The translations under genes were made by a program, and so were the position numbers. DNA of 64,000 nt from Methanolobus sp. (GTDB lineage: Archaea > Halobacteriota > Methanosarcinia > Methanosarcinales > Methanosarcinaceae). The DNA is taken from contig NZ_JADQBY010000008.1 in the NCBI RefSeq assembly GCF_016278385.1, positions 62,001-126,000 of the forward strand. The letters run 5' to 3'. This document shows, piece after piece, positions 1-64,000 of this stretch. Position 1 is the stretch's first letter, and each line of letters opens with the position of its first letter. The notes under the pieces were generated by a model that worked only from the letters and a program-made list of their open reading frames with translations, had not been told where the DNA came from and ran no database searches.

Positions 1-2
1 AC

Positions 3-107
3 AAAGCCCTGTCAAAAGAGTTGCATCCGGACAAGCCGACCGGAGATATTGAAAAATTCAAGCAGCTAAACGTTGCACACAAGATACTGAAGAGAGAATT
101 GACATAA
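3..107 (+). CDS. C-terminal end of a J-domain (DnaJ-like) protein, partial
   Basis: An open frame enters from the left edge and ends with TAA at 105-107. The 34 visible residues contain the HPDK tripeptide region (residues 8-11), followed by a helix with K..N.AH..L, as in the end of a J domain. J domains stimulate the ATPase of Hsp70. The protein stops about 20 residues after HPDK, so the J domain is at the extreme C-terminus; such proteins are often membrane-anchored co-chaperones, but the N-terminal part is outside the window. Confidence 0.7.
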   Translation, partial: KALSKELHPDKPTGDIEKFKQLNVAHKILKRELT

Positions 108-256
108 GATCAGTTCATCAAGGTGTTAAAAACCAGGTGTGATCGTTTAAATAATTTTGTGCAAATCTGCTTTTAGTTCTTTTTTGCTTTCACCCTGGAT
201 ACCCCTTTCATATCGAGAAAAAAGAAAAGAAGATTCTTCTTTAAGTATTCTAATAG

Positions 257-1000
257 TCAAACAGCTTCCTGTTCGAAATAATCAGAAGTTGTTGAAACTG
301 AACTTACTATTACTGTTGAATTATTCCTGATGACGTACTCGCTCATCCCGATTTCACCGTCAGGATTTCCCCAGTCATATGTATATCCCATTCTGGTCCA
401 AGGATACTGGTCATAGGTGTTATTTTTAAGAGAATTGAACCATTCGACATGTTCTTGTGAGACGTTCTCATTGAAATCAAGTTGAGCCTGTGTATCTGTA
501 ATCTCAGGATCAGGGCTTGGTCTGAAAAGGTCATCCGGCTTTACCCACATTTCAACAAAGTACTCATTACCGTCATCATAAGGAAGACCGATGAGCTGCT
601 CCAGTCTGAGTGTTAGTTCATTATCTTGGATATTATTTTGCTCAACGAAGCCTTTTAACTCAGGAATGACCATCACCCATGTATCTCCCCACCATGTTAA
701 CACGTTTGAATCAACAGGGTAACTTTCAGGGTACTTGGTCCATGTGACCACAAGAATATATTTTTCGCCGGATTCTTCCATCCATTGAAGTTCAGTATTA
801 GACTCGTTTATCGGGACAAGTTCTCTGTATATCTCATTCTCTTCGGTTACCATTGCATCTTCTATCGCAGCCCTGTACATTTGGTCAAGGTCTGTTTCTT
901 CAGCTGGAGATGGATCTGAATTAGCATCATGAACAAATCCTGCAGATACTATGAAGACTAAAGAGATGGATAATATCAACAACAAATTTCTTATTTTCAT
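257..1000 (-). CDS. Hypothetical secreted protein, 247 aa
   Basis: The protein begins MKIRN, followed by a hydrophobic stretch to about residue 22 (LLLILSISLVFIVSAGF), a typical Sec signal peptide. The mature part is acidic and rich in W, Y, N and P, with several N-x-S/T sites (for example NNST near the C-terminus). No second membrane segment or sorting tail is seen, so it is probably released or loosely attached outside the cell. I do not recognise a catalytic motif or family. The downstream side (108-256) holds only an AT-rich gap before the J-domain gene end. Confidence 0.7.
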   Translation of the reverse strand: MKIRNLLLILSISLVFIVSAGFVHDANSDPSPAEETDLDQMYRAAIEDAMVTEENEIYRELVPINESNTELQWMEESGEKYILVVTWTKYPESYPVDSNVLTWWGDTWVMVIPELKGFVEQNNIQDNELTLRLEQLIGLPYDDGNEYFVEMWVKPDDLFRPSPDPEITDTQAQLDFNENVSQEHVEWFNSLKNNTYDQYPWTRMGYTYDWGNPDGEIGMSEYVIRNNSTVIVSSVSTTSDYFEQEAV

Positions 1001-1267
1001 TTATTTGTTTTCTATTGTATATGGTCTGCATTCGTAAAATCGAGTCTTCTAATAATAGATTTCTATATTTATTTTTTATTATATTAATTATTGCCTGCTA
1101 TCTTTTATTATCTACCAGTTAGAACATTTCTGAAAAGCCTACAAGGCCACAATCAAAGAATTGGGGCACTGATCTTTCGAACCTATCACAAATAGATAAA
1201 CACTGTTTCCATCACCACAAAATCTATAATCTCAGCCGTAATATCACTTATTACGATTTTTTAATGT

Positions 1268-1338
1268 GCGGCTGTGGTTTAGTGGTATGACCGGAGCTTC
1301 CCAAGCTCTGAACTCGGGTTCGAATCCCGGCAGCCGCA
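1268..1338 (+). tRNA. tRNA-Gly (anticodon CCC)
   Basis: The acceptor arm GCGGCTG (1268-1274) pairs with CAGCCGC (1331-1337), followed by discriminator A. The D arm has GTTTAGTGGTA, the anticodon loop is TTCCCAA with anticodon CCC closed by GAGC/GCTC, and the T loop is GGTTCGAATCC. There is no intron, and CCA is not encoded, as is common in archaea. The 267-base gap before it (1001-1267) shows no gene. Confidence 0.96.
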
Positions 1339-1392
1339 TGCTTTATTTTGGAAGTGATGAATACTGTAGTTAAAGATGATTGCAGATGTGTC

Positions 1393-1491
1393 TCACAACC
1401 TTCTTCTCAGCAAGAATATCGCAGCCAATGAAATAATCGCTACTTCAACTTCAAATCCAGGTATCATTCCAGCAAGTAGATTCTTCTTCAT
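1393..1491 (-). pseudogene. Relic of a PGF-CTERM surface protein (C-terminal sorting tail only)
   Basis: On the minus strand an open frame reads MIPGFEVE, then a hydrophobic stretch AIISLAAIFLL, then RRRL and a stop at 1393-1395. This is the layout of the archaeal PGF-CTERM sorting signal: PGF motif, transmembrane segment, then an arginine cluster, known to be processed by archaeosortase ArtA. The tail belongs to a large exported protein, yet the frame closes at 1531 without any ectodomain or signal peptide. Beyond about 1470 the DNA instead matches a histidine kinase on the other strand, so the rest of the gene was lost. Confidence 0.6.
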
Positions 1492-1637
1492 CAAGTGGAT
1501 GCAAAGGAACTGGTTTAGGATTAGCACTCGTTAAAAGGTTTGTAAACATGCATGATGGAAATATCACTGTCCAAAGTGAAATTGAGAACGGAAGCACATT
1601 CACTTTCATTATTCCCATGAAGAAACATGACGTATGA
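1470..1637 (+). pseudogene. Relic of a sensor histidine kinase (C-terminal ATPase fragment)
   Basis: The plus-strand frame ending with TGA at 1635-1637 reads QQVDSSSSSG, then GTGLGLALVKRFVNMH, then a GSTFTF block. These are the G2 box and final strands of the HATPase_c domain of two-component kinases (the family usually has GTGLGLA..K..E.HGG..W..S..G.GS.F.F.LP). Only about 56 codons survive; the N-, G1- and F-boxes, H box and sensor domains are absent. The 5' boundary coincides with the end of the opposite-strand PGF-CTERM relic. Confidence 0.65.
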
Positions 1638-1810
1638 ATTTTTCATCTTAATTCCAACATCCTCATTACTTCCCTCCCATGATTTCCTATATATCTACTA
1701 AAATCCCTCCCCACATCTCCAATCTGTTCTTGACATTCATTGCATCAACAAGTATATAAGCATACAACACATTATAATATTACTTGTATTGTTGGCAATA
1801 GTGTTTCCAA

Positions 1811-1930
1811 TTGGGAGATGGTGACACAAAAGAAGAACAATTGAGGAAGGTCGTTCTGAATGGCCTGAAGACTTTTAGGTTGAATCTAAGACTTACTGAG
1901 AGATTCCTCTGTATTCAAAAGGAGTGTTAA
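1811..1930 (+). CDS. Possible small basic protein, 39 aa
   Basis: A TTG-started frame encodes about 39 residues beginning (M)GDGDTKEEQLRKV and ending FLCIQKEC. It stops at 1928-1930, two bases before the next small gene. A TATA-like sequence (AGTATATAAG, 1751-1760) lies about 50 bases upstream. The composition looks coding (amphipathic and charged), but the start is non-ATG and no clear ribosome binding site is seen. Function unknown. Confidence 0.3.
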   Translation: MGDGDTKEEQLRKVVLNGLKTFRLNLRLTERFLCIQKEC

Positions 1931-1931
1931 T

Positions 1932-2066
1932 ATGAAAGCAGCAGAACAAATCAAGAAAGTAGCTGACGAAATAAAGAATGTCAATTTAGAATCGAATGAC
2001 AATTTGAAGAAGATTACTCCAGATGACCATCTGAATACGGCCGGTCTGGAATCTAATAAACAATGA
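1932..2066 (+). CDS. Small hydrophilic protein, 44 aa
   Basis: ATG at 1932 follows AAAGGAGTG (a good ribosome binding site, spacing about 6). The product is charged and asparagine-rich (MKAAEQIKKVADEIKN at the start, LKKITPDDHLNTAGLES near the end), with no Cys and no membrane segment. It may share a transcript with the frame at 1811-1930. A decayed partial copy appears at about 2700-2745, where the codons for LKKIT recur. No function is recognised; small charged proteins next to a CsbD-like gene could be stress-related, which is inference only. Confidence 0.5.
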   Translation: MKAAEQIKKVADEIKNVNLESNDNLKKITPDDHLNTAGLESNKQ

Positions 2067-2268
2067 ATTAATCATCTTTTCTCATAGGGGAGCGGGGGCA
2101 GGGAGCAATTACCTGTGAGCAGCAGAACAGAATAAAATCACCTCGGAATTAAGAAAAACGAAAGATTCACTGAACTACGTTCTTTCAATGGATCCCTGGA
2201 GGTAAAATCTCCAAAAACTCTTTTTGTAATTGCATATTAGAACGAAATTCTATATAAGGGGTAATAAA

Positions 2269-2418
2269 ATGAAAATAAGCACAAAGAATCAAGCTGAAAG
2301 TAAAAATCAAAATGCAGCAGCAGCTATTAAAGGGACTGTCGGGGAATCCACAAATGATACCTACGTAAAAGCCAAAGGTAAGGCTGAAAAGTCCAAAGGC
2401 AAACACAAGAAAAGATAG
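2269..2418 (+). CDS. CsbD-like small stress protein, 49 aa
   Basis: The chosen start is ATG 2269, behind AAGGGGTAATAAA; an upstream in-frame ATG at 2230 lacks a ribosome binding site. The second half (AIKGTVGESTND....KAKGKAEKSKGK, residues about 19-46) matches the repeated lysine/glycine pattern of the CsbD family, stress-induced hydrophilic proteins of unknown biochemical role. The N-terminal 18 residues are Asn/Lys/Gln-rich and unlike CsbD. The protein is basic and lacks Cys and hydrophobic segments. Confidence 0.6.
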   Translation: MKISTKNQAESKNQNAAAAIKGTVGESTNDTYVKAKGKAEKSKGKHKKR

Positions 2419-2773
2419 TTCAAATCAAGAGGGTTACAGGGAACTGAAAAGAGCGGATTATTATGCACCAGCATTCAGATTCCATATTTCTTATACATAT
2501 AAGTGTCCGGATTGTTTTTTAGGACACCTATTTTTTAGGGGCATACTGGTTGAGCAATCAACCACAAAGATATATAATTGCCGATGCAACTAATCGCTCG
2601 CAGATATTTGATCTATGTATGTCAATAAACTCCATCAGGAAGGAAATGCGTGGCTAATAATATCTGCGGAAAATTCTTTTTTATTTCAAAGAGTAGCAAC
2701 GTGAAAGCAGGGTAATTGAAGAAGATTACATCAGACACTTGAAAAATATCACTCTGGACTACAAGAAAAGACA
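2419..2773. other. Gap with gene relics and a duplicated operator, no convincing gene
   Basis: No convincing gene is present. The stretch contains a palindromic operator pair with a TATA box (2548-2592, listed separately). It also has a 29-codon frame from ATG 2616 without a ribosome binding site, and a degraded sequence at about 2700-2745 that resembles part of the 44-residue gene at 1932-2066. The hairpin at its right end is the terminator of the 46-residue minus-strand gene. Confidence 0.5.
2548..2592. promoter_or_regulatory. Putative MarR-type operator pair around a TATA box (second copy)
   Basis: GGTTGAGCAATCAACC (2548-2563) is a perfect 6-bp palindrome with a 4-base spacer. TAATTGCCGATGCAACTA (2575-2592) is a near-perfect palindrome, and a TATATA core (2571-2576) sits between them. 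The right half from GATATATA to CTAAT repeats, with two mismatches in 25 bases, the element at the marR promoter (5650 onwards). It is inferred to bind the same regulator; the gene it would control is not evident. Confidence 0.5.
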
Positions 2774-2793
2774 GAAGTGATGAAAATCACTTC
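2774..2793 (-). terminator. Hairpin terminator after the 46-aa minus-strand gene
   Basis: GAAGTGAT and ATCACTTC form an 8-bp perfect stem with a four-base loop. On the minus strand it lies 27 bases past the stop of the gene at 2820-2960 and is followed by a T-rich run. Confidence 0.5.
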
Positions 2794-2819
2794 GAATCGT
2801 TATAATCCTATTTCGGTAC

Positions 2820-2960
2820 TTATGGCTGTGGTTCTATTTCCTGCTGCTGATCCTTAGAATTGGTTCGTTTATCGGCCGAATGACAGCAATGGCCTTTTAA
2901 CATCTTTATCAACATAAAAATTCCGAAATTTATCAATATCCATTTCAGTATTTTATTCAT
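2820..2960 (-). CDS. Small membrane protein with GHCC motif, 46 aa
   Basis: The frame starts at ATG 2958-2960 behind GGAGTGGGAGAA, a strong ribosome binding site. Residues 3-21 (ILKWILINFGIFMLIKML) form one membrane helix. It is followed by KGHCCHSADK, a His/Cys-rich motif that could bind a metal, and a Gln/Glu-rich polar tail. It resembles short single-helix proteins of the DUF2933 type, but that is only a resemblance. It stands alone and has its own terminator-like hairpin. Confidence 0.55.
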   Translation of the reverse strand: MNKILKWILINFGIFMLIKMLKGHCCHSADKRTNSKDQQQEIEPQP

Positions 2961-3205
2961 TTCTCCCACTCCTAAATATAATTACTAATATCTCTGATTT
3001 ACATTAAGATAAATGTATCTGAAAAAACGAGATGAATTACATTTTACAACTACATTATTAAATAAAGAATAATGTTTAATCTAATTCGCTTTTAAGTAAA
3101 TTCATACGTATAGAGAATAGAACGTGATATGTTACAGGAGCTTCAGCAGCAAACAAATATAATTTTTCTTATTAATGATGCCGGATATGGCAGTATGGCT
3201 TGATT

Positions 3206-3700
3206 TTAGGCTTCTGCTGCTTTCAAGTTAGTTGCTTCTAAGATTGCACGCTCCAGCTCGTTTGGTTCATCTGTGCCTATCCTGTATATTTTACCGTCTT
3301 TCATCTTTATCTCAACTGCATCATAACCGGAAACATTGAAGATCCACATTTTAGGCCATAGCCATAATCTTATCCCCCAGCCATAATACCAACTATTCTT
3401 TACTGTTTTTGCTGAAGTGATCTCATTAAGCGGGAACTTCTTCCTAAATATACCATAACCGAATTTTATTCCAAGGCTTTTATCGTCAATCGTTACGTTA
3501 AGTGTTATAAAAGAAATTACGATCATCACAACGAGCAACATAGTGGCAAAAGCGATTGGTTCAAAACCTGTACTTGATAATATGAATGCAAATAACAAAA
3601 TAAGTGCAAGAAGGATAAACTCCATTAAACGTGCTTTTTGAGTGTGGTTATATATCATATTATTACGTTGTTTACTCCGGTTAAAAGCTTTGCTTTCCAC
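3206..3700 (-). CDS. Membrane protein with PH-like domain, up to 164 aa
   Basis: Two hydrophobic helices lie at about residues 27-45 and 50-68 of the longest form. A soluble beta-rich region of about 90 residues follows, with TIDDKSLGIKFGYGIFRKKFPLNEI and YDAVEIKMKDGKIYRIGTDEPNEL, the pattern of bacterial PH domains fused to two helices. The longest start is GTG 3698-3700; an internal ATG 14 codons later is equally plausible. Function unknown; it stands alone between the 46-aa gene and the MFS operon. Confidence 0.7.
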   Translation of the reverse strand: MESKAFNRSKQRNNMIYNHTQKARLMEFILLALILLFAFILSSTGFEPIAFATMLLVVMIVISFITLNVTIDDKSLGIKFGYGIFRKKFPLNEITSAKTVKNSWYYGWGIRLWLWPKMWIFNVSGYDAVEIKMKDGKIYRIGTDEPNELERAILEATNLKAAEA

Positions 3701-3888
3701 ATCTCCAGTCTTTCCCTAACATGAGAGTTTAGAGAAATGGCTTATGTGCTTCAGAACTCTTTTTCATGTAATGAAGAGTATCTCTAGAAAATCCCATCTT
3801 CTTCTAATCCGAATAAGAAATGCTCAATATCTTCTGTCTTATAATCTGAATCCTACGTCTCGAATTTTAGTGAAATTTCTTATTTAGG

Positions 3889-5121
3889 CTACATATCATC
3901 TAAAGGCTCAGGAGAGACTGAATATGTCAATGATGGTTTTGTATTTTTTACGTGTACATCACCTATTTTTTCAAACATATTCTTCATTAGATACGTTGTC
4001 AGAGCAATAAGCAAACCCAAGATGCCTGATATCATAAAGACCGTGTTAATGCCAAAATGCAATAGGACTATTCCAAGGAGTATGGGAGAAAGACTCTGAC
4101 CGGTATACTTCATGGTGTTGTGTATAGATAACACACCACCTCTTGATTCTGAAGGGGATATATGAATTATCTGTGCGTCAATTGTGGTTTGAGCAAGCCC
4201 ATAACCTGCCCCGAACAGCAACATTAAAAGAAGAACTACGACAATTGAATTCGCAAATGAAATAGAAAGTATTGCCAGCCCAACAAGTGCAAAACCAATG
4301 GCAATAACTCGTATCATTGAATATCTGGTGGTCAGGATCTTTACCCGGGATGCCATTAGAATGACAGCTAATCCCTGGAATGCCAATACAAGTCCTGCTT
4401 GCTTTGCCGTATAATCAAACACAGCCTTAAGCATAAAGGGCATGTAGATAACCACTGAAAATAACAGGAAGAAAATAGCAAAGCTCAGGAATACCGTATA
4501 TAGTATTCTCAGATCCCTGAGTACCGGAAACACATTCAATATGCCTTTGTGAGTATCATTTTCCCTCTTCACTCTTGTTTCCGGTAGGAATAACAATACA
4601 AGAAAAGCGAATGGCAATGAAAATGCATAGAAAAGGAATGGATAGTTCCATCCCAAAATTGCCAGTCCCCCTCCTATAAGAGGGGCAGATACCGTGCCAA
4701 TGGCAATAGCCATACTAACCCTGCTCATTGCATGTACACTTTCATGGCCGTTATACACATCCCCTATGACCAGCATAGCCAAAGACATCATTCCTGCAAC
4801 GCCGATACCCTGTATAAACCTCAAGACAAGAAGTGATTGCAGATCGGAGACAAAATAACTTACAAGTCCCATCAGGCCATAGATAACAAGACATGGAACC
4901 AGTATACTTTTACGGTTCACACGGTCAATGAAATGTCCGATCACCAGTGTGAAAATAGCTGTTGAGATAGTGTACACCGATATCAACAGTCCTATTTCAT
5001 GAGATGTTGTCTTCAGAGGGTTCACCATCTCTGGCAATACTGGTGCTAAAATAGCACTTCCAGCCATTGCAAAAAAAGCAGTAACACAAAGCATTAGAAG
5101 ATGAGTATTTTTAAATTGCAT
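3889..5121 (-). CDS. MFS transporter, probable drug efflux (DHA1 type), 410 aa
   Basis: The hydropathy fits 12 helices. The loop between helices 2 and 3 carries GHFIDRVNRKSILV, the MFS signature region, and LRFIQGIGVAGMMSLAMLVIGDVY fits motif B and the following helix of proton-driven drug antiporters. The length matches DHA1 exporters. It starts 8 bases after the marR stop, with AGGT in between, so the two are co-transcribed, and MarR-family control makes export of a toxic aromatic or similar compound likely. Substrate unknown. Confidence 0.85.
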   Translation of the reverse strand: MQFKNTHLLMLCVTAFFAMAGSAILAPVLPEMVNPLKTTSHEIGLLISVYTISTAIFTLVIGHFIDRVNRKSILVPCLVIYGLMGLVSYFVSDLQSLLVLRFIQGIGVAGMMSLAMLVIGDVYNGHESVHAMSRVSMAIAIGTVSAPLIGGGLAILGWNYPFLFYAFSLPFAFLVLLFLPETRVKRENDTHKGILNVFPVLRDLRILYTVFLSFAIFFLLFSVVIYMPFMLKAVFDYTAKQAGLVLAFQGLAVILMASRVKILTTRYSMIRVIAIGFALVGLAILSISFANSIVVVLLLMLLFGAGYGLAQTTIDAQIIHISPSESRGGVLSIHNTMKYTGQSLSPILLGIVLLHFGINTVFMISGILGLLIALTTYLMKNMFEKIGDVHVKNTKPSLTYSVSPEPLDDM

Positions 5122-5129
5122 GATCAGAC

Positions 5130-5567
5130 CTATTTATCCTGCATTATTTCGGATACGTTTTTAAACATCATTTCAAGTGAGTTCATGATATCTTTTCTTT
5201 GACTTTTATCAAAACCAGATAAGAGGATGTCCTCCCACTCTGAAGCTATCTTTTTCATATCAGGTTCCAGTTTTTTCCCTTTATCAGTAAGGAAAATCAT
5301 GTATGAACGCCTGTCTCCTTCATCAATTTTCTTGAAAACATAACCTTTGTCAACAAGTTTCTTAAGAGCCCTTGTAGTAGTGGCCTTATCCATCTTCAGG
5401 TAGTTTGAAAGATATTCCTGATTGACACCATCCTCGTGATACAATCGCATAAGAAAAGAGAACTGTCCACTTCCAATACCATATGGTTCAATTTTTTTAT
5501 CAATATAGATTTGTCCATATCGGTGGAGATATGAGATGAACTTCCCACTGAAATCATTATTACACAT
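5130..5567 (-). CDS. MarR family transcriptional regulator, 145 aa
   Basis: The frame is open upstream to 5771, but the likely start is ATG 5565-5567 (MCNNDFSGKF), because AGGTG sits just before it and the resulting 145 residues is the usual MarR length. The winged helix is visible: QEYLSNYLKMDKATTTRALKKLVDKGYV (recognition helix), then the wing KKIDEGDRRSYMIFLTDKG with the conserved DxRS. MarR dimers bind palindromes and are released by small phenolic ligands. Two palindromic sites lie in its own promoter, indicating autoregulation and control of the downstream MFS gene. Confidence 0.92.
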   Translation of the reverse strand: MCNNDFSGKFISYLHRYGQIYIDKKIEPYGIGSGQFSFLMRLYHEDGVNQEYLSNYLKMDKATTTRALKKLVDKGYVFKKIDEGDRRSYMIFLTDKGKKLEPDMKKIASEWEDILLSGFDKSQRKDIMNSLEMMFKNVSEIMQDK

Positions 5568-5608
5568 TTGTACACCTTTTTTGTTCCTCAACGGTGTCAA
5601 GGCAATTA

Positions 5609-5671
5609 GTTGCACGCGCAACCAAATGTGCTTGTATACATCTCCCATTGATATATAGTTGCTGATGCAAC
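5609..5671 (-). promoter_or_regulatory. marR-MFS promoter with two palindromic operators
   Basis: GTTGCACGCGCAAC (5609-5622) and GTTGCTGATGCAAC (5658-5671; extended TAGTTGC/GCAACTA) share the form GTTGC-N4-GCAAC. The TATA core (5651-5657) abuts the second site, and the first site falls close to the start point expected about 25 bases downstream. A repressor on both sites would block TBP/TFB access and polymerase escape. The sites are read directly from the sequence; binding by the adjacent MarR is inference. Confidence 0.7.
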
Positions 5672-5882
5672 TAATTAATCGCAGAACTTTGGTATAGATG
5701 TGGCAATGTAATCTTTGGGATATCGTTGAAACTTTTTGATGCAATTCAACAATAGAACCTCTCAGTTCCAACTATCTCTTACATGAGTATTCAGGATAAA
5801 TGACTTAATCTTTAGTATTCTACTTAATATAATAGCAAATTCAAATTGCATCCATTGAATATTCTCCGACAGGTGATTCTAA

Positions 5883-6065
5883 ATTAGTATAAAATCTAAA
5901 AAGAGTATATTTATTTATGGATCATTAGGCATCCTCTTTTTTACAATTGGTTTTCTTTTATGTCTCACACTAGTGGGAATGATAGTTGGATTTCCTATGA
6001 TAGGAATTGGGCTTGTTTTTTTCACTATGGTAGACAGAATAAAGAAAACCGAAGCTAAGAAATAA
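5883..6065 (+). pseudogene. Small membrane protein frame lacking a standard start codon
   Basis: The frame reads GSLGILFFTIGFLLCLTLVG, then MIVGFPMIGIGLVFFTMVDRIKK and ends at TAA 6063-6065. It encodes two hydrophobic helices and a basic tail, as in short conserved archaeal membrane proteins. No ATG, GTG or TTG lies between the upstream stop (5880-5882) and the first helix. AGGTGAT (5871-5877) sits 5 bases before an ATT codon at 5883. Either the gene has lost its start, or it uses a rare ATT start. The rest of 5772-6154 shows no other gene. Confidence 0.4.
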
Positions 6066-6184
6066 GAATAAATCACGAAACAAAAATGAAAAAGGAACTG
6101 TCTGAAACACAAAAATAGGCAATTTTAAAACACCCACAGGGTTCTTTTAGAAACATGGCATTATTAAAGAAAGAGGAGAATTCC

Positions 6185-6316
6185 ATGGCAAGATATTGTA
6201 AAATATGCGGAGCAAAAAGTGGCAGATGCAATCATCTGGTAATTGATTTTGGTGAAAGGGAAGAGAATACGGATGAAAAAAAGGATGAAGCTAAAAAATC
6301 AGATGAACAAAGCTAA
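6185..6316 (+). CDS. Small zinc-finger-like protein, 43 aa
   Basis: ATG 6185 follows GAGGAGAATTCC, a strong ribosome binding site; an in-frame ATG at 6155 would add ten residues but has no such site. The product begins MARYCKICGAKSGRCNHL, where Cys5, Cys8, Cys15 and His17 could hold a zinc ion. It ends in a highly charged tail of Glu, Asp and Lys. Function unknown. It lies 44 bases before the gamma carbonic anhydrase-like gene on the same strand and may share its transcript. Confidence 0.6.
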   Translation: MARYCKICGAKSGRCNHLVIDFGEREENTDEKKDEAKKSDEQS

Positions 6317-6360
6317 TTTCATTACAAATACTTCTTTTTCATTTAAACAAAAGTGATACT

Positions 6361-6876
6361 ATGTTAATAAAATTCAAATCCACAACTCCAACAATCTCCC
6401 CAACTGCTTTTGTAGCCGACAACGCAACGGTAATCGGTAATGTAACCATATCAGACGAGTCCAGTGTCTGGTTCAATGCGGTCATCCGCGGTGATTCTGA
6501 CACGATAAGCATCGGGAAGAGGACCAGCATACAGGACAACGTTGTCATTCACACCGATGCACCGCAGAAGGTTGAGATAGGGGATGATGTCACAGTCGGG
6601 CATGGGGCCGTGTTGCATGGGTGCAGGATAGCTAACAACGTCCTCATCGGGATGAACGCCACGGTGCTGGATGGTGTTGTGGTAGAGGAGAACTGCATAA
6701 TCGGGGCTAATGCACTTGTGCCGCCGGGAAAGAAGATACCTGCAGGAAGTCTTGTAGTTGGAGTTCCAGGGAAGGTGCAGAGGCAGCTTACTGATGAGGA
6801 CATCGCTCATATACGGGAGAATGCGGCGGAATATATCCGATTGTTCAAAGAATACAAAAAGATGCAGGATGAATGA
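6361..6876 (+). CDS. Gamma-carbonic anhydrase-like left-handed beta-helix protein, 171 aa
   Basis: The hexapeptide repeats of the LbH fold run through the protein (NATVIGNVTI, SIQDNVVIHTDA, VTVGHGAVLHGC, NVLIGMNATVLDGV). Zinc-ligand histidines are H64, H81 and H86, in the spacing of gamma-class carbonic anhydrases. It lacks the acidic-loop insertion of the methanogen enzyme Cam and resembles the CamH/YrdA/PaaY branch, for which activity varies. The C-terminal helix with EYIRLFKEYKK is typical. CO2 hydration is possible, but another acyl or metal-linked role cannot be excluded. Confidence 0.85.
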   Translation: MLIKFKSTTPTISPTAFVADNATVIGNVTISDESSVWFNAVIRGDSDTISIGKRTSIQDNVVIHTDAPQKVEIGDDVTVGHGAVLHGCRIANNVLIGMNATVLDGVVVEENCIIGANALVPPGKKIPAGSLVVGVPGKVQRQLTDEDIAHIRENAAEYIRLFKEYKKMQDE

Positions 6877-6905
6877 ATATATCCTGCTGAAAGGGTCTGT
6901 TAAAA

Positions 6906-7283
6906 TTAAACGATGGCTAACACAAATACAATAACTCCGATTGCGAACAAAGCTGCGAATATCATAATCGTCTTTTTTCTCAGGTCTCTTTCCCTTTGGG
7001 TAAGAGGTCTCAATTCATGCTCGTGCTTCTTTTCATAACGTGAGCCCAGTATCGTACCAATGACAAGGCCAACCATGTATCCTGCAAATATACTTTCAAG
7101 TGCAATAGCTATTGGAATCCCTATTGCAATACCGATTGCAAGTCCCTGTCCCATATAATGGCCTCTGGGATACTTTCCGGTAGCCTTGTACTCTTCTCTT
7201 TTAAGTTTGAATGCGAAATACGACATCACAAGTCCTGCAAGGAGTAACACAAGGATAATGATCATAACAACGGAATATGCCAT
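6906..7283 (-). CDS. Membrane protein of unknown function, 125 aa
   Basis: From ATG 7281-7283 the protein has four hydrophobic stretches: an N-terminal helix, GLAIGIAIGIPIAIALESIFAG, MVGLVIGTILGSRY and a final helix at about 103-122. Charged loops lie between them (KLKREEYKATGKYPRGHYMG and KKHEHELRPLTQRERDLRKK). A GTG at 7305-7307 would add eight residues. The glycine-rich central segments suggest close helix packing. No family is recognised; the gene stands alone, convergent with the carbonic anhydrase-like gene. Confidence 0.65.
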   Translation of the reverse strand: MAYSVVMIIILVLLLAGLVMSYFAFKLKREEYKATGKYPRGHYMGQGLAIGIAIGIPIAIALESIFAGYMVGLVIGTILGSRYEKKHEHELRPLTQRERDLRKKTIMIFAALFAIGVIVFVLAIV

Positions 7284-7480
7284 GCATTTGCTTTTGCTTC
7301 CTTTCACTTAATAGTTTGCGGATATACCTAAAATAATTCATGGTCGGTACAACTGCCGGGATTTACAAATACTATTGATGCGTAATATAAAATGTGGAGT
7401 GATTTATTTTCTGTATTCTCTATTGGGATAGAGATGTGGGACACATCCGTTTTTAGATTCATCTTTAAAGGAGTGAAACA

Positions 7481-8281
7481 ATGATAGTTGGAGACATAAT
7501 GACTACAGACCTGGTGTGTATAAAAGAGCACGATGTAATGACATATGCCAGGAAGCTATTGCGTGATAATCATCTTCATAGTCTTCCTGTACTGGATGAT
7601 AAAGGCCGTGTAGTAGGTATGCTGGATGATCAGGACGTCCTTCGGTTGCACTCAAACAAATCCGAAGTAACAGTCAGCGGTTATGCGCGCGAGTTTCCGC
7701 TCATCACTCCTGATATGGAAGTGCGGGATGCAGTAAAAGCGCTTATTGGTGCACAGCAACACCGTGCTCCTGTGATGAAATCATCTACTGACAAGACCCT
7801 TGTAGGCATACTGAGCGATACAAACCTCCTGCGTCATGTCCGTCTCACTAAGCTTCCTCCTAAAACTGTAGGAGAGATAATGAACACAAAGGTAAAGACT
7901 GCATATCCTGATGACAGCATTGCTAAAATATGGGGCAACATGCTGGAATGGGATTACACAGGAATACCGGTGGTTTCTCATGATGATGAAGTCATGGGGA
8001 TAATCACCAGAAGCGATATAATTAAAGTAGGATTTAGTCGTGTGGTTACTCGGTCAGGGGATTTTCATGATAGTGGGTCGGGAAAGACTCCAAAAGTGGA
8101 AAAATTGATGTCTACTCCGCTTTATTCTATCAACTCCGACACAACAATATCCAAAGCTATTGAATCTATCATTCAATATGATGTTGGCCGTATATGTGTC
8201 ACAGATAATAAGAAGCTCATAGGCATTGTTGACAGGTTTTCCCTTCTGAAAGAATGTCTTGCAGCTCCGGGTTTTGAATAA
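7481..8281 (+). CDS. Protein with four CBS domains, 266 aa
   Basis: AAAGGAGTG precedes ATG 7481. Four CBS motifs tile the whole length: residues about 3-58, 66-123, 130-187 and 208-262, each with the D-I/V-M...A....L.....LPV.D...VG.L..D pattern (for example VGDIMTTDLVCI and VGEIMNTKVKTA). CBS pairs bind adenosyl ligands (AMP, ATP, SAM) and act as energy or ionic sensors. No fused catalytic domain is present, so it presumably regulates a partner protein, which is not evident from neighbours. Confidence 0.9.
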   Translation: MIVGDIMTTDLVCIKEHDVMTYARKLLRDNHLHSLPVLDDKGRVVGMLDDQDVLRLHSNKSEVTVSGYAREFPLITPDMEVRDAVKALIGAQQHRAPVMKSSTDKTLVGILSDTNLLRHVRLTKLPPKTVGEIMNTKVKTAYPDDSIAKIWGNMLEWDYTGIPVVSHDDEVMGIITRSDIIKVGFSRVVTRSGDFHDSGSGKTPKVEKLMSTPLYSINSDTTISKAIESIIQYDVGRICVTDNKKLIGIVDRFSLLKECLAAPGFE

Positions 8282-8475
8282 TTTATTATTTTGTATATTT
8301 TTATTTAAAATCCTTTTTTTGCGTAATTCATCATTATAATTGCTTTATATTGGAATATAATGTCTATTTTTTATTTTTTTCAGTCAAAAGCTCTTTATCT
8401 ATCTTATATGGCTATATAATGTAATTATTAGCATTATTTAGAGAAAAGGATCTAAAAAAAGGGAGATTTAAGTTT

Positions 8476-9084
8476 ATGGGGCACAGTATGGATGTAAAAA
8501 AGGCTATTCACTATAATGTAATACAGAACATTCTACGATATTATGAATGTCCCGATACCTGTAAATCTTATTGTTGCAAGAACGGGAGAGTTCACATGCT
8601 TGAAGATGAGTTTAAGATTCTGGCAGAACTTGACAAGGTAAAATCAAAGAACATTACAAATGATTCTCTTGTTCCAGATCTCTATATGATGAATACTCCC
8701 TGCTCTTTCCTGAACCTGACAAACCGGTGCGATGCCTATAAGGATAGGCCCACGGTCTGCGGGATGTATCCTTTCAAGATGAATAACTCGGGTTTATCAT
8801 CAGGATTACAGCCATGCCCTCTGGGTTTTTTGATAATTACAGATTTCTTTTCATGGGTAATGGACACAATATCAACATCAAATATTCCAGAAGATGAAAA
8901 GGCAGTAAAAATTCTGCAATGGCAGACCAGCCTAAAATCTTATGCAATCGAACTCTCCGAATTCCAAACAAAGCCTATTCTAAAAGAAATGCAGATACCG
9001 TTCGATGAACTTGATATGCTGTCACTGTTCCTCTTCTCTAAAAACGCGTCAAAAAACAATCCAGTATGTACTCCCACAATTTAA
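8476..9084 (+). CDS. YkgJ family cysteine-cluster protein, 202 aa
   Basis: The cysteine pattern of the YkgJ (Fe-S or zinc-binding) family is present: YYECPDTCKSYCC near residues 22-35, then CSFLNLTNRCDAYKDRPTVCGMYPF near residues 75-97, ending with a further Cys at QPCPLGF. The family is thought to bind a metal or Fe-S cluster; its reaction is not established. A clear promoter (GCTATATAATG, 8411-8421) and GGGAGATTT lie upstream. The 195-base AT-rich gap before it holds nothing else. It precedes the phosphotransferase-HAD pair on the same strand. Confidence 0.8.
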   Translation: MGHSMDVKKAIHYNVIQNILRYYECPDTCKSYCCKNGRVHMLEDEFKILAELDKVKSKNITNDSLVPDLYMMNTPCSFLNLTNRCDAYKDRPTVCGMYPFKMNNSGLSSGLQPCPLGFLIITDFFSWVMDTISTSNIPEDEKAVKILQWQTSLKSYAIELSEFQTKPILKEMQIPFDELDMLSLFLFSKNASKNNPVCTPTI

Positions 9085-9156
9085 CACATAGACATATATA
9101 TTCATACATAGAGGTTTATAGGGTATATACCGATTCAATAACGGAGAAATGCTGTT

Positions 9157-10098
9157 TTGAAATATTATGTGAACACTCTTTATCCGGGAGACCCTTTCAG
9201 GGACTGGCTCGTCGGGCTGCTTGGGAATAGAATACAGAATAAGAGTTGTGTTGTTGATGTCTTCAAGTATGATCCTTCCTCTCATACTGTATGCAGATAT
9301 AAGTTCAGAGGAGAAAAGTACAGTGTTGTAGCCAAGTTCTTTGCCGAACCACATGGGAAAATGAAAAAATACAATGCATACGAGGCAATGGATAATGAAT
9401 ACAACAATCTGAAAAAAGTGGGACAATTCATAAATGTTGCAAGGCCCATAGCAACAAACCGGGATTTTAATTGTGTCCTTGTAACTGAGTATATTTCCGG
9501 CAAATCTCTTTTTCGTTACATGGAGAACGAAAGAAACCTTTATGATCGCCTGACATCGGTCGCGTACATGCTCCGCAGGCTCCATGATTCCACAGAAGGG
9601 TATTATGACCGGGAGAGGGAATTTGCAAATTTCCATCATGTTTTAGATCAGCTCAGGCTCGATCCCTCCACCAGACAGGTTTTCAATGAGCTGCTTGGGA
9701 AATGGTGGCATAGTTCACTTCTTGACCGTTACTGCGGTTGCATGGTTCACAGGGATGCAACACCTTCCAATTACATCTTCAGAAAAAGTGTTCCGTACGC
9801 CCTTGATTTTGAAAGTTCTTGGGAAAATGGTAATGCTGTGAGGGATCTGGGGATATTGTGCTCAGAATTGAATAATTATTATAAAGTTAATAAAGGTTCA
9901 GGGACAAATGCTGAACCATATATAGGACATTTCCTCTGGCATTACAGCAGGAATGAAGAAGATTTCCATTATATTACACAGGTATTACCTTTTTTCATGA
10001 GTCTCGGACTCCTGAGATCTGCAAGGTTGCACAGGCGATATCCGCACTACAATTATTTGATAAAGGAGGCTATTGCATGTCTGAAAGCTCTCATATAA
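9157..10098 (+). CDS. APH/protein-kinase-like phosphotransferase, 313 aa
   Basis: The start is TTG 9157 behind ACGGAG. The kinase-like fold is shown by VTEYISGKSLF (hinge region), the catalytic loop CMVHRDATPSNYIF (about residues 198-211) with the Asp and Asn of the aminoglycoside phosphotransferase/choline kinase clan, and ALDFESSWENG in the position of the metal-binding DFE/DFG. The N-terminal lobe is divergent, with KYSVVAKFF as the likely lysine strand. The substrate is unknown. Its last 22 bases overlap the next gene, a HAD phosphatase. Confidence 0.75.
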   Translation: MKYYVNTLYPGDPFRDWLVGLLGNRIQNKSCVVDVFKYDPSSHTVCRYKFRGEKYSVVAKFFAEPHGKMKKYNAYEAMDNEYNNLKKVGQFINVARPIATNRDFNCVLVTEYISGKSLFRYMENERNLYDRLTSVAYMLRRLHDSTEGYYDREREFANFHHVLDQLRLDPSTRQVFNELLGKWWHSSLLDRYCGCMVHRDATPSNYIFRKSVPYALDFESSWENGNAVRDLGILCSELNNYYKVNKGSGTNAEPYIGHFLWHYSRNEEDFHYITQVLPFFMSLGLLRSARLHRRYPHYNYLIKEAIACLKALI

Positions 10099-10781
10099 AG
10101 GGTATGATCTTTGATTGTTATCACACACTGATAGATATCCAGACGGATGAAAGCAGTTTTGATACTTATGATGCTATTAGCAAGTGGTTGCAGTATCAGG
10201 GTGTGAAGATAGATCCTAATGCATTGAAAGATGAATATCGAAATAAGGCAAAACACATAGTTGAGACCTCAGCAGAGACCTACCCGGAAATAAAGGTCGA
10301 AGATATCTTTGGATCAATCTGCAGTAATTATTCCGTATGGGATATTGATGCAAAGGAACTGGGAATTGAAACATCAAGGGTATTCAGATCAGCTTCTCTG
10401 CGCAAGATCGAGGCGTACCCACAAAGCCTGATGCTTCTTGAAAAGTATCGTGATGTTCCCAAATGCATAGTATCCAACGGACAGCGTGTTTTTTCAGAGC
10501 TTGAGTTAAAGTTTCTGGGGCTTCACGAATACTTTGATTTCATAATATTCTCATCCGATCATGGTTACAAGAAACCGGATACAAGGCTATTTGAAAAAGC
10601 ACTGGAACGCCTGGGTTTTGAAGCTCATGAAGTAATGTCTGTTGGTGATACTCCTGAGAACGACATATTCCCGCCTCAGGAGTTGGGAATGCAAGCCATG
10701 CACATCCATGATGCATGGAAAGAAGTTGAAGAAATAGAACAAATAAATGCAGAAACAGAAAACACAGATGATGAGACTTAG
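10077..10781 (+). CDS. HAD family hydrolase, 234 aa
   Basis: AAGGAGGCTATTGC gives a strong start at ATG 10077, inside the kinase-like gene. HAD motifs are all present: motif I IFDCYHTLIDI (nucleophile and acid/base Asp pattern altered to DCYHT, as in many Cof/YjjG-type members), motif II CIVSNGQRV, motif III lysine in HGYKKPD, and motif IV VMSVGDTPENDI. It is most similar to the YjjG/GPP-like phosphatase group. The overlap with the kinase-like gene implies translational coupling, so the two may act on the same metabolite. Confidence 0.85.
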   Translation: MSESSHIKGMIFDCYHTLIDIQTDESSFDTYDAISKWLQYQGVKIDPNALKDEYRNKAKHIVETSAETYPEIKVEDIFGSICSNYSVWDIDAKELGIETSRVFRSASLRKIEAYPQSLMLLEKYRDVPKCIVSNGQRVFSELELKFLGLHEYFDFIIFSSDHGYKKPDTRLFEKALERLGFEAHEVMSVGDTPENDIFPPQELGMQAMHIHDAWKEVEEIEQINAETENTDDET

Positions 10782-10809
10782 TTCTTCTGTTCTCTTTCTT
10801 TATTTTCAT

Positions 10810-11343
10810 TTATTTTACTCTTATCTGGCAGGAAGCACTACACATCGATCTTATAATCCTGGAGACTTCGCCGTAGTTATCCTTTGTACAGAACACGATA
10901 CTCTTTTCCCCGCATCCGGATGAAAGCGTAATTGTGCTGTTTCCAGGATAAAATGTAGCCTTTCTGACATTTTTCCATTTAATATCCTGATCCTGGTGAG
11001 AATTGGCAAGAAAACCTGTCCCCGCCGCCGTGGGATTTTTCGTGAGAAGTCCGATTATTACTAACAGGAAATTCAATTTGCTGTTTTTGCCTCGTTGTTC
11101 TGTGCGGTTGGTGGTCCTGACACCTTTACTGTCCATACTATAGGACAGCATGTACTTGTTTCCATAATATACGAAGATGAACAATACTGTGAGCAGGAAC
11201 GTCAATCCTATCATAATCGAGGCATATTTCATATCTTGCGCGTTGATGTTGTTGGAATGAAAGTCACCCGTGAGAATAGAAGGAAGAGTTATTAGCAGTA
11301 AGATGGAAACTGCGATAAATGTTGCAATTCCCAGTACTTTCAA
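10810..11343 (-). CDS. Membrane protein of unknown function, 177 aa
   Basis: Two N-terminal helices (about residues 4-24 and 41-61) precede a soluble domain. That domain has SYSMDSKGVRTTN, GKNSKLNFLLVIIGLLTKNP, DIKWKNVRKATFYPGNSTITLSS and a Cys-containing end. The helix pair plus a beta-rich domain recalls the PH-like membrane protein at 3206-3700, but the resemblance is weak. It is convergent with the HAD gene, separated by a T-rich stretch that can end both transcripts. The gap 11344-11551 upstream shows no gene. Confidence 0.6.
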   Translation of the reverse strand: MKVLGIATFIAVSILLLITLPSILTGDFHSNNINAQDMKYASIMIGLTFLLTVLFIFVYYGNKYMLSYSMDSKGVRTTNRTEQRGKNSKLNFLLVIIGLLTKNPTAAGTGFLANSHQDQDIKWKNVRKATFYPGNSTITLSSGCGEKSIVFCTKDNYGEVSRIIRSMCSASCQIRVK

Positions 11344-11551
11344 CAGTTCTTTTAAAATGAACCTGTTAGTTAGTATCGAAACATCAATATCCTATTCGGT
11401 CTCATTTTCCGTGTTCATGTCCATTAACAACCACTAAAATTCATTTTATTATCTGGCAGACAAATCCAGGTATAAACAGAATATAGTTATATAAAACAAC
11501 TCTTATTTTTAAAATAGATTTCAATACATCTATTTGAATATAGAGTAAAAG

Positions 11552-12412
11552 TCATTTCCAGCATGTTGCTTGAGGTATTCCTTGTCTCAGTCTTTCTATC
11601 TGAAGTTTCTTAGCTTCGTTGTATCTTCTCCAGAGAAGGAAAGTGCCAACAACAGCTACAAACACCTGTCCCATGAATACATTTACCATCGTCTGAGGGA
11701 ATATGGCTAATACTTCGGGCAGGCCATTCCAGAGTCCATGGAGGGCAGCTACCGTCAGATATGCTCCAATTACTTTGTAGTTTATGTGGAATGCACGTGG
11801 CCCGCTTTCCCTGAACATGACGCTCACAAGGATGGCTGTCCATGTACCATGTCCTATGGGTGCGATAACTCCTCTTACGAGGGTTATCAAAACTGTCTGT
11901 GACAGGCTGCCTCCACTTGCCAGGAATGCTGAAAATGCGTAACCTGTACTTTCAAGTGCAGCAAACCCCATACCTGAAGCTGCACCAAGTATAAGTCCAT
12001 CCATTTCAGAATCATGAAAACAGCGTTTTGCGATTATTAGAACGCCAAGTATCTTGGCAAACTCTTCTATCAGTCCGACTTCAAAAGAAAAGTATAATTT
12101 ATGCTGTGACAGGAATATTGGTTCCAGGGTGGCCGCGGCCAGAACTCCTAGCATTCCTCCATAGAAAAAAGCCCAGGCGGTTGTTGGCAGGTCGAGTTTG
12201 CTCAAATGTCTTCTCTGGTAAAAAAATGCCACATATGTGATTGGAACCAGAAAGTTGCCGAGCATAACAACCGTTGGAAAGATGTTGCTATTGCGGGTTA
12301 CTGCAAGTGCAAATACTCCAAATATATACAGGAGTAATCCGCCTGAGAATACTTTAAGCCAGGAATGGTTTCGCTGGTTGACTATTTCCTCGTAGTCGTT
12401 CTGTTCTTCCAT
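11552..12412 (-). CDS. PrsW-family intramembrane metalloprotease, 286 aa
   Basis: There are eight or so hydrophobic helices, with the family motifs in order: LIEEFAKILGVL (EExxK), GMGFAALESTGY (FxxxE), HGTWTAIL (HxxW) and ALHGLWN (second His). PrsW was first described in Bacillus subtilis as a site-1 protease for an anti-sigma factor; archaeal members lack such targets and their substrates are unknown. It stands immediately downstream of the DUF5661 gene on the same strand, 50 bases away. Confidence 0.85.
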   Translation of the reverse strand: MEEQNDYEEIVNQRNHSWLKVFSGGLLLYIFGVFALAVTRNSNIFPTVVMLGNFLVPITYVAFFYQRRHLSKLDLPTTAWAFFYGGMLGVLAAATLEPIFLSQHKLYFSFEVGLIEEFAKILGVLIIAKRCFHDSEMDGLILGAASGMGFAALESTGYAFSAFLASGGSLSQTVLITLVRGVIAPIGHGTWTAILVSVMFRESGPRAFHINYKVIGAYLTVAALHGLWNGLPEVLAIFPQTMVNVFMGQVFVAVVGTFLLWRRYNEAKKLQIERLRQGIPQATCWK

Positions 12413-12462
12413 GGTATATGTGGTCTGGTTCTTATTTTCAGCTTTCTTTGTGCAATAGTATG

Positions 12463-12738
12463 TTAATCAGTCTTTTCCCAGTATTCTTCAGCTTCATTTT
12501 CCATTTTTTCCAGTCTGTCGTAATAATCGGGGAATTCATTCAAATGTGCAAGTGCGATTTTTCCTGTCATCAATGGGTCGTCGTTAGTTACATTGGTTAC
12601 AGGGTCTCTTGAACCGTGTTCAAGTTCAACGTCCATTCCTCTTCTGAATTGGTCCACATCGAATTTGTCCCAGCTTATCCCTAATTTTTCTCCAACTGAT
12701 TTTACCTCTGCTTCAGTGAATGATTTTTGTGATGTCAT
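12463..12738 (-). CDS. DUF5661 family protein, 91 aa
   Basis: The sequence FTEAEVKSVGEKLGISWDKFDVDQFRRGMDVELEHG, then DPVTNVTNDDPLMTGKIALAHLNEFPDYYDRL, matches the small DUF5661 family found in bacteria and archaea, which has conserved ELEHG and AHLNE.PDYY motifs. It is soluble and acidic. No function is established; the conserved His and Glu residues could bind a metal, which is speculation. Confidence 0.8.
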   Translation of the reverse strand: MTSQKSFTEAEVKSVGEKLGISWDKFDVDQFRRGMDVELEHGSRDPVTNVTNDDPLMTGKIALAHLNEFPDYYDRLEKMENEAEEYWEKTD

Positions 12739-12872
12739 TTTAAATCTCCTATACTTATTAAGTAAGTTTATTTTTATTTAAAGATGTTTGAATCGATACT
12801 AGCTAATATCTAAATATATGGTATTAGAACGTATACTCTAAATTAGTATTTCATCACAGGAAGTAATTGCAG

Positions 12873-13334
12873 ATGTCAGAATCAGCTAAAGACAATATAA
12901 TCTCTGAATGGGAGCGAAAACAGCTTCTTTCAGCGTTGCATGCCCGTCTTTTTTGGGTAGGCGAGGAAGTTCCATATTCAGTTGAGATCAAAGGAAGAAA
13001 ATGTAAGCTGCATGACATGGTATGGGATCTCATAAACAAAGATACGCTATCAGCTGATGATATCAAGCATATTAATATGTATCTCTCATATATCCGGGAA
13101 AAAGAAAAAGAAGATGAGCTGGAGTTATCAACAAAGAAACTCACACGAAAGGAAGCAAAGGATCTCTTTAACGAGACTGCCGGACTTCTCAGGGCAATAA
13201 TGGACCTCAGGGAGATTGAGGACGGAACTGCAAAAGAGAAGGAACAGGAGTTTCGTGATACATTTTCCAGGGAACGCACGGCTGAAGCACGTAGGTGGCT
13301 TCAATTCCTGAAAGATAGTGGTACGTTAAAATAG
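12873..13334 (+). CDS. DUF5788 family protein, about 153 aa
   Basis: The start chosen is ATG 12873 behind CAGGAAG; a TTG two codons earlier is possible. The N-terminal part (RKQLLSALHARLFWVGEEVPYSVEIKGRKCKLHDMVWDLI) is followed by a highly charged helical region with coiled-coil character. A C-terminal helix with ARRWLQFLKDSGTLK closes it. It matches the archaeal DUF5788 family, known mainly from methanogens and without assigned function. No cysteine cluster or membrane segment is present. Confidence 0.75.
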   Translation: MSESAKDNIISEWERKQLLSALHARLFWVGEEVPYSVEIKGRKCKLHDMVWDLINKDTLSADDIKHINMYLSYIREKEKEDELELSTKKLTRKEAKDLFNETAGLLRAIMDLREIEDGTAKEKEQEFRDTFSRERTAEARRWLQFLKDSGTLK

Positions 13335-13355
13335 GAAACTTCCTGTCTGTTTTGG

Positions 13356-14327
13356 TCAGCTGCCGGAAGATGGTGTGATTTCAATTTCCGGCATTTTTGT
13401 AACTTCAATACCTGAGATACTTCCTATAAAGATATCCGATTCACCGGCAAAGCCCTCAAGAAGATTCCGGACGATCATATCATTGACGTATCTTCGCTTT
13501 TTAGGATCAACCACGTAACGAAGATGCATCTCTATTCTGTCACCCTCGATTTGCATAAACACCTTTGTATCAACATCATAGGATGTCAACAGGTATTTTT
13601 GTTCCATGTTTACAAGTTCTCTTTTCGAATGCTCCACGTAATCTTTTATGAGTTCATTGGTGGTTTCAAGCGCAGTTATTTTTGCCTTTTCCCAGTTACT
13701 TTCAGGAGTCAGCATGATGGTCACTTCGTCCCATATGAATGAGAAGTCCCTTGTGTAGTTCTTTATTGTATTGTTCAGGACAAAACTGTTCGGAATGTTG
13801 AGTACCCTGCCAGAGTACTGGTCTCCGTCAACCCATTCTCTGATCTCCATCAGGGTTGTGTGAAAATATGCAATATCAAGCACATCTCCATAGCAGTTTT
13901 CTACCTGTATTCTGTCTCCTGCCCTAAAGGATTTTGAAAAGAGGATAATAATACCGCCTGCAAAGTTACGAAAAACGTCCTGCAGAGTGATAACTATCCC
14001 TGCACTGAAGATGCCATATGCAATTATAAGAGTGGTTGTTTCCTTGAAAAATACTATCACTAACAATCCCAGGGCCAGCAAGGTGATGAAGATTGAGGAT
14101 ACTTTTCTAAGGGTATACCTGTCTCTGGTATCTCTGACTTTCTCCAGGATGATATTTCCAACCAGAACATCCAGCAAATACGCAAGCAGAATTATCAATG
14201 ATGCCTGTATGAGTTTTACAAGCAGGCTTTCATTGTTTACAGCATAGTCTGTGAAGTAATTGATGTAGGAAAGTATCAGGATAATAACAGAAAATAAAAG
14301 AATTCTAATATAGTTTTTTCCACTCAC
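13356..14327 (-). CDS. MscS-type mechanosensitive channel, 323 aa
   Basis: Four N-terminal helices (to about residue 125) end in the pore-lining helix SAGIVITLQDVFRNFAGGIIILF, followed by KSFRAGDRIQVENCYGDVLDIAYFHTTL, the MscS beta-domain signature, and a C-terminal alpha/beta domain (residues about 190-300). The channel opens under membrane tension and releases solutes on hypo-osmotic shock. Its stop is 21 bases from the convergent DUF5788 stop. The upstream membrane gene ends 32 bases before its start and may be co-transcribed. Confidence 0.9.
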   Translation of the reverse strand: MSGKNYIRILLFSVIILILSYINYFTDYAVNNESLLVKLIQASLIILLAYLLDVLVGNIILEKVRDTRDRYTLRKVSSIFITLLALGLLVIVFFKETTTLIIAYGIFSAGIVITLQDVFRNFAGGIIILFSKSFRAGDRIQVENCYGDVLDIAYFHTTLMEIREWVDGDQYSGRVLNIPNSFVLNNTIKNYTRDFSFIWDEVTIMLTPESNWEKAKITALETTNELIKDYVEHSKRELVNMEQKYLLTSYDVDTKVFMQIEGDRIEMHLRYVVDPKKRRYVNDMIVRNLLEGFAGESDIFIGSISGIEVTKMPEIEITPSSGS

Positions 14328-14359
14328 ATAATAATCTTGCCTGCTATCTTATAATAATT

Positions 14360-15214
14360 TTATCCGCGATTCCTGTTTAATGTTTTGGCCTTTGCTACAA
14401 TAATGACTATTATGCGATATGTTCCGATTCCTGCAAAAATGCAAAACATGAAAGAGGTGATTAAGACATTCATTTCCCCTTGAATTGCTGCAATTATAAT
14501 GAAGGCGAGTATTGCCATCAGTTTTGCAGCTCTGATTCTTACAGTGTCAAGAGATTTGCCTGTTCGGTCTCCAACACTAACTAATTTCTTCTTGTTTACT
14601 ATCACTGGAATAAACAAGATCGATCCTAATATAGCAGGGTAAAGATTTTCCAATGTTCTTATGAATACCATCCCTCCATTTTCAATACAAATTATAGCAG
14701 AAGCAAATAACATCAGAATTCCTGCAGGAATATGATATTTTGCCGGATATTTTAGCTGGCTGTCGATTACAAATCCTGTAGCTGTAATCACTCCGTATAT
14801 CCATGAGATGTAGTAAGTCATTGTCAGTCCAAGCAATACAATGAACAAAGAATCCATTATTCCTGCAGGCATTCCGGTCGAATGGTTCACCACTCTCAGG
14901 ATCAGCAGGAGCCATAAAAATACAAGTATCATTGGCCTTTCTGAAAAGGTGAGTATTAAAAGTGACAGACTCACAGGTACAAAAGCACTCCAGTCATTGT
15001 CCGGGTCAAGTTCTCTTGAAATAGCCCATAGCAGGAATATAAACAAACCTGTTCCAACTCCTGTAAGAAGGCTTTTAGAAAAAGTTTCACCATGGATTGT
15101 ACTGACAATAGTTGTTGAAACAAAAGTGAGAAATGAAATGATGGCCATCAACCAGTTTGTTAAATATCCGTAATCAAAAGGTCGACCTATAGTCGTTATT
15201 CTGTTTGTTCCCAT
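14360..15214 (-). CDS. Polytopic membrane protein, 284 aa
   Basis: About eight to nine hydrophobic helices cover the protein, with short loops such as ISRELDPDNDWSAF, VVNHSTGMPAG and NKKKLVSVGDRTGKSLDTVRIRAAKL. No transporter signature, catalytic motif or signal peptide is evident. It lies directly upstream of the MscS gene on the same strand, so a role in osmotic or envelope homeostasis is possible but only from context. Family not recognised. Confidence 0.65.
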   Translation of the reverse strand: MGTNRITTIGRPFDYGYLTNWLMAIISFLTFVSTTIVSTIHGETFSKSLLTGVGTGLFIFLLWAISRELDPDNDWSAFVPVSLSLLILTFSERPMILVFLWLLLILRVVNHSTGMPAGIMDSLFIVLLGLTMTYYISWIYGVITATGFVIDSQLKYPAKYHIPAGILMLFASAIICIENGGMVFIRTLENLYPAILGSILFIPVIVNKKKLVSVGDRTGKSLDTVRIRAAKLMAILAFIIIAAIQGEMNVLITSFMFCIFAGIGTYRIIVIIVAKAKTLNRNRG

Positions 15215-15357
15215 CTCTATTATAGCTGATCCAATATGATTTCTATTTTTTCCTGTGCATTGTGCATAGTACTATGTAAAAAGTACATCATAATTATTAT
15301 GGTGATTAGATATCGAAGTGTAGATATATTTATATAGTATGTATTATTAGTAGGAGT

Positions 15358-15535
15358 TGTCACATAAGACGCGTGTGGCTAAATGTCCCAAATGGTACGA
15401 TATGGACATTATTTACCCGCCTAAAACGGAATTGGATTGCACAGGAATGTGGACTACAGGTACTTCCCCCTCAGTACCTAAAAAAACGTATGCACACATA
15501 AGTCCACATTCCATCCATTAAATCGTTCCAGTGGA
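15358..15535 (+). ncRNA. Candidate structured RNA (nested inverted repeats)
   Basis: A TATA-like box (ATTTATATA, 15328-15336) would start transcription near 15358. Downstream are AATGTCC/GGACATT (15382-15388 with 15404-15410) and a 12-bp perfect inverted repeat, GGAATGTGGACT/AGTCCACATTCC (15444-15455 with 15501-15512). Nested in the latter is a 7-bp hairpin AGGTACT/AGTACCT (15458-15464 with 15473-15479) with an 8-base C-rich loop. There is no convincing reading frame. The structure is plain in the sequence; that it is transcribed as an RNA is inference, and a small transposon-derived repeat is an alternative. Confidence 0.4.
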
Positions 15536-15543
15536 GTATGAGC

Positions 15544-15577
15544 AAAAAAGGATTGCATTCCGATTTAAACGGAATGC
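15544..15577 (-). terminator. Terminator of the 818-aa TPR gene
   Basis: GCATTCCG (15555-15562) and CGGAATGC (15570-15577) form an 8-bp perfect stem with a 7-base AT loop. On the minus strand this lies 20 bases past the TPR stop codon and is followed by six T residues (15549-15544), an intrinsic-type terminator. Confidence 0.65.
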
Positions 15578-15597
15578 GGGGTTATTGTCGCTTCCCT

Positions 15598-18054
15598 CTA
15601 TTCAACGCCATTTTCTATTTTTCTGGCATTTTCATACATCCATATAGCGTCTTCTTTCCTTCCCATGAGTTCCAACACATATCCCAGATTCTCAAGTGTT
15701 ATGGTGACATTGGCACGGTATGACTTATTCTCTGGCTCTGCTTCCATTATTTCCCCGTATGATTTCAGGGCATTCTCATAACTCTTCTTTGCTTCTGCAT
15801 GCATCTTCATATTAAGGAAAAGAGCTCCCATTCCATCCAGGACACCGGCATAATCCAGCTGGTATTCCATACTGGAAGGATTTGAATCTATTAATACCCT
15901 GTAAGTTTCAAGCGATGTCTCATATCTGGTTTTTGCCTCATCGCCGTCACTGACACTTGCTGCAAGTTCTGCTATCCTTGTATGTATCGCTGCAGTTCTT
16001 TCAAGAGGGTAAACGCTCTCCGGTTCGAGTTCTGAAAGGTCGGCATATGCATCAAGTGCATAGGTATACATGTTACCTGCCTCTTCCGTCTCTCCTTTTT
16101 CAGAGAGCATCTGGGCAATATTTTCGATGATCGATGCTCTGTTTCCGGCAATCAAAGCATTGTTAACCATTGTTTCCATAAGTTTGTTGTATCTTGAAAG
16201 CAGAAATTCCAATACTTCAAGTTTCTTTGCAGATTGCTGCCCGCCAGCAGATATCTTAATTTTTTCAAGCAGCTTTACTATTTTAGGCAGGTATGTGTTT
16301 GTGTTATCTGTTTCCTGAAGTTGCTCATATGCCTGAAGTGCTTCTCTGTTCTGTCCCATTGCGACCATTATATCTGCTATCTTTTCCTGGAGCACCTTTA
16401 TTCTGTAGGTGTTTTTTCCCTGTTCGTCAGGCATCAGTCCAAGAAGCTCGGTTCTGGACTCAATTATCTTCTCGTACTCTTTTTTCAGGACATCCACATT
16501 TCCTGTATTATCTGCAATTTTTTCTTTATCAATTAGTATCTCATCAATACTTTCAGCGTATTTCCTATTAAGAGACCCTGCTTTTACAATCTGCATATAA
16601 ATCTTCAATGCCTCATCGATATGTCCAAGATTGCTCTGCATATGTGCCATACTTTCCAGAACATCATTCATTTTGGACCTTTCCCCGGTTGCATGTCTGA
16701 CTGTTTCATAGGTATGGAGTGCCTTTTTGAAATATACAAGGGCTTCTGAATATTCTCTTTTTTCAGCAAGTATCCTGCCTGTTTTGTTGCATATTCCTGC
16801 ATTTATCAGTCCAATCTCAAGGTTTTCCTCACCAATTTCCTTTATTTCATGTCCAAGTCTACTGTATAGTTCAAGTTTTGTACTGCTGTCTTCTACTACA
16901 CCGATAAGTGCCAGCATATCTTCTATAAAGGATATGGCTACCTGCAGGGAAGAACTGTCTTCTTTTTCCTTTTCAAGAACCTGAACTGCAATACCCACGG
17001 ATTCTTCCATCTTTGGTATTGCTTCATTAACTTTGCCTGTGTCCTTTAGCAGGTTTCCTATTATATTAAGAGCGAAAGCCACATTCAGCTGATAAGACGT
17101 ATTGTCTGGCATAGATACCAGCAGCTTTCTGGACATTTGAAGTATCACTCCGTACATTTCCAACAACTTCTCAGACTGCTCCACATTTTCCAGGAGCCTG
17201 TTCATATCCCTGAGAATGTCGATAAGCATTTTTTTGTTTTCAGGATCATCAGGCTTGTCATCAAACTGCTTTGAAACGATTTCCAGTGCTTCTTCAAGTT
17301 TCATGAATGCAGCATCAGTATTTCCTTCTTTTTCACGCATGTGGGCAATATTTCGCAAGGCTGTAGACATTTTAAGCGACCCCTTGTTATTAGCATTTAT
17401 TTCTGCATACTGTTCCAGTAATTCCATATATCTTTCTTCTTCAATCCCGGATGTATCATCCAGAGGAATATTCAGAAGGTTTTCAAGTATCGTGGCTCTT
17501 TTTTGCTGGTATTCGGTTTCTTCGTTACTTCCAGTTGCTCTTGCATGGAGATTAAAAGCTTCTTCCAGCGTATCCAGAGCTTCTCCATTCCTTCCTATTT
17601 CTGCAAGCAGCGCACCCATGTTGTTTAGTGTTGATACAGCGTTCGAGATATGTGATGCGCTTGAAGTTTCCTCTTTGATTAGTTCCCTGTAGTTTTGAGC
17701 AGATATCTTGTATTTTTCCCTGGCCTCTTCTTTCTTTCCTGCATTCTCCAGCGCCAGTGCCATATTACTGAACATATTTGCTTTTTGTTCAAGAGACATA
17801 TAGTTCGGGTTCTTTTCAAGGATATCAGATGCCGCAAGGTATCTATTAAGTGCTTCCTCTTTTTTATCATGCGCAAATAACAGGTCTGCATATGTCTGCA
17901 ATACTGCGATCTGTATCTGAGGTGAGTCTGCTTCATTTGCCTGTTCTTCAGCTCGTTGCAGTGTCTCAAGTGCATCTTCATGCAGTCCTTTCTCAATGAG
18001 GCTTACTCCTTTGTTGAAGTGCCTGAATGCTATATCTCTTGCTCTTTTGGACAT
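15598..18054 (-). CDS. Large cytoplasmic TPR protein, 818 aa
   Basis: Tandem tetratricopeptide repeats run from about residue 9 to the C-terminus, with the usual G/A/L..Y..A....P spacing: AFRHFNKGVSLIEKGLHEDALE, EEALNRYLAASDILEKNP, NEAIPKMEESVGIA and MEAEPENKSYRANVTITLENLGYVLELMGRKEDAI. There is no signal peptide, membrane helix or fused catalytic domain. Such proteins are protein-protein scaffolds; the partner is unknown. The minus-strand leader at 18055-18167 is AT-rich. A second, exported TPR protein and a third small one lie within the next 6 kb. Confidence 0.85.
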   Translation of the reverse strand: MSKRARDIAFRHFNKGVSLIEKGLHEDALETLQRAEEQANEADSPQIQIAVLQTYADLLFAHDKKEEALNRYLAASDILEKNPNYMSLEQKANMFSNMALALENAGKKEEAREKYKISAQNYRELIKEETSSASHISNAVSTLNNMGALLAEIGRNGEALDTLEEAFNLHARATGSNEETEYQQKRATILENLLNIPLDDTSGIEEERYMELLEQYAEINANNKGSLKMSTALRNIAHMREKEGNTDAAFMKLEEALEIVSKQFDDKPDDPENKKMLIDILRDMNRLLENVEQSEKLLEMYGVILQMSRKLLVSMPDNTSYQLNVAFALNIIGNLLKDTGKVNEAIPKMEESVGIAVQVLEKEKEDSSSLQVAISFIEDMLALIGVVEDSSTKLELYSRLGHEIKEIGEENLEIGLINAGICNKTGRILAEKREYSEALVYFKKALHTYETVRHATGERSKMNDVLESMAHMQSNLGHIDEALKIYMQIVKAGSLNRKYAESIDEILIDKEKIADNTGNVDVLKKEYEKIIESRTELLGLMPDEQGKNTYRIKVLQEKIADIMVAMGQNREALQAYEQLQETDNTNTYLPKIVKLLEKIKISAGGQQSAKKLEVLEFLLSRYNKLMETMVNNALIAGNRASIIENIAQMLSEKGETEEAGNMYTYALDAYADLSELEPESVYPLERTAAIHTRIAELAASVSDGDEAKTRYETSLETYRVLIDSNPSSMEYQLDYAGVLDGMGALFLNMKMHAEAKKSYENALKSYGEIMEAEPENKSYRANVTITLENLGYVLELMGRKEDAIWMYENARKIENGVE

Positions 18055-18167
18055 AATGCTCTCGGTTTTATGATGATGGTAATTAACAACATAGGTTATA
18101 CTATTTATTTTTTCACAAAAAATATAATAGAACGTTTGTACTAGCTCCGCTTTTAGGTGGGAGTATC

Positions 18168-18770
18168 TTATTTAATAGTAACCCTGTTACTGGTTACGTT
18201 GATAATCTTTTCTATAAAAATATCTTTAAGTTCAGAATCGACTTCCACAACAAAGTCTGCAACATCAGAGTAACTTGTTTCCAGAATGCTGCCGTAGTCT
18301 GCCACCAATCTGGATACAACATCAATGTCCGAATAATTTGATTTTATATGTAAACGTATCCTTTTGCAAACCTCGATAATTTCCACATTCTCTATGGCTT
18401 CAATTGCAGTTTCTCTGTATGCTCTGGTAAGTCCTCCAAAACCAAGTTTAATTCCTCCAAAATACCTGTTTACAACTACCGCTACATTGCTGAGTTCTTT
18501 CATCTCCAGTACTTTGAATACTGGCTTTCCTGAACTTCCGGCAGGTTCCCCGTCATCGTCATATTTCATTGCAAGAACATTATTTGAATTTATAAGATAT
18601 GCAGAAACATTATGATTTGCATCACTATGGTTTCTTTTTACATCGGTTATTACATTTTTAGCTTCTTCTTCATCTTTTACAGGGATTGCGTAGGCGATAA
18701 AGGTTGAATTTTTTATATCCTTCTGTGCATATCCCTTTGCTTTTAATGTTTTGTAACCTGACAACAACAC
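18168..18770 (-). CDS. YigZ/IMPACT family protein, 200 aa
   Basis: The conserved UPF0029 block is present: DDDGEPAGSSGKPVFKVLEM followed by NVAVVVNRYFGGIKLGFGGLTRAYRE, and then a C-terminal ferredoxin-like domain (residues about 125-195). The family includes yeast Yih1/mammalian IMPACT, which oppose Gcn2 signalling; prokaryotic YigZ proteins are of unclear function and may bind nucleic acid. The length matches the family. It is transcribed away from the exported TPR gene. Confidence 0.9.
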   Translation of the reverse strand: MLLSGYKTLKAKGYAQKDIKNSTFIAYAIPVKDEEEAKNVITDVKRNHSDANHNVSAYLINSNNVLAMKYDDDGEPAGSSGKPVFKVLEMKELSNVAVVVNRYFGGIKLGFGGLTRAYRETAIEAIENVEIIEVCKRIRLHIKSNYSDIDVVSRLVADYGSILETSYSDVADFVVEVDSELKDIFIEKIINVTSNRVTIK

Positions 18771-18906
18771 CCTCCATTATTTACTTATCTTTATATTTCG
18801 AAAATGATTTTTTTATTTTTTGCATTAGATATATGTAAATACTAAAAACTGCTATTAAGATTAACCACAATTATCATCATTCAATATTTTTATTTCAGGT
18901 AATATT

Positions 18907-21900
18907 ATGGTTCATAAAAACCCTATATTCTTTGTAATACTCCTGCTGGCAGTATTTTATTCCTGTCCCATAGCTCATAGCTTAGGTCAGGAAGCTGAAG
19001 GTTTGAATTCAATTGCTTTTTCCCTTGCCAGAAATGGCACATATGATGAAGCTCTGGTTTATTTTGATAAATCCTTGGAAGCAGACCCTTCCTATATACA
19101 GGCACTGGACAATAAAGGTTCAACGCTTATTCTGATGGGGAATTATAGCGCAGCATCAAAAGTATATGACCAGATACTAATCCGCTATCCTAATTCTCCT
19201 GCAGCTCATTTTAAGAAAGGGCTTGCCCTTTCAGGGCAGGGTTATCATGAAGAAGCCCTGAATTATTACAATGAGTCTCTTCATCTTTTATCAAATGAAA
19301 GTATTTCTGATTATGAAGATGTCTTTGACATTGGTACTTTTTCCCCGATGGCTTCATCACAGGAGCACAAATTAATTGATGTGGACTATGATTCCAGAAT
19401 TCCAGGTGTATGGTACCAGAAAGCATTCTCACTAAAATCGCTTGGAAAGTACGATGCATCCCTTGAACAATATGATTTGATTATAAACCTTGTAAAAAGC
19501 AACAATGCTGGTATTTCAAAACGTGCAGCCAGTTTGTATGAGCTTGGAAAATACAATGATTCAATAAGCGTTTATGATGAGGCGTTACAGATAGAACCTG
19601 ATAATGCTGATTACTGGTATGGGAAAGGTCTGAATTATGATAGTTTAGGTGATTATGAAAAAGCTATCCATTCATATGAGAAAGCTATAGAATTTAATCC
19701 TGAATATATCAATGCATACTACAATAAAGCACATGATCTTGAGCTAATGGGTCAGCTTGAACTTGCTGTGCAACAATATGATGCTCTTGTCAAGGTCAAT
19801 CCCTATGCAGTTGATGCCTGGTATCAAATGGGAATAGGTTTTGTGGAACTTGGTAATTATAACTCCGCATTGAATGCTTTTAATCAGGTTCTGATCTATG
19901 AACCGGAAAATGCAGAGGTATGGACACATAAGGGTGATATGCTGGATACCCTTGGTATGTATACAGAGGCTATAGAAGCTTATGATATAGCTTTACAGCT
20001 TGATAATAAAGGTGTGGATTCTTCCAGCTTAGGGGCAAGTCTGTTTGGTGTGCCTTTCGAAGTTTCTGATTGCTATGATGATATTCCTGAATTTCAGTCT
20101 GATTCTGCTTTGTTGTGGTTCAACAAAGGTCTCTCTTTTTATAAAATGGGCAATTACGAGGGTGCGATTGAGGCATTTGATAGTGCAGCCGACATCGAGC
20201 CGGATTTTCCTATGATCTGGTATAAAAAAGCCAGTGCATATGAGAATCTTGAAATGTATGACGAAGCTATTAAATCATACGAGAAAGCGGTGAAAACGGA
20301 TGGTTCATGTGCAAGGCTCTACTACGATCTTGGTCTTGCTTATGATCGTGTTGCTGATTACAACGATGCACAAAAAGCATACTCTAAGGCCGTAAAACTT
20401 GAACCTAATTTCACAGCTGCACTCTATAACAGGGGGCAAGACCTGGATAATCTCGAAAAGTATGTTGACTCTGCGGAAGTTTATTCTAAAGTACTTGAGC
20501 TTCAACCCGAATCCATAGATGCATGGCTGGGAAAAGGTTATGCTCTGAATGAACTTGGCATTCATGAGGATGCAATCGAGTGTTATGAACAGGTTATCCA
20601 ATTGGATCCATCTAATTCATTTGCCCGGTTCCAGTTAAATGCAAATAAGGCTTTCCTCGAAAGCAGTAATAGTTCAGTTTCGTATTCTTATGATACTACC
20701 ACATCATTTGGGGTACTGAATTCCGAAATTTTCAGTTCAGATGTGCTTATCCTGTACGATTCAGATAACATTTTATACGGTAATGGTAATGGCCCTAAAA
20801 ATGAAGAAATACTTGGTAATATCATCACTTATGATAAGGTTTGGATTTCCAAGGCATCTTGTTACGAAAGCATGTCGATGTCTGATATTGCTATAGAGAC
20901 TTATAATGCCGCTATACTTCTCAATCCGCAATCTGCCGAAGCCTGGAGTGGAATGGCATCATCTTATGATATTCTGGGTAAACATTCCGAAGCCATTTAC
21001 TGTCATGAGCGGGCGGTATTGCTTGATCCCGATAATTCTATGGTATGGTACGAAAAAGCTCTTTCACATTACAATAGCGGAGAAAACCAACTGGCAGTTG
21101 AATCTTTTGAAAAGGTTATGGAGAATGAAAATTCCAATCCTGATGCTCTTTATTATAAGGCACTAGCCTATGACAACCTTGGTATGTATGCTGAATCCAT
21201 TAAATTATATGATATATTGTTACAACAGAATGACCGGGATATAGATATCTGGTGCAGGGTGGGAAATGCTGCATACCAGCTTGGAGAATATGAAAAAGCA
21301 AAAGAAGCTTTTGACAGTGTGCTCCTATACGACCCTACAAATATCACAGCTCTTAAATCGCAAAGCAGGGCTGTAGAAGGGCTTGGTAGATATGAAGAAG
21401 CCATTGATATCTATGATAAAATACTGGCTATTAACCCGGCAGATTCCAGTGTGCTTTTTGAAAAAGCTTCCGTTTATGAGAGAATCGGAAATTATACAGA
21501 AGCATTTGTAATCTATGACCGGATTCTGGAATTGGAGCCGGAGAATGTCATGGTCATGAACAGAAAAGCTTTCTCATATTATCTTAAAGGTGACCTTGCA
21601 GGTGCATCAGATATGTTTGCAATGGCAGCAGCTAAAGATCCTACAAATGTTGCAGCCTGGTATCATTTGGGAACGATGGCGTACATAAGAAGCAGTTATA
21701 GGGGTGCTCTTTTTTATTATGATAAGGCACTGGAGCTTGATCCATACTGCATAACAGCCTGGTATAACAAAGGTTTCATTCTCAATATCATGGGTGATAT
21801 TGAAGGTGCTGTTGAATGTTATGACAATGCCCTGATAATCGATCCTGATTCACCTTCTGTCCTTTACAATAAGCAATTCGCACTGTATAAAATAGGTGAA

Positions 21901-22122
21901 TTCTCAACAGGTGAAACAACAAAAGAAAGACTTGACTCCATAGATCCAGGCTTTGCAGATTCTCTTAACGATCGAGGTACACGTTTCTTTGTTCCTTCCG
22001 AATATAGTGAGACTCTGGATTATAGTTTGCCTGATAGATGGTACAACGATACCACAACAAGCACTGCTGTAAGTAATGAATCCATGGCATCACATCCTTA
22101 CATTACTGGTGTAAAGGAGTAG
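18907..22122 (+). CDS. Exported giant TPR-repeat protein, 1071 aa
   Basis: The N-terminus (IFFVILLLAVFYSCPIAHS) is a signal peptide of about 25 residues. The rest is roughly two dozen TPR units of 34 residues with the consensus W..KG..L..LG.Y.EAI..Y..AL.L.P (for example VDAWYQMGIGFVELGNYNSALNAF). Two insertions interrupt the array (residues about 365-400 and 580-635, Ser/Tyr-rich). It is acidic, with no C-terminal anchor or PGF-CTERM tail, so it should be secreted or held by partners on the S-layer face. Function unknown; likely a surface scaffold. Confidence 0.85.
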   Translation: MVHKNPIFFVILLLAVFYSCPIAHSLGQEAEGLNSIAFSLARNGTYDEALVYFDKSLEADPSYIQALDNKGSTLILMGNYSAASKVYDQILIRYPNSPAAHFKKGLALSGQGYHEEALNYYNESLHLLSNESISDYEDVFDIGTFSPMASSQEHKLIDVDYDSRIPGVWYQKAFSLKSLGKYDASLEQYDLIINLVKSNNAGISKRAASLYELGKYNDSISVYDEALQIEPDNADYWYGKGLNYDSLGDYEKAIHSYEKAIEFNPEYINAYYNKAHDLELMGQLELAVQQYDALVKVNPYAVDAWYQMGIGFVELGNYNSALNAFNQVLIYEPENAEVWTHKGDMLDTLGMYTEAIEAYDIALQLDNKGVDSSSLGASLFGVPFEVSDCYDDIPEFQSDSALLWFNKGLSFYKMGNYEGAIEAFDSAADIEPDFPMIWYKKASAYENLEMYDEAIKSYEKAVKTDGSCARLYYDLGLAYDRVADYNDAQKAYSKAVKLEPNFTAALYNRGQDLDNLEKYVDSAEVYSKVLELQPESIDAWLGKGYALNELGIHEDAIECYEQVIQLDPSNSFARFQLNANKAFLESSNSSVSYSYDTTTSFGVLNSEIFSSDVLILYDSDNILYGNGNGPKNEEILGNIITYDKVWISKASCYESMSMSDIAIETYNAAILLNPQSAEAWSGMASSYDILGKHSEAIYCHERAVLLDPDNSMVWYEKALSHYNSGENQLAVESFEKVMENENSNPDALYYKALAYDNLGMYAESIKLYDILLQQNDRDIDIWCRVGNAAYQLGEYEKAKEAFDSVLLYDPTNITALKSQSRAVEGLGRYEEAIDIYDKILAINPADSSVLFEKASVYERIGNYTEAFVIYDRILELEPENVMVMNRKAFSYYLKGDLAGASDMFAMAAAKDPTNVAAWYHLGTMAYIRSSYRGALFYYDKALELDPYCITAWYNKGFILNIMGDIEGAVECYDNALIIDPDSPSVLYNKQFALYKIGEFSTGETTKERLDSIDPGFADSLNDRGTRFFVPSEYSETLDYSLPDRWYNDTTTSTAVSNESMASHPYITGVKE

Positions 22123-22194
22123 TTCCCGATATATTTTGCGTGGCATTTGACTTTGTCACACAAGATTTATCGTGTATGAGTGCAATTACCATCC

Positions 22195-22863
22195 ATGCTC
22201 AGTTCTCTTATTTTTGACATGGATGGAGTACTTGTAGATTCTATGATGTATCATGCACAGGCATGGATACAGGTTTCCAGTGAAGTTGGTGTCAAGGTTG
22301 CACCTGCTGATATCTATGAAATAGAAGGTGCTAACCACAGACTTGGTCTAGAGTGGCTTTTTAAAAGGGCAGGTAGAGATTTTGAGCCGGAAATGTATGA
22401 AAAGGTCATGCAAAGGAAAATTGAGATATTTTATAGCATTGCCGATGTGAAAGCATTTGATGGAATGGCAGATTGTCTCAGTGTACTTAAGAATAATTTC
22501 AGGCTGGCGGTCGTTACAGGTTCCGAACGAGCTACAGTTGAATCTTTTATGAACCAGTTCTTCCCTGGAATCTTTGATGTTGTAGTTTCAGGTGAAGACG
22601 TGAGTTATGGGAAACCATATCCTGAACCTTACCTTAAAGCCGTTGAAATGCTGGGGATTGCAAAAGATGAATGCATTGTGGTGGAGAATGCCCCAATGGG
22701 TGTTGAGTCTGCAAAAAGAGCTGGTCTTTACTGCGTGGGCGTGCCGACATATGTTTCCCCGGACAGGTTATCCGAAGCAGATATCGTACTGGAAGACCAC
22801 GCATCGTTGCAGGATTATCTTTACAATATCCTTGAGTCAAGGAATATGAGCGATAATTCGTAA
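22195..22863 (+). CDS. HAD family phosphatase, beta-phosphoglucomutase-like, 222 aa
   Basis: Starting at ATG 22195 the protein opens MLSSLIFDMDGVLVDSM, motif I with both catalytic Asp residues; a GTG five codons earlier is possible. Motif II is LAVVTGSERA, the motif III lysine is in SYGKPYPEPY, and motif IV is CIVVENAPMGVESA. The helical cap after motif I fits the beta-phosphoglucomutase/GPP phosphatase subfamily. The substrate is a sugar phosphate or similar small molecule. It follows the exported TPR gene by about 70 bases and precedes a TPR-like gene by 32. Confidence 0.88.
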   Translation: MLSSLIFDMDGVLVDSMMYHAQAWIQVSSEVGVKVAPADIYEIEGANHRLGLEWLFKRAGRDFEPEMYEKVMQRKIEIFYSIADVKAFDGMADCLSVLKNNFRLAVVTGSERATVESFMNQFFPGIFDVVVSGEDVSYGKPYPEPYLKAVEMLGIAKDECIVVENAPMGVESAKRAGLYCVGVPTYVSPDRLSEADIVLEDHASLQDYLYNILESRNMSDNS

Positions 22864-22895
22864 GATTTTAAAACCAATGCTCCCAATATACTACT

Positions 22896-23618
22896 ATGGA
22901 AGAGAAAACAGGATCTGACATGAAGGATGCTCTTATAGAGAACCTGCATAATCTGAAAGAGAGTTTCCGCGAAACCCCAAGTATGGAATATCTTCTCCAG
23001 ATAATTGCCACGTATCGTGGACTTGAACAGACGGAACGTGGCATTGGCTTTGCAGAAGCTTTCATTATGCAGATAGAGGATGAAAAGGAAAGACTCTTGC
23101 AGACCTCAATGGTGTTTGAGATGGTTGAACTGAACGAGGAGGCTCTTTCCTATCTGACCGAGGCCGGTGAGAAATTCCCGGAGGATGTACAGGTGAGGAA
23201 CCACCATGGAATGCTTCTGAACAAGCTCAAAGAGTTCGAGAATGCACTCTCCATCTACGATGGTCTGCTTGAAAGCACACCTAGTTCCCTTGAGTCACTT
23301 TCCGGCAAATTGATAGCGCTTGTGGGACTTGGAAGGCAGGGGGACATTCTGAAACTATACAAGATCTCCATTGCTATAACCCCATCCTCGGTCCAGGACT
23401 GGCACTTCAAGGGTGTTATCGATGGTATTCTTAAGGATTATTTTGAACATGAAAAAGGTGTATCTATCACCGAAGGGCAGGCAGCTAAGTTGTCTGGAAG
23501 TTTTAATTCCATTAACCACATAATAGATGGATTGGGGCACGAGGTCCGTAACTTTTACATGATGGGAAATTTTGCAGGTAAAGAGATATATCATGAAATA
23601 CTGGAAAATAAAAACTAA
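22896..23618 (+). CDS. TPR-like protein, 240 aa
   Basis: TPR-like helix pairs are visible at residues about 75-150 (ALSYLTEAGEKFPEDVQVRNHHGMLL, FENALSIYDGLLESTPSS, LSGKLIALVGLGRQGDILKLYK). The N-terminal and C-terminal parts are helical without a known motif. No signal peptide is present. It is on the same strand as the HAD gene and probably shares its transcript. Function unknown; the repeat count is small compared with the neighbouring TPR giants. Confidence 0.7.
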   Translation: MEEKTGSDMKDALIENLHNLKESFRETPSMEYLLQIIATYRGLEQTERGIGFAEAFIMQIEDEKERLLQTSMVFEMVELNEEALSYLTEAGEKFPEDVQVRNHHGMLLNKLKEFENALSIYDGLLESTPSSLESLSGKLIALVGLGRQGDILKLYKISIAITPSSVQDWHFKGVIDGILKDYFEHEKGVSITEGQAAKLSGSFNSINHIIDGLGHEVRNFYMMGNFAGKEIYHEILENKN

Positions 23619-23752
23619 TTTTTCTGGCATTTTATAACGAACGGGTTATATTATGTCCGTTTTGTGCAATTTAAACTATTATTATAGCCGGATATGGTTA
23701 ATAGTGGGCTCAAAAGGGTAACGTTTATAATCGCTCTTTCCACATTTGCTAT

Positions 23753-25003
23753 ATGAAAAAATATGATGTGAAATGCCTGTTGTGTGGTGAAGTTCACAAT
23801 CCCTATTCACTGAGCTGTAAAAAGGGTGACGATTCTCTTCTTCGTGCTTATTACACAGCAAAACAGTTGATGCCAACGGATATGCCAGGTCTCTGGCGGT
23901 ACTATAACTGGCTTCCTGTTGAAGGTATCATCGAAGAAGGTTCCGGGCGGACCATTACTTACAAAAGTGAAAAACTTGCTTCTGCTCTGGGTCTTGATGA
24001 CCTGTGGATTGCTTTTAATGGTTACTGGCCGGAGAGGGATGCTTATCTTATGACATGTACCTTCAAAGATCTCGAGTCATTCCCAACCATGCAGAGACTC
24101 ATGGAACAGGAAGAAAAAAGAATAATGGTTGTTGCATCCGCCGGTAATACTGCCAGGGCATTTGCTCATGTTTGCAGTATAACAGGCCAGCCACTTCTTC
24201 TTGTAGTTCCAAAAGAAAGTGTCCACAGACTGTGGACAATACATGATGATAATCATTCAGTTTGCCTTGTAACGGTGGAAGGTGACTATTTCGATGCCAT
24301 AGCCCTTGCAGGCAAGATAGCATCAAGAGAAGGTTTTGTAAATGAAGGCGGTGCTAAAAACGTTGCCAGGCGCGATGGTATGGGCACAGTGATGCTTGAT
24401 GCGGTGTTGACTTCCAATGAGCTGCCTGCTCATTATTTCCAGGCAGTTGGAAGTGGTACCGGCGGCATCTCGGCGTGGGAAGCATCCATGAGATTAGTTG
24501 AGGATGGACGATTCGGAAATACCTTGCCAAAACTCCATCTTGGGCAGAGTCTCCCATGTGCACCACTTTATTCCCTCTGGAAAGGCACTGATGCAATTGA
24601 TGCCGCATGTCCCGATGAAATGTATGATGATGTTCTCTTCAACAGGAAACCACCTTTCGCTGTAAAGGGTGGCGTAAAGAATGCTCTTGAGGCAAGCGGT
24701 GGAGACATCTATGCTGTAAGTAACGAAGAAGCTTCCTATGCCCAGGATCTCTTTGAGAAATCAGAAGGTATAGACATAAATCCTGCTGCAGCAGTCGCAG
24801 TTGCCACACTTGTGCAGGCTGTGAAAGCCGGCAATGTGAAGCCCGGTGAAAAGATAGTTCTCAATATCACCGGCGGCGGACAAAAACGATTGATTAAGGA
24901 TTATGAATTAAAACAACTACCTGTATCTCTTGCAGTGTCGGCAAAGGACGAGGATGCAGAGAACATGGTGGTAAAAAAGGTAACCGAAGGATTTGGTGTA
25001 TAA
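23753..25003 (+). CDS. Cysteate synthase (PLP-dependent, threonine synthase-like), 416 aa
   Basis: This enzyme makes L-cysteate from O-phosphoserine and sulfite, the first committed step of coenzyme M synthesis in Methanosarcinales. The threonine-synthase fold is shown by an N-terminal zinc-ribbon-like CLLCGEVHNPYSLSC, TCTFKDLESFP with the PLP lysine (SFKD-type motif), the phosphate loop VASAGNTARAF, and GSGTGGISAW. comD and comE downstream in the same operon support cysteate over threonine synthesis. A TATA box at 23724-23730 lies about 26 bases before ATG, so the mRNA is probably leaderless. Confidence 0.9.
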   Translation: MKKYDVKCLLCGEVHNPYSLSCKKGDDSLLRAYYTAKQLMPTDMPGLWRYYNWLPVEGIIEEGSGRTITYKSEKLASALGLDDLWIAFNGYWPERDAYLMTCTFKDLESFPTMQRLMEQEEKRIMVVASAGNTARAFAHVCSITGQPLLLVVPKESVHRLWTIHDDNHSVCLVTVEGDYFDAIALAGKIASREGFVNEGGAKNVARRDGMGTVMLDAVLTSNELPAHYFQAVGSGTGGISAWEASMRLVEDGRFGNTLPKLHLGQSLPCAPLYSLWKGTDAIDAACPDEMYDDVLFNRKPPFAVKGGVKNALEASGGDIYAVSNEEASYAQDLFEKSEGIDINPAAAVAVATLVQAVKAGNVKPGEKIVLNITGGGQKRLIKDYELKQLPVSLAVSAKDEDAENMVVKKVTEGFGV

Positions 25004-25005
25004 TT

Positions 25006-25770
25006 ATGGCTGAAATAATAACTCTTACTATACTGGGCGGTGTTGACAAAGATGGTGTCAACGAGCCTATAAGATCAGTTGATATCTCCCGTGGCGAAAT
25101 AGTTGGCATTGTAGGTCCAACAGGTTCCGGAAAGAGCACACTTATCGATGATATCGAGCAGCTTGCGCAGGGTGATACGCCTACTGGCAGATTACTTCTT
25201 ATCAATGGCGAAAAACCGGATGCAAGTGTCCGTGCGGACCCGCGTAAGAAACTTGTTGCCCAGCTTTCACAGAACATGCATTTCCTTGCTGACATGACAG
25301 TTGAGGAATTTCTGCAGATGCACGCACGTAGCAGAGGTAAGGACGAAGGTCTTGTTTCAAGGGTTATCGAGCTTGCAAATGGCCTTACTGGAGAGCCAAT
25401 TGCACCGCATCACCACCTGACATCTCTTAGTGGTGGTCAGTCCAGGTCACTTATGACCGCGGATATTGCAGTAATCAGTGACTCTCCTGTGGTGCTCATC
25501 GATGAGGTGGAGAATGCAGGTATCAAGAAGCAGGAGGCTCTCCAATTGCTTGCAGGCGAGGGAAAGATTGTTGTTGTGGTCACACATGACCCGGTTCTTG
25601 CATTGATGTCCTCCCGCAGGATAGTTATTAGAAACGGAGGCATGGTAGACATTATCACAACAAGTGAGCAGGAACAGGATGTCTGCTGTAAGATAAGTGA
25701 GGTAGATAACTGGCTCATGTCGCTCCGGGAGACTATAAGGCGTGGTGACATCGTGGGAGAAGTTGCATGA
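25006..25770 (+). CDS. ABC-type ATPase of the coenzyme M operon, 254 aa
   Basis: All ABC ATPase motifs are present: Walker A GPTGSGKST (residues about 36-44), signature LSGGQSRSL (about 143-151), Walker B VVLIDEVENAG and the H-loop VVTHDP. No membrane partner is encoded nearby, which argues against a transporter and for a soluble energy-coupling ATPase. The start is two bases after cysteate synthase, and the 3' end overlaps the GTPase by four bases. The C-terminal tail contains two adjacent Cys (VCCKIS). Role unknown; see findings. Confidence 0.85.
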   Translation: MAEIITLTILGGVDKDGVNEPIRSVDISRGEIVGIVGPTGSGKSTLIDDIEQLAQGDTPTGRLLLINGEKPDASVRADPRKKLVAQLSQNMHFLADMTVEEFLQMHARSRGKDEGLVSRVIELANGLTGEPIAPHHHLTSLSGGQSRSLMTADIAVISDSPVVLIDEVENAGIKKQEALQLLAGEGKIVVVVTHDPVLALMSSRRIVIRNGGMVDIITTSEQEQDVCCKISEVDNWLMSLRETIRRGDIVGEVA

Positions 25771-26465
25771 AGCTTGTTGTAATTGCTGGAACGCCCGGTT
25801 CAGGAAAGACTTCTGTTCTCTTGCATACCATTAAAGCTCTGATGAGGCATGAAAAAAGACCTGCGGTTGTCAAGGTTGATTGTCTCTGGACAGACGACGA
25901 CCAGCGTTTCAAGAAACTGGGCATACCTGTGCATGTTGGTCTTGCCAAGGATATGTGTCCAGACCATTTTACTATTTATAACACTGAAGAAATGCTTAAA
26001 TGGGCAACTGCAGAAGGTGCTGATGTCCTGCTTAGCGAGACTGCCGGACTTTGCTTGCGCTGTGCCCCTTACCCGGATGAGTGTCTTGCAGTTTGCGTCA
26101 TAGATGTCACAACAGGTCCTAACACGCCACTCAAGGTAGGTCCTCTGCTTACAACCGCCGATATAGTCGTCACGACAAAAGGTGACCTTGTATCACAGGC
26201 TGAGCGGGAAGTATTCAGAGAACGTGTCCTTGAGGTCAATCCGGGATGCATCATTGTAGAAGCAAACGGTCTTGCCGGAAAAGGTTCGTTCGAGCTAGCA
26301 GAACTGATAAGGTCCGGTCCGGATGTTGTAGACAATATGCTTTTGCGCTATAACCCTCCTCTTGCAATATGCTCTCTGTGCACTGGTGAAAACCGTGTTG
26401 CGAGGAAACATCATATGGGTGTCCTGAGGAACCTTGATGGTTTCATGGAATACAAGGGAGAATGA
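25767..26465 (+). CDS. HypB/CobW-like P-loop GTPase, 232 aa
   Basis: Walker A is GTPGSGKTSV at residues 8-17. Later come LLSETAGLCLRCAPYPDECLAVCVIDVTTG (switch region with four Cys) and ADIVVTTKGDLVS in the place of the NKxD guanine motif (TKGD variant). A cysteine pair CSLCTG lies near the C-terminus. The SIMIBI-class fold and the Cys-rich switch resemble metallochaperone GTPases such as HypB and CobW. Four-base overlap with the ABC ATPase and a three-base gap to the Fe-S gene indicate tight coupling. Metal or cluster handling is inferred, not shown. Confidence 0.8.
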   Translation: MKLVVIAGTPGSGKTSVLLHTIKALMRHEKRPAVVKVDCLWTDDDQRFKKLGIPVHVGLAKDMCPDHFTIYNTEEMLKWATAEGADVLLSETAGLCLRCAPYPDECLAVCVIDVTTGPNTPLKVGPLLTTADIVVTTKGDLVSQAEREVFRERVLEVNPGCIIVEANGLAGKGSFELAELIRSGPDVVDNMLLRYNPPLAICSLCTGENRVARKHHMGVLRNLDGFMEYKGE

Positions 26466-26468
26466 TCC

Positions 26469-27104
26469 ATGAGCGAGATCGAAAAACTGCTTCCTGGTTA
26501 TAATTGTGGAAGTTGTGGATTCCGCCAGTGCAGGGACTTTGCATCATATATCAAAACTGCTGAAGACTTGCATAAATGCCCTTTTCTTTCCCGTGAAAAT
26601 TTCAAGGATAATGTGGAAAAAATACTGATACTTCTGGGCGCGGAGGTCCCCGGAGATGAAAAAATAATCGGTATCATTGACGGACTTGAGGCGGACTTCA
26701 CTTTGGCTCCACTTAAAGATGAATGCTCATGCAGAGAAGATATACATCCCTTTGACACTTCTGTTGAAGTGGAAGTAGGCGATATACTGCGCTACAGGCC
26801 ACTTGGATGTCCTGTTACTCATTTTGCAAAGGTCATCGATAAAACACCTGGTGCAATATACACAGTTCACATGGTAGGGCCATTACACAGGCTCGGGAAT
26901 GATGATTTCAAATTCAAGGACATTGGTCTCTGTATGATACTTGCTTTTGATGGCAAGGTTGCAAAGGGTAAGATTCCGAAAGTAGGCCAGACCGTGAAGT
27001 TTATTCCTGAATACTGCATGATGCAGAAGGTCCACTCCGGCATGGTCGTGGGTGTGGAAGGCAGAAACGTTCGCATCGAGGCAATAGACTTGAAAGTATG
27101 GTGA
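26469..27104 (+). CDS. 4Fe-4S domain protein of the coenzyme M operon, 211 aa
   Basis: The N-terminus has [17 protein letters not shown].....HKCPF, the four-Cys Fe-S domain (C13, C16, C21, C38) found in CODH/ACS corrinoid and RnfB-type proteins. The remaining 160 residues, with [36 protein letters not shown] and GYVVG-like beta strands, form a domain I do not recognise. It sits between the GTPase and comD. It probably carries electrons or accepts a cofactor in a reaction served by the two NTPases. Confidence 0.8.
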
Positions 27105-27108
27105 TATC

Positions 27109-27633
27109 ATGACTAATTCATTAACAGGTGAACTTACTCCTTCTGAATCTATTTTTGAAGGTCTCAGGGATGCTGGCATAGATTTCATTGTCAGTGTGCC
27201 ATGCGCTAATCTCAAGGAACTCATCCCAATGGTGGATGAAGCGCCTGATATCATTCATCTGCCAGTGACCCGTGAAGAAGAAGGCGTGGGAATATGTGCA
27301 GGGGCCTATATGGGCGGCAAAAAGCCAGCAATGCTCATGCAGAACTCAGGTCTTGGCAATTCGATAAATGCACTTGCTTCACTGAATATTCTCTACAAAA
27401 TACCGCTTTTGATGATTATTAGTCACAGGGGTGTGGAGGGCGAACCAATAGTTGCCCAGGTGCCAATGGGTGAGTTGACCACCAAATTGCTGGATACCAT
27501 GGAGATTCCATATTTCCTTCCGCAGAAAGGCGTCGATCCGGCAGATCTTATCGTAAGAGCATGGAATGAAGCTTATGAGAAGAGAAAACCAGTTGCTGTA
27601 CTTTTACCCATACCATTCTGGAGGAAGCAATAA
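27109..27633 (+). CDS. comD: Sulfopyruvate decarboxylase, alpha subunit
   Basis: ComDE converts sulfopyruvate to sulfoacetaldehyde in coenzyme M synthesis, using thiamine diphosphate. This 174-residue subunit is the TPP pyrimidine-binding half: [16 protein letters not shown], then [40 protein letters not shown] with the conserved catalytic Glu in REEEGV. It starts four bases after the Fe-S gene. In some Methanosarcina the two subunits are fused; here they are separate, overlapping by one base (TAATG). Confidence 0.93.
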
Positions 27634-28196
27634 TGAAGCGTATAGATGCCATCAACGAAATCGCTGCAAAGGTAAAAGAAACAGGTGCATTGCTTATAGC
27701 TAACATCGGTATTCCCTGCAAGGAATTACATTATGTGTGCGATATACCTAATAATTTTTACATGCTTGGTTCCATGGGACTTGCTTCTTCAATAGGTCTT
27801 GGTCTTGCATTATCAAGGCCTGATAAGAAGGTTATTGCAATAGACGGGGACGGTTCTATCCTCATGAATATGGGAACCCTTGCAACAATAGCTTCACAGG
27901 AACCGGATAATTATATCCTGGTTATTGTTGACAACCGTGCCTATGGTTCAACCGGCAATCAGCCTACAGCCACTTCAAAGAATACTGATCTTGCGGCCGT
28001 AGCAAAGGGAGCAGGAAACTCAAATGTCTATGTGGTCGATACTCCCGAGGGTCTGAGAAGAACCCTGAAATCCACAGATAATGGGATAATAGTAGTAAAA
28101 GCCGAGCCTGGTAATTCCGATGCTCCGGTGATTGAGATGAGTCCTGAAACAATCCTCAAAAGGTTTATGGGTATATCCTCTCGACCATCTCGTTGA
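27633..28196 (+). CDS. comE: Sulfopyruvate decarboxylase, beta subunit
   Basis: This is the TPP diphosphate/Mg-binding half of ComDE, 187 residues. The GDG motif (IAIDGDGSILMNMGTLATI, about residues 69-88) followed by VIVDNRAYGSTGNQPT matches the cofactor site. Its start overlaps the comD stop. The last 32 bases overlap the 3' end of the convergent marker-16 gene on the other strand. The C-terminus (RFMGISSRPSR) reads through that overlap. Confidence 0.93.
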   Translation: MKRIDAINEIAAKVKETGALLIANIGIPCKELHYVCDIPNNFYMLGSMGLASSIGLGLALSRPDKKVIAIDGDGSILMNMGTLATIASQEPDNYILVIVDNRAYGSTGNQPTATSKNTDLAAVAKGAGNSNVYVVDTPEGLRRTLKSTDNGIIVVKAEPGNSDAPVIEMSPETILKRFMGISSRPSR

Positions 28197-29448
28197 TTTT
28201 GAAATCTCCATCCTCTACTTTCTTTTTAAGTTTCCCGGCAAGTTCTTCAGCTCTTTTTCGGTCTGATTGTCTCAGTACAATGGGTACATCATACTGCTTT
28301 CCATCTATTTTGAAGTGAAGCTCTCCAAGCTCGGCGGTGAATACTTCACCGGGGCAGAGTGTTGAGCAAAGGCCGCAATTGAAGCACATGTATCTGTCAA
28401 GTACCATTCTGTCATCATTGCGGTATATCGCTCCCATGGGACAATCTCTTGTAGGCTTGCACGTGTCACAATTAATACAATTATCAGGATTGAAACTGAC
28501 TGAGGCGTCTGTATCCTTCCACGCATCAGCATATGTGCTGCTACCTATCATCATTCTTTTATCCACATCATTGACAACCATTGGGATGTCACTGTCTGTT
28601 TTGATCACTGCATCAAGTACGGATTGACTTGTAACAGGTATGGCAATGGCCCAGGAGGCTATGCACTCAGGTCCGGCAGATGTCTTAAAACCACCCATGA
28701 GGGCCGGATCCATATCGTGCATATCTGCAAATCCGGTCAGGTTTGGCTTTTCCGGGCTACTGCGCGTTCCATGTCCAATAACGAAGCCTTCAGCTCCGTT
28801 CATAAGCATGCGTGTCCCTATTCCAATCGTCTCCATTTTAGGGTCATTTTTAACAGGGTTAATCTCGCCACATCCGGAAAGTGTTGCACCATCCATGTCA
28901 GGGCTGAACTGTACAGCATGGAATATAGTGCTGATTGGTTTTGTAGAGCAATTCACAAAAGCGGCATAGTTCTTGAAAGTATGGCGGGTTGCATAGAGCT
29001 TAGCATAAGGTATGTCATCCAGTTTAACTTGACTTTTGAAGGATACATTTTCGTCGGTGACAACGGAAACATCTATGTTTTTTCCCTCAACCAGTTCTCT
29101 AAAAAGGTGTCCTGCTCCGTAACTGTGTTCATAGGTTGAATGCGCTGTTCCAAATACTATAAGGTCAAGCACTCCAAGACTTTCATTGGGGCACGGTCCA
29201 ACATGTGCCGGTACTCCATTTAGAAGAACCGTTGATGCTCTCTTAAAACTTAAAGAGCAATCTACAGGGAAAGATAGGATTGCATATGTTCCGCTCATGA
29301 TAGCTCTTGTTGCAGTTGTGACAACATCAACATCTTTTGTTGTTATGTTCTCTCCTTTTTCCACAAGTCTGGATACTTCCTGTGCTGTCATTACAACGGC
29401 TTCTTTTTTATCCAGTTTTTCTTTAATATGAGCAATAGAGCGTTCCAT
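28165..29448 (-). CDS. Methanogenesis marker 16 metalloprotein (DUF39 plus ferredoxin), 427 aa
   Basis: The start is ATG 29446-29448 behind GAGGGGT. The N-terminal 300 residues are a DUF39 domain (MSGTYAILSFP, GTAHSTYEHSYGAGHLFRELVEG, LSGCGEINPVKNDP). The C-terminal part is a 2[4Fe-4S] ferredoxin: CINCDTCKPTRDCP and CFNCGLCSTLCP. A related DUF39 protein in Methanosarcina takes part in homocysteine synthesis from aspartate semialdehyde; marker 16 itself is universal in methanogens with no proven role. Its position beside the coenzyme M operon points to a sulfur-transfer or methanogenesis-cofactor function. Confidence 0.85.
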   Translation of the reverse strand: MERSIAHIKEKLDKKEAVVMTAQEVSRLVEKGENITTKDVDVVTTATRAIMSGTYAILSFPVDCSLSFKRASTVLLNGVPAHVGPCPNESLGVLDLIVFGTAHSTYEHSYGAGHLFRELVEGKNIDVSVVTDENVSFKSQVKLDDIPYAKLYATRHTFKNYAAFVNCSTKPISTIFHAVQFSPDMDGATLSGCGEINPVKNDPKMETIGIGTRMLMNGAEGFVIGHGTRSSPEKPNLTGFADMHDMDPALMGGFKTSAGPECIASWAIAIPVTSQSVLDAVIKTDSDIPMVVNDVDKRMMIGSSTYADAWKDTDASVSFNPDNCINCDTCKPTRDCPMGAIYRNDDRMVLDRYMCFNCGLCSTLCPGEVFTAELGELHFKIDGKQYDVPIVLRQSDRKRAEELAGKLKKKVEDGDFKINEMVERIYP

Positions 29449-29528
29449 AAATACCCCTCGTTTCAAAAATCAAATTAATAATTCAAATATGAAATACAAA
29501 ATAAAAATGGCAGCAGTTTTTGCTGCAT

Positions 29529-30662
29529 TCAGTCAACACCAAGTATACTTGCCAGTTCCAGTCCCTCACTCCCAAGTTCCGAAAGCTGGTCAAAAGCTTC
29601 TTCTTTTGTGATATATTTCTCAGTACGTGTTCCATCGGATGCTTCTATTTTGATGGTTATTTCGTTTTTGACATATCCCTTCTCAAGTGATTCTCTGACA
29701 ATATCTCCATATTGCTCAGCGATTAGCTTGAGGCAGTCAAATATCTCATTATTACGTACTGCGTCTTTTCCGTCAAGCGAAATGTGTGTAAGTGTCTGGG
29801 ATTTGATGAACATTTCCATGTATTTCCTGACATCTTCCACAAGACCTGTAATGTTGTCCACAGTTAGTGATTCAAGCAGTTTTTCATCGGAAGTGATCTC
29901 AAAGTCGTTGTGATATATCTGATATGTATCATTGTCAGAAACAACCTTGAATTTCTGTTCTCCCTTTTTGTTCTCAAAACTGACATCAATATGTTTATTA
30001 CCATCATAATTCATGGATGTGATTACGTATTCGGACACATTTATTATTTTGACCTTGTTCTCTTTGGAGAATATACCCGCTTTTGTCCATGTAGGTAGTG
30101 CCAGTTCTCCATAAACTTCCCTGATGGAAAGTATCTCATGGGCGTAGACAAGGTCGCATGTGTATTCCATACCTGCAAAGGATGCTTTGAGTTCTCCTTT
30201 CAGAGACAGGTCTTTCATAGAAACGTAATATGCTTTTCTTGCACCATAAATGCTGGATTCAAAAAGTGGGTTAAGGTTATTCAGCAGATCCATCTCGATT
30301 TTGTAAATACCACTTTCAGACTGGCGTTTGATCTGCTCCAGTCTCAGAGTAATATCCTTAATACCACGATTGGCAGTTTCGGTGCAGGCATCTATAACAG
30401 CGTTGCGACATTCAAGTATTTCTTTATCTTCCGCACCCTTTGAGCGATCGTCAACATAGTTCTGTATGTCCTTGCTGAAGCTATCGATCTCTTCTAATCT
30501 TGCTTCCAGGGAAGATATCTCTTCAGATTCTTCCTCGCTAAGTTCAATTGCAGAATTTTCAAGAGGAAGGACCTTCTTTGCCATTTCTATGAAATTATTA
30601 AGGTCCTGAATAAAATCTCTTTGTAACGGTAATTCTGTAGAGTCCTGAAATGTATATTTCAT
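29529..30662 (-). CDS. Uncharacterised coiled-coil protein, 377 aa
   Basis: A helical N-terminal half (residues about 40-150, rich in E, K and I) precedes a beta-rich domain at about 150-280 (YEVSMKDLSL-like strands, FENKKGEQKFKVVSDNDTYQIYHND) and a C-terminal helical region with YVKNEITIKIEASDGTRTEKYITKEEAFDQL. No signal peptide, membrane helix or catalytic motif is evident. It is transcribed on the same strand as, and just upstream of, marker 16, with 80 bases between. Function unknown. Confidence 0.65.
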   Translation of the reverse strand: MKYTFQDSTELPLQRDFIQDLNNFIEMAKKVLPLENSAIELSEEESEEISSLEARLEEIDSFSKDIQNYVDDRSKGAEDKEILECRNAVIDACTETANRGIKDITLRLEQIKRQSESGIYKIEMDLLNNLNPLFESSIYGARKAYYVSMKDLSLKGELKASFAGMEYTCDLVYAHEILSIREVYGELALPTWTKAGIFSKENKVKIINVSEYVITSMNYDGNKHIDVSFENKKGEQKFKVVSDNDTYQIYHNDFEITSDEKLLESLTVDNITGLVEDVRKYMEMFIKSQTLTHISLDGKDAVRNNEIFDCLKLIAEQYGDIVRESLEKGYVKNEITIKIEASDGTRTEKYITKEEAFDQLSELGSEGLELASILGVD

Positions 30663-30746
30663 CCTAATCCCCGTTGTTATTTTTCTAGTAGTATATTCTT
30701 ACGGACCGAATATATAAATTCCTGCTTATAGGGGTGCAGGCAAATC

Positions 30747-31697
30747 TTAGATTACACTCCTTACAACATCAAGTATAAGGTTCATGTACTTTGCAGCCCC
30801 ATTCTTCAGGTCCATTGGGTGAAGTTCCCCAGATGCAAAAACCGCTTCAAGTTGCTCATATCCCTTACATACAAGGTTGCCGCCAAATTTATCTGGTCTT
30901 TCAAAGACAATTTCCTCGTATCTTGGGCATATGTGGTACTTGAACAGTTCCATTACTGGATTATCATTAATTTCTCCTGCAGGACAGAATGCCTTCTTCA
31001 TTTTCTTATTGATGTCAGCTTCGGTGTCATCAACTGATATGAAGTTGTTATTTGACGACGACATCTTTTCACCATCAAGTCCCAGGAGAATTGGCGTATG
31101 GATGCATAGTGGCGCTTTAAATCCAAGTGATGGAAGTCCTTCCCTTCCAAGCATGTGTATTTTTCTCTGGTCTATTCCACCAACTGCTATATCAACACCA
31201 AGCATTGCTATGTCCACTGCCTGCATAATGGGGTAGACCATCTGTGAGACGGATGGATCTTCCATCTTCCTTCCTACCTCATCCATACTCCTTGTTGCCC
31301 TGTTCAGGGTTGTGATACGTGTTAGCTTGAGTACGTTGAGGATGTACTCCTGACCGAGCTGGTAATCTGAGCCATATACGAAGTTAGTGTTCTCCTCGTC
31401 AAGTCCTAGGGCAATGAAGCATCTTTTATTATAATCTGCAACCTCGCGGACCTCTTCAAGTGTTCCTTTTTTGTTGAGGTAGGCATGAACATCTGCAAGA
31501 AGCACCGTAATCTTAAAACCTGCATTCTGAAGGTCAAGGAGCTTATTGACCGTAAGGACGTGTCCCATATGGATCTTACCACTTGGCTCATATCCTACAT
31601 AGGCTGTAGGGTGTTCTTTTGTTTCCAGAAGCTTCTTCAGTTCGTCCTCTGTTACTATTTCCTGCACATTTCTTTTTATAAGCTCAAGTTTATCCAT
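30747..31697 (-). CDS. tyrS: Tyrosyl-tRNA synthetase, archaeal type
   Basis: The 316-residue class I synthetase charges tRNA-Tyr. GYEPSGKIHMGH (about residues 35-46) is the HIGH-equivalent and GEKMSSS the KMSKS loop. DVAVGGIDQRKIHMLGREG-type sequence forms the tyrosine pocket region. It is the compact archaeal/eukaryotic form without an S4 domain. Direction and spacing place it at the end of the mdh-PRC-thg1-tyrS run on the minus strand. Confidence 0.95.
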   Translation of the reverse strand: MDKLELIKRNVQEIVTEDELKKLLETKEHPTAYVGYEPSGKIHMGHVLTVNKLLDLQNAGFKITVLLADVHAYLNKKGTLEEVREVADYNKRCFIALGLDEENTNFVYGSDYQLGQEYILNVLKLTRITTLNRATRSMDEVGRKMEDPSVSQMVYPIMQAVDIAMLGVDIAVGGIDQRKIHMLGREGLPSLGFKAPLCIHTPILLGLDGEKMSSSNNNFISVDDTEADINKKMKKAFCPAGEINDNPVMELFKYHICPRYEEIVFERPDKFGGNLVCKGYEQLEAVFASGELHPMDLKNGAAKYMNLILDVVRSVI

Positions 31698-31774
31698 AGG
31701 TTCACCTTATAAATCGTGGTTTGTATAAACACATCCCTCTTTAAATGCTTTTTCTTGTGTTATTCGCTCAGTTC

Positions 31775-32500
31775 TTATGCAAGGATTTTTTTCAAATATG
31801 CTTCTCCCTCTTCTGAACTAAACAAAGGGATGTAGCGGTCAGCAAATACCTTTGTTCTGGTACTTGTTGTTTTGACATTGAGGTACGGGTTAAAACCTTC
31901 AATATCGTTCTCTTTTTTGTGGAACATTATCCCGCGTCTTTGCCACATGGGAACTTTTGAGATATTAATGCCTCTGTCAAAAAGAAGCTCATGCATATCA
32001 GAAGACTTCTTATTTTTAAGGAAAGCAGTTGCCTTCTTCTCATCCATACCTTCAGATAAAAGAGTGTAATATGCGTATGAGTTGATGCAGTTACGCCATG
32101 CTTCATCCTGTCTCCAGATGAGGTATTCGCGAACATCTTCCTCATGCACAGGTATAATCCTGGAATCAAAGGATATCGGTTCACTAGGGTTCAGGGCTGT
32201 CGTAAAAGCACTGCTGATATATGAAGGGACAATTGAGTCAATTTTTTCAATTCTGCTTTCAAAGGCATTATCCCTGAAAAAAAAGCTTATCTCGTCGGAG
32301 AAAGTATATGCAAAAACAGGACTCAATCCGCTTTTTGTAAAAAAGGTTTCTATTGCTTCTACAATAGCGGATGTGAACTTTTCGTCATAAGGTTTTTCAA
32401 ATCCCATGCGTGACAGTGCATTTTTAAAATTCCTGCCATCAATGCGCACGATCACAGGCGGTATACAACGCAGATCTGAATAGATCTCTCGCCTCTTCAT
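31775..32500 (-). CDS. thg1: tRNA-His guanylyltransferase-like protein (Thg1)
   Basis: VIVRIDGRNFKNAL (residues about 17-30) and FAYTFSDEISFFF (about 64-76) are the metal-binding motifs of the Thg1/TLP family, which adds nucleotides in the 3' to 5' direction to tRNA 5' ends. C-terminal residues PMWQRRGIMFHK complete the family pattern. In some Methanosarcina species the gene contains an in-frame amber codon read as pyrrolysine; here the 241-codon frame has none and ends with TAA. Its start is three bases after the PRC-barrel stop. Confidence 0.93.
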   Translation of the reverse strand: MKRREIYSDLRCIPPVIVRIDGRNFKNALSRMGFEKPYDEKFTSAIVEAIETFFTKSGLSPVFAYTFSDEISFFFRDNAFESRIEKIDSIVPSYISSAFTTALNPSEPISFDSRIIPVHEEDVREYLIWRQDEAWRNCINSYAYYTLLSEGMDEKKATAFLKNKKSSDMHELLFDRGINISKVPMWQRRGIMFHKKENDIEGFNPYLNVKTTSTRTKVFADRYIPLFSSEEGEAYLKKILA

Positions 32501-32503
32501 GGG

Positions 32504-32773
32504 TCAGTCTTCTTCTATCTCTTTCTTAAGTTTCTTGAACTTGTTCACTACATTCCTGATAAGTACAATGTCACCTGAAGTAACAACCCATCTGTAAGGA
32601 ATTATAACTCCTCTTGAAGTTACGTCAAAAAGATCCTTATTGATGTCGGAAACTGCTAATCCTCTGACTACTCTCTCGTCAACGTCCAATACAAGGTCAG
32701 CAACTTTTCCTACGTATGTTCCTGTATCAGTATAGATGTTTAATCCAAAAAGTGAAGTTATGTCTGCACGCAT
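32504..32773 (-). CDS. PRC-barrel domain protein, 89 aa
   Basis: The whole protein is one PRC-barrel: ITSLFGLNIYTDTGTYVGKVADLVLDVDERVVRGLAVSD, then RGVIIPYRWVVTSGDIVLIR. The family mediates RNA- or protein-binding; archaeal stand-alone forms have been linked to RNA and cell-division contexts. It precedes thg1 by three bases, so a tRNA or ribosome-related role is plausible from context. Confidence 0.85.
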   Translation of the reverse strand: MRADITSLFGLNIYTDTGTYVGKVADLVLDVDERVVRGLAVSDINKDLFDVTSRGVIIPYRWVVTSGDIVLIRNVVNKFKKLKKEIEED

Positions 32774-32865
32774 GATATCCCTTTCTTCTTTTATTTTACT
32801 TATATATGAATATTTGTATGTAATCCGGCATTTTCAAATGTAAATGCCGGTATTTTAAGTTTCCT

Positions 32866-33789
32866 TCAGGTGCTAATCTTTGCAATTCCTTCTCTGACTT
32901 TGTTAGCAGATCTTTGCAGAGCTTCCATTTCCTGGCTGCTAAGTTCAAGCTCGATTATCTTTTCAACACCGTCTTTTCCAAATACTACAGGTACACCAAG
33001 GCATATATCGTGTAGTCCGTACTCGCCGTTAAGGAATACTGAAGCAGTGATTATTCTCTTTGTGTCATTGAGTATTGCTTCGATCATTGCCACAATTGCA
33101 GCAGAAGGTGCGTAGAATGCACTGCCGTTTTTCATATATCCCACGATTTCCGCACCTGCATTAATGGTCCTGTTTACTACTCTTTCAATGGATTCTTCGT
33201 CCATCAGTTTGCTTAAAGGAATTCCTGCTACTGATGAGTGATCAGGAAGAGGGACCATTGAGTCGCCATGACCTCCAAGTACCATTGCACGTACATCTTT
33301 TACGGAACAATTAATCTCTCTTGCAATAAATGATGCAAAGCGACTAGAATCGAGCAGTCCGCCCATGCCAAAAACTTTGTTCCTGTCAAACTGCGTGCTT
33401 CGAAGAGCAGAATATGTGATTATGTCAAGAGGATTGGTCACAGTCATGATTATAGCATCTGGTGCATATCTTTCAATTTCCGCAAACACTTGTAGTGTGA
33501 TCTTGATATTTGTAGCAAGCAGATCGTCCCGGTCTATCCCAGGCTTGCGTGCGATTCCTGCAGTTACAACCACAATATCCGAGTCTATGATGTCTGCGTA
33601 ATTATTCGTCCCGAGTACATTAATATCATATCCCATCAGTGGTGCTGCATGGAGTAAGTCCAATGCTTTTCCCTGTGGAAGACCTTCAACTATATCCACC
33701 ATTACAACATCTGCAATATTAAGTTCTGCAAGCCTCTGGACTGTGGTGGCACCGACATGACCTGCTCCTATCACTGCAACTTTTTTCAT
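32866..33789 (-). CDS. mdh: Malate dehydrogenase (LDH/MDH superfamily)
   Basis: The NAD(P) loop VIGAGHVGATTVQRL opens the 307-residue protein. RKPGIDRDDLLATNI provides a substrate arginine, VTNPLDIITYSA is typical, and GGHGDSMVPL contains the catalytic His. The family also includes lactate dehydrogenases; the overall pattern fits the MDH type of methanogens, which oxidises malate or reduces oxaloacetate for biosynthesis. Start ATG 33787-33789 follows AGGAGA. Confidence 0.9.
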   Translation of the reverse strand: MKKVAVIGAGHVGATTVQRLAELNIADVVMVDIVEGLPQGKALDLLHAAPLMGYDINVLGTNNYADIIDSDIVVVTAGIARKPGIDRDDLLATNIKITLQVFAEIERYAPDAIIMTVTNPLDIITYSALRSTQFDRNKVFGMGGLLDSSRFASFIAREINCSVKDVRAMVLGGHGDSMVPLPDHSSVAGIPLSKLMDEESIERVVNRTINAGAEIVGYMKNGSAFYAPSAAIVAMIEAILNDTKRIITASVFLNGEYGLHDICLGVPVVFGKDGVEKIIELELSSQEMEALQRSANKVREGIAKIST

Positions 33790-33944
33790 ATTTATCTCCT
33801 GAAGGTGATTTATATATAATATATTGTGTTATTGGTGAAGAGGTTAAATCCAACATTATATATTAAACCTTATTTTATTTAGCACTTGTAGATAGGCCAT
33901 ATAGTTATCAATACCATAATCATTACTAAATATTAGGGAAAATT

Positions 33945-34700
33945 ATGCTTACAAGTACATACATTCACATGCCACGGATTGGCGCAACCGTGGAAAAAAG
34001 AATATGGTCAAATGGTATCAGGACATGGGATGAGTTCATGGATAGAAGGGATGAGATTCTAATATCTCCTTCCAAAAAGGATATGCTTATGACTGGCATC
34101 AGGGAGTCCATTGAAAGACTTGAGTCCCACGATTTTGAATTTTTTGCCAAATCTCTTCCAAAAGCGGAACATTGGCGTGCTTTCAATGAGTTCTCAGGCA
34201 AAGTTGCCTATGTTGATATAGAAACTACAGGTCTTTCTCCAGGTAGTTCGTATATCACTGTTGTAGGGATATATGACGGGAATAATGCCAGAACATTTGT
34301 AAAGGGTATAGATCTTGATGATATAGTCGATGTTTTTCCAAAATATGATTTCCTTGTTTCTTTTAACGGTGCAAGGTTCGATCTTCCCTTCATTAAACGT
34401 GAATTCCCTCAAATAGAATTCAACCAATTGCATGCAGACCTTATGTATCCTCTGCGCCGCATCTCGCTTTCAGGCGGCCTGAAAAAGATAGAATGTGAAT
34501 TGGGTATTTCAAGAGCAGAGGAAACTGTTGGTATTAGTGGCTTTGACGCGGTGCGTCTATGGCACCAGTATGAGCGCGGGGACGACGATGCACTTGATCT
34601 CTTGCTTAAATACAACCGGGAGGACATAGTGAACCTCAAAACGATAATTGACATGACCCTCCCCAGATTCATCGAAAATAAATTCTCCGAATGTATCTGA
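33945..34700 (+). CDS. YprB-type 3'-5' exonuclease (RNase H-like), 251 aa
   Basis: DEDD exonuclease motifs are present: YVDIETTGLSPGS (Exo I), FNGARFDLPFIKREF (Exo II) and YNREDIVNL (Exo III, DEDDy type), with HADLMYPLRR between. The N-terminal 80 residues contain a region like helix-hairpin-helix domains (IGATVEKRIWSNGIRTWDEFMDR). Its TGA ends one base before the uvrC ATG, so the nuclease is translationally coupled to nucleotide excision repair. Confidence 0.85.
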   Translation: MLTSTYIHMPRIGATVEKRIWSNGIRTWDEFMDRRDEILISPSKKDMLMTGIRESIERLESHDFEFFAKSLPKAEHWRAFNEFSGKVAYVDIETTGLSPGSSYITVVGIYDGNNARTFVKGIDLDDIVDVFPKYDFLVSFNGARFDLPFIKREFPQIEFNQLHADLMYPLRRISLSGGLKKIECELGISRAEETVGISGFDAVRLWHQYERGDDDALDLLLKYNREDIVNLKTIIDMTLPRFIENKFSECI

Positions 34701-34701
34701 T

Positions 34702-36498
34702 ATGAAATTTGACCTGAAAACCCTTCCTGCACTTCCTGGTGTGTATCTAATGAAAGATAGCTCCGGGGATGTCATATATGTGGGTAAGGCAAAGTCTCTG
34801 GACAAAAGGGTGCGTCAGTATTTCCAGTCGAAGAAAAATCTCTCTCCCAAGACAATTACACTGGTAAAACACATTGATGATATAGAGTATATTATAACGG
34901 ATTCTGAAATAGATGCACTTGTATTTGAAGCAAATCTCATAAAGAAATACAAGCCGCGTTACAATGTCCGTTTAAAGGACGATAAACGATATCCTTACGT
35001 GAAGGTAACAGTTAGTTCCGCATACCCGCGTATATTTCTTACCCGCAGGAGACTCATGGACGGAGCTCTCTATTTTGGTCCTTATACTAATGTAAAGGCT
35101 ATCCGTACTACACTTGATCTAATCTCCAGGGTTTACATGCTCCGACAGTGCAAAAAAAGAATCGAACCGGGAAAATCTCGTCCATGTCTTAATTATCATA
35201 TCAAACGTTGTGTAGCTCCATGCAGGGAAGGACTCGATAAGGAGGAATATCGCAGGAGGGTAATGGAAGCTGTTCGCTTCCTGAAAGGTGATACTTCGGG
35301 TCTTTTGAAAGAGCTTGAAAAAAAGATGGAATCTATGGCAAAAGTACAGGATTATGAATCTGCTGCAGAAGTAAGGGACCAGATAGAATCTGTAAAATAT
35401 CTTTCAGAGCAGCAGATCGCGACTTCCGGTACGGATGATCGCGATATACTGGCTGCAGTTGCTGATGAGAAGTCAATCTATATCCAGGTTTTTTATGTGC
35501 GTCACGGCAGCATGGTTGGCAAGGCTGACTTCACACTTCTGGGGGCCGAAGCTTCGGAAAGTATTGAGGAATCCATGGCGCAGTTTGTAAAACAGTACTA
35601 CCAGGATTCACCTATTCCACCGGAGATCCTGGTCCAGTATGATCTTCCTGAAAATGAACTCATTGTCAGATGGCTTTGCCAGCGTTCCGGCAGGGATGTG
35701 CATGTGCATGTACCACTTCGGGGTGAAAAGAAAAAGCTCATCGAGATGGCTGCAAGGAATGCTGAAATGGCCCGAAGGCTGGCACAGCTAAAACCGTCAC
35801 CATCTGAATCAGCTATGGAGGCACTTGAGGATCTGCAAAAAGTATTATCACTGAAATCTCCTCCTATGCATATTGAAGGCTTTGATATTTCCAATATATC
35901 AGGTACCAATGCAGTGGGTTCCATGGTATATTTTGAGAATGGCAGACCTGAAAATAACAAGTACAGACAGCATAATATAAAAACTGTAAAGGGGATCGAT
36001 GATTTTGCCATGATGGCAGAGGTTGTAGGCAGACGTTATTCCCGATTGCTCAAAAATAATGAGGATTTGCCTGATCTGATTCTGATAGATGGGGGGCCGG
36101 GACAGGTTGGTGCTGCAAAATCCTCTCTCGATGCTCTGTGTCTTGATATACCGCTTATCGGTCTTGCAAAAAGGTTCGAGCATATAATTACGACTAAAAA
36201 GGGCCCGGATGAAGTTATTATTCTTCCTCATTCATCTCCTGCTTTAAAGCTCCTGATGCATATACGTGATGAAGCTCACAGGTTTGCAGTGACTTCTCAC
36301 AGACGCAGGAGGTCTGCCAGTCTCACACATTCGGAGCTTGACTCAATACCTGGTGTTGGTTCTTTCAGGAAACGTCTTTTGCTTGAGAATTTTGAATCAA
36401 TCGAGAAAATAAGATCATCTTCAGTTGAAGAGCTTTCTGCTCTTGATGGTATAAGCCAGAAGCTTGCAAAAAGAATACTTGAGCATCTGATCAAATAA
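34702..36498 (+). CDS. uvrC: Excinuclease ABC subunit C
   Basis: UvrC makes the two incisions around DNA lesions with UvrAB. All domains are visible in 598 residues: GIY-YIG nuclease (LPGVYLMKDSSGDVIYVGKA, residues about 8-28), the four-Cys region with CNYHIKRCVAPC-type sequence (about 153-168), the UVR motif (about 200-235), the RNase H-like C-terminal nuclease (GFDISNISG and LILIDGGPGQV) and a final HhH pair (IPGVGSFRKRLL, LDGISQKLAKRI). Methanogens acquired uvrABC from bacteria. uvrA and uvrB are not in this window. Confidence 0.96.
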   Translation: MKFDLKTLPALPGVYLMKDSSGDVIYVGKAKSLDKRVRQYFQSKKNLSPKTITLVKHIDDIEYIITDSEIDALVFEANLIKKYKPRYNVRLKDDKRYPYVKVTVSSAYPRIFLTRRRLMDGALYFGPYTNVKAIRTTLDLISRVYMLRQCKKRIEPGKSRPCLNYHIKRCVAPCREGLDKEEYRRRVMEAVRFLKGDTSGLLKELEKKMESMAKVQDYESAAEVRDQIESVKYLSEQQIATSGTDDRDILAAVADEKSIYIQVFYVRHGSMVGKADFTLLGAEASESIEESMAQFVKQYYQDSPIPPEILVQYDLPENELIVRWLCQRSGRDVHVHVPLRGEKKKLIEMAARNAEMARRLAQLKPSPSESAMEALEDLQKVLSLKSPPMHIEGFDISNISGTNAVGSMVYFENGRPENNKYRQHNIKTVKGIDDFAMMAEVVGRRYSRLLKNNEDLPDLILIDGGPGQVGAAKSSLDALCLDIPLIGLAKRFEHIITTKKGPDEVIILPHSSPALKLLMHIRDEAHRFAVTSHRRRRSASLTHSELDSIPGVGSFRKRLLLENFESIEKIRSSSVEELSALDGISQKLAKRILEHLIK

Positions 36499-36593
36499 AA
36501 TCATCTTATTAAGGAAGTTGCGGCAAAAATAAATACTGTGCTGTGAATATACTCTACTATCTTGATTTTATTCAAATGGTAAAGTGTGATTAA

Positions 36594-37325
36594 ATGGGTA
36601 AAGAACTGGATTTTTATGGGAATGTCCACCTTCCTGATATAAGGATGCTTCATGATATGGACGAAGTACTGCATGATCAGGCATGGCTACTTTTACAGGA
36701 TAATATTGAGCTTTATTACATGTATCGTGATCTTTCAAAAAATGGATCCGACTACAATAAAATAGTCGAAAACAGGCTCAGATATGATATTACTATCATT
36801 CCTCCTGCAATGCTTGGTGATGAGTATGTAAAGACAGCGGGTCATTATCATCCTCCTGTGCCAGGTCAGGATGTATCATATGCTGAACTCTATCAGGTAC
36901 TTGAAGGGGAGGCTATCTACCTCTTGCAGAAGGCGGAAGGTGACAAAATTATCGATGTAATCGTGTTTGAGGCAAAGGCTGGAGATCTTGCACTGGTTCC
37001 ACCGGGTTATGGACATATAACAATCAATGCTTCGGAAGTACCACTTAAAATGGCTAACTGGGTATGCCGTGATTTTTCATCTCTGTATGAGCCTATCAAG
37101 AAACTCTTTGGTGGAGCATACTACATGCTAACAGATGGTTTTGTAAAGAACCCTGATTATTTGGAAGTGCCGGAAATAAGGTTTATAAAACCGATGGATT
37201 ATCCAGAATACGGTCTCTTCTGCGGAAAGGACATGTATGAGATGGTAAGCGAGCTCCGCAAACTTGATTTCCTTTTGAACCCCCAGGTTCACCAGGATAT
37301 ATTCAAAAAGATGATATTTTCTTAG
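36594..37325 (+). CDS. pgi: Glucose-6-phosphate isomerase, cupin type
   Basis: This is the archaeal metal-dependent phosphoglucose isomerase, unrelated to the usual enzyme. The cupin metal ligands are His84, His86, Glu98 and His141 (in TAGHYHPPVPG, YAELYQVLEG and PPGYGHITIN). The 243-residue length is longer than the Pyrococcus enzyme because of a C-terminal extension of about 60 residues. It interconverts glucose-6-phosphate and fructose-6-phosphate in gluconeogenesis and glycogen turnover. Confidence 0.92.
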   Translation: MGKELDFYGNVHLPDIRMLHDMDEVLHDQAWLLLQDNIELYYMYRDLSKNGSDYNKIVENRLRYDITIIPPAMLGDEYVKTAGHYHPPVPGQDVSYAELYQVLEGEAIYLLQKAEGDKIIDVIVFEAKAGDLALVPPGYGHITINASEVPLKMANWVCRDFSSLYEPIKKLFGGAYYMLTDGFVKNPDYLEVPEIRFIKPMDYPEYGLFCGKDMYEMVSELRKLDFLLNPQVHQDIFKKMIFS

Positions 37326-37406
37326 TTCCGTTATTTTTATATGCGAAACTATAAATGTCTAGCCGTTACTACTTTCTAGCAGTTACAAAACGTTAGAGGT
37401 ATATCT

Positions 37407-38162
37407 TTGCAAGGAAATCAGCGCATTCAGTTTACATCGTCGAAAATAGAGGACCTGATGTTCAGGACAACCTTCAATCCTAAAACAATGGAAGGAGATG
37501 TAATTGTAAATCTCTCACTTATTGACAAGAAGGATTATGATGATGTTTTCAAGATCTTCAGAATGGCCATAAATAGTGGACTTTCCGTCAGTCCTCTGCT
37601 TAAGATCCTTCGCGAGGGGGATATGATTGGTGAGCGGAAGATCGGTAGAGATGAAATTGGATTTGCAACGGTATGCAGTATCACTATCGACGGCCTTCTT
37701 CTAAAAGCAGGTGTGATGGTAAAACCACGATTTGGTGGTCTTGTAGAAATACGTGATGGTGAACCTTTACGCTTTACAAATGTTCTAACATATCAGAGTA
37801 CTACCATAGATCCTCTTGAGGTTCTGATGTCCCAGGAACTCACGTCCGTGATGGGTATGTTGAAAACGGGCTCTGGTAAGATACTTGCTAATCTTCGTGA
37901 AGCACCTATGGTTGCAAGGGATGTAATAGACAGTACTCTTTCTGATATGGTGGATGCCGGAATAAATGGAATTCTTGAGGTGGGTGAGCCGAATACAAGA
38001 ATACTGGACGTACCGGTAGAGCGCGATCACCTTGGTATCGTTGTCATAGGTGGTACCAATCCTATGGCTATAGTCCAGGAACATGGTATTCCAATAAGGA
38101 CCAATGCAATGTCATCACTTATTGATATTAAAGAACTGACTCACATCAACGATCTTGTTTGA
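37407..38162 (+). CDS. nrpRII: NrpR regulatory-domain protein lacking the DNA-binding domain (NrpRII)
   Basis: The start is TTG 37407 behind GAGG. The 251 residues form a single NrpR (DUF128) domain, with [41 protein letters not shown] and [19 protein letters not shown]. In Methanosarcina, NrpRI carries the winged helix and binds operators, while NrpRII is a separate subunit that joins it and contacts the basal factors, sensing 2-oxoglutarate to control nitrogen genes. No helix-turn-helix is encoded here, matching NrpRII. NrpRI is not in this window. Confidence 0.85.
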
Positions 38163-38168
38163 TGTGTT

Positions 38169-39551
38169 TCATGCTTTCATTAGCTGTGCAGCGATAGTAG
38201 TATTCAGTTTCTGGATAAACTCTTCTTTTTTACCGAAAGGAACTGTAGCACCCGCTGCAATATCATGTCCTCCGCCTGCACCTCCAAGTTCCTGACATAC
38301 GATACTCATGGCTTCTGCCAGGTTGAGTCCCCGGTTGACAAGTTCCTGTGTTCCTCTGGCAGATACTTTGTAGCCGTCATCCTTGTCTGCAAATGCTATG
38401 ATTGGTAATTTACGATTACCTGCAGATGAATGACTCATTCCTGCAACAATACCTACGATGGTTTCCGGGATCACACTGCCAGCATCAAAGTACTGAAGAT
38501 ATGAAAGTTCGGTTATCCCATTGTCTCTGACGAAATTCAGTCCATCAACAAGGTTTTTGCGATGAGTGTTCAGCAGGTCCTGTGCTTGCGTGTAGGCTTC
38601 ATCGCGATCTCCCATACATACCTGCATGCCAACTTCTGCTCTCATATATCGGCCGGTGGCATTAAGGAGTGTGGAATATTCTGTTGCATCCCTCATTTCC
38701 GTGCCTTCCTGTTCGGAAAGAAGTATGTATCCTTCAGAAACCAGTCTTCCTATATTGTAGGACGACATACCGCTCTGCATGGAATGTTGCAGGAGTGATG
38801 ATGTGACTTTCATTTTCTCCTCTTCAGAAAGGTCTATCCATCGTCTCCATTTTTCGTCATTTGAGAACTGAAGGCCAACCCTTGCAAGAAAATCAATGCA
38901 TGCATCTTCATTGCCTGTAAGTCCTGGGATAAAAGGGTCGGATGAGAACTGCAACATCTTGTAAACAGGTCTTGTCTGTTTTCCAAAGAGTGAAATGTCC
39001 TTCCTAGGGAGTATAACTTCAGGATTTGCTTCAAGTATCATCCTGTTAAGACTCACAAGTTGTCCATACTTTCGGTATTGCATATCTCCTACACACCCTA
39101 CAATTGCAAGATCAGCAAGATCCCTGTTATCTCCAAGCTGGGTTGCGAGTATAAATGTTGTTCCTGAGCCACTGATCTCGTAAGACCCATTTGCTCCGAA
39201 AAGATGTGGGTTCAGGTGGAACTTTGTTTCTCCCTGGGGTCGGTGATGGTCTGAGACAATGGCATGCACTCCATAATTGCTGATATGCTCCAGTTGTCCG
39301 CTCCCAAGGTCGGTGAATATCGTAAGTTCCGGGTTTATATCTGCAAGTTGCTCTACAATTGTTTCATCGAGTTGCTTCACAAACATCATGTTATATCCAA
39401 TACCCACTCTTTCCAGGGCTTTGGAAATAATGGCACCGGATGTTATCCCATCAGCATCGATGTGAGATACCAGTTGTATTTCATCATACTTCCTTATCTC
39501 TTCAACACATTCTCTTGCACGTTCGGCCATCATGGCCATGGTTTCAGACAT
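38169..39551 (-). CDS. RecJ-like DHH phosphoesterase/exonuclease, 460 aa
   Basis: DHH-family motifs: SHIDADGITSGAII (motif I), IFTDLGSGQ (motif II), IVSDHHRPQGE (motif III, the DHH triad) and CVGDMQ (motif IV), then a DHHA1 domain ending GGAGGGHDIAAGATVPFGKK. This is the archaeal RecJ/GAN type, a single-strand nuclease associated with the CMG-like replication machinery, or its catalytically weak relative; here the catalytic residues are all present. The next gene, a predicted nuclease, starts 12 bases upstream of its start region on the same strand. Confidence 0.88.
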   Translation of the reverse strand: MSETMAMMAERARECVEEIRKYDEIQLVSHIDADGITSGAIISKALERVGIGYNMMFVKQLDETIVEQLADINPELTIFTDLGSGQLEHISNYGVHAIVSDHHRPQGETKFHLNPHLFGANGSYEISGSGTTFILATQLGDNRDLADLAIVGCVGDMQYRKYGQLVSLNRMILEANPEVILPRKDISLFGKQTRPVYKMLQFSSDPFIPGLTGNEDACIDFLARVGLQFSNDEKWRRWIDLSEEEKMKVTSSLLQHSMQSGMSSYNIGRLVSEGYILLSEQEGTEMRDATEYSTLLNATGRYMRAEVGMQVCMGDRDEAYTQAQDLLNTHRKNLVDGLNFVRDNGITELSYLQYFDAGSVIPETIVGIVAGMSHSSAGNRKLPIIAFADKDDGYKVSARGTQELVNRGLNLAEAMSIVCQELGGAGGGHDIAAGATVPFGKKEEFIQKLNTTIAAQLMKA

Positions 39552-39563
39552 TATAAAAACCTC

Positions 39564-40061
39564 TTATTCTATCAACCTGAGTCTTTTCCATCCTTTTGTG
39601 TCTATCAGGTACTTATTTCCTTCTCGTTCTATTCTCGGGTATTCCTGTATTTCTTCCACAGTTATTTTTGGAGTACCTTCTTCATTGTATTTTCTGCAAA
39701 GCTCTGTCCAGGGGATCATATAGGCTTCTCTTGCCCTTCCTACTCCCATTTTGAGTTCTACTGCAAGGAATCCCGTTCTCCCTGATCTTAACAGGAAACT
39801 GGATATTCTTTCTATCTGGTGGACTCCATTCTTATCTGTTGTGAAGTGCTGTGTAAAATATATTGCTTTTGCACCTTTATCTACGGATATGCTCTTGCAT
39901 TCAATGCCCATGTAGTAGTCAGGATCAAGGGAATCAACGAGCACATCCAGAAACTGGGAAGTGAATCTATGCTGCTTAAGTCGATAGGCAATTCCCTTAA
40001 AGTTGTTCTGTTCGAAGAATGCATTAAATGACTGGACGAGTACCCTTTCAAATTCTGTCAT
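39564..40061 (-). CDS. Predicted PD-(D/E)xK nuclease, Hjc-like, 165 aa
   Basis: The N-terminus (FERVLVQSFNAFFEQNNFKGIAYRLKQHRFTSQFLDVLVDS) and the block DYYMGIECKSISVDKGAKAIYFTQHF give the D...ECK pattern of the restriction-endonuclease-like fold, as in archaeal Holliday junction resolvases. The C-terminal part has IPWTELCRKYNEEGTPKITVEEI. It is directly upstream of the RecJ-like gene with 12 bases between, so both probably act in DNA repair or replication. The precise substrate is unknown. Confidence 0.7.
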   Translation of the reverse strand: MTEFERVLVQSFNAFFEQNNFKGIAYRLKQHRFTSQFLDVLVDSLDPDYYMGIECKSISVDKGAKAIYFTQHFTTDKNGVHQIERISSFLLRSGRTGFLAVELKMGVGRAREAYMIPWTELCRKYNEEGTPKITVEEIQEYPRIEREGNKYLIDTKGWKRLRLIE

Positions 40062-40147
40062 AGCTTGATCACGTTTTCAGAATTATATTATTTTGAGGTT
40101 ATATTAAGTATTGCTTTTAGTTTCTTTCCTGTATATTCGATAGATTC

Positions 40148-40357
40148 ATGTACCTGTTAACTCAATTAGAAACGATGAATAAGAAAAATATGGAAATTAT
40201 ATCTTCAGTAGGTTCTGTAGTATTGTTGATTGTTCTTTTTGCTGTCGCACATCAGATGAGGAATTCAATGTCACAGGAATACGGATTTGTCGGTGCACTT
40301 GTGGCATTCATAGTTGTGATCTCAGTTGTTGGTCTGAAGTTAAATGAAATGCAGTGA
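40148..40357 (+). CDS. Small two-helix membrane protein, up to 69 aa
   Basis: Two hydrophobic segments (IISSVGSVVLLIVLFAVAH and YGFVGALVAFIVVISVVGLKL) flank a short polar loop RNSMSQE. The frame opens at ATG 40148; an internal ATG at 40175 (MNKKNMEIISS) looks like the natural start of a membrane protein, but neither has a clear ribosome binding site. No family is recognised. It stands alone. Confidence 0.5.
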   Translation: MYLLTQLETMNKKNMEIISSVGSVVLLIVLFAVAHQMRNSMSQEYGFVGALVAFIVVISVVGLKLNEMQ

Positions 40358-40424
40358 GGTTTAGTGATCGATGTCTGTTTTCAGTAGTGATTTCAGCCTT
40401 TAAACTTCAGGAAATGCGGACGTA

Positions 40425-40790
40425 ATCGATATTATTCGCCAGGTTTGTGAGCTGGTCTTCTCACGTAGTCTTAGTGATGATATATGTACTGGTAAATGTT
40501 CTTGGTTCAACCGCAGCGATAACCGCGATTGAGCTTAATCGGGTTTGCTTGGAACATCAAAGATGCACTTAAAATCTGGCTCTGGAAGATATTACTTATT
40601 TTCATAATGGAAGATGGCATGGTGGCAATGGCTATTCTCATATACACGCTTCATTTATAGGGCAAAGTGAATCTTTTCTTCTGATAAAGATTCTACTTGG
40701 CGCCTGGCAGCAGATTGTTCTGATGGGCCTAGATGATCGTCCGCAATCAAGAAAAATCATTGTTCTGATCTGCGGTGAATAAAGAATAGA
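40425..40790 (+). pseudogene. Possible decayed membrane-protein gene
   Basis: The stretch 40358-40833 has no intact gene of convincing size. One frame reads HVVLVMIYVLVNVLGSTAAI then TAIELN up to about 40540. After a one-base shift another reads GFAWNIKDALKIWLWKILLI then FIMEDGMVAMAILIYTLHL to a TAG at 40658-40660. Both are hydrophobic, as expected for one membrane protein split by a frameshift. The remainder (to the TAA near 40785) also stays open in the first frame after a stop. No family is recognised; this may be chance. Confidence 0.25.
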
Positions 40791-40833
40791 AAAGAATAAT
40801 AGGAAAAGTTCCCGGCTATTGCCGGTAACTGTT

Positions 40834-41232
40834 TTATCCCTGTTTAACAAGGAACTTGACAAAGTCTGGACTGAGTCTTGTCTCTCTGATCATCTTGTCT
40901 TCGACTTCATCTTCGGAGAGTCCGTCCTGCTTGTACTGTGCAATACGGTCGTAAACACTCTGTGAAACCTCGGAGTATTCATTGATATCCTTTCTGTGTC
41001 CCCATACATCTCCTTCGAGGAGCTCTATTCCCTGCATCTCAAGGTACATCTTTGCAGAGTTTGAGATTGTCCTCTTGTATGAGCTTGGTATGTGGAGTGC
41101 TTTTACATTAGGGCATTTCATAATAAGGGAAAAGATATCTGTGTTTGATGGTCTGAATGCAAGGTGTATAATCTCTTCATTTGGGCCAAGTGTGTTGATC
41201 TCTTCTTTTGAACTTACTACTCTTATTTTCAT
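40834..41232 (-). CDS. DUF1699 family protein, 132 aa
   Basis: The sequence KIRVVSSKEEINTLGPNEEIIHLAFRPSNTDIFSLIMKCPNVKALHIPSSYKRTISNSAKMYLEMQGIELLEGDVWGHRKDINEY matches DUF1699, a family restricted to Methanosarcinales-type methanogens. It is soluble and leucine-rich-repeat-like in its first half. Function unknown. Its leader contains a TATA box near 41316 and a short hairpin. Confidence 0.8.
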   Translation of the reverse strand: MKIRVVSSKEEINTLGPNEEIIHLAFRPSNTDIFSLIMKCPNVKALHIPSSYKRTISNSAKMYLEMQGIELLEGDVWGHRKDINEYSEVSQSVYDRIAQYKQDGLSEDEVEDKMIRETRLSPDFVKFLVKQG

Positions 41233-41792
41233 GTTTTAACATTCCTTGATATTTGTGTGTTTTTATTAACTTTTAGGAGGACTATCTTGAGATTTTTTCT
41301 CTCTAAAAATTAGTGTATATACAAACTTTTATTTAAAGGTTACTAACGTAATATTATATCAATCAAATTAATTAGTTCATTAGTGTAATTAGTTATTTTT
41401 TTATAAATGTCTATTTTTGAATAAAACGCACGCAATTGATTCATTGACTGTTTCTTTCTTATGTCTGTTAAGCACTTTTTTACTATGATTCTTTTATTTA
41501 TTTCATAGGAATAAAAAAATAAAACATTTGTATTTTACAGTATATACTTTAAATTTCAAGTTGCCCGTAAAAAAGTTTATTTTTATAAAAACATACAATA
41601 TTTGGTGTATTTCTCACAACAACCACACTTTGTATCTATTTTGGTATCATTTAAAATATAGCGTATATATCATAATTACATTTATATTGCGGGTGATTTA
41701 TTTTAAATAGATATATATATCAACTCTATTCAAGATACTTAGTTTTATTAAAATGTAAACGCTTATATAAGCACCTCTCCAATTTAAGAAGC
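41233..41792. other. 560-base AT-rich intergenic region, no gene seen
   Basis: The divergent gap between DUF1699 and the ECF-like gene is strongly AT-rich with many TATA-like runs. A 60-codon frame at 41528-41710 is dominated by Phe, Ile, Tyr and Lys codons expected by chance in such sequence, and has no ribosome binding site. The only firm signals are the DUF1699 promoter near 41316 and the TATA box GCTTATATAA (41761-41770) for the next gene. Confidence 0.6.
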
Positions 41793-42587
41793 GTGTTGCC
41801 AAAAAGGATAAAGAATGATGTCAAAGCAGTTTACCTTCTATTTGGTATAGTAATGACCTATTTTTCTATATATATGCCTGATTATATGGATGTGGTAGGT
41901 GTAAGTGGAACTCGGATTAGTTCCACAGTATCCTTTGGAGCATTAAATGGAATGTTATTTGGTCCTTTTTGGGGGTCTATTGTTTCACTAACAGGTTTCA
42001 TGTTGCATAAGTTCACAAGTGGGAGTTATGCTTCAATGACTTCTTTTTCGGTCTTTTCGGTCTTGTTCATTGCCCTGAGTTCAATTGTTGCAGGTCTTGT
42101 CGTTAACAGGGAGCACAAAGCAGTTAGGTATATATTTAGTACACTTATTGCTGCATGGTATCTGCTTGATGTGGGAAGGGCGGTATATTATTATCCATGG
42201 TATCATTTGCTCGTGCTGGGTATTTTTATATTTTTTGAGAAAACAATCCTTATAAAGTCTGTCACTTCAAAAGCATATGTTTTTGCCTCATTGTTTATAG
42301 CGTCTCTTATGGGTGTTCTCTCCGATCACATGGCAGGCAGTATTACATATTACTTGCTCTATGGTCTTCCTGCAGATATGTACAGGTCTGTAGTCTTTAT
42401 TTATCCCGTGGAACGAACTATACTGGCATTCTTTCCGGCATTTCTGGTATACGTGCTCGTAGTCATTTTCAAGGATATACTACTCTCCTCAGGTACGATT
42501 GAAAAAGACATAGAGGATATGAAATCCAAAGATCTGGAGGAATATCTCCAGAACGATGTCTTAAAAATAATAAAAGAAGATGACTGA
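41793..42587 (+). CDS. Polytopic membrane protein resembling ECF transporter S component, 264 aa
   Basis: The start is GTG 41793; the TATA box at 41761-41770 lies about 27 bases upstream, so the mRNA is probably leaderless. Six to seven helices are seen. The segment STVSFGALNGMLFGPFWGSIVSLTGFMLHKF resembles the glycine-rich regions of energy-coupling-factor substrate-binding proteins. The C-terminus is a charged helix. No ECF ATPase or T component is adjacent, so it would depend on shared modules elsewhere. Substrate unknown; the family assignment is tentative. Confidence 0.55.
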   Translation: MLPKRIKNDVKAVYLLFGIVMTYFSIYMPDYMDVVGVSGTRISSTVSFGALNGMLFGPFWGSIVSLTGFMLHKFTSGSYASMTSFSVFSVLFIALSSIVAGLVVNREHKAVRYIFSTLIAAWYLLDVGRAVYYYPWYHLLVLGIFIFFEKTILIKSVTSKAYVFASLFIASLMGVLSDHMAGSITYYLLYGLPADMYRSVVFIYPVERTILAFFPAFLVYVLVVIFKDILLSSGTIEKDIEDMKSKDLEEYLQNDVLKIIKEDD

Positions 42588-42597
42588 AAAATGTAAT

Positions 42598-43344
42598 TTA
42601 CTGCATGGTTTTAATTTTGTCTTTAATTGCGATTATACTTTTAGAGAATAGGTGTTCAGGTTCTGTATGTACAAGTATCTCATTCTTTCCCTTGGTTGCA
42701 ATTTCACACATACATGGTATCGTTGCAAGGACGGGTGCACCATATCTTTTTCTTTCGATCAGATCAAGATGATTTCCATGGTACATATTGTCTATTACCG
42801 CACATTTTTTATCAAGAAGTGAATAAACGCCTTTTATAAGCTGTTCCGTACAATTGGTGCAGGCGTTTGTATCATTATGGACTATAATTACCATATCCGA
42901 TGCCGCCACTGCATTTATGGATTCATATTCAACACCTGGACTAGTATCAAATATGACTACATCCATATTATTTTGTTCCAGTTCTCTTTTCCCGGCCATC
43001 AATGCTTTAAGTGCACCAGCCTGCCAGTTCCTGTCTTTGCTGACAAGGTCTCTGATCTCTCCTATATCAGGATTTGCGAAGCTCAGGTAAAGGTGACCAC
43101 TCGTATCCATCTTTTTTTTAATATCAGTCAGAGTATCCTTTATGCTGCATCTTCCTGAAATGAAATCATTTATCCAGAAACGGGTTTCTGGCTTGAACAT
43201 GCTACAAAGAGATGGTCCTCTCAGGTCCAGATCTATCAGGCATGTATTTTTTCCTTCAGCTGCAAAAGCAACTGCCAGGTTCATGGCAATGCTGGTTTTT
43301 CCTGTTCCACCTTTTGAGGAGTGTATTGCTAATGTATGGGTCAT
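42598..43344 (-). CDS. ParA/MinD-like ATPase, 248 aa
   Basis: A deviant Walker A motif, HSSKGGTGKTSIAMN (residues 7-21), and LIDLDLRGPSL, then VVIFDTSPG identify the ParA/MinD/Mrp superfamily. The segment NDTNACTNCTEQLIKG holds a CxxC that may bind a metal or cluster, as in some MinD-like proteins fused to ferredoxin chemistry. Function is unknown; options include chromosome or protein positioning and cofactor assembly. An HTH protein 80 bases upstream on the same strand may be co-transcribed. Confidence 0.8.
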   Translation of the reverse strand: MTHTLAIHSSKGGTGKTSIAMNLAVAFAAEGKNTCLIDLDLRGPSLCSMFKPETRFWINDFISGRCSIKDTLTDIKKKMDTSGHLYLSFANPDIGEIRDLVSKDRNWQAGALKALMAGKRELEQNNMDVVIFDTSPGVEYESINAVAASDMVIIVHNDTNACTNCTEQLIKGVYSLLDKKCAVIDNMYHGNHLDLIERKRYGAPVLATIPCMCEIATKGKNEILVHTEPEHLFSKSIIAIKDKIKTMQ

Positions 43345-43424
43345 ATTTCTGTCATCTGGTTTTGTTTAATTGTTCTGGAACTGTTCTGATTTGCTTAATA
43401 AAGCATTTATGTAATACAATATTA

Positions 43425-43832
43425 TTATCTCTTCCTCAAACTTTGGTTAATACGGAAATAAACCTTCCTTCCTTCTCTGTACTTTTTAACGTGATTCATC
43501 CTGACAAGCTGATTGAGGTAGTTACTTTCTACTGCTCTTTCTTTATTTGTGACATTTGATATCTCGTCTGCTGTTGCAGGGCCGATTTCAAATAAAGTGG
43601 TTGCTGTTTTTCTCAAATGGTCCGGAAGGGATAATAATGTAATCACATCGAGAGAATCAGCTACATTTCTAATTTTTTCACTGACCTGCTCTTCTCTGCA
43701 TTCTGCCTGTACAACGAGCCTATCGAGTTTAGAATTTATTTCTTTTAAATTATATACAATTTCTTTAAGCAACTCTGAATCCAATATTTTGTCTCCTGCA
43801 TTAATCATCAGAATATTCATTATTACTATCAT
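43425..43832 (-). CDS. Winged-helix transcriptional regulator, up to 135 aa
   Basis: An N-terminal helical region (LLKEIVYNLKEINSKLDRLVVQAECREEQVSEKIRNVADSL) precedes a winged helix: LPDHLRKTATTLFEIGPATADEISNVTNKERAVESNYLNQLVRM, then the wing NHVKKYREGRKVYFRIN. The start could be any of three in-frame ATGs in the first nine codons; a TATA-like run near 43855 favours a leaderless message from the first or second. Probably regulates the MinD-like gene or itself; no operator is recognised. Confidence 0.7.
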   Translation of the reverse strand: MIVIMNILMINAGDKILDSELLKEIVYNLKEINSKLDRLVVQAECREEQVSEKIRNVADSLDVITLLSLPDHLRKTATTLFEIGPATADEISNVTNKERAVESNYLNQLVRMNHVKKYREGRKVYFRINQSLRKR

Positions 43833-43889
43833 TATTATACATTATTGCTATATAATCATCCGCCATCTTTACTAATAAAACTTTCTAAT

Positions 43890-45557
43890 TCAGTTCTTCT
43901 GTATGTTCTTTGTCATATATACATTTTCCAGTTCATAACCTGCCTTGCGGTAGTACTGGCGAACGCCAATTCCACTTATTATTGCAACTTTTCGATATCC
44001 TGCATCATATGCAAGTTCCTCTGCATACGATATTAGTTCCTTTCCATAACCTCTGTGCTGCCAGTCGTTCTTTCCTGCATCTTTTCCAACAGCCACAGTA
44101 GAGCCGAATATATGAAGTTCTCTGACAAGAGCTGCGTTGTGCAGTTCCTCACGATGGGGACTATAAGGGTATCTAAGTCTGAGAAAACCTATCAATATAT
44201 CATTTTCAACATCCTCAAAGGCAATAAAATTCTCTTTTCCTCCACAGCAATCGTAGGATTCCACTGTTAGTTGTATATTTTCTATATCAGGTTCATTTCC
44301 TTTCAGCATGTTATGTCCGACTTCACGGCATCTTATGCAACGGCACTTGCCACCATGTTGTTCAAGATGTTCATGTGCAAGTTGGCGTAGGTTGCTTTTC
44401 CTTACACCTGCAAGTATCTGCGGGGATGGTATGTCTCTCTGGATACGCTGTAGTCTGACCCATTTTGGTATAAAGGATTTGATTGTGGACAGGAGCTGTG
44501 TTGCTTCTCTGTCTCCCATAGCCTCGTACTTTCCCTGTTTCCACATCTCATGTAATTCAGTACCTTCTGTAACAAGAGTTGGATATATTTTCAGGTAGTC
44601 CGGTTTGAATTCCTTATTTTCAAAAAGTCTTTTGAAATTCCTTTCGTCCATTTCTACGTCAGTTCCGGGAAGTCCTGGCATCATGTGGAATCCTACTTTA
44701 AGGGCACTATCTCTAAGTATGCGGTTCGCTTCAATGCTGTCTGCAACGCTATGGCCCCGTTTCATTCTTTCCAGGACAAAATCATAAGTACTCTGGACTC
44801 CGATCTCTACCTTTGTTGCTCCAAGCTCCAGCATCTTGTCGATGTGAATTTGTTTTGTCCAGTCAGGACGTGTTTCAAAGGTAATGCCGGTATTCCTTAC
44901 ATCCGATGTTTCATTTGCCTTCTGAACGTCTTCAATTGTGTAATATGGAACTGCTTTTCCAATGGGATTTGCCTGCTGTCTCCAGGAATCTCCATAGAAA
45001 TCATTCATAGCTTCAAGACAGCGTTTTGTATACCATTCCTGATAATCAATGGACCTTGCGGAAAAAGTGCCTCCCATTATGATAAGTTCGGCTTTTTTAA
45101 TTTCATGTCCGATCTGTTTCAATTGGGTCAGCCTGTTTTTTACTATTCTGTAGGGGTCGTATTCAAATTGTATGGCCCGCATGGTGGAAGGTTCCCTTCC
45201 CATGTAGCTTTGTGGTGAATGGAATTCTGAGTTAGGTCCTCCGGGGCATGGTGTGCATATTCCGTGAGGGCATGGTGCAGGTGATGTCATTGCTGCTATC
45301 ACAGCTACTCCAGATATGGTGCGGACAGGTTTGCGCTGAAGTATGGCACGGACCTTTTCCTGCTCTTCATCGTTACCTGATACTATAATGTCTGCATTTT
45401 TAGGAAGGGTCGAAAGATGAAACCTTTTTGAAACCTTTTTCTTAGTTTCATTCAGTTGTTTTTCATCAGTTATCTTGCCTTCAAGGACCATGTCCATTAT
45501 TATCCGGCAGGCTACTTCAAAATCATTTATGTTATTATCAGTCATCCAAACCATCAT
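43890..45557 (-). CDS. elp3: Elp3-like tRNA uridine-34 modification enzyme
   Basis: Elp3 adds an acetyl-derived carboxymethyl group to U34 of tRNAs. The radical-SAM part has the Cys cluster CPHGICTPCPGGPNSEFHSPQSYMGREPSTMRA (residues about 100-130) and ELGATKVEIGVQSTYD. The GNAT acetyltransferase domain is at the C-terminus (GKNDWQHRGYGKELISYAEELAYDAGYRKVAIISGIGVRQYYRKAGY). Its 555 residues equal archaeal Elp3. The start could be ATG 45555-45557 or the in-frame ATG four codons later. It follows rfcS on the same strand by 30 bases. Confidence 0.93.
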   Translation of the reverse strand: MMVWMTDNNINDFEVACRIIMDMVLEGKITDEKQLNETKKKVSKRFHLSTLPKNADIIVSGNDEEQEKVRAILQRKPVRTISGVAVIAAMTSPAPCPHGICTPCPGGPNSEFHSPQSYMGREPSTMRAIQFEYDPYRIVKNRLTQLKQIGHEIKKAELIIMGGTFSARSIDYQEWYTKRCLEAMNDFYGDSWRQQANPIGKAVPYYTIEDVQKANETSDVRNTGITFETRPDWTKQIHIDKMLELGATKVEIGVQSTYDFVLERMKRGHSVADSIEANRILRDSALKVGFHMMPGLPGTDVEMDERNFKRLFENKEFKPDYLKIYPTLVTEGTELHEMWKQGKYEAMGDREATQLLSTIKSFIPKWVRLQRIQRDIPSPQILAGVRKSNLRQLAHEHLEQHGGKCRCIRCREVGHNMLKGNEPDIENIQLTVESYDCCGGKENFIAFEDVENDILIGFLRLRYPYSPHREELHNAALVRELHIFGSTVAVGKDAGKNDWQHRGYGKELISYAEELAYDAGYRKVAIISGIGVRQYYRKAGYELENVYMTKNIQKN

Positions 45558-45587
45558 TTTATGTGGTAAATATCGCAGTATCTGCGT

Positions 45588-46616
45588 CTATTGGCAGAAT
45601 TCAGCAACAAGGGCTTCAAGCTGTATCCTGTCGTTTGCACTTTCAGTCAAGTAGAAATCTGTATCTGCTATTTTTGTGACCCACCTGGCAATGATATTAT
45701 CCGGTTCATTGTAATTAACTACCATTTTATGAAGCTGAAGCAGTATTTCCTGTCCTGATAATCCTTCTTCCAGAATAAGTGCATCAATATACTTCCTGGC
45801 TTCGAGTATGTTCTTCAAAATAATGGAATCAAATAGTTTTGCTACGTTCTCTGATTGCTCCTCCAGTGTTGCATCGTATATCTGTTGTGTGCCGATATTA
45901 TCAATGTCGGATTGTATGGATGCTATCTGAAGTGTGTTCAATGCTCTTGCAATGTTGCCTCTTGCATGGTATACAAGTGCATCGATGCCATCGCTGGTAA
46001 CAGTTAGTTCTTCGGCTTCGATTACTTGTAAAATGAACTTTGTGAGCTTATCATCTGAAACATGGGTGAAGAATAGTTGTAGTCCCCTTGACCTTAGAGG
46101 TGCTATCAGTTTTGAAGGCTGGGTAGTTGAGAGAATGAAACGGCATGTTGTCGTATACTTCTCCATTATCCTTCTCAGAGCATTCTGAGAGTCAGAACTG
46201 AGTGATTCGGCATTATCTATGAATATTATCTTGTAATCTGCATCCATGGGTGCCATACTTGCATATTCGTTGATGACTTCTTTGAAGATGTTGATTACAC
46301 TTTTAGTGATTTTCTTTGGGTCATCAGTTCCCAGAATGCGCAGAAATCTCTTATCACGCACGAGGTAACTTTTTCCCTGTTCAAAGAAATCCGATGCATT
46401 GAAGTATGCCAGATTACGCTCATAACCTTCTCCATATAACTCATAGGCAAGTGCAAAAGCCGTGCTTGACTTGCCTGAGTTTTCCGGGCCGTGGAATACA
46501 AGATGCGGAAGGTTGTTGGACCTGGCCAGTTTAATTATCATGTCCAGTGATTCTTCATTGCCGACAATATTTTCAAACGTCGATGGCCGATATTTTACAG
46601 TCCACAGGTCCTTCAT
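45588..46616 (-). CDS. rfcS: Replication factor C small-subunit-like protein
   Basis: AAA+ clamp-loader subunit, 342 residues. Walker A is FHGPENSGKSS (the usual form is GPPGTGKT), Walker B is IIFIDNAESLS where the usual DEAD/DEAE box is replaced, and sensor 1 is FILSTTQPSKL. The SRC motif, whose arginine acts on a neighbour's ATP, reads LRSRGLQL. These changes suggest the divergent second small subunit of Methanosarcinales clamp loaders rather than the main RfcS. It lies 17 bases after secD on the same strand. Confidence 0.85.
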   Translation of the reverse strand: MKDLWTVKYRPSTFENIVGNEESLDMIIKLARSNNLPHLVFHGPENSGKSSTAFALAYELYGEGYERNLAYFNASDFFEQGKSYLVRDKRFLRILGTDDPKKITKSVINIFKEVINEYASMAPMDADYKIIFIDNAESLSSDSQNALRRIMEKYTTTCRFILSTTQPSKLIAPLRSRGLQLFFTHVSDDKLTKFILQVIEAEELTVTSDGIDALVYHARGNIARALNTLQIASIQSDIDNIGTQQIYDATLEEQSENVAKLFDSIILKNILEARKYIDALILEEGLSGQEILLQLHKMVVNYNEPDNIIARWVTKIADTDFYLTESANDRIQLEALVAEFCQ

Positions 46617-46633
46617 GTATTCACCTTTCTCTT

Positions 46634-48328
46634 TTATTCAGCATCAACGGCAACCTTTGCTGCAAGTATTTCATGTATCACTTTGCCGTACACTGGTCGT
46701 GCAATAATTATGCCTATCAGAACTCCTACGATAGTCGTTATTGCAAATCCTTTCAGGGTGCCGAATCCCATGATGACCATAGGTGACATTGCGATAATGG
46801 TTGTTGCTGCTGCTGCAAATATTATTCCGAATGCTTTTGTTATCCTTGAAAGATATACTTTCCTTGGTGGAAGCTTGCCTTCGTACAGCACTTCATCAGT
46901 GATGATAACAAGGTGATCAATACCTGTTCCTATGGCTGCAATGATACCTGCAATACTTGCAAGGTCAAGCTGCCAACCGATGGCTGCTGCAAAACCAAGT
47001 ATCATTATAACTTCACTGATAGAGGTTCCTACCATAGGTACAAGTATAGATGGCTTGTTGTATTTCCTGTAAACCACAAAGGCAACAGCGAACAGTGCCA
47101 AAAGACCTGCAATGACTGCCTGTAACTTGAACTGCTGGCCAAGGGTTGCATCTACATGTCCTGAACCCATGAGTTCTACATTCACAGGCAATGCACCTGC
47201 ACGCAGGTGTATCTGCAATTCTTCAGCTTTTGTCTTGCTATCCTCATCAGGGCCGGTGGATGCCTGCCATGAGTATATCGGTGCATTTTCGAGTCTGGAA
47301 GCTGCTGAGTAGCTAAGTGGCGCACTGTAAACTTCATTCTCATCAAGGTACATAACAAGGTTATGTGAAAGTGGATCTTTTGTTGCACCAGTTTCCATGG
47401 CAACTTTCTGAAGTGCAATTGCACCAGCATCTGTGAGGGTGAATGGAACGTACCACTGACCATCATCTTCCTGATATCCTACAATGCTGACCGATTCAAT
47501 CTTGTCACCATAAAGAGCATGCTCTGACTCGTTGCCCTGGGTTATTATCCTAATTTCAAATTTCCCTGGTTTTTCAGCAATGTTCTTGGCAGTTGCAAGA
47601 TCAATTCCTGCAAAATCAATGAGTATATATTCATCACCGACTGTTTTTACAGGTATGTCCTTAAGACCCAGAGAATTAAGCTTATCGCTAAGTATCTCCT
47701 TGGTCATTTCCGTTGTTTCTGCTGTTACTCCCTCTTTGTAGAGTACCTCACCACTGCTGTCAGTAAGGATAGAACCACCGACTGCTCCCATAAGCTCTTC
47801 GAGTTCTTCCTGTGATACAGCAGTTCTTATCTCGTACTCTACACCATTGGAAATAAGTGTAGGAAGGACTTCTGCTTTTAGTGAATCGACAAGATATGTG
47901 CTGATAAGTGTTTCCTTTGAAGTGTGGAGTATAACTTCGGTCACATTGTTGTTTCGGAAGATAGTTGTCTGGCCCACGCCAAGCTGGTCCATCTGGTTAT
48001 TGGTAAGTAATGAATCTGATGTGAATGTTACCGTTATGTCATCGGTTCCTTCATCGACGGACAATATCTCAATATTCTCTGCAATGTTAATATTAACTAT
48101 TTCCTTTACCAGAAGACCAATATCCCCATCAAGTTGTGCAACAGCACCTTGAAGTTTCAGTTGCAGCCAGGAGCCACCTTCAAGGTCCAGTCCGTAGTTA
48201 AGGTTGGTTGTAAATCCTTCTTCAGAGGAATACCATGGCTGTATGAAGACTATAGAACCAAGTATTGCCAGGATGAAAATAATTACTCTGACGTCCTTGA
48301 AGAGGTTTTGTTGTTCGTCGTCTTTCAT
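46634..48328 (-). CDS. secD: Preprotein translocase subunit SecD
   Basis: SecD works with SecF to drive protein export by the proton gradient. The 564-residue protein has an N-terminal helix, the D1 motif LNYGLDLEGGSWLQLKL, a large periplasmic-side domain and a C-terminal group of five helices with AAIGTGIDHLVIITDEVLYEG (D5-type motif with the conserved GTGVD-like core). Its start overlaps the secF stop by four bases. The archaeal form matches the genus-wide arrangement of secF before secD. Confidence 0.95.
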   Translation of the reverse strand: MKDDEQQNLFKDVRVIIFILAILGSIVFIQPWYSSEEGFTTNLNYGLDLEGGSWLQLKLQGAVAQLDGDIGLLVKEIVNINIAENIEILSVDEGTDDITVTFTSDSLLTNNQMDQLGVGQTTIFRNNNVTEVILHTSKETLISTYLVDSLKAEVLPTLISNGVEYEIRTAVSQEELEELMGAVGGSILTDSSGEVLYKEGVTAETTEMTKEILSDKLNSLGLKDIPVKTVGDEYILIDFAGIDLATAKNIAEKPGKFEIRIITQGNESEHALYGDKIESVSIVGYQEDDGQWYVPFTLTDAGAIALQKVAMETGATKDPLSHNLVMYLDENEVYSAPLSYSAASRLENAPIYSWQASTGPDEDSKTKAEELQIHLRAGALPVNVELMGSGHVDATLGQQFKLQAVIAGLLALFAVAFVVYRKYNKPSILVPMVGTSISEVIMILGFAAAIGWQLDLASIAGIIAAIGTGIDHLVIITDEVLYEGKLPPRKVYLSRITKAFGIIFAAAATTIIAMSPMVIMGFGTLKGFAITTIVGVLIGIIIARPVYGKVIHEILAAKVAVDAE

Positions 48329-49227
48329 GCTTTACGTCTCCTTGTGCCCACGTTTGTAACATGCCATCTGAGTATGGATGTATTAAGCATCCAGGTGTTC
48401 ATCATATCGGCAGCCAGTCCGAATATCAGGACGATTGATATGTTTGAAAGAAGGGTGATCTGTGAAAGCGATGAACTCAGTAGGTATGAGTAAGTTGATA
48501 CAAGGTACATTACAACCAGTGCCGCAAGGGTAGTGGTTGTCATGGTTACTCCTGTATACATTGCGTTGGTAATATTCTCCTGTGGAGTTCCACGTCTTTT
48601 GAGTACTCTTGTAGTAAGTAATATGTCACTGTCAACTGAATAGCCTATTAGCATTAACAGGGCGGCAACAGTTCCCAGAGATAGTTCGATCCCGACTATG
48701 TTCATGAACGCTGCTGCAATAATAATGTCTGATAAAGCTGACAATACAACCGCAATTGAGGGTACGAAAGTCCTGAATATCATAAACACTACAAGGGCCA
48801 TTCCCAAGAATGATATAATAACTGCTTTAACAGCCTGTTTCTGAAGGCTTTCTCCGTATACAGGTCCAATCTGGTTTATTTCCACACTTTCGTATGATTC
48901 TATTACATCACTTACCAGTTGTTGTTGCAGTTCATCATTCATTGGTCCGAATTGTATTATAACTCGTGCTCCGGCCTGTCTGACGTCAGATATTGGATAA
49001 TCTGCATACTTTTGTTCAATGGCTGACAAACTGTCTTCAGTTGCCACAGAGACCATTGTCCCGCCTTTAAATTCCATTCCTAGCTTTACAGGTGCACCGC
49101 TACTGGCAAATGTGAATGCAAGTATCAACAATGATATTACTAAAATCACAAGCGGTATTACTGCAAGCTGACGATCGTTATGTTTTCTAACAAAAGAATC
49201 TAAACGTTCAGTCAAACCGACTTCCAT
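48325..49227 (-). CDS. secF: Preprotein translocase subunit SecF
   Basis: SecF has an N-terminal helix, the motif VKLGMEFKGGTMVSVATED and five C-terminal helices with IGYSVDSDILLTTRVLKRRG, the conserved SecF D/R region. Its 300 residues match archaeal SecF. It is the first gene of a likely secF-secD-rfcS-elp3 transcript. A shared short intergenic region separates it from the divergent deaminase gene. Confidence 0.95.
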   Translation of the reverse strand: MEVGLTERLDSFVRKHNDRQLAVIPLVILVISLLILAFTFASSGAPVKLGMEFKGGTMVSVATEDSLSAIEQKYADYPISDVRQAGARVIIQFGPMNDELQQQLVSDVIESYESVEINQIGPVYGESLQKQAVKAVIISFLGMALVVFMIFRTFVPSIAVVLSALSDIIIAAAFMNIVGIELSLGTVAALLMLIGYSVDSDILLTTRVLKRRGTPQENITNAMYTGVTMTTTTLAALVVMYLVSTYSYLLSSSLSQITLLSNISIVLIFGLAADMMNTWMLNTSILRWHVTNVGTRRRKA

Positions 49228-49305
49228 GTTTGTATACTCCAGAATAATAGGTTTTCAATCTCATCAATAAAACATTGAATTGATGAATACACTCTTACAC
49301 TATAA

Positions 49306-49339
49306 CTTATATATACCACTTACTGCTTCTTTTAGTCAA
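49306..49339 (+). promoter_or_regulatory. TATA box of the deaminase gene (leaderless)
   Basis: CTTATATATA (49306-49315) is centred about 29 bases before the ATG at 49339, so transcription should begin at or just before the start codon. No ribosome binding site is present, consistent with a leaderless mRNA. Confidence 0.5.
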
Positions 49340-49800
49340 TGACTGACAGGCCAAGTATAGATGAGTATTTGCTTGAGATCGCTACGATTGTGGCTAAACG
49401 CTCCACATGTCTTAGAAACAAGGTTGGTGCTGTGATCGCGAGGGATAAACGTATACTTTCCACCGGTTATAACGGTGCACCACGGAACATGAAACATTGT
49501 CTTGAAATAGGTTGCATAAGGGAACAGAATAACATTGCTTCCGGCACACGTCATGAAAAATGTCGTGCTGTCCATGCTGAACAGAATGCTATTATCCAGG
49601 CAGCCCTTCATGGTGTAAGCACTGATGGTGCAACTCTTTACTGCACTCACCAGCCATGCATACTATGTACTAAAATGATTATCAATTCCAACATAAAAAG
49701 AGTTGTTTATATCCAGCCTTATCCGGATACAGATGCCCTTGATTTCTTTTCAGAGTCAGGTGTTGAAGTAGTGAACATTGCGATTTCAGACTTTGCTTAA
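49339..49800 (+). CDS. dCMP/CMP deaminase, zinc-dependent, 153 aa
   Basis: [15 protein letters not shown] (residues about 71-85; zinc-binding His and catalytic Glu) and [15 protein letters not shown] (two zinc-binding Cys) define the cytidine/deoxycytidylate deaminase family. It has the N-terminal extension and spacing of dCMP deaminases, which supply dUMP for thymidylate synthesis; the gene could also act on another deaminated pyrimidine. The last 15 bases overlap the 3' end of cofE on the other strand. Confidence 0.88.
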
Positions 49801-50544
49801 GCAGCGAAGTCCTTTTTTTATTATATCTTCCCGCTTACTACGGTACATTTCTCTAATTGAACCTTCTTCTGACCTGAATTCCAGTCCTCGCAGAATCACT
49901 ACAGGATATCCTCCGTCACCTTCACCCATGAGCAGATTTGCCGCTCCTGCAATTTCATCGGCTATAGCTTCCTCGGTGATTTCCAGTATATTGCCAAATA
50001 GGTCTTTTTGTCCCTTCCAGTTCTTTATCGGATGTATTTTGTACACACCAATGGCAATGCCTGTCTGGCCGATCTTAAACGATCTTCCATTGGTGTCGGT
50101 CACTATGATACTAACTTTTTTTCCTGTTTGGTGTTCGATACCTTCGCCTATGTTCTTTGCACTCTGGTCCGGATCAGTGGGTAGGTCTGCCATATAGCCT
50201 TTATCAACATTTGATTCATCTATTCCTGCTTTAATGCATACGTGTCCGTTGTCTGTCTCTACAAGAAGTATCGGGAACTCTACCAGAACCTCATGGCTGC
50301 GGTCAAGAACTGCCTGCACAAACCTTGCATCAATTCCGTGCTTGTCTGCAATTCTTTTAGCGTCTTCGCCTGCAGTTATGTCTTCCAGCCTGAACATCCT
50401 GCCCTCTGCTTTTGAAACTATGGTGGAAGCTATGACTATGATATCATTGTCTTCAATGCTTGTTCTCTCACAGATGATCGATGCAATGTTATCCCTTTCT
50501 TTGATCAGGGGGATATTTTCCACAGTAAATGCCTGCATTTTCAA
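49786..50544 (-). CDS. cofE: Coenzyme F420-0:gamma-glutamyl ligase
   Basis: CofE adds glutamates to F420-0 using GTP, finishing the hydride carrier F420 used in methanogenesis. The 252 residues show the family features: [77 protein letters not shown] and [17 protein letters not shown]. Length matches archaeal CofE. It overlaps the deaminase gene tail to tail. Confidence 0.95.
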
Positions 50545-50670
50545 TTGGATTCTCCAAAGAATGGTGTTTCATAAAAGTTGCTATGTTAATTTATGCTGCC
50601 ATATTAAATTAATACACGTTTATGTTAAATATGCTGAAAATCAACATAATATTTAAGGGGGTAGGTTTAT

Positions 50671-50752
50671 GAGGCAAACACAGGTTTCAGCTATAAACCA
50701 ACCAACACATAGTATTGAAGTTTGCATTGATTAGTTTTCATGTGTTTGTCTC
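50671..50752. other. Inverted repeat that can form a 12-bp stem
   Basis: GAGGCAAACACA (50671-50682) pairs with TGTGTTTGTCTC (50741-50752), 12 bp with one G-U pair, enclosing a smaller GGTTT/AAACC hairpin. A 21-codon frame from ATG 50669 behind AAGGGGG lies inside it. The stretch 50545-50853 has no convincing gene; the repeat may be a leader, a terminator or a small RNA. Confidence 0.35.
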
Positions 50753-50853
50753 GCCTCCAATTTCCTCCATTTGAACTGTATGTTGTATCAATTTTAATGG
50801 TTATTCAAAGACCTGCCAAGAAGAATAATATACTATATTTGCATAGTATTTCC

Positions 50854-50917
50854 TGCGGCGATGATGACAGTTACCCCGACTGAGCAAAGAATGATGATAT
50901 TTCTAACTGATGCCGCA
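50854..50917 (+). ncRNA. C/D box small guide RNA
   Basis: All elements are present in order: C box ATGATGA (50861-50867), a 12-base guide, D' box CTGA (50880-50883), 7-base spacer, C' box ATGATGA (50891-50897), 9-base guide, D box CTGA (50907-50910). TGCGGC (50854-50859) pairs with GCCGCA (50912-50917) as terminal stem. A TATA-like ACTATATT (50832-50839) lies about 20 bases upstream. Archaeal C/D RNAs direct fibrillarin to 2'-O-methylate the target base paired five bases before D or D'. The targets are not identified here. Confidence 0.85.
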
Positions 50918-50996
50918 AATCCAAATAAGGGTAATATAAAAAGATGAAACGTCCCTTTTATGGGGCGTTCATTGTAATACAGGTTTTACTCGATCA

Positions 50997-51446
50997 TTAT
51001 CTATGCTTTTCTTCGATATCTGCTTTAGGTAACGTTATGGTCAGTACACCATCTTCCAGTTTTGCACTTGCTGTGTCTTCCTTTACTGCAGATGGCAGAT
51101 TGAATGCACGTGCAAACCTGTTGTAGGTCCGTTCTCGCATAAGGTATCCTTAATTTTTTTCTTCGGATTCCTTGTGAGTATTGGCACTGATCCATACTTT
51201 GTTATCCCTTATGTCTATATTGACGTCCTTTTTATCAACACCCGGAAGATCTGTTGTGACAACAATATTATCGTCATTATCTTTGATGTCAACAAGAGGG
51301 GATAGTGTATCAATATCCATCATTTCAGGCATCGATTCACGATCTCCGAACAAACTGTTGAGGTGCTCTTGCGTATGTTTCATTTCTTCAAAGGGATCCC
51401 ACCTTGGAGCTGTACTCGGGTTTCATGGCGTTAATCCAAATTTCAT
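50997..51446 (-). pseudogene. hsp20: Hsp20/alpha-crystallin small heat-shock protein, interrupted by two stop codons
   Basis: In one uninterrupted reading frame of 150 codons from ATG 51444-51446 (behind GGTGA), the translation starts MKFGLTP, has TGA (51423-51425, codon 8), continues NPSTAPRWDPFEEMKHTQEH and the alpha-crystallin domain (SPLVDIKDNDDNIVVTTDLPGV), has TAA (51150-51152, codon 99), then GYLMRERTYNRFARAFNLP and the GVLTITLPK C-terminal motif to TAA 50997-50999. TGA sits where family members have Trp. Two nonsense changes with no frameshift. The first piece can restart at codon 22; the last piece has its own ATG and AAGGA. Confidence 0.85.
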
Positions 51447-51590
51447 TTCACCACACTCATGGTTTGTTATAGTTGGAACTATCCCTAATATTGGATACTC
51501 CCACTAAATAATATTATCCATTCAGTTTTATATATCTATATATATATGTGGTGATTCGGAGTGTGGGTGTAAAAAAGATGACAAGCGGAG

Positions 51591-52796
51591 TTATTGGGTC
51601 CACTTGTTGTCTATCAGTATTCTTACAAGGTTAGCTGCATACATTGTACCAAGTGAGCCTTTCTTCACTGACTCCTCGTCAAATGCATCTGCATTATCCG
51701 CAGTTTCTTCTGATGTGCAATATATGGCTACAGGGATTGGCACTGAAGTGTGCGTCCTCAATGCAATTGGTGTGGGGTGATCCGGCAGAACCATGATGGT
51801 TACGTCTTCATCCATGTCGTTGGCAGCTTTAAGAACAGTGCCGACAACTTTCTCATCGAAATCCTCGATTGCCTGTATCTTGGCCTTCATATCGCCCATG
51901 TGGCCTGCTTCATCAGGTGCTTCCACATGAACGAATACAAAATCGTGGTCTTTGAGAGCTTCCATTGCGTACTCGGCTTTTCCTATATAGTTTGTATCAA
52001 GGTACCCTGTGGCACCCGGTACTTCAATAACATCAAGCCCTGCATAGATGCCTATTCCTTTTACAAGATCAACGGCTGATATAATGGCACCACGAAGTCC
52101 ATACAGTTCGTTAAATGGTGTGAATGCAGGTGCAAATCCCTGTCCCCAGAGCCATATGGAGTTTCCGGGGTTTTTTCCTTCTTCGACTCTTTTTTTGTTT
52201 ACAGGATGATTGGGAAGTATCTCCATTGACTTTTCTATGAGTTCAGAGATCACTTCGCTGTCTTCTCCCTTTGGCATATGTTCATGCCTATTCTCATCGA
52301 TGACATCATGAGGTGGAACGCATTCTGTATTAGCTCCAAGGCTTTTCTTTGCCACCATGAGGTGTCTGTAGCTGATACCAGGGTAGAAACTAAAACGTTC
52401 GTCTCCAAGGGTCGAGTCAACACTTTCTATCAGTTCCTTCGCTTCCTCATTGGTGATGTGTCCGGAACTGTAATCAGCGATCTGTTCATCTTTGATCGTT
52501 ATCAGGTTACATCTGAATGCCACATCATCCTTTTCAAGTTCCACTCCCATGCTTGCTGCTTCAAGGGGCGCTCTTCCTGAATAGTACTTCTTTGGATCAT
52601 AACCGACAATGGACATGTTAGCCACATCACTTCCAGGAGGAAATCCTTCAGGAACTGTTTGAGCTAGTCCTGCCCTTCCGTACATGGTAATGTAATCCAT
52701 GTTGGATGTGTTGGCTTTCTGGAGAACTGTCATGCCTCCAATTTCTTTAAGGGGCTCATCTGCCATGCCATCTCCGATAAGTACTACATATTTCAT
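51591..52796 (-). CDS. apgM: Cofactor-independent phosphoglycerate mutase, archaeal type
   Basis: The start is ATG 52794-52796 ([15 protein letters not shown]) behind AGGTGA; upstream ATG at 52823 lacks a ribosome site. The alkaline-phosphatase-like metal sites are seen: [38 protein letters not shown] (with the serine nucleophile), [15 protein letters not shown] and [21 protein letters not shown]-type. It interconverts 3- and 2-phosphoglycerate in gluconeogenesis. The 401 residues fit the ApgM family. Confidence 0.94.
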
Positions 52797-52906
52797 ACAA
52801 TCACCTATATTAATAGAAATCAATAAAAACTATGAGACTTTAATATGCTTGCTAAGTAGCATAATGATTCTGTCATTTTAATCCGGTATTATGATGTGAG
52901 GGTTCG

Positions 52907-54124
52907 ATGAAATATATACATTTTGTAATGGTCTGTGTTTGTCTGCTTGTTCTGTGTGTTTCTCCTGTTTCTGGTGTTGAAACAGAGACAATAATCCATT
53001 ATTCGGAACCTGCCGTAAGTGTGCAGGATAATATAACCCTGGAGCAAGGCTATTCCTTCAAAGTTGTAGATATGAATAGCAAAAGCGGCGATGTAATGAT
53101 AGAACTCTATCTTAATGGCGAAGAGATTGATCTGGACAATAACTTTGCCGCAGAAGATAATCCATTGGAGTATGTCCGTTCAGTTGCAGATGATGACGAT
53201 GAAGAGGTAGATTATTTCATCATGAGGATAACCCCAAAAGGTTCTGTAAAGGAATCTGATGGTAAATATTACTCTATAATCTATATTGAGCAATACCTTG
53301 ATCCGGTGGAAGATATTGATGAGTATCTGATTCTGGGCGAGAGTTATTCTTTTAAGAGTGATTCTGATTTTAAATTGGCCAATAGTTATACTCTGGATGT
53401 TGCAGGTATCGAAGATAATGAGTTATCTCTTGAACTAAGGCTTAACGGTAAATTGCTAAAAGAGGATGATGTTGAAGAAGGAGAATACTTCTATTATACT
53501 GTCTATTCTGGTAATCAGCCAGATACGATTTTCCTTGCAAATGTGAAAGCATTTATTGAGTCCGATGATTCTACTACGGTTTTCCTCAAGCAGGTTTCAT
53601 TGAAACAAAATTCAAAATCTGTACCAGACAAGGATGCTGCTGCTGTTCCTGAAGAGATAGATATTGATGTTGAGTCCCCAGTAGGTGGTGACTTGAAAGC
53701 AGGTAGTATCGCCATTATAACCTATGGTGTCGATGAGGCATTTACAGAAGTGCGCATTCTGGTTGACGGTGAATTTGTTGACTCTAGAAATGACGTAAGT
53801 AAGGGAACTTATAAGGCGGTCACTGGAGAGATGGATGCCGGGATTCATGACGTAATGCTTATTATGATAGATGGTGAAGATTTTTCATATTATTCAGAGG
53901 ATTTCTCAGTGTCTGTTAACATAAAAGACAATATCACAGAATCGATAGCAGGCATTGCAAGTTCAGCTGCAGAAAGTATCGTAAGGGATAATAGTTCTTC
54001 AAACGTTTCTTTCAATTCATCTATGCCATCCACTTCCGGTTCAAGTATTTCAAATGTGATCTCTCTTATTGTAACAGTAGGAGTATTTGTTGTATTTTTT
54101 GTTTTCTACAATAAATTCAGGTAA
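52907..54124 (+). CDS. Surface protein with two S-layer-type domains, 405 aa
   Basis: It has a signal peptide (MKYIHFVMVCVCLLVLCVSPVSG) and two similar modules at residues about 30-140 and 150-235. Each starts with a Y-S-F-K segment (GYSFKVVDMNSKSGDVMIELYLNGEEID and SYTLDVAGIEDNELSLELRLNGKLLKE), as in the Methanosarcina S-layer domain. A further beta domain, a Ser/Asn-rich stalk (about 355-385) with N-x-S sites and a C-terminal membrane helix ending NKFR follow. It should be anchored to the cell surface. Highly acidic. Partners unknown. Confidence 0.75.
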   Translation: MKYIHFVMVCVCLLVLCVSPVSGVETETIIHYSEPAVSVQDNITLEQGYSFKVVDMNSKSGDVMIELYLNGEEIDLDNNFAAEDNPLEYVRSVADDDDEEVDYFIMRITPKGSVKESDGKYYSIIYIEQYLDPVEDIDEYLILGESYSFKSDSDFKLANSYTLDVAGIEDNELSLELRLNGKLLKEDDVEEGEYFYYTVYSGNQPDTIFLANVKAFIESDDSTTVFLKQVSLKQNSKSVPDKDAAAVPEEIDIDVESPVGGDLKAGSIAIITYGVDEAFTEVRILVDGEFVDSRNDVSKGTYKAVTGEMDAGIHDVMLIMIDGEDFSYYSEDFSVSVNIKDNITESIAGIASSAAESIVRDNSSSNVSFNSSMPSTSGSSISNVISLIVTVGVFVVFFVFYNKFR

Positions 54125-54222
54125 TATCATATTTTTTACCTTCCTTTTTTGCTTTACTCATAATCTTTATATCACTCTTTATTGTTTATAGACAAGATTA
54201 GCTGACTAAACTTGGTTGTATC

Positions 54223-55617
54223 ATGAGAATCGTAATGAAGTTTGGCGGAACTTCCGTGGAAAACGGCGAAAAGATCCGTCATGTGGCAGAGCTTGTAAGG
54301 CAATACTATATTGATGGCAATGAACTTGTAGCAGTGACTTCTGCACTTGGCGGTGTTACGGATGGATTACTGAGCACTGCAAAAGAAGTATCTAAAAATG
54401 GGAAAGTAACTCAGGTCAAGGAATTTATTACAGATTTATCCAAAAAACACTATGATGCAATTAATGTTGCTATTGATGATGATACTATAAGATCAGAATG
54501 CATAGAAGTAATCGACAGTAGGGTCGATGAATTGGAAAAGGCTTTGATTGGTATATGCTATCTTGGTGAACTGACCAACCGTTCAATAGATTACATTTCT
54601 TCATACGGGGAACGTCTTGCCGCACCGATTGTAAGTGGCTCGATCCGCTCACTTGGAACTCTTTCAAAAGCGTTCACAGGCGGAGAGGCGGGTATTGTAA
54701 CAGATTCTAATTACGGTGATGCTAAGCCATTGGAGGACAGTTATTCTCAGGTACACGAAATACTCTGTCCTTTGCTCAAAGATTATATTTCGGTAGTTAC
54801 AGGTTTTATTGCCCATGATAAGCAGAATATCATTACCACTCTTGGACGTGGAGGTTCTGATTTCTCTGCATCTATCATAGGAGCTTCTATTGGAGCCGAT
54901 GAAATCTGGCTGTGGAAAGAGGTTCATGGTATATTGACCACTGATCCGAAAATAGTTCCTGAGGCAAGTCCGATCCCTCAGATATCATATATAGAGGCTA
55001 TGGAGCTTTCTTATTTCGGTGCTAAGGTTCTTCATCCTAGGACAATTGAGCCTGCTATCAGGCACAAGATACCTGTACGTGTGAAGAACACCTTTGAGCC
55101 CGATTTCCCGGGCACGCTTATTGTTGCAGAACAACAGCAGACACAGGATGTTGTCAAGGCTGTAACTCTCATTAACAAGGTTGCCCTTATCAATATATGC
55201 GGAGCCGGCATGGTGGGAACCATCGGTACAGCGGCAAGGGTATTTTCCGTACTTGCCAATGCAGGTGTTAATATTATCATGATCAGTCAGGGTTCATCTG
55301 AAGCTAACATGTCCCTGGTTATCAATGAGGACCATCTTGAGGCAGCAGTGGCAGCCGTAAGGTCAGAATTCACAACTAATGTTGTAGGTGACGTTGCCTA
55401 TGATCGTGATGTCTGTGTGATTGCTGTGGTTGGTGCAGGGATGGATGGTATTCCCGGAGTTGCAGGAAAAGTATTCAATTCTCTTGGAAAAGCCAGTATA
55501 AATATTATTATGATAAGTCAGGGTTCTTCACAGCATAACATTTCCTTTGTAGTGAGTTCAGAGGAAGCTATTGATGCTGTGCGGACCTTACATAAAGAAT
55601 TCGAGCTTGAGAAATAA
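54223..55617 (+). CDS. lysC: Aspartate kinase with two ACT domains
   Basis: MRIVMKFGGTSVENGEKI is the kinase signature; LGRGGSDFSASIIGA is the aspartate/ATP site. Two C-terminal ACT domains (INICGAGMVGTIGTAARVF and AVVGAGMDGIPGVAGKVF, each with the IIMISQGSS segment) provide feedback control, probably by threonine or lysine. It makes aspartyl phosphate for lysine, threonine and methionine synthesis. It is monofunctional, with 464 residues. A TATA box near 54170 drives it. Confidence 0.95.
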   Translation: MRIVMKFGGTSVENGEKIRHVAELVRQYYIDGNELVAVTSALGGVTDGLLSTAKEVSKNGKVTQVKEFITDLSKKHYDAINVAIDDDTIRSECIEVIDSRVDELEKALIGICYLGELTNRSIDYISSYGERLAAPIVSGSIRSLGTLSKAFTGGEAGIVTDSNYGDAKPLEDSYSQVHEILCPLLKDYISVVTGFIAHDKQNIITTLGRGGSDFSASIIGASIGADEIWLWKEVHGILTTDPKIVPEASPIPQISYIEAMELSYFGAKVLHPRTIEPAIRHKIPVRVKNTFEPDFPGTLIVAEQQQTQDVVKAVTLINKVALINICGAGMVGTIGTAARVFSVLANAGVNIIMISQGSSEANMSLVINEDHLEAAVAAVRSEFTTNVVGDVAYDRDVCVIAVVGAGMDGIPGVAGKVFNSLGKASINIIMISQGSSQHNISFVVSSEEAIDAVRTLHKEFELEK

Positions 55618-55631
55618 TGCAGGGATTTCAG

Positions 55632-56636
55632 ATGAACGATAAACACCTAACGTATGCAGATTCCGGGGTTGACATCGAAAAGGAAGAAGAGACTATCAAG
55701 GCGCTAACTAAAGGTATGGATTACAAGCGTGAGGGTCTGGGTGCACCTTTGACTGGCATTGGTCACTATGCAGGTCTCATAGACTTTGGAGAATATGCCC
55801 TTGCTCTTGCTACTGATGGGGTGGGTTCCAAGGTTCTGATCGCAAATGAGATGAAGCGCTGGAATACCGTGGGAATTGACTGCATTGCAATGAACGTCAA
55901 TGACCTGCTTGCAATAGGTGCTGAACCTATTTCATTCGTTGATTATCTTGCTCTTGAAAAGCATGATGAGAACTTTGCGGCCCAGATCGGCGAAGGTCTT
56001 AGAAAGGGTGCTGAGATTTCACGCATGTCGATAGTTGGTGGTGAAACAGCAACACTCCCTGATATTGTGAAGGGTTTTGACCTTGCAGGCACTTGTCTGG
56101 GAATGGTCAAGAAGGATCAGATCATCACAGGCGAAAAGGTTCAACTCGGGGATGCAATTGTGGGTATTCCAAGTGACGGTGTTCACAGTAATGGGTACAC
56201 CCTTGTCAGAAAGATAGTCGATGAATCTTCCTATTCATATCATGATGAGTTTCCTTATGACACCTCAACCACAATAGGTGGCGAACTTCTTATTCCTACT
56301 CGTATCTATATGGAAGTTCTTAATGTCATTAAGGAGTGTGATGTACATGGGCTTGCACACATCACTGGTAGTGGACTGTTGAAATTGAAGAGGGTCACAA
56401 AGCTTGGTTTTGATTTCAATGATCCGATAGAACCAAATGACATTTTCAAGTTCCTTCAGGAAGAAGGTAACGTGGCTGACCTTGAAATGTACAGGACATT
56501 CAACATGGGAATGGGATTTGTGATTATACTTCCGGTAGAGCAGGCTCAAAAAGCCGCACAGATGACTGGCGGTAAGATTGTCGGTCGTATTGTCGAAAAA
56601 GGTATAAAAGTCGGCGACCTTTTTATTGTTGAATGA
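55632..56636 (+). CDS. purM: Phosphoribosylformylglycinamidine cyclo-ligase
   Basis: PurM makes aminoimidazole ribotide in purine synthesis. The start ATG 55632 (MNDKHLTYADSGVDI) follows AGGGAT; an ATG overlapping the lysC stop would add five residues. Motifs: YADSGVDI, LALATDGVGSKVLIANEMKRW, IVGGETATLPDIV and GIPSDGVHSNGYTLVRKI. Length matches archaeal PurM. It is co-transcribed with lysC. Confidence 0.95.
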   Translation: MNDKHLTYADSGVDIEKEEETIKALTKGMDYKREGLGAPLTGIGHYAGLIDFGEYALALATDGVGSKVLIANEMKRWNTVGIDCIAMNVNDLLAIGAEPISFVDYLALEKHDENFAAQIGEGLRKGAEISRMSIVGGETATLPDIVKGFDLAGTCLGMVKKDQIITGEKVQLGDAIVGIPSDGVHSNGYTLVRKIVDESSYSYHDEFPYDTSTTIGGELLIPTRIYMEVLNVIKECDVHGLAHITGSGLLKLKRVTKLGFDFNDPIEPNDIFKFLQEEGNVADLEMYRTFNMGMGFVIILPVEQAQKAAQMTGGKIVGRIVEKGIKVGDLFIVE

Positions 56637-56649
56637 TTTATAAGGTGTT

Positions 56650-56931
56650 ATGATGGCTTGTATCAATGATATTCCCTTTGAGATTCTCTTAAAGGGTGGC
56701 ACTCCTAGCCAATGTGAGAAACTCATACAGGAAAAGTCGGACAAGGTCTACCATGTAGCTGGTGGTTACAGATTACGTGGTGTAGCTCTTATGGGGGATA
56801 ATGTCCCAGTAGGGGTGAAAGGAGACGAGGTATTCTTCCAGTTCATCAAGCCGTGTTTTGGGCTCTTTGTACTCAGGGTGCCTGATGCTGCAGATATTGC
56901 AGAACAGCTTGAAAAGGATTTTAAAAAATAG
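56650..56931 (+). CDS. Small conserved-looking protein, 93 aa
   Basis: AAGGTG precedes two adjacent ATGs at 56650 and 56653. The protein has CINDIPFEILLKGGTPSQCEKLIQE, HVAGGYRLRGVALMGDNVPVGVKGDEVFFQFIKPCFGLFVLRV, and an acidic/basic C-terminal helix. The mixed alpha/beta composition without membrane segments suggests a small soluble domain. It follows purM by 13 bases in the same operon. Family not recognised. Confidence 0.65.
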   Translation: MMACINDIPFEILLKGGTPSQCEKLIQEKSDKVYHVAGGYRLRGVALMGDNVPVGVKGDEVFFQFIKPCFGLFVLRVPDAADIAEQLEKDFKK

Positions 56932-56939
56932 TTGATCAA

Positions 56940-57506
56940 TTAGATTTTACTCAATTTTGCAGTTTCATTGATCCATTTCAGGAACTTTCCTGATGGGAAC
57001 TCATGAATGGTGGTGGCAATTATCCTGCCATTTCCTAATTCCTTCACTACCATTAAAGGATTTCCTGCATCATTACTGAAAACCACTTCTCCATCTGTCT
57101 TTGAGAAATATCCATCGAATTCAACTTCAGCACATGAATCTTCGATCAGGCACTGCGCTTGATGATCTGTTGTTTTGCAGATAGTGGTTACTTGTTGTTG
57201 CTGTATGTATTCTAATTCCATTGGTAACCAGCCATAATTATATTTGGGAACCATGGGGCTGAATACTACAAGGTTACCTCCGGCACGAACAAACTTTTCG
57301 AAGCTCTTAGCGTTCCTTTCTATTCCTGGTAGGATTTTCGTATAATCTTTGTTTGCAAAACCAGTTGGAATGACTACGCATTTGCATGGTGGGGTAAAAG
57401 GTGTGCCAATGGAGTCAGATACAATTCTCTGGCACTCAATGTTATGCTCTTTAAACAGTTTTTCGAACAATAAAGGATTATCCCAAACCAGCATTACCTC
57501 GGTCAT
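56940..57506 (-). CDS. Class I glutamine amidotransferase-like protein, 188 aa
   Basis: The pattern resembles the flavodoxin/GATase-like fold: VMLVWDNPLLFEKLFKEHNIECQRI, CVVIPTGFANKDYTKILPGIERNAKSFEKFVRAGGNLVVFSPMV, then VVKELGNGRIIATTIHEFPSG. There is no catalytic Cys in the nucleophile-elbow position, so it is likely a non-enzymatic or divergent member (also similar to DUF4350-type). It is convergent with the purM operon. Confidence 0.5.
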   Translation of the reverse strand: MTEVMLVWDNPLLFEKLFKEHNIECQRIVSDSIGTPFTPPCKCVVIPTGFANKDYTKILPGIERNAKSFEKFVRAGGNLVVFSPMVPKYNYGWLPMELEYIQQQQVTTICKTTDHQAQCLIEDSCAEVEFDGYFSKTDGEVVFSNDAGNPLMVVKELGNGRIIATTIHEFPSGKFLKWINETAKLSKI

Positions 57507-57724
57507 GGTAGCTGATAGTATTTGTTGCTTTAATTATTTTGCTGCCAGTAACAGCACTTCATATGTTATTTTACTACTGTTGCATTATGTCAGTATAAGT
57601 GATTGAATATAGAGTATTAATTGCAACACATATCTGTAGGTGTGTATTTTTATATTTTTTATGTACACATTATATCGGGTTGGGGATGGAGGTCCCTAAG
57701 AAATACCTACGGCTCTTTGCCAGA

Positions 57725-57766
57725 AGGTCTATAAAAAGAAAAAAGAAAGCTGGTTTAAACCAGCTT
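57725..57766 (-). terminator. Terminator of the mtr operon
   Basis: AAGCTGGTTTAAACCAGCTT (57747-57766) is a perfect palindrome that overlaps the mtrH stop codon, followed on the minus strand by a T-rich run (CTTTCTTTTTTCTTTTT) from 57750 down to about 57730. This is a strong intrinsic-type terminator. Confidence 0.75.
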
Positions 57767-58711
57767 GTTGAGTGGGTGGTTCTCGTCCATGATCTCAAGG
57801 CCGAGTTCCTTTGCAGTCTCTGCCAGCATGATATCAACCATTGCTGTTGCAGGGAATATTTTGTCTGTGTTCTCGATAGGTCCAAAGAGCTGGAAGTTTG
57901 AGCCGATTATCTGTGATACAAGATTTGTTCCGATATCAGTTGGCATGTAAATTGCCTTCCTCTCTTCTATTGTCTCAAACTGCTTTTTGTACGTCTTCAT
58001 CCAGTCCCATGCGGATGCCATGTTGTGGTATCCACCGCCAACAGGCAGTCCAAGGTGGCCCTTGATTGCAATTACTGCTCTTATGGATGCACCGGAGCCT
58101 GCTCCCAGTGGTGTTGCTGCTACATCGATCAAAGGTTTTGTGATTCCACATTCCTTTGCGATATCGAGCATACCTTTTTCCTGTCCGGTACCACCGCTTT
58201 CAAGGATCTCAAGTTTTCCTTTTACGCTTGGGTCGGTTGCATTGAATGCAAGCACAATGGAAGCATTGATGTCGCTGTCTCTGATTGCCTCGATCTCGTC
58301 AGCATGAACACTGGCGTTGATTGAGTTGTAGATTGCTCTGTCAGCTACACCGATCTCTGTTACATACTCTGCTGCTGCTGCACGAACATCACCAGCAGAT
58401 GAGTCTATGAGGAATGGTGTTTTGTCATCGACACTAATGAACCAGTCGATATATTTCTTGATTGCTTCCGGTGTTTCTCCGACAATCTGGTTTACGATTG
58501 GGTTACCAGTGATCTGTCCCATGTCAACCATTCCCTGCCAGAGCTTGTTTGCAGCATCTACATCGAAGACACCCTTGTCTTCATCAGTCACGATCTTGTG
58601 CCTGTTGTAGAACATCGTTCCTATAAGCACTGTTGGGTATTGCCCTGGCTGGCCACCGAACTTGACCCCACCGACATCAAATACTTCTTGTTTCTTGTCA
58701 AATTTGAACAT
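57755..58711 (-). CDS. mtrH: Tetrahydromethanopterin S-methyltransferase subunit H
   Basis: MtrH transfers the methyl group from methyl-tetrahydromethanopterin (tetrahydrosarcinapterin) to the corrinoid of MtrA. The 318-residue protein has the pterin-binding methyltransferase fold: FGGQPGQYPTVLIGTMFYNRHKIV, IDSSAGDVRAAAAEYVTEIGVADRAIYNSINASV and GSGASIRAVIAIKGHLGLPVGGGYHN. Soluble, it docks on the membrane complex. It is the last gene of the operon and is followed by the terminator hairpin. Confidence 0.97.
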   Translation of the reverse strand: MFKFDKKQEVFDVGGVKFGGQPGQYPTVLIGTMFYNRHKIVTDEDKGVFDVDAANKLWQGMVDMGQITGNPIVNQIVGETPEAIKKYIDWFISVDDKTPFLIDSSAGDVRAAAAEYVTEIGVADRAIYNSINASVHADEIEAIRDSDINASIVLAFNATDPSVKGKLEILESGGTGQEKGMLDIAKECGITKPLIDVAATPLGAGSGASIRAVIAIKGHLGLPVGGGYHNMASAWDWMKTYKKQFETIEERKAIYMPTDIGTNLVSQIIGSNFQLFGPIENTDKIFPATAMVDIMLAETAKELGLEIMDENHPLNKLV

Positions 58712-58729
58712 ATGAACAACCTCTTTATT

Positions 58730-58963
58730 TTAAATACCGAGCATAGGTGCAAGGAACAGAACGTACAGCAGGAATATGATAATTCCAACAACAGCTCCGT
58801 ATAATATTCCTATGTCTCTTCCTACTTTCTTTCCGATACGTTGTGCTACTTCACTGTTAACAAACTCGATTTTCTCATCTATCTTGTTGAGTTTCTCAAG
58901 TACTGCATTGAAGTCTTCCGGATCTGTAACTACGCTTGGTACCCTGTCGCTACTGTCAGCCAT
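58730..58963 (-). CDS. mtrG: Tetrahydromethanopterin S-methyltransferase subunit G
   Basis: This 77-residue subunit has a soluble N-terminal helix (DPEDFNAVLEKLNKIDEKIEFVNSEVAQRIGKKVGRDIG) and one C-terminal membrane helix (ILYGAVVGIIIFLLYVLFLAPML), the MtrG layout. It forms the stalk of the Mtr complex with MtrA, B and F. Position between mtrF and mtrH is standard. Confidence 0.95.
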   Translation of the reverse strand: MADSSDRVPSVVTDPEDFNAVLEKLNKIDEKIEFVNSEVAQRIGKKVGRDIGILYGAVVGIIIFLLYVLFLAPMLGI

Positions 58964-58964
58964 T

Positions 58965-59195
58965 TTACATCACCTTCCAGACGAACATAGGGATTATTAC
59001 TACCATTACAATCGCAAATACGAATCCCGCTATAAACCCAGACACACCTGTTACAGATACTCCTGAATCGAGTTTCTGGTTTCTTGCTATGAGCTGAGCC
59101 CTGTAACGGATATCCTCAACTACGGCTTCAATGGGTCCCATCTGTGGGTTTATGACCATTGGTACGCCTTTTCCATATTCTTGTTCTTCTGCCAT
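58965..59195 (-). CDS. mtrF: Tetrahydromethanopterin S-methyltransferase subunit F
   Basis: The start is ATG 59193-59195 ([12 protein letters not shown]) behind GGAGGT; longer frames lack a ribosome site. [22 protein letters not shown] is followed by one membrane helix ([20 protein letters not shown]). 76 residues, as in MtrF, which resembles the N-terminal part of MtrA. The ATG comes one base after the mtrA stop. Confidence 0.95.
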
Positions 59196-59196
59196 A

Positions 59197-59925
59197 TCAG
59201 TTACCTCCGAACAGCAGCATTCCAAGGAGTGCTAATGTGATTGCAAGACCAATCATTACACCTTCTACCTTACCAGCGTGTACACCAGAGTGGAACTTGT
59301 TGAGGTTACCTATTACCATCATTTCCTTATTGATGCCAAGTATTCTGCTTCTGATAGTTGAGATCTCAGCTGCCATTGGCTTAAGTCCGCCGGCTTCCTC
59401 TCCTTCGTCACTTTCTCCGCCGCCTACTTCAAGTACCATTGCGTCTGCATCGAAAGCTCCGGGATCTTTTGATGCGTATTCCTTGATCTTTGCAACAATA
59501 GCATTCATGTCCTCAGTACCGATGAAATCGATACATTCGACCTGCTGCTGGAATCTTTCAATTGCCTCCGAACTCAGGTTCTCTACGTAAGGAATTGCAC
59601 CTGCTGCACCAACTATCCTGTTGTCTTTTATACCATTTTTGTGGATCTTGATGATTGCGTCTCCTGTAATATGACCCTTTACTTCGGATCCTGTTACAAG
59701 GAGGAATCTTACGTTAGGGTTTGATATTATGTGAGCAACTACTTTTTCAAGACCAAGGTTTTCGGTCTTACAAGGGCCTGCTATACATGCACCTGCTTCT
59801 AACATGGGGCCAGCTGAAAGGTGTGAACCACATGTTACGACTGCAACACAGTTGTTGACATCGCCAACATCGTATTCTCCTTTAAGGATTGGCCATCCTG
59901 CTGCTGGTTCTCTTTTATCTACCAT
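59197..59925 (-). CDS. mtrA: Tetrahydromethanopterin S-methyltransferase subunit A (corrinoid protein)
   Basis: MtrA holds the cobamide that carries the methyl group. [15 protein letters not shown] contains the corrinoid-ligand His85 (His84 in the Methanothermobacter numbering), within the soluble domain ([33 protein letters not shown]). A single C-terminal membrane helix ([19 protein letters not shown]) anchors it. 242 residues. The order and spacing in the operon are standard. Confidence 0.97.
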
Positions 59926-59926
59926 C

Positions 59927-60241
59927 TCACATCACTCCTAATGCGCCCATGACCAGAAGCATGAGTCCTGCAACTCCCAGACCAACTATCACTCCATAGA
60001 ATGTGTTTCCGTAGAAACCTGCGTGGTATGAAGTCTGTCCACGTCCTGGGAATGAGTTCATCAATTCTTTGCTTGGTGACAGGGAGTTGATGAGGTCATC
60101 AGCTATTTTGTCAAGTTCATCAAGCTGTGCCATGATAGGATCCATTGAATAAGCAATTATATCCTCTCTTTCTGCTGCAAGAAGGGATGTAAGTGGATCC
60201 AGTACAAGATGTGCCTCTGGGGCTACGTGTACCATGCTCAT
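59927..60241 (-). CDS. mtrB: Tetrahydromethanopterin S-methyltransferase subunit B
   Basis: 104 residues: an N-terminal soluble segment ([47 protein letters not shown]) and one C-terminal membrane helix ([23 protein letters not shown]), the MtrB layout. The ATG overlaps the mtrC stop by four bases. Confidence 0.95.
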
Positions 60242-61047
60242 TCTAATTCCTCCTTTGTAGGTAATTGACCAGTGCCAAGAACTACATATGCATCTCTCTT
60301 TACGCGCTCATAGTAGCCGCTGAACCCTATGTACCAGAGTGCGAGTCCTATAAGGATGGTAAGTGAGCCGGATGCTCCTTCGTTTATGGTTGCAACTATT
60401 CCTGCAACTACCATTGCCAATGCACCTTTTTCCAATGCAACTATGAGTGTCCTGTCCTGTTTCTCGTCAGGTCCCAGGTTTGCATTGAATGGGTGAAGTA
60501 TAGCAAGTCCTCCTGCTATGAAGATAACAGCAATGTATCCGGTACTGATGACTTGCTTAAGTACTATTGGGAAATCAAATGTTCCAGTCATTGCGATAGT
60601 AAGACCAATGATGGTGATCGTACCAGCTGTTGCAATTTCTGTCATGGATATTTCCATGATGGGGATACCCATATTGAGTACTTTGTTTGCAAGGCTACCA
60701 ATGAGAAGGCCAATAATTGCTGCTGAAATCAGTGCAATTATAGGTCCTGCAATGCCACCTACTGCAAGCCCGAATGTTGTTGCAATTACTCCCATACCGA
60801 GTGCCAGCATACCGATTGAAGGTACACCAGTACCAAGCCCGTAACTTGCTACTCTTCTGACTGCTGCAGCACCCCATATCATGCCGCATATTGCTCCAAG
60901 TGCACCGATAAAGGACATATACTGTCCAACCATGTCCACAAGGAAATATGCTGCATATATTCCGATAAGTCCGCCTGCAACGCCAAAGGCTATAATTTTA
61001 TTCTGTGGAACTGCCTCTGCGGCTGCTCCGCTTCCACCTGCTGACAT
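60238..61047 (-). CDS. mtrC: Tetrahydromethanopterin S-methyltransferase subunit C
   Basis: Polytopic membrane subunit of 269 residues with about seven to eight helices (for example [46 protein letters not shown]). MtrC, D and E form the sodium-translocating membrane part that couples methyl transfer to Na+ export. Start ATG is right after the mtrD stop. Confidence 0.95.
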
Positions 61048-61767
61048 TTACAGACCTCCTATGGACAACACAGCAATAATTGAGCAAAAGAATGTTGCTA
61101 TTAATGATGCGAGTACTGCTTTTGGGAATCTCTTGAATTTAGGGTCGTGGAAACCTTCGATGGTTCCTCCGATGTTATAGGATGGGATTACTGCGTTAAC
61201 GAAGAAGATACCTACTGCGAAAACACTGGCCATACCTACAAGGTCTACAAGAGGAAGTCCGTTCTCAATGCTCATAAGGGAGTAGTATATAAGTGCGCCA
61301 CCAATTCCTCCAAGTGCGCCACCAATTACACCACTTACAAATGATACGGTTGGAAGTCCGTGTCCCTCAGTACCCTGTGAAACGTAGAGATCCTGCCTGT
61401 CCTTTGTAATTGGGTCGTACTTGACCTTTGCTGATGCAGGTGGGCAACCAACTCCGTATGTGTATACCCATGCTCCTACTATCATTGTTACGGACATCAT
61501 TATCATTGCACCGACTGCACCAGATGCAAGAATGAGTCCCATATTATCTGTTACCTGCATCATGGCGCCTGCTGTTACAAGACCTGTAAGACCTGCACCA
61601 GCTGCAAGCTGGACAGTACCTGTGCCGATACCTGTTGCCTGTGCCATAGCTGCCGGAGCACCACCTACTGGTACGAAGTGAACACTCCATGAAATTAGTG
61701 CTCCACCAAGTGTGATAGCTATCACGTAGATGATGTTTGCCATTAATATGCCTACAATATCTATCAT
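61048..61767 (-). CDS. mtrD: Tetrahydromethanopterin S-methyltransferase subunit D
   Basis: Polytopic membrane subunit, 239 residues, with the conserved [39 protein letters not shown] near the N-terminus and [48 protein letters not shown] mid-protein. Its start overlaps the mtrE stop by four bases. Confidence 0.96.
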
Positions 61768-62678
61768 GCGGCCACCTCTGCTTCTACTTCATCTTCTTTG
61801 TATGTTCCAAATGCGGCACGTGCAGCAACTTCAATGTTCCTGTTCCATAATATCAGAATAAGTACAATAATCACACCTGTTATGACTGAAACCCAGCCAA
61901 TAGCGTCTCCCTTTGTCGGATCGAAAAGAGCGGTGATCCAACCACTGAGAAACACGGTCATACCAAAAGCAAGACCTGTAACAGGTCCACCGAATTTTGC
62001 ACAGAACCAGGAATTGTCGATACCATTTCTCAAGCCTGACTCTGCTTTTCTCACGATGTTACCGGAGTTTGCAGCATTAAGGCCTGCTCCATATTCGACG
62101 TTCTGGAATTCACGTTCTGCACCGTAGTGTACGTCACCGGTTGATGATCCGATTGCACCGACAGTGATTCCCCAAATGAATGCCAGAAGTGGCAGTGAGA
62201 AGGGGTGTGCCAATACAGCCACCATCAGATATGATACCACAAGTATACAGAATGTTGTGATAAAGGAATATCCCATAATGACGGGTGTGTGACTTGCAAT
62301 TAAATCAAGATAAACTGGTTGTTTGAAACGTTTCTGACTTGCTGATCTGCCGAAATATGCGGTCACTGAATATGTGCCATGTATTGCTGCAGCGACAATT
62401 GCTCCAATGACCAATGCCAGTACTGCAGATGCACCAGCGGTAATCAATACGGATGCGGTTGTTCCACCAATTGCACACATAAGTGCGTTTGATGGTGGTT
62501 CACCGGAAATGGCTTTACTATATATCCTGTGAGGATACATCATTTGGGGCGCTAACTGCACTTGAGAGTTTGGGTTACTTTGTGACCCAACATCTGATTC
62601 AAGGTCTTCAGAGGCACCTGCAATAGTTGCAGCTGCACCCATAAGTGCGAGTACGCCCATACCTGTGAGCGGTTCCAT
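61764..62678 (-). CDS. mtrE: Tetrahydromethanopterin S-methyltransferase subunit E
   Basis: First gene of the mtr operon. 304 residues, polytopic, with [56 protein letters not shown] and [22 protein letters not shown], the MtrE pattern; the conserved Asp in the membrane part is a candidate for sodium coupling. ATG 62676-62678 follows GGAGGA, a very strong ribosome binding site. Confidence 0.96.
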
Positions 62679-62928
62679 TCACATTTCCTCCTTTTTATGT
62701 TGTACCAAGTAAATTATGCCAAAATTACAATAACTATTTCTTAATATTTTATTATAATTGCTATGGCGTAAACTAACGTAAGGTGGATTGCATTATCTTA
62801 AATACTTCTTAAAGCTTTCGAATGGATTCAAGTGAAAAGGCAGTCGTTTAGCTAAAAGAATGACATATATTTTCAATACCCCGGTACGTTAAAAATATAT
62901 AATTCAAGAAATGATGGAATTGTTAATT
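62679..62928 (-). promoter_or_regulatory. mtr operon leader and promoter region
   Basis: The 250 bases upstream of mtrE contain two AT-rich TATA candidates, AAAATATATAAT (62889-62900) and a weaker one near 62735-62760. They would give leaders of about 190 or about 35-60 bases. No gene or clear hairpin is visible. The distance suggests either the nearer promoter or a long 5' leader. Confidence 0.35.
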
Positions 62929-63315
62929 TCATTCCCTGCGTTCGAAGTTAAGTATATATATATCTGGTCTTGGCTTTTTGCCACTTCCCCGGGAAAAGTC
63001 CATGTAACACCTGTTGCAAAGAACCCGGCTGTTGAGTGAGGCTATTTCAGCTGTACCAGGTACAAGCCTTGCAAAAAGAAAAGAAGATTCGATTTCGAGA
63101 TTCTCTGATGTCTTTTTCAGGTAGCCATTAATGTGTTCCTCAAAGATCTCCAGGTCATCATACTGCAATCCTCTGGTGTTTACGGTAACTCCTTTACATC
63201 CACATGGGAGGGCGAAGACATCCATCTCTATAATAAAGACTGGTTTTGCCAGCAGACTCCTCAGGTTGTTTTCAAGGTCACCACGGTTCTTTGCCAATAT
63301 TTCTGTTATAGTCAT
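62929..63315 (-). CDS. DUF5402-like methanogen protein, 128 aa
   Basis: The protein has ALPCGCKGVTVNTRGLQYDDLEIFEEHINGYL and a C-terminal CNRCYMDFSRGSGKKPRPDIYILNF; the cysteines CGC and CxxC could bind a metal or cluster. It resembles the DUF5402 family of methanogens. Its ATG shares a base with the stop codon of the upstream U32-like gene (TAATG), and it ends 250 bases before mtrE, so it may be co-regulated with the mtr operon. Function unknown. Confidence 0.6.
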   Translation of the reverse strand: MTITEILAKNRGDLENNLRSLLAKPVFIIEMDVFALPCGCKGVTVNTRGLQYDDLEIFEEHINGYLKKTSENLEIESSFLFARLVPGTAEIASLNSRVLCNRCYMDFSRGSGKKPRPDIYILNFERRE

Positions 63316-64000
63316 TATTGCCCTCCTTCTACTTTCAGGGGCTTAAGTATGTTTTCACCATTCTCCGTGGAGTAGACCTTTATTATTTTCTCTGCCAGTC
63401 TCTTGCAATATCCGCATTTATTGCAGACCTTGCCACATTGCTTCCATTGGGAAATAGCACCTTCAAGCTCTTTATTAGGTATATAATACAGGTCTCTTAA
63501 ATCTCTGGGACAGTCCAGCAGGTCCATAAGATTGCCTTCATATGACTCATTTGCATAAGCATGGACATTATTTAATATCCAGTTGGGAAAATGCGTCCTT
63601 CCGCCAATCTTGAAAGTATCAGTTATATGTTTGTATTCCTTGAGGTCTTCTGGTCTTATCCATGGAGATTTGATAAGCTGCTGAGGATCTTTTATCCTGA
63701 GTGAGAGACACTTGTAATAATAGTAGTCGTCAAGCACGTTCAGTTTTGGTCCCGGGCCATTTGCGTGAGAGAAGAAATTAAAGTGCGCATACCTGAGCGG
63801 ACACTGATAAAGGCATCCTTCGTTCACAAGCAGTTTCAGGTCACATGATACTGCATCCCTGATAGCTTCAAGTTTATCGAAGGCACGATTGATTACAGGG
63901 TCTATTACTATAGTATCTGCTCCAAGTCCTTCATAGAACTCTGCTTTCTGCGGTGAGTCAACGAATGAAAGGACTGATACAACAACTTCCATATCAAAAT
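63315..64000 (-). CDS. U32-family peptidase-like protein, partial
   Basis: The visible C-terminal part (226 codons) continues past the right edge; an ATG at 63990-63992 is internal-looking because the frame stays open (FDMEVVVSVLSFVDSPQKAEFYEGLGADTIVID). Cysteines are in CLYQCPLRYAHFNFFSH and CGKVCNKCGYCKRLAEK, similar to the iron-sulfur ligands of U32 proteins such as UbiU/UbiV and RlhA-type enzymes. Peptidase activity is not implied. It precedes DUF5402-like and the mtr operon. Substrate unknown. Confidence 0.65.
   Translation of the reverse strand, partial: FDMEVVVSVLSFVDSPQKAEFYEGLGADTIVIDPVINRAFDKLEAIRDAVSCDLKLLVNEGCLYQCPLRYAHFNFFSHANGPGPKLNVLDDYYYYKCLSLRIKDPQQLIKSPWIRPEDLKEYKHITDTFKIGGRTHFPNWILNNVHAYANESYEGNLMDLLDCPRDLRDLYYIPNKELEGAISQWKQCGKVCNKCGYCKRLAEKIIKVYSTENGENILKPLKVEGGQ

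Follow-up and report, generated by a model that had tools for sequence, protein, structure and literature searches.

A predicted multi-copy small-RNA family of Methanolobus with a two-site 3′ tail complementary to a conserved C-rich RNA

The predicted small-RNA locus in the window

The window (the whole 64,000-nucleotide stretch of Methanolobus DNA under analysis) carries on its plus strand a block of promoter elements and hairpins which sequence comparison supports as a small-RNA gene, predicted to extend from ~15352 to 15600 and to give a transcript of ~240 nt. A BRE/TATA promoter (TAGATATATTTATATAG, 15321..15337), nearly invariant in the family alignment A1, is preceded by an upstream box at approximately 15287..15313, which was delimited by alignment A1 and by the consensus of 96 family members and is a candidate “cold box”. 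Judged by the usual archaeal TATA spacing, the transcript would start around 15352-15358.

Both the fold of the locus and the A2 consensus fold place a 5′ hairpin (15359..15379) at the beginning of the predicted transcript, followed by a hairpin with a 7-bp stem (15382..15410; arms 15382-15388/15404-15410). The latter displays GGTACGAT (15394-15401), which resembles a ribosome-binding site followed by ATG; among the family members compared, no conserved reading frame was found after it. The main helix, assigned by covariation, is a perfect 12-bp inverted repeat (15444..15512; arms 15444-15455/15501-15512) and encloses an inner 7-bp hairpin recognised from the sequence (15458-15464/15473-15479), the loop of which (TCCCCCTC, 15465-15472) is of the C-rich kind enriched in the family. 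Downstream stand site 1 (GTGGAGTATGAGC, 15531..15543), exactly complementary to the 3′ arm and tail found in a second RNA, here called the hub; a variable spacer hairpin with an 8-bp stem (15555..15577; arms 15555-15562/15570-15577) separating the two sites; and the conserved site 2 (GGGGTTATTGTC, 15578..15589), an exact complement of part of the hub loop. All these features are on the plus strand, as is the T-rich probable 3′ end (15590..15625), which overlaps the end of a TPR gene on the opposite strand.

The plus strand of the region 15350-15590 folded to -69.1 kcal/mol (z -2.95), and 2/200 shuffled sequences folded equally well; the minus strand also folded (z -2.5), as expected of inverted repeats. 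The hairpin arms and the TATA-like box named in the original prediction were all present where it had placed them, the unit itself starting further upstream, with the box, and continuing beyond the former limit of 15577 through site 2. The last 8-bp stem had been read as the end of the TPR gene as well; it lies beyond the stop codon of that gene (gene end 15598), and, since the promoter and all the conserved motifs have plus-strand orientation, the block is unlikely to be the folded end of the TPR transcript. The alternative pairing of GGAATG/CATTCC cores, proposed as a mark of a switching RNA, is possible in the window copy and is no family feature: complements of at least 7 nt between the last hairpin and the core occurred in 12/70 members against 10.6 expected from shuffles, and on this chance-level figure a riboswitch-like pairing was rejected. 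No Rfam match above the gathering score was obtained for the window locus.

A diverged RNA family with a shared promoter

When the genome of the window was searched at the DNA level, the promoter stretch recurred, and contig C33 was found to hold a second copy that has the core as well as the promoter. The same search returned at least a promoter-region match in 27/27 genomes of the genus, with long alignments over the window copy in ~15 of the 27, most of which continued into the same downstream TPR gene. A sequence-only model (R1), built from 28 chosen sequences, matched in all 27 genus genomes with 4-12 matches each, 11 of them in the window's genome, and in 61/111 genomes of the wider family. 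Matches below ~60 bits often comprised the promoter only, and strong ones were confined to Methanolobus and one genome of a neighbouring genus. Since R1 stops at the first GGAGTATGAG, site 1 adds slightly to the score and site 2 lies outside the model. In genome G006, four strong members and several weaker ones were found; of the 15 matches that the model gave there at E≤1, about seven, judged by eye and with the hub among them, resemble such RNAs, while several correspond to the promoters of genes for small proteins.

In a genome-wide pattern scan, 13/16 matches had the whole architecture, and these came from Methanolobus or a Methanosarcinaceae bin. The other three, from bacteria (two Lachnospiraceae, one Sphaerochaeta), had neither promoter nor architecture and were taken as chance. 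No match was found in the viral contigs searched. For the analyses below, 96 members were used, i.e. retrieved loci that scored at least 40, were at least 300 bases long and had a model start no later than position 30, with one member per distinct core, so that the set is a selection rather than a full census; six representatives (L071, L074, L077, L081, L082, L204) stem from motif-pattern searches.

The structure is conserved, and the main 12-bp helix covaries strongly across the family. In an alignment built without regard to structure, 90.1% of the cells in this helix were paired, and double changes were observed in nine of eleven pairs. There were 41 double-change cells against 11.5 +/- 3.3 in shuffles, a count reached by 0/500 shuffles, and sliding the partner by 1-3 columns lowered the pairing to 26-48%. 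Over the matching region z was below zero in 95/96 members (median -2.9). A C-rich stretch within the helix region was present in 78/96 members against 26.9 in shuffles, the conserved loop reading UCCCCUC, and the spacer between the tail sites folded below -3 kcal/mol in 69/70 members with differing sequences. As a predicted transcript, each family RNA is composed of a GGUACGAU hairpin, a long helix that covaries and carries a C-rich loop, and a two-site 3′ tail. The small-RNA reading of the original prediction is backed by this covariation together with the conserved promoter and the orthologs and paralogs throughout the genus.

The upstream box and TATA are common to all family copies, the consensus of the 96 members being TCAT.AT.ATgAT.cTcATtATATA, then TAgATATATTTATATAg, and a box of the same type lies upstream of the hub gene. 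In Methanolobus psychrophilus R15, nine “cold box” sRNAs have been described that are highly conserved, are induced by cold and have a box ahead of their promoters (Li et al. 2015, PMC5378194). Those sRNAs resemble the present family in belonging to Methanolobus, in being intergenic with several conserved copies and in the presence of a conserved motif upstream of the promoters, which for the 96 members is a likeness of placement. In the text the R15 sRNAs are described without sequences or structures, and neither tail sites nor a partner RNA are mentioned (PMC5378194). Matched by description, the family very probably is that of the published cold-induced sRNAs, and we think, on the same descriptive ground, that the window gene is orthologous or paralogous to them. 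The RNA class has in part been reported in 2015 (PMC5378194), and the tail sites and partner RNA are new here. From the candidate box, the RNAs and their circuit are probably switched on by cold.

Box and TATA also precede the gene of a small C..C / C..HC protein in two species (L160, G000 C15:33654-33798 minus; L161, G006:691501-691689 minus), and GGGTTATTGTC occurs in the 5′ leader of this gene in G006 (L161). The same promoter type was found in both genomes before two further small conserved proteins (L158/L155 and L164/L157; G000 C52:73523 and C49:53769, G006:422164 and 1883047), one with no Pfam match and the other with a weak coiled-coil match only. The box may therefore govern a regulon that includes mRNAs too. 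At a further locus (L008:1480-1960, G000 C20:34585), two similar short genes stand in tandem, both preceded by ATGATTAATCATGATAAAT and a TATA; their apparent product is a small peptide with MTE as its first residues.

Tail sites and the complementary hub RNA

The 3′ tail consists of GUGGAGUAUGAGC (site 1), the variable hairpin and GGGGUUAUUGUC (site 2). Both sites were identified in 71/96 members, in invariable order, and in 65/90 when the six motif-pattern representatives are left aside; the remaining 25/96, including a sub-family without either, lack one or both. Conservation drops at the ends of both sites. One member (L023 in G011, identical to L080) has four tandem GGGTTATTGTC and two GTGGAGTATGAGCAAAA at its 3′ end.

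In each of four genomes searched for the tail motifs there was one place where both stand 25 bases apart, on the strand opposite a box-plus-TATA promoter. The RNA predicted from this promoter, the hub (GAUGAGCGGGUUAUCCUCUUUUUGACAAUAACCCCCACUCCCCAACCCGCUCAUACUCCACUCC), is ~66 nt long, single-copy and encoded elsewhere in the genome (in G006 at G006:C1:2721945-2722008, minus strand). Its fold has a ~12-bp stem and leaves both the C-rich loop and the 3′ tail open (z -4.3, equalled by 0/200 shuffles). The hub is present in 27/27 genus genomes with 95-100% identity over the matched 61-75 nt, and both antisense segments are exact at 26/27 loci, the remaining locus falling outside the search pattern. 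Among the 26 loci fitting the pattern, the box was found in 25 and the TATA in 25, with 0 on the other strand.

Site 2 complements the open loop of the hub (GACAAUAACCCC), and site 1 the hub's 3′ tail together with an arm of the stem (GCUCAUACUCCAC); the order of the sites is that required for simultaneous antiparallel pairing. The longest exact complement to the hub reached at least 11 nt in 78/96 members, compared with 1/96 when shuffled. Mean cofold gain was -27.6 kcal/mol with the hub, -10.8 with a C-rich paralog and -16.0 with shuffled hubs; the hub surpassed the paralog in 71/71 members and all ten shuffles in 61/71, and in 10/71 the gain failed to beat all shuffles. One hub sequence, that of the window's genome, served for all members in the complement-length and cofold tests. 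The tails have in this way the extended, specific complementarity to an sRNA that marks a sponge.

C-rich hairpin relatives of the hub are distributed more widely than the sites, in 99/111 family genomes and 12/14 genera, and at the loci sampled outside Methanolobus and genus g11 they mostly do not contain the segments complementary to the sites. Pattern searches of five g11 genomes returned the hub and no partner RNA with both sites: site 1 occurred only at hub loci, and site-2-like matches occurred at hubs and isolated places. As g11 has a hub for which no partner with matching sites was found, the hub must have another role too. Within Methanolobus, hub and sites are both nearly invariant, and compensatory changes linking the two could not be shown for that reason. 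The hub and paralog loci scanned gave no Rfam match.

Across Methanosarcinaceae genera there is a conserved C-rich RNA that forms a hairpin and contains the repeat ACCCC(C)ACUCCC two or three times (GUGAGCGGG...CCCGCUCAC; L260, L261, L262, L264, L267, L276, L277), with no Rfam match at the loci scanned.

Possible roles and comparison with known systems

We consider it likely that the window gene encodes a trans-acting sRNA of ~240 nt from a multi-copy Methanolobus family with a shared box, that its tail pairs with the hub, and that the RNAs of the family act as sponges. In the circuit we propose, the C-rich loop of the hub would mask G-rich ribosome-binding sites, e.g. those complementary to CCCCCACUCCCC, and the hub loop and tail would be open toeholds for the family RNAs. 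Site 2 would pair with the hub loop and site 1 with the hub tail and stem arm, colinear and antiparallel, with the spacer hairpin holding the two sites together, and pairing at site 1 would displace the hub stem and so open the hairpin. Captured in the cold by many such sponges, the hub would release translation. The complete scheme, a cold-induced RNA-only circuit in which about ten diverged sRNA copies capture one hub by two-part docking and free ribosome-binding sites, is put forward tentatively. Of the two directions of control, we prefer the one in which the family RNAs capture the hub; the wider distribution of the hub kind agrees with the hub being the older regulator, the family RNAs having been matched to it later.

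That reverse direction, in which the family RNAs are themselves regulators through C-rich anti-ribosome-binding-site loops and the hub is an antisense RNA titrating or destabilising them, is a less likely but serious alternative. It is suggested by the conserved UCCCCUC loop (78/96 members against 26.9 in shuffles) and by Methanosarcina mazei sRNA154 and sRNA41, described as masking ribosome-binding sites (PMC5867862). Against it stands the C-rich hairpin family of the hub, which in its 99/111 genomes is apparently older than the sites, so that the hub probably functions without them.

Unlikely is a CsrB-like role in which the tail motifs and the GGUACGAU hairpin are binding sites for a protein, e.g. 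a cold-induced RNA chaperone, and the hub is only a decoy. The motifs are nearly invariant and in some members repeated, with up to four tandem GGGUUAUUGUC, as such sites might be; both nevertheless complement, exactly and in colinear order, a single conserved RNA that has a promoter of its own, and we know of no protein for either motif.

The gene at L087:4125-5231 (G000 C45), ~1.3 kb from one family member, encodes a protein that has a ribonuclease III domain and also a weak match for double-stranded RNA binding. The ribonuclease III domain is, to our knowledge, unusual for archaea. It matched above the cut-off in 19/27 genus genomes against 27/27 for the RNAs, and RNase III was rejected as an obligate partner.

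The element GGUGGUACGAUAUG, found at 15394-15404 of the window and in many members, resembles a strong ribosome-binding site with a start codon. That it starts a short peptide, making the RNAs small mRNAs, is improbable: ATG directly follows the element in 55/96 members, and M. mazei sRNA154 has been proposed as dual-function (PMC11456600), yet the frames range from 1 to 93 codons, shift between orthologs and are a bare start-stop in five members. A conserved peptide was rejected, as the reading frame is not kept. With start followed by stop in those five, the element could be a ribosome decoy.

A degenerate mobile repeat, one of the readings in the original prediction, can practically be dismissed: several scattered copies per genome were indeed found, yet they are divergent, covarying and each driven by its own promoter, the window copy has the TPR gene as its neighbour in relatives too, and no near-identical copies were found at non-syntenic places.

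For archaeal sRNA regulation there are few worked examples, and the sponge reading, with a shared promoter box, a docking site and a single partner, would offer a compact, testable circuit that could explain the concerted action of numerous sRNAs that are co-induced in the cold. M. mazei sRNA154 and sRNA41, for which a review describes masking of ribosome-binding sites, share anti-ribosome-binding-site loops as the mode of action, and differ, by their description there, in not being a multi-copy family with a common complementary RNA (PMC5867862). In searches of the open-licence literature, no paper was listed on an archaeal sponge circuit, on the hub or on the sites in the tail. Titrating RNAs of the CsrB/RsmZ type carry repeated short motifs within one RNA, as do the family RNAs, whose motifs by contrast complement an RNA, with no CsrA-type protein implicated. 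Bacterial sponge RNAs capture another regulatory sRNA through base pairing; in comparison with these, the system proposed here is archaeal, comprises about ten apparently co-regulated copies, and has a bipartite site arranged around a spacer hairpin.

Follow-up and report, generated by a model that had tools for sequence, protein, structure and literature searches.

How should a small heat shock protein gene be read when its frame contains stop codons: as a broken gene, or as one that is decoded in an unusual way? Such a frame lies in the 64,000-nucleotide stretch of Methanolobus DNA analyzed here (the window), which comes from contig C39 of a 2.88-Mb genome in a draft assembly of 52 contigs. 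The frame is on the minus strand and translates to a 149-residue Hsp20 with two in-frame stops. With the stops masked, it matches Pfam HSP20 (PF00011) over residues 53 to 147 (77.2 bits; E value, 1.1e-21), and its identity is far beyond chance. The nearest named matches are in Methanolobus species. Elsewhere in the same genome there is a single HSP20-type match, a divergent one of 29.7 bits to a 197-codon open frame on contig C16.

Three lesions interrupt the frame in the assembly (Table 1). A preliminary description, made from the sequence alone, had pointed out a TGA at codon 8, where homologues have Trp. Translation and the orthologue alignment agree with this: the residue is Trp in all of the aligned Methanolobus orthologues except that of G020, which has Arg. 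The TAA that it had reported at codon 99 was also confirmed by translation, and the aligned orthologues all have Glu there (24/24). The two codons preceding this TAA have diverged from the orthologues as well. Because the TAA falls inside the α-crystallin domain, that domain is not uninterrupted.

The third lesion had been overlooked. The preliminary description took the frame to be free of frameshifts, but one base has been lost at the 3' end relative to 24 of 24 orthologues. The intact orthologues run four codons past codon 149 and end in I/V-M-I-E (24 of 24 aligned). Because the one-base deletion shifted the frame, the TAA at 50997 to 50999 is not the natural end. The bases of the C-terminal I-x-I motif are kept, but they lie out of frame directly behind the stop, and so the claim that the frame retains all Hsp20 features does not hold. 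Frames called frameshift-free need a comparison of their 3' ends with those of relatives. The lesions are of different types: one is a transition, one is a transversion with further substitutions next to it, and one is a deletion. They are spread over 430 bp. All three are private to the window lineage; the other Methanolobus orthologues have none of them.

Table 1. Features of the hsp20 locus (positions in the window)
Feature	Position	Strand	Basis or remark
Probable hsp20 pseudogene frame, codons 1 to 149 plus premature TAA	50997..51446	-	Translation; Pfam HSP20; syntenic orthologues
Lesion 1, TGA at codon 8	51423..51425	-	Almost all orthologues have Trp
Lesion 2, TAA at codon 99	51150..51152	-	Every aligned orthologue (24/24) has Glu
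Lesion 3, one-base deletion at the boundary of codons 149 and 150, resulting in an immediate TAA	50999..51002	-	24/24 orthologues one base longer
Remnant of the C-terminal I-M-I-E tail (I-x-I motif), now out of frame, with the ancestral stop	50986..51000	-	IMIE and stop in the shifted frame
Supposed re-initiation signal, TAAGGA ... ATG	51141..51152	-	Incidental, as intact orthologues share the AAGGA/ATG
Retained promoter/leader: AT-rich TATA-like stretch, inverted repeat TGGGAGTATC..GATAGTTCCA, GGTG before ATG	51447..51570	-	Alignment of 15 upstream regions; predicted function

An hsp20 orthologue is present in 26 of the 27 Methanolobus genomes, the window's own included, and a genus-wide search found stops in the window copy only. 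The gene is open in 25 of the 26 other genomes. In the genomes examined, apgM and cofE flank it (order, cofE-hsp20-apgM). G023 was excluded from the alignments because its contig starts right beside the gene. We searched G002 between apgM and the conserved downstream element and found no hsp20 remnant. A tree built from six flanking genes recovered G002 and G004 as sisters (support, 100), with G000 as the sister of that pair (support, 87). Since G004 is intact, the deletion in G002 and the lesions in the window are separate events, and a loss common to the two is ruled out. The independent loss in this sister lineage shows that loss of hsp20 is possible in the clade. In the other family members G078, G079, G094, and G129, there are only weak hsp20 matches. 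Two further family copies have an in-frame TAG or TGA (G110:C44:3654-4055 and G115:C204:2044-2439); these may be pseudogenes, or they may carry pyrrolysine where the codon is TAG.

We conclude, with a probability of about 0.89, that the canonical small heat shock protein gene of Methanolobus is present at this locus as a young pseudogene. A very young pseudogene was among the possibilities raised in the preliminary description; it is well supported, and the third lesion adds to its strength.

The age of the inactivation was approached with a GY-type codon model, in our own implementation, that allowed a separate ω for the window branch. For the whole gene, ω was 0.129 on this branch versus 0.091 elsewhere, a difference that was not significant (2ΔlnL, 0.98). 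A value of 1 on the window branch was rejected (2ΔlnL, 33.7), and the whole-gene relaxation statistic was 0.98 to 2.9 (2ΔlnL). Because ω on the window branch is 0.13 and not 1, the frame was under selection until recently. The α-crystallin part is unrelaxed on this branch (ω of 0.068 versus 0.078). In the first 50 codons, ω was 0.55, the highest of 14 branches, with a 2ΔlnL of 8.2 that is nominal and uncorrected and a region split that was chosen post hoc. The overall pattern is that of a very recent inactivation; the N-terminal signal is suggestive only.

The lesions can also be set against the number expected. A likelihood profile placed the neutral share of the window branch at about 4%, with an upper bound of about 16%, which corresponds to about 13 neutral changes in hsp20 (upper bound, about 34). 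Approximately 2.9% of neutral changes are nonsense. By arithmetic from the model, the best estimate predicts about 0.4 nonsense changes and the upper bound predicts 1.0, versus 2 observed, and the Poisson probability of two such changes is about 0.05 or 0.26, respectively. The two nonsense changes thus exceed the expectation slightly, but not to a notable degree. Three lesions beside few missense changes are somewhat above what purely neutral decay would give, and this, like the unrelaxed α-crystallin domain, counts against the pseudogene.

An alternative is that the organism has an undamaged gene and that a poor consensus at this spot produced all three lesions as artefacts. Sequencing errors had been named as a possible cause of the stops. 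The draft state of the assembly, the unrelaxed α-crystallin domain, and an intact upstream region with a conserved inverted repeat would all suit this explanation. However, the 53 other genes of the window contain zero internal stops in 16,478 codons, in frames that were picked from the list of open reading frames (ORFs). The independent part of this test is the set of syntenic frames from two relatives, which align with the window over their full length. Among about 60 such frames, none had a frameshift comparable to that in hsp20. The apparent stops in these alignments were due to over-extended 5' ends, except in the decayed ORFs at 40486 to 40779 and possibly 3735 to 3845. The flanking genes apgM and cofE are clean, and the differing kinds of lesions over 430 bp do not fit a single error type. 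Random error is disfavored because a rate giving three lesions in 450 bp would show elsewhere, and poor quality across the assembly is ruled out by the 53 clean genes. We therefore consider artefact an unlikely cause of the stops, and the lesions appear to be biological. The first of the decayed ORFs (40486 to 40779, plus strand) shares 55% identity with an ORF of 139 codons in G016, contains a stop and gaps, and is probably another small pseudogene.

A biological interruption could still leave a product if the protein were made in pieces. In this scenario, translation would restart after each stop, and fragments of approximately codons 22 to 98 and 102 to 149 would assemble into a working α-crystallin domain. 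The AAGGA and ATG noted earlier at the TAA are indeed in the sequence, as TAAGGA and an ATG at codon 102. In alignments with solved small Hsp sequences, TAA-99 lies in a variable stretch right before the conserved "ER" strand, where a cut would probably harm the domain least, and the constraint on the domain is unrelaxed. However, the AAGGA..ATG arrangement is common to intact orthologues, for example, those of G004, G016, and G024. Because the intact orthologues have it too, it is a by-product of the conserved Glu-Gly-Tyr-Leu-Met (E-G-Y-L-M) codons and is not specific to the interrupted copy; for this reason, we reject codon 102 as a re-initiation site. The TAA would cut the α-crystallin domain, neither fragment is a complete domain, and the C-terminal I-x-I motif is lost as well. 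The genus-wide search found the interrupted arrangement in no other Methanolobus genome. We consider it very improbable that fragments of this kind form a split chaperone. The fuller version, a chaperone in two or three pieces whose domain is interrupted in a variable loop and rebuilt from fragments made by re-initiation, with its oligomer-forming tail discarded, is just as doubtful.

The stops might instead be bypassed, with the TGA at codon 8 read as Trp and the TAA at codon 99 read through. The TGA stands exactly at the Trp position of the orthologues, as this reading would have it, but the change from TGG to TGA is a single transition. Both codons are normal terminators in the window, where TGA ends 22 of the 53 neighboring genes and TAA ends 25 of the 53. 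Moreover, bypassing the stops would not cure the 3' frameshift. A recoded gene has a frame that is open to its natural end, and here the frameshift lies before that end. In Methanosarcinaceae, the codon known to be recoded is TAG (pyrrolysine) and neither TGA nor TAA. Because of normal terminator use and the frameshift, we reject TGA as a Trp codon and general recoding, and we give stop bypass, which the preliminary description had also entertained, next to no weight.

The upstream region of the probable pseudogene is kept, which fits a recent loss. Its inverted repeat (51450 to 51570, minus strand) is conserved across the genus and may act as an operator for a stress regulator. Convergent to hsp20, at 50854 to 50917 on the plus strand, there is a C/D box sRNA-like element that is nearly invariant in 14 relatives. 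It has the boxes ATGATGA, CTGA, ATGATGA, and CTGA within a TGCGGC/GCCGCA stem, and the Rfam C/D families snoR38 (28.7 bits) and sR1 (24.5 bits) match it below the gathering score. Between this element and cofE, a stem-loop is predicted at 50665 to 50770 on the minus strand (-25.5 kcal/mol, without a shuffle control), with sequence similarity in several relatives.

The intact counterparts of the gene include characterized proteins. Methanolobus psychrophilus has the small Hsps Hsp17.6, Hsp18.9, and Hsp20.2. Of these, Hsp17.6 is encoded by a cold-induced gene and is active in protection assays (PMC7961418). If G026 is M. psychrophilus, its orthologue at C1:2103407-2103856 is probably Hsp17.6 (Mpsy_2176), as it lies where gene number 2176 should be on the map. 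Hsp17.6 is therefore the likely M. psychrophilus orthologue of the window pseudogene. Judging from the gene numbers, the C16 protein probably groups with the Hsp20.2 type. Hsp17.6 is a canonical Methanolobus small Hsp, and the window gene is of the same kind. The window copy, with its two stops and its frameshift, differs from Hsp17.6, which is intact, inducible by cold, and active. MjHSP16.5 of Methanocaldococcus jannaschii (1shs) belongs to the same α-crystallin family and aligns to residues 52 to 144 of the broken frame. It too is intact, whereas the corresponding C-terminal I-M-I-E of the window is out of frame. In MjHSP16.5, the I-x-I motif was shown to be necessary for oligomerization (PMC3638399).

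Recent prokaryotic pseudogenes as a general class are syntenic, keep their promoters, have few inactivating changes, and have intact orthologues in relatives. The window locus is similar in all of these respects and differs only in combining three lesions with a core domain that shows little missense decay. We found no account of a pseudogene of this hsp20 in the literature. We suggest that hsp20 was under purifying selection for nearly all of the history of the lineage and then became dispensable. It would then have gained a nonsense codon near the start, another in the α-crystallin domain, and the one-base deletion that removed the I-x-I tail. The divergent Hsp20-type protein of C16 and other chaperones would presumably suffice. 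Most likely, no working chaperone is made from the locus. The case is one of ordinary gene loss and not of a novel mode of protein synthesis. With the gene deleted in G002, freshly broken in the window, and intact in G004, a conserved stress chaperone has been lost repeatedly in one archaeal clade, and this clade could serve to ask under which conditions hsp20 becomes dispensable.
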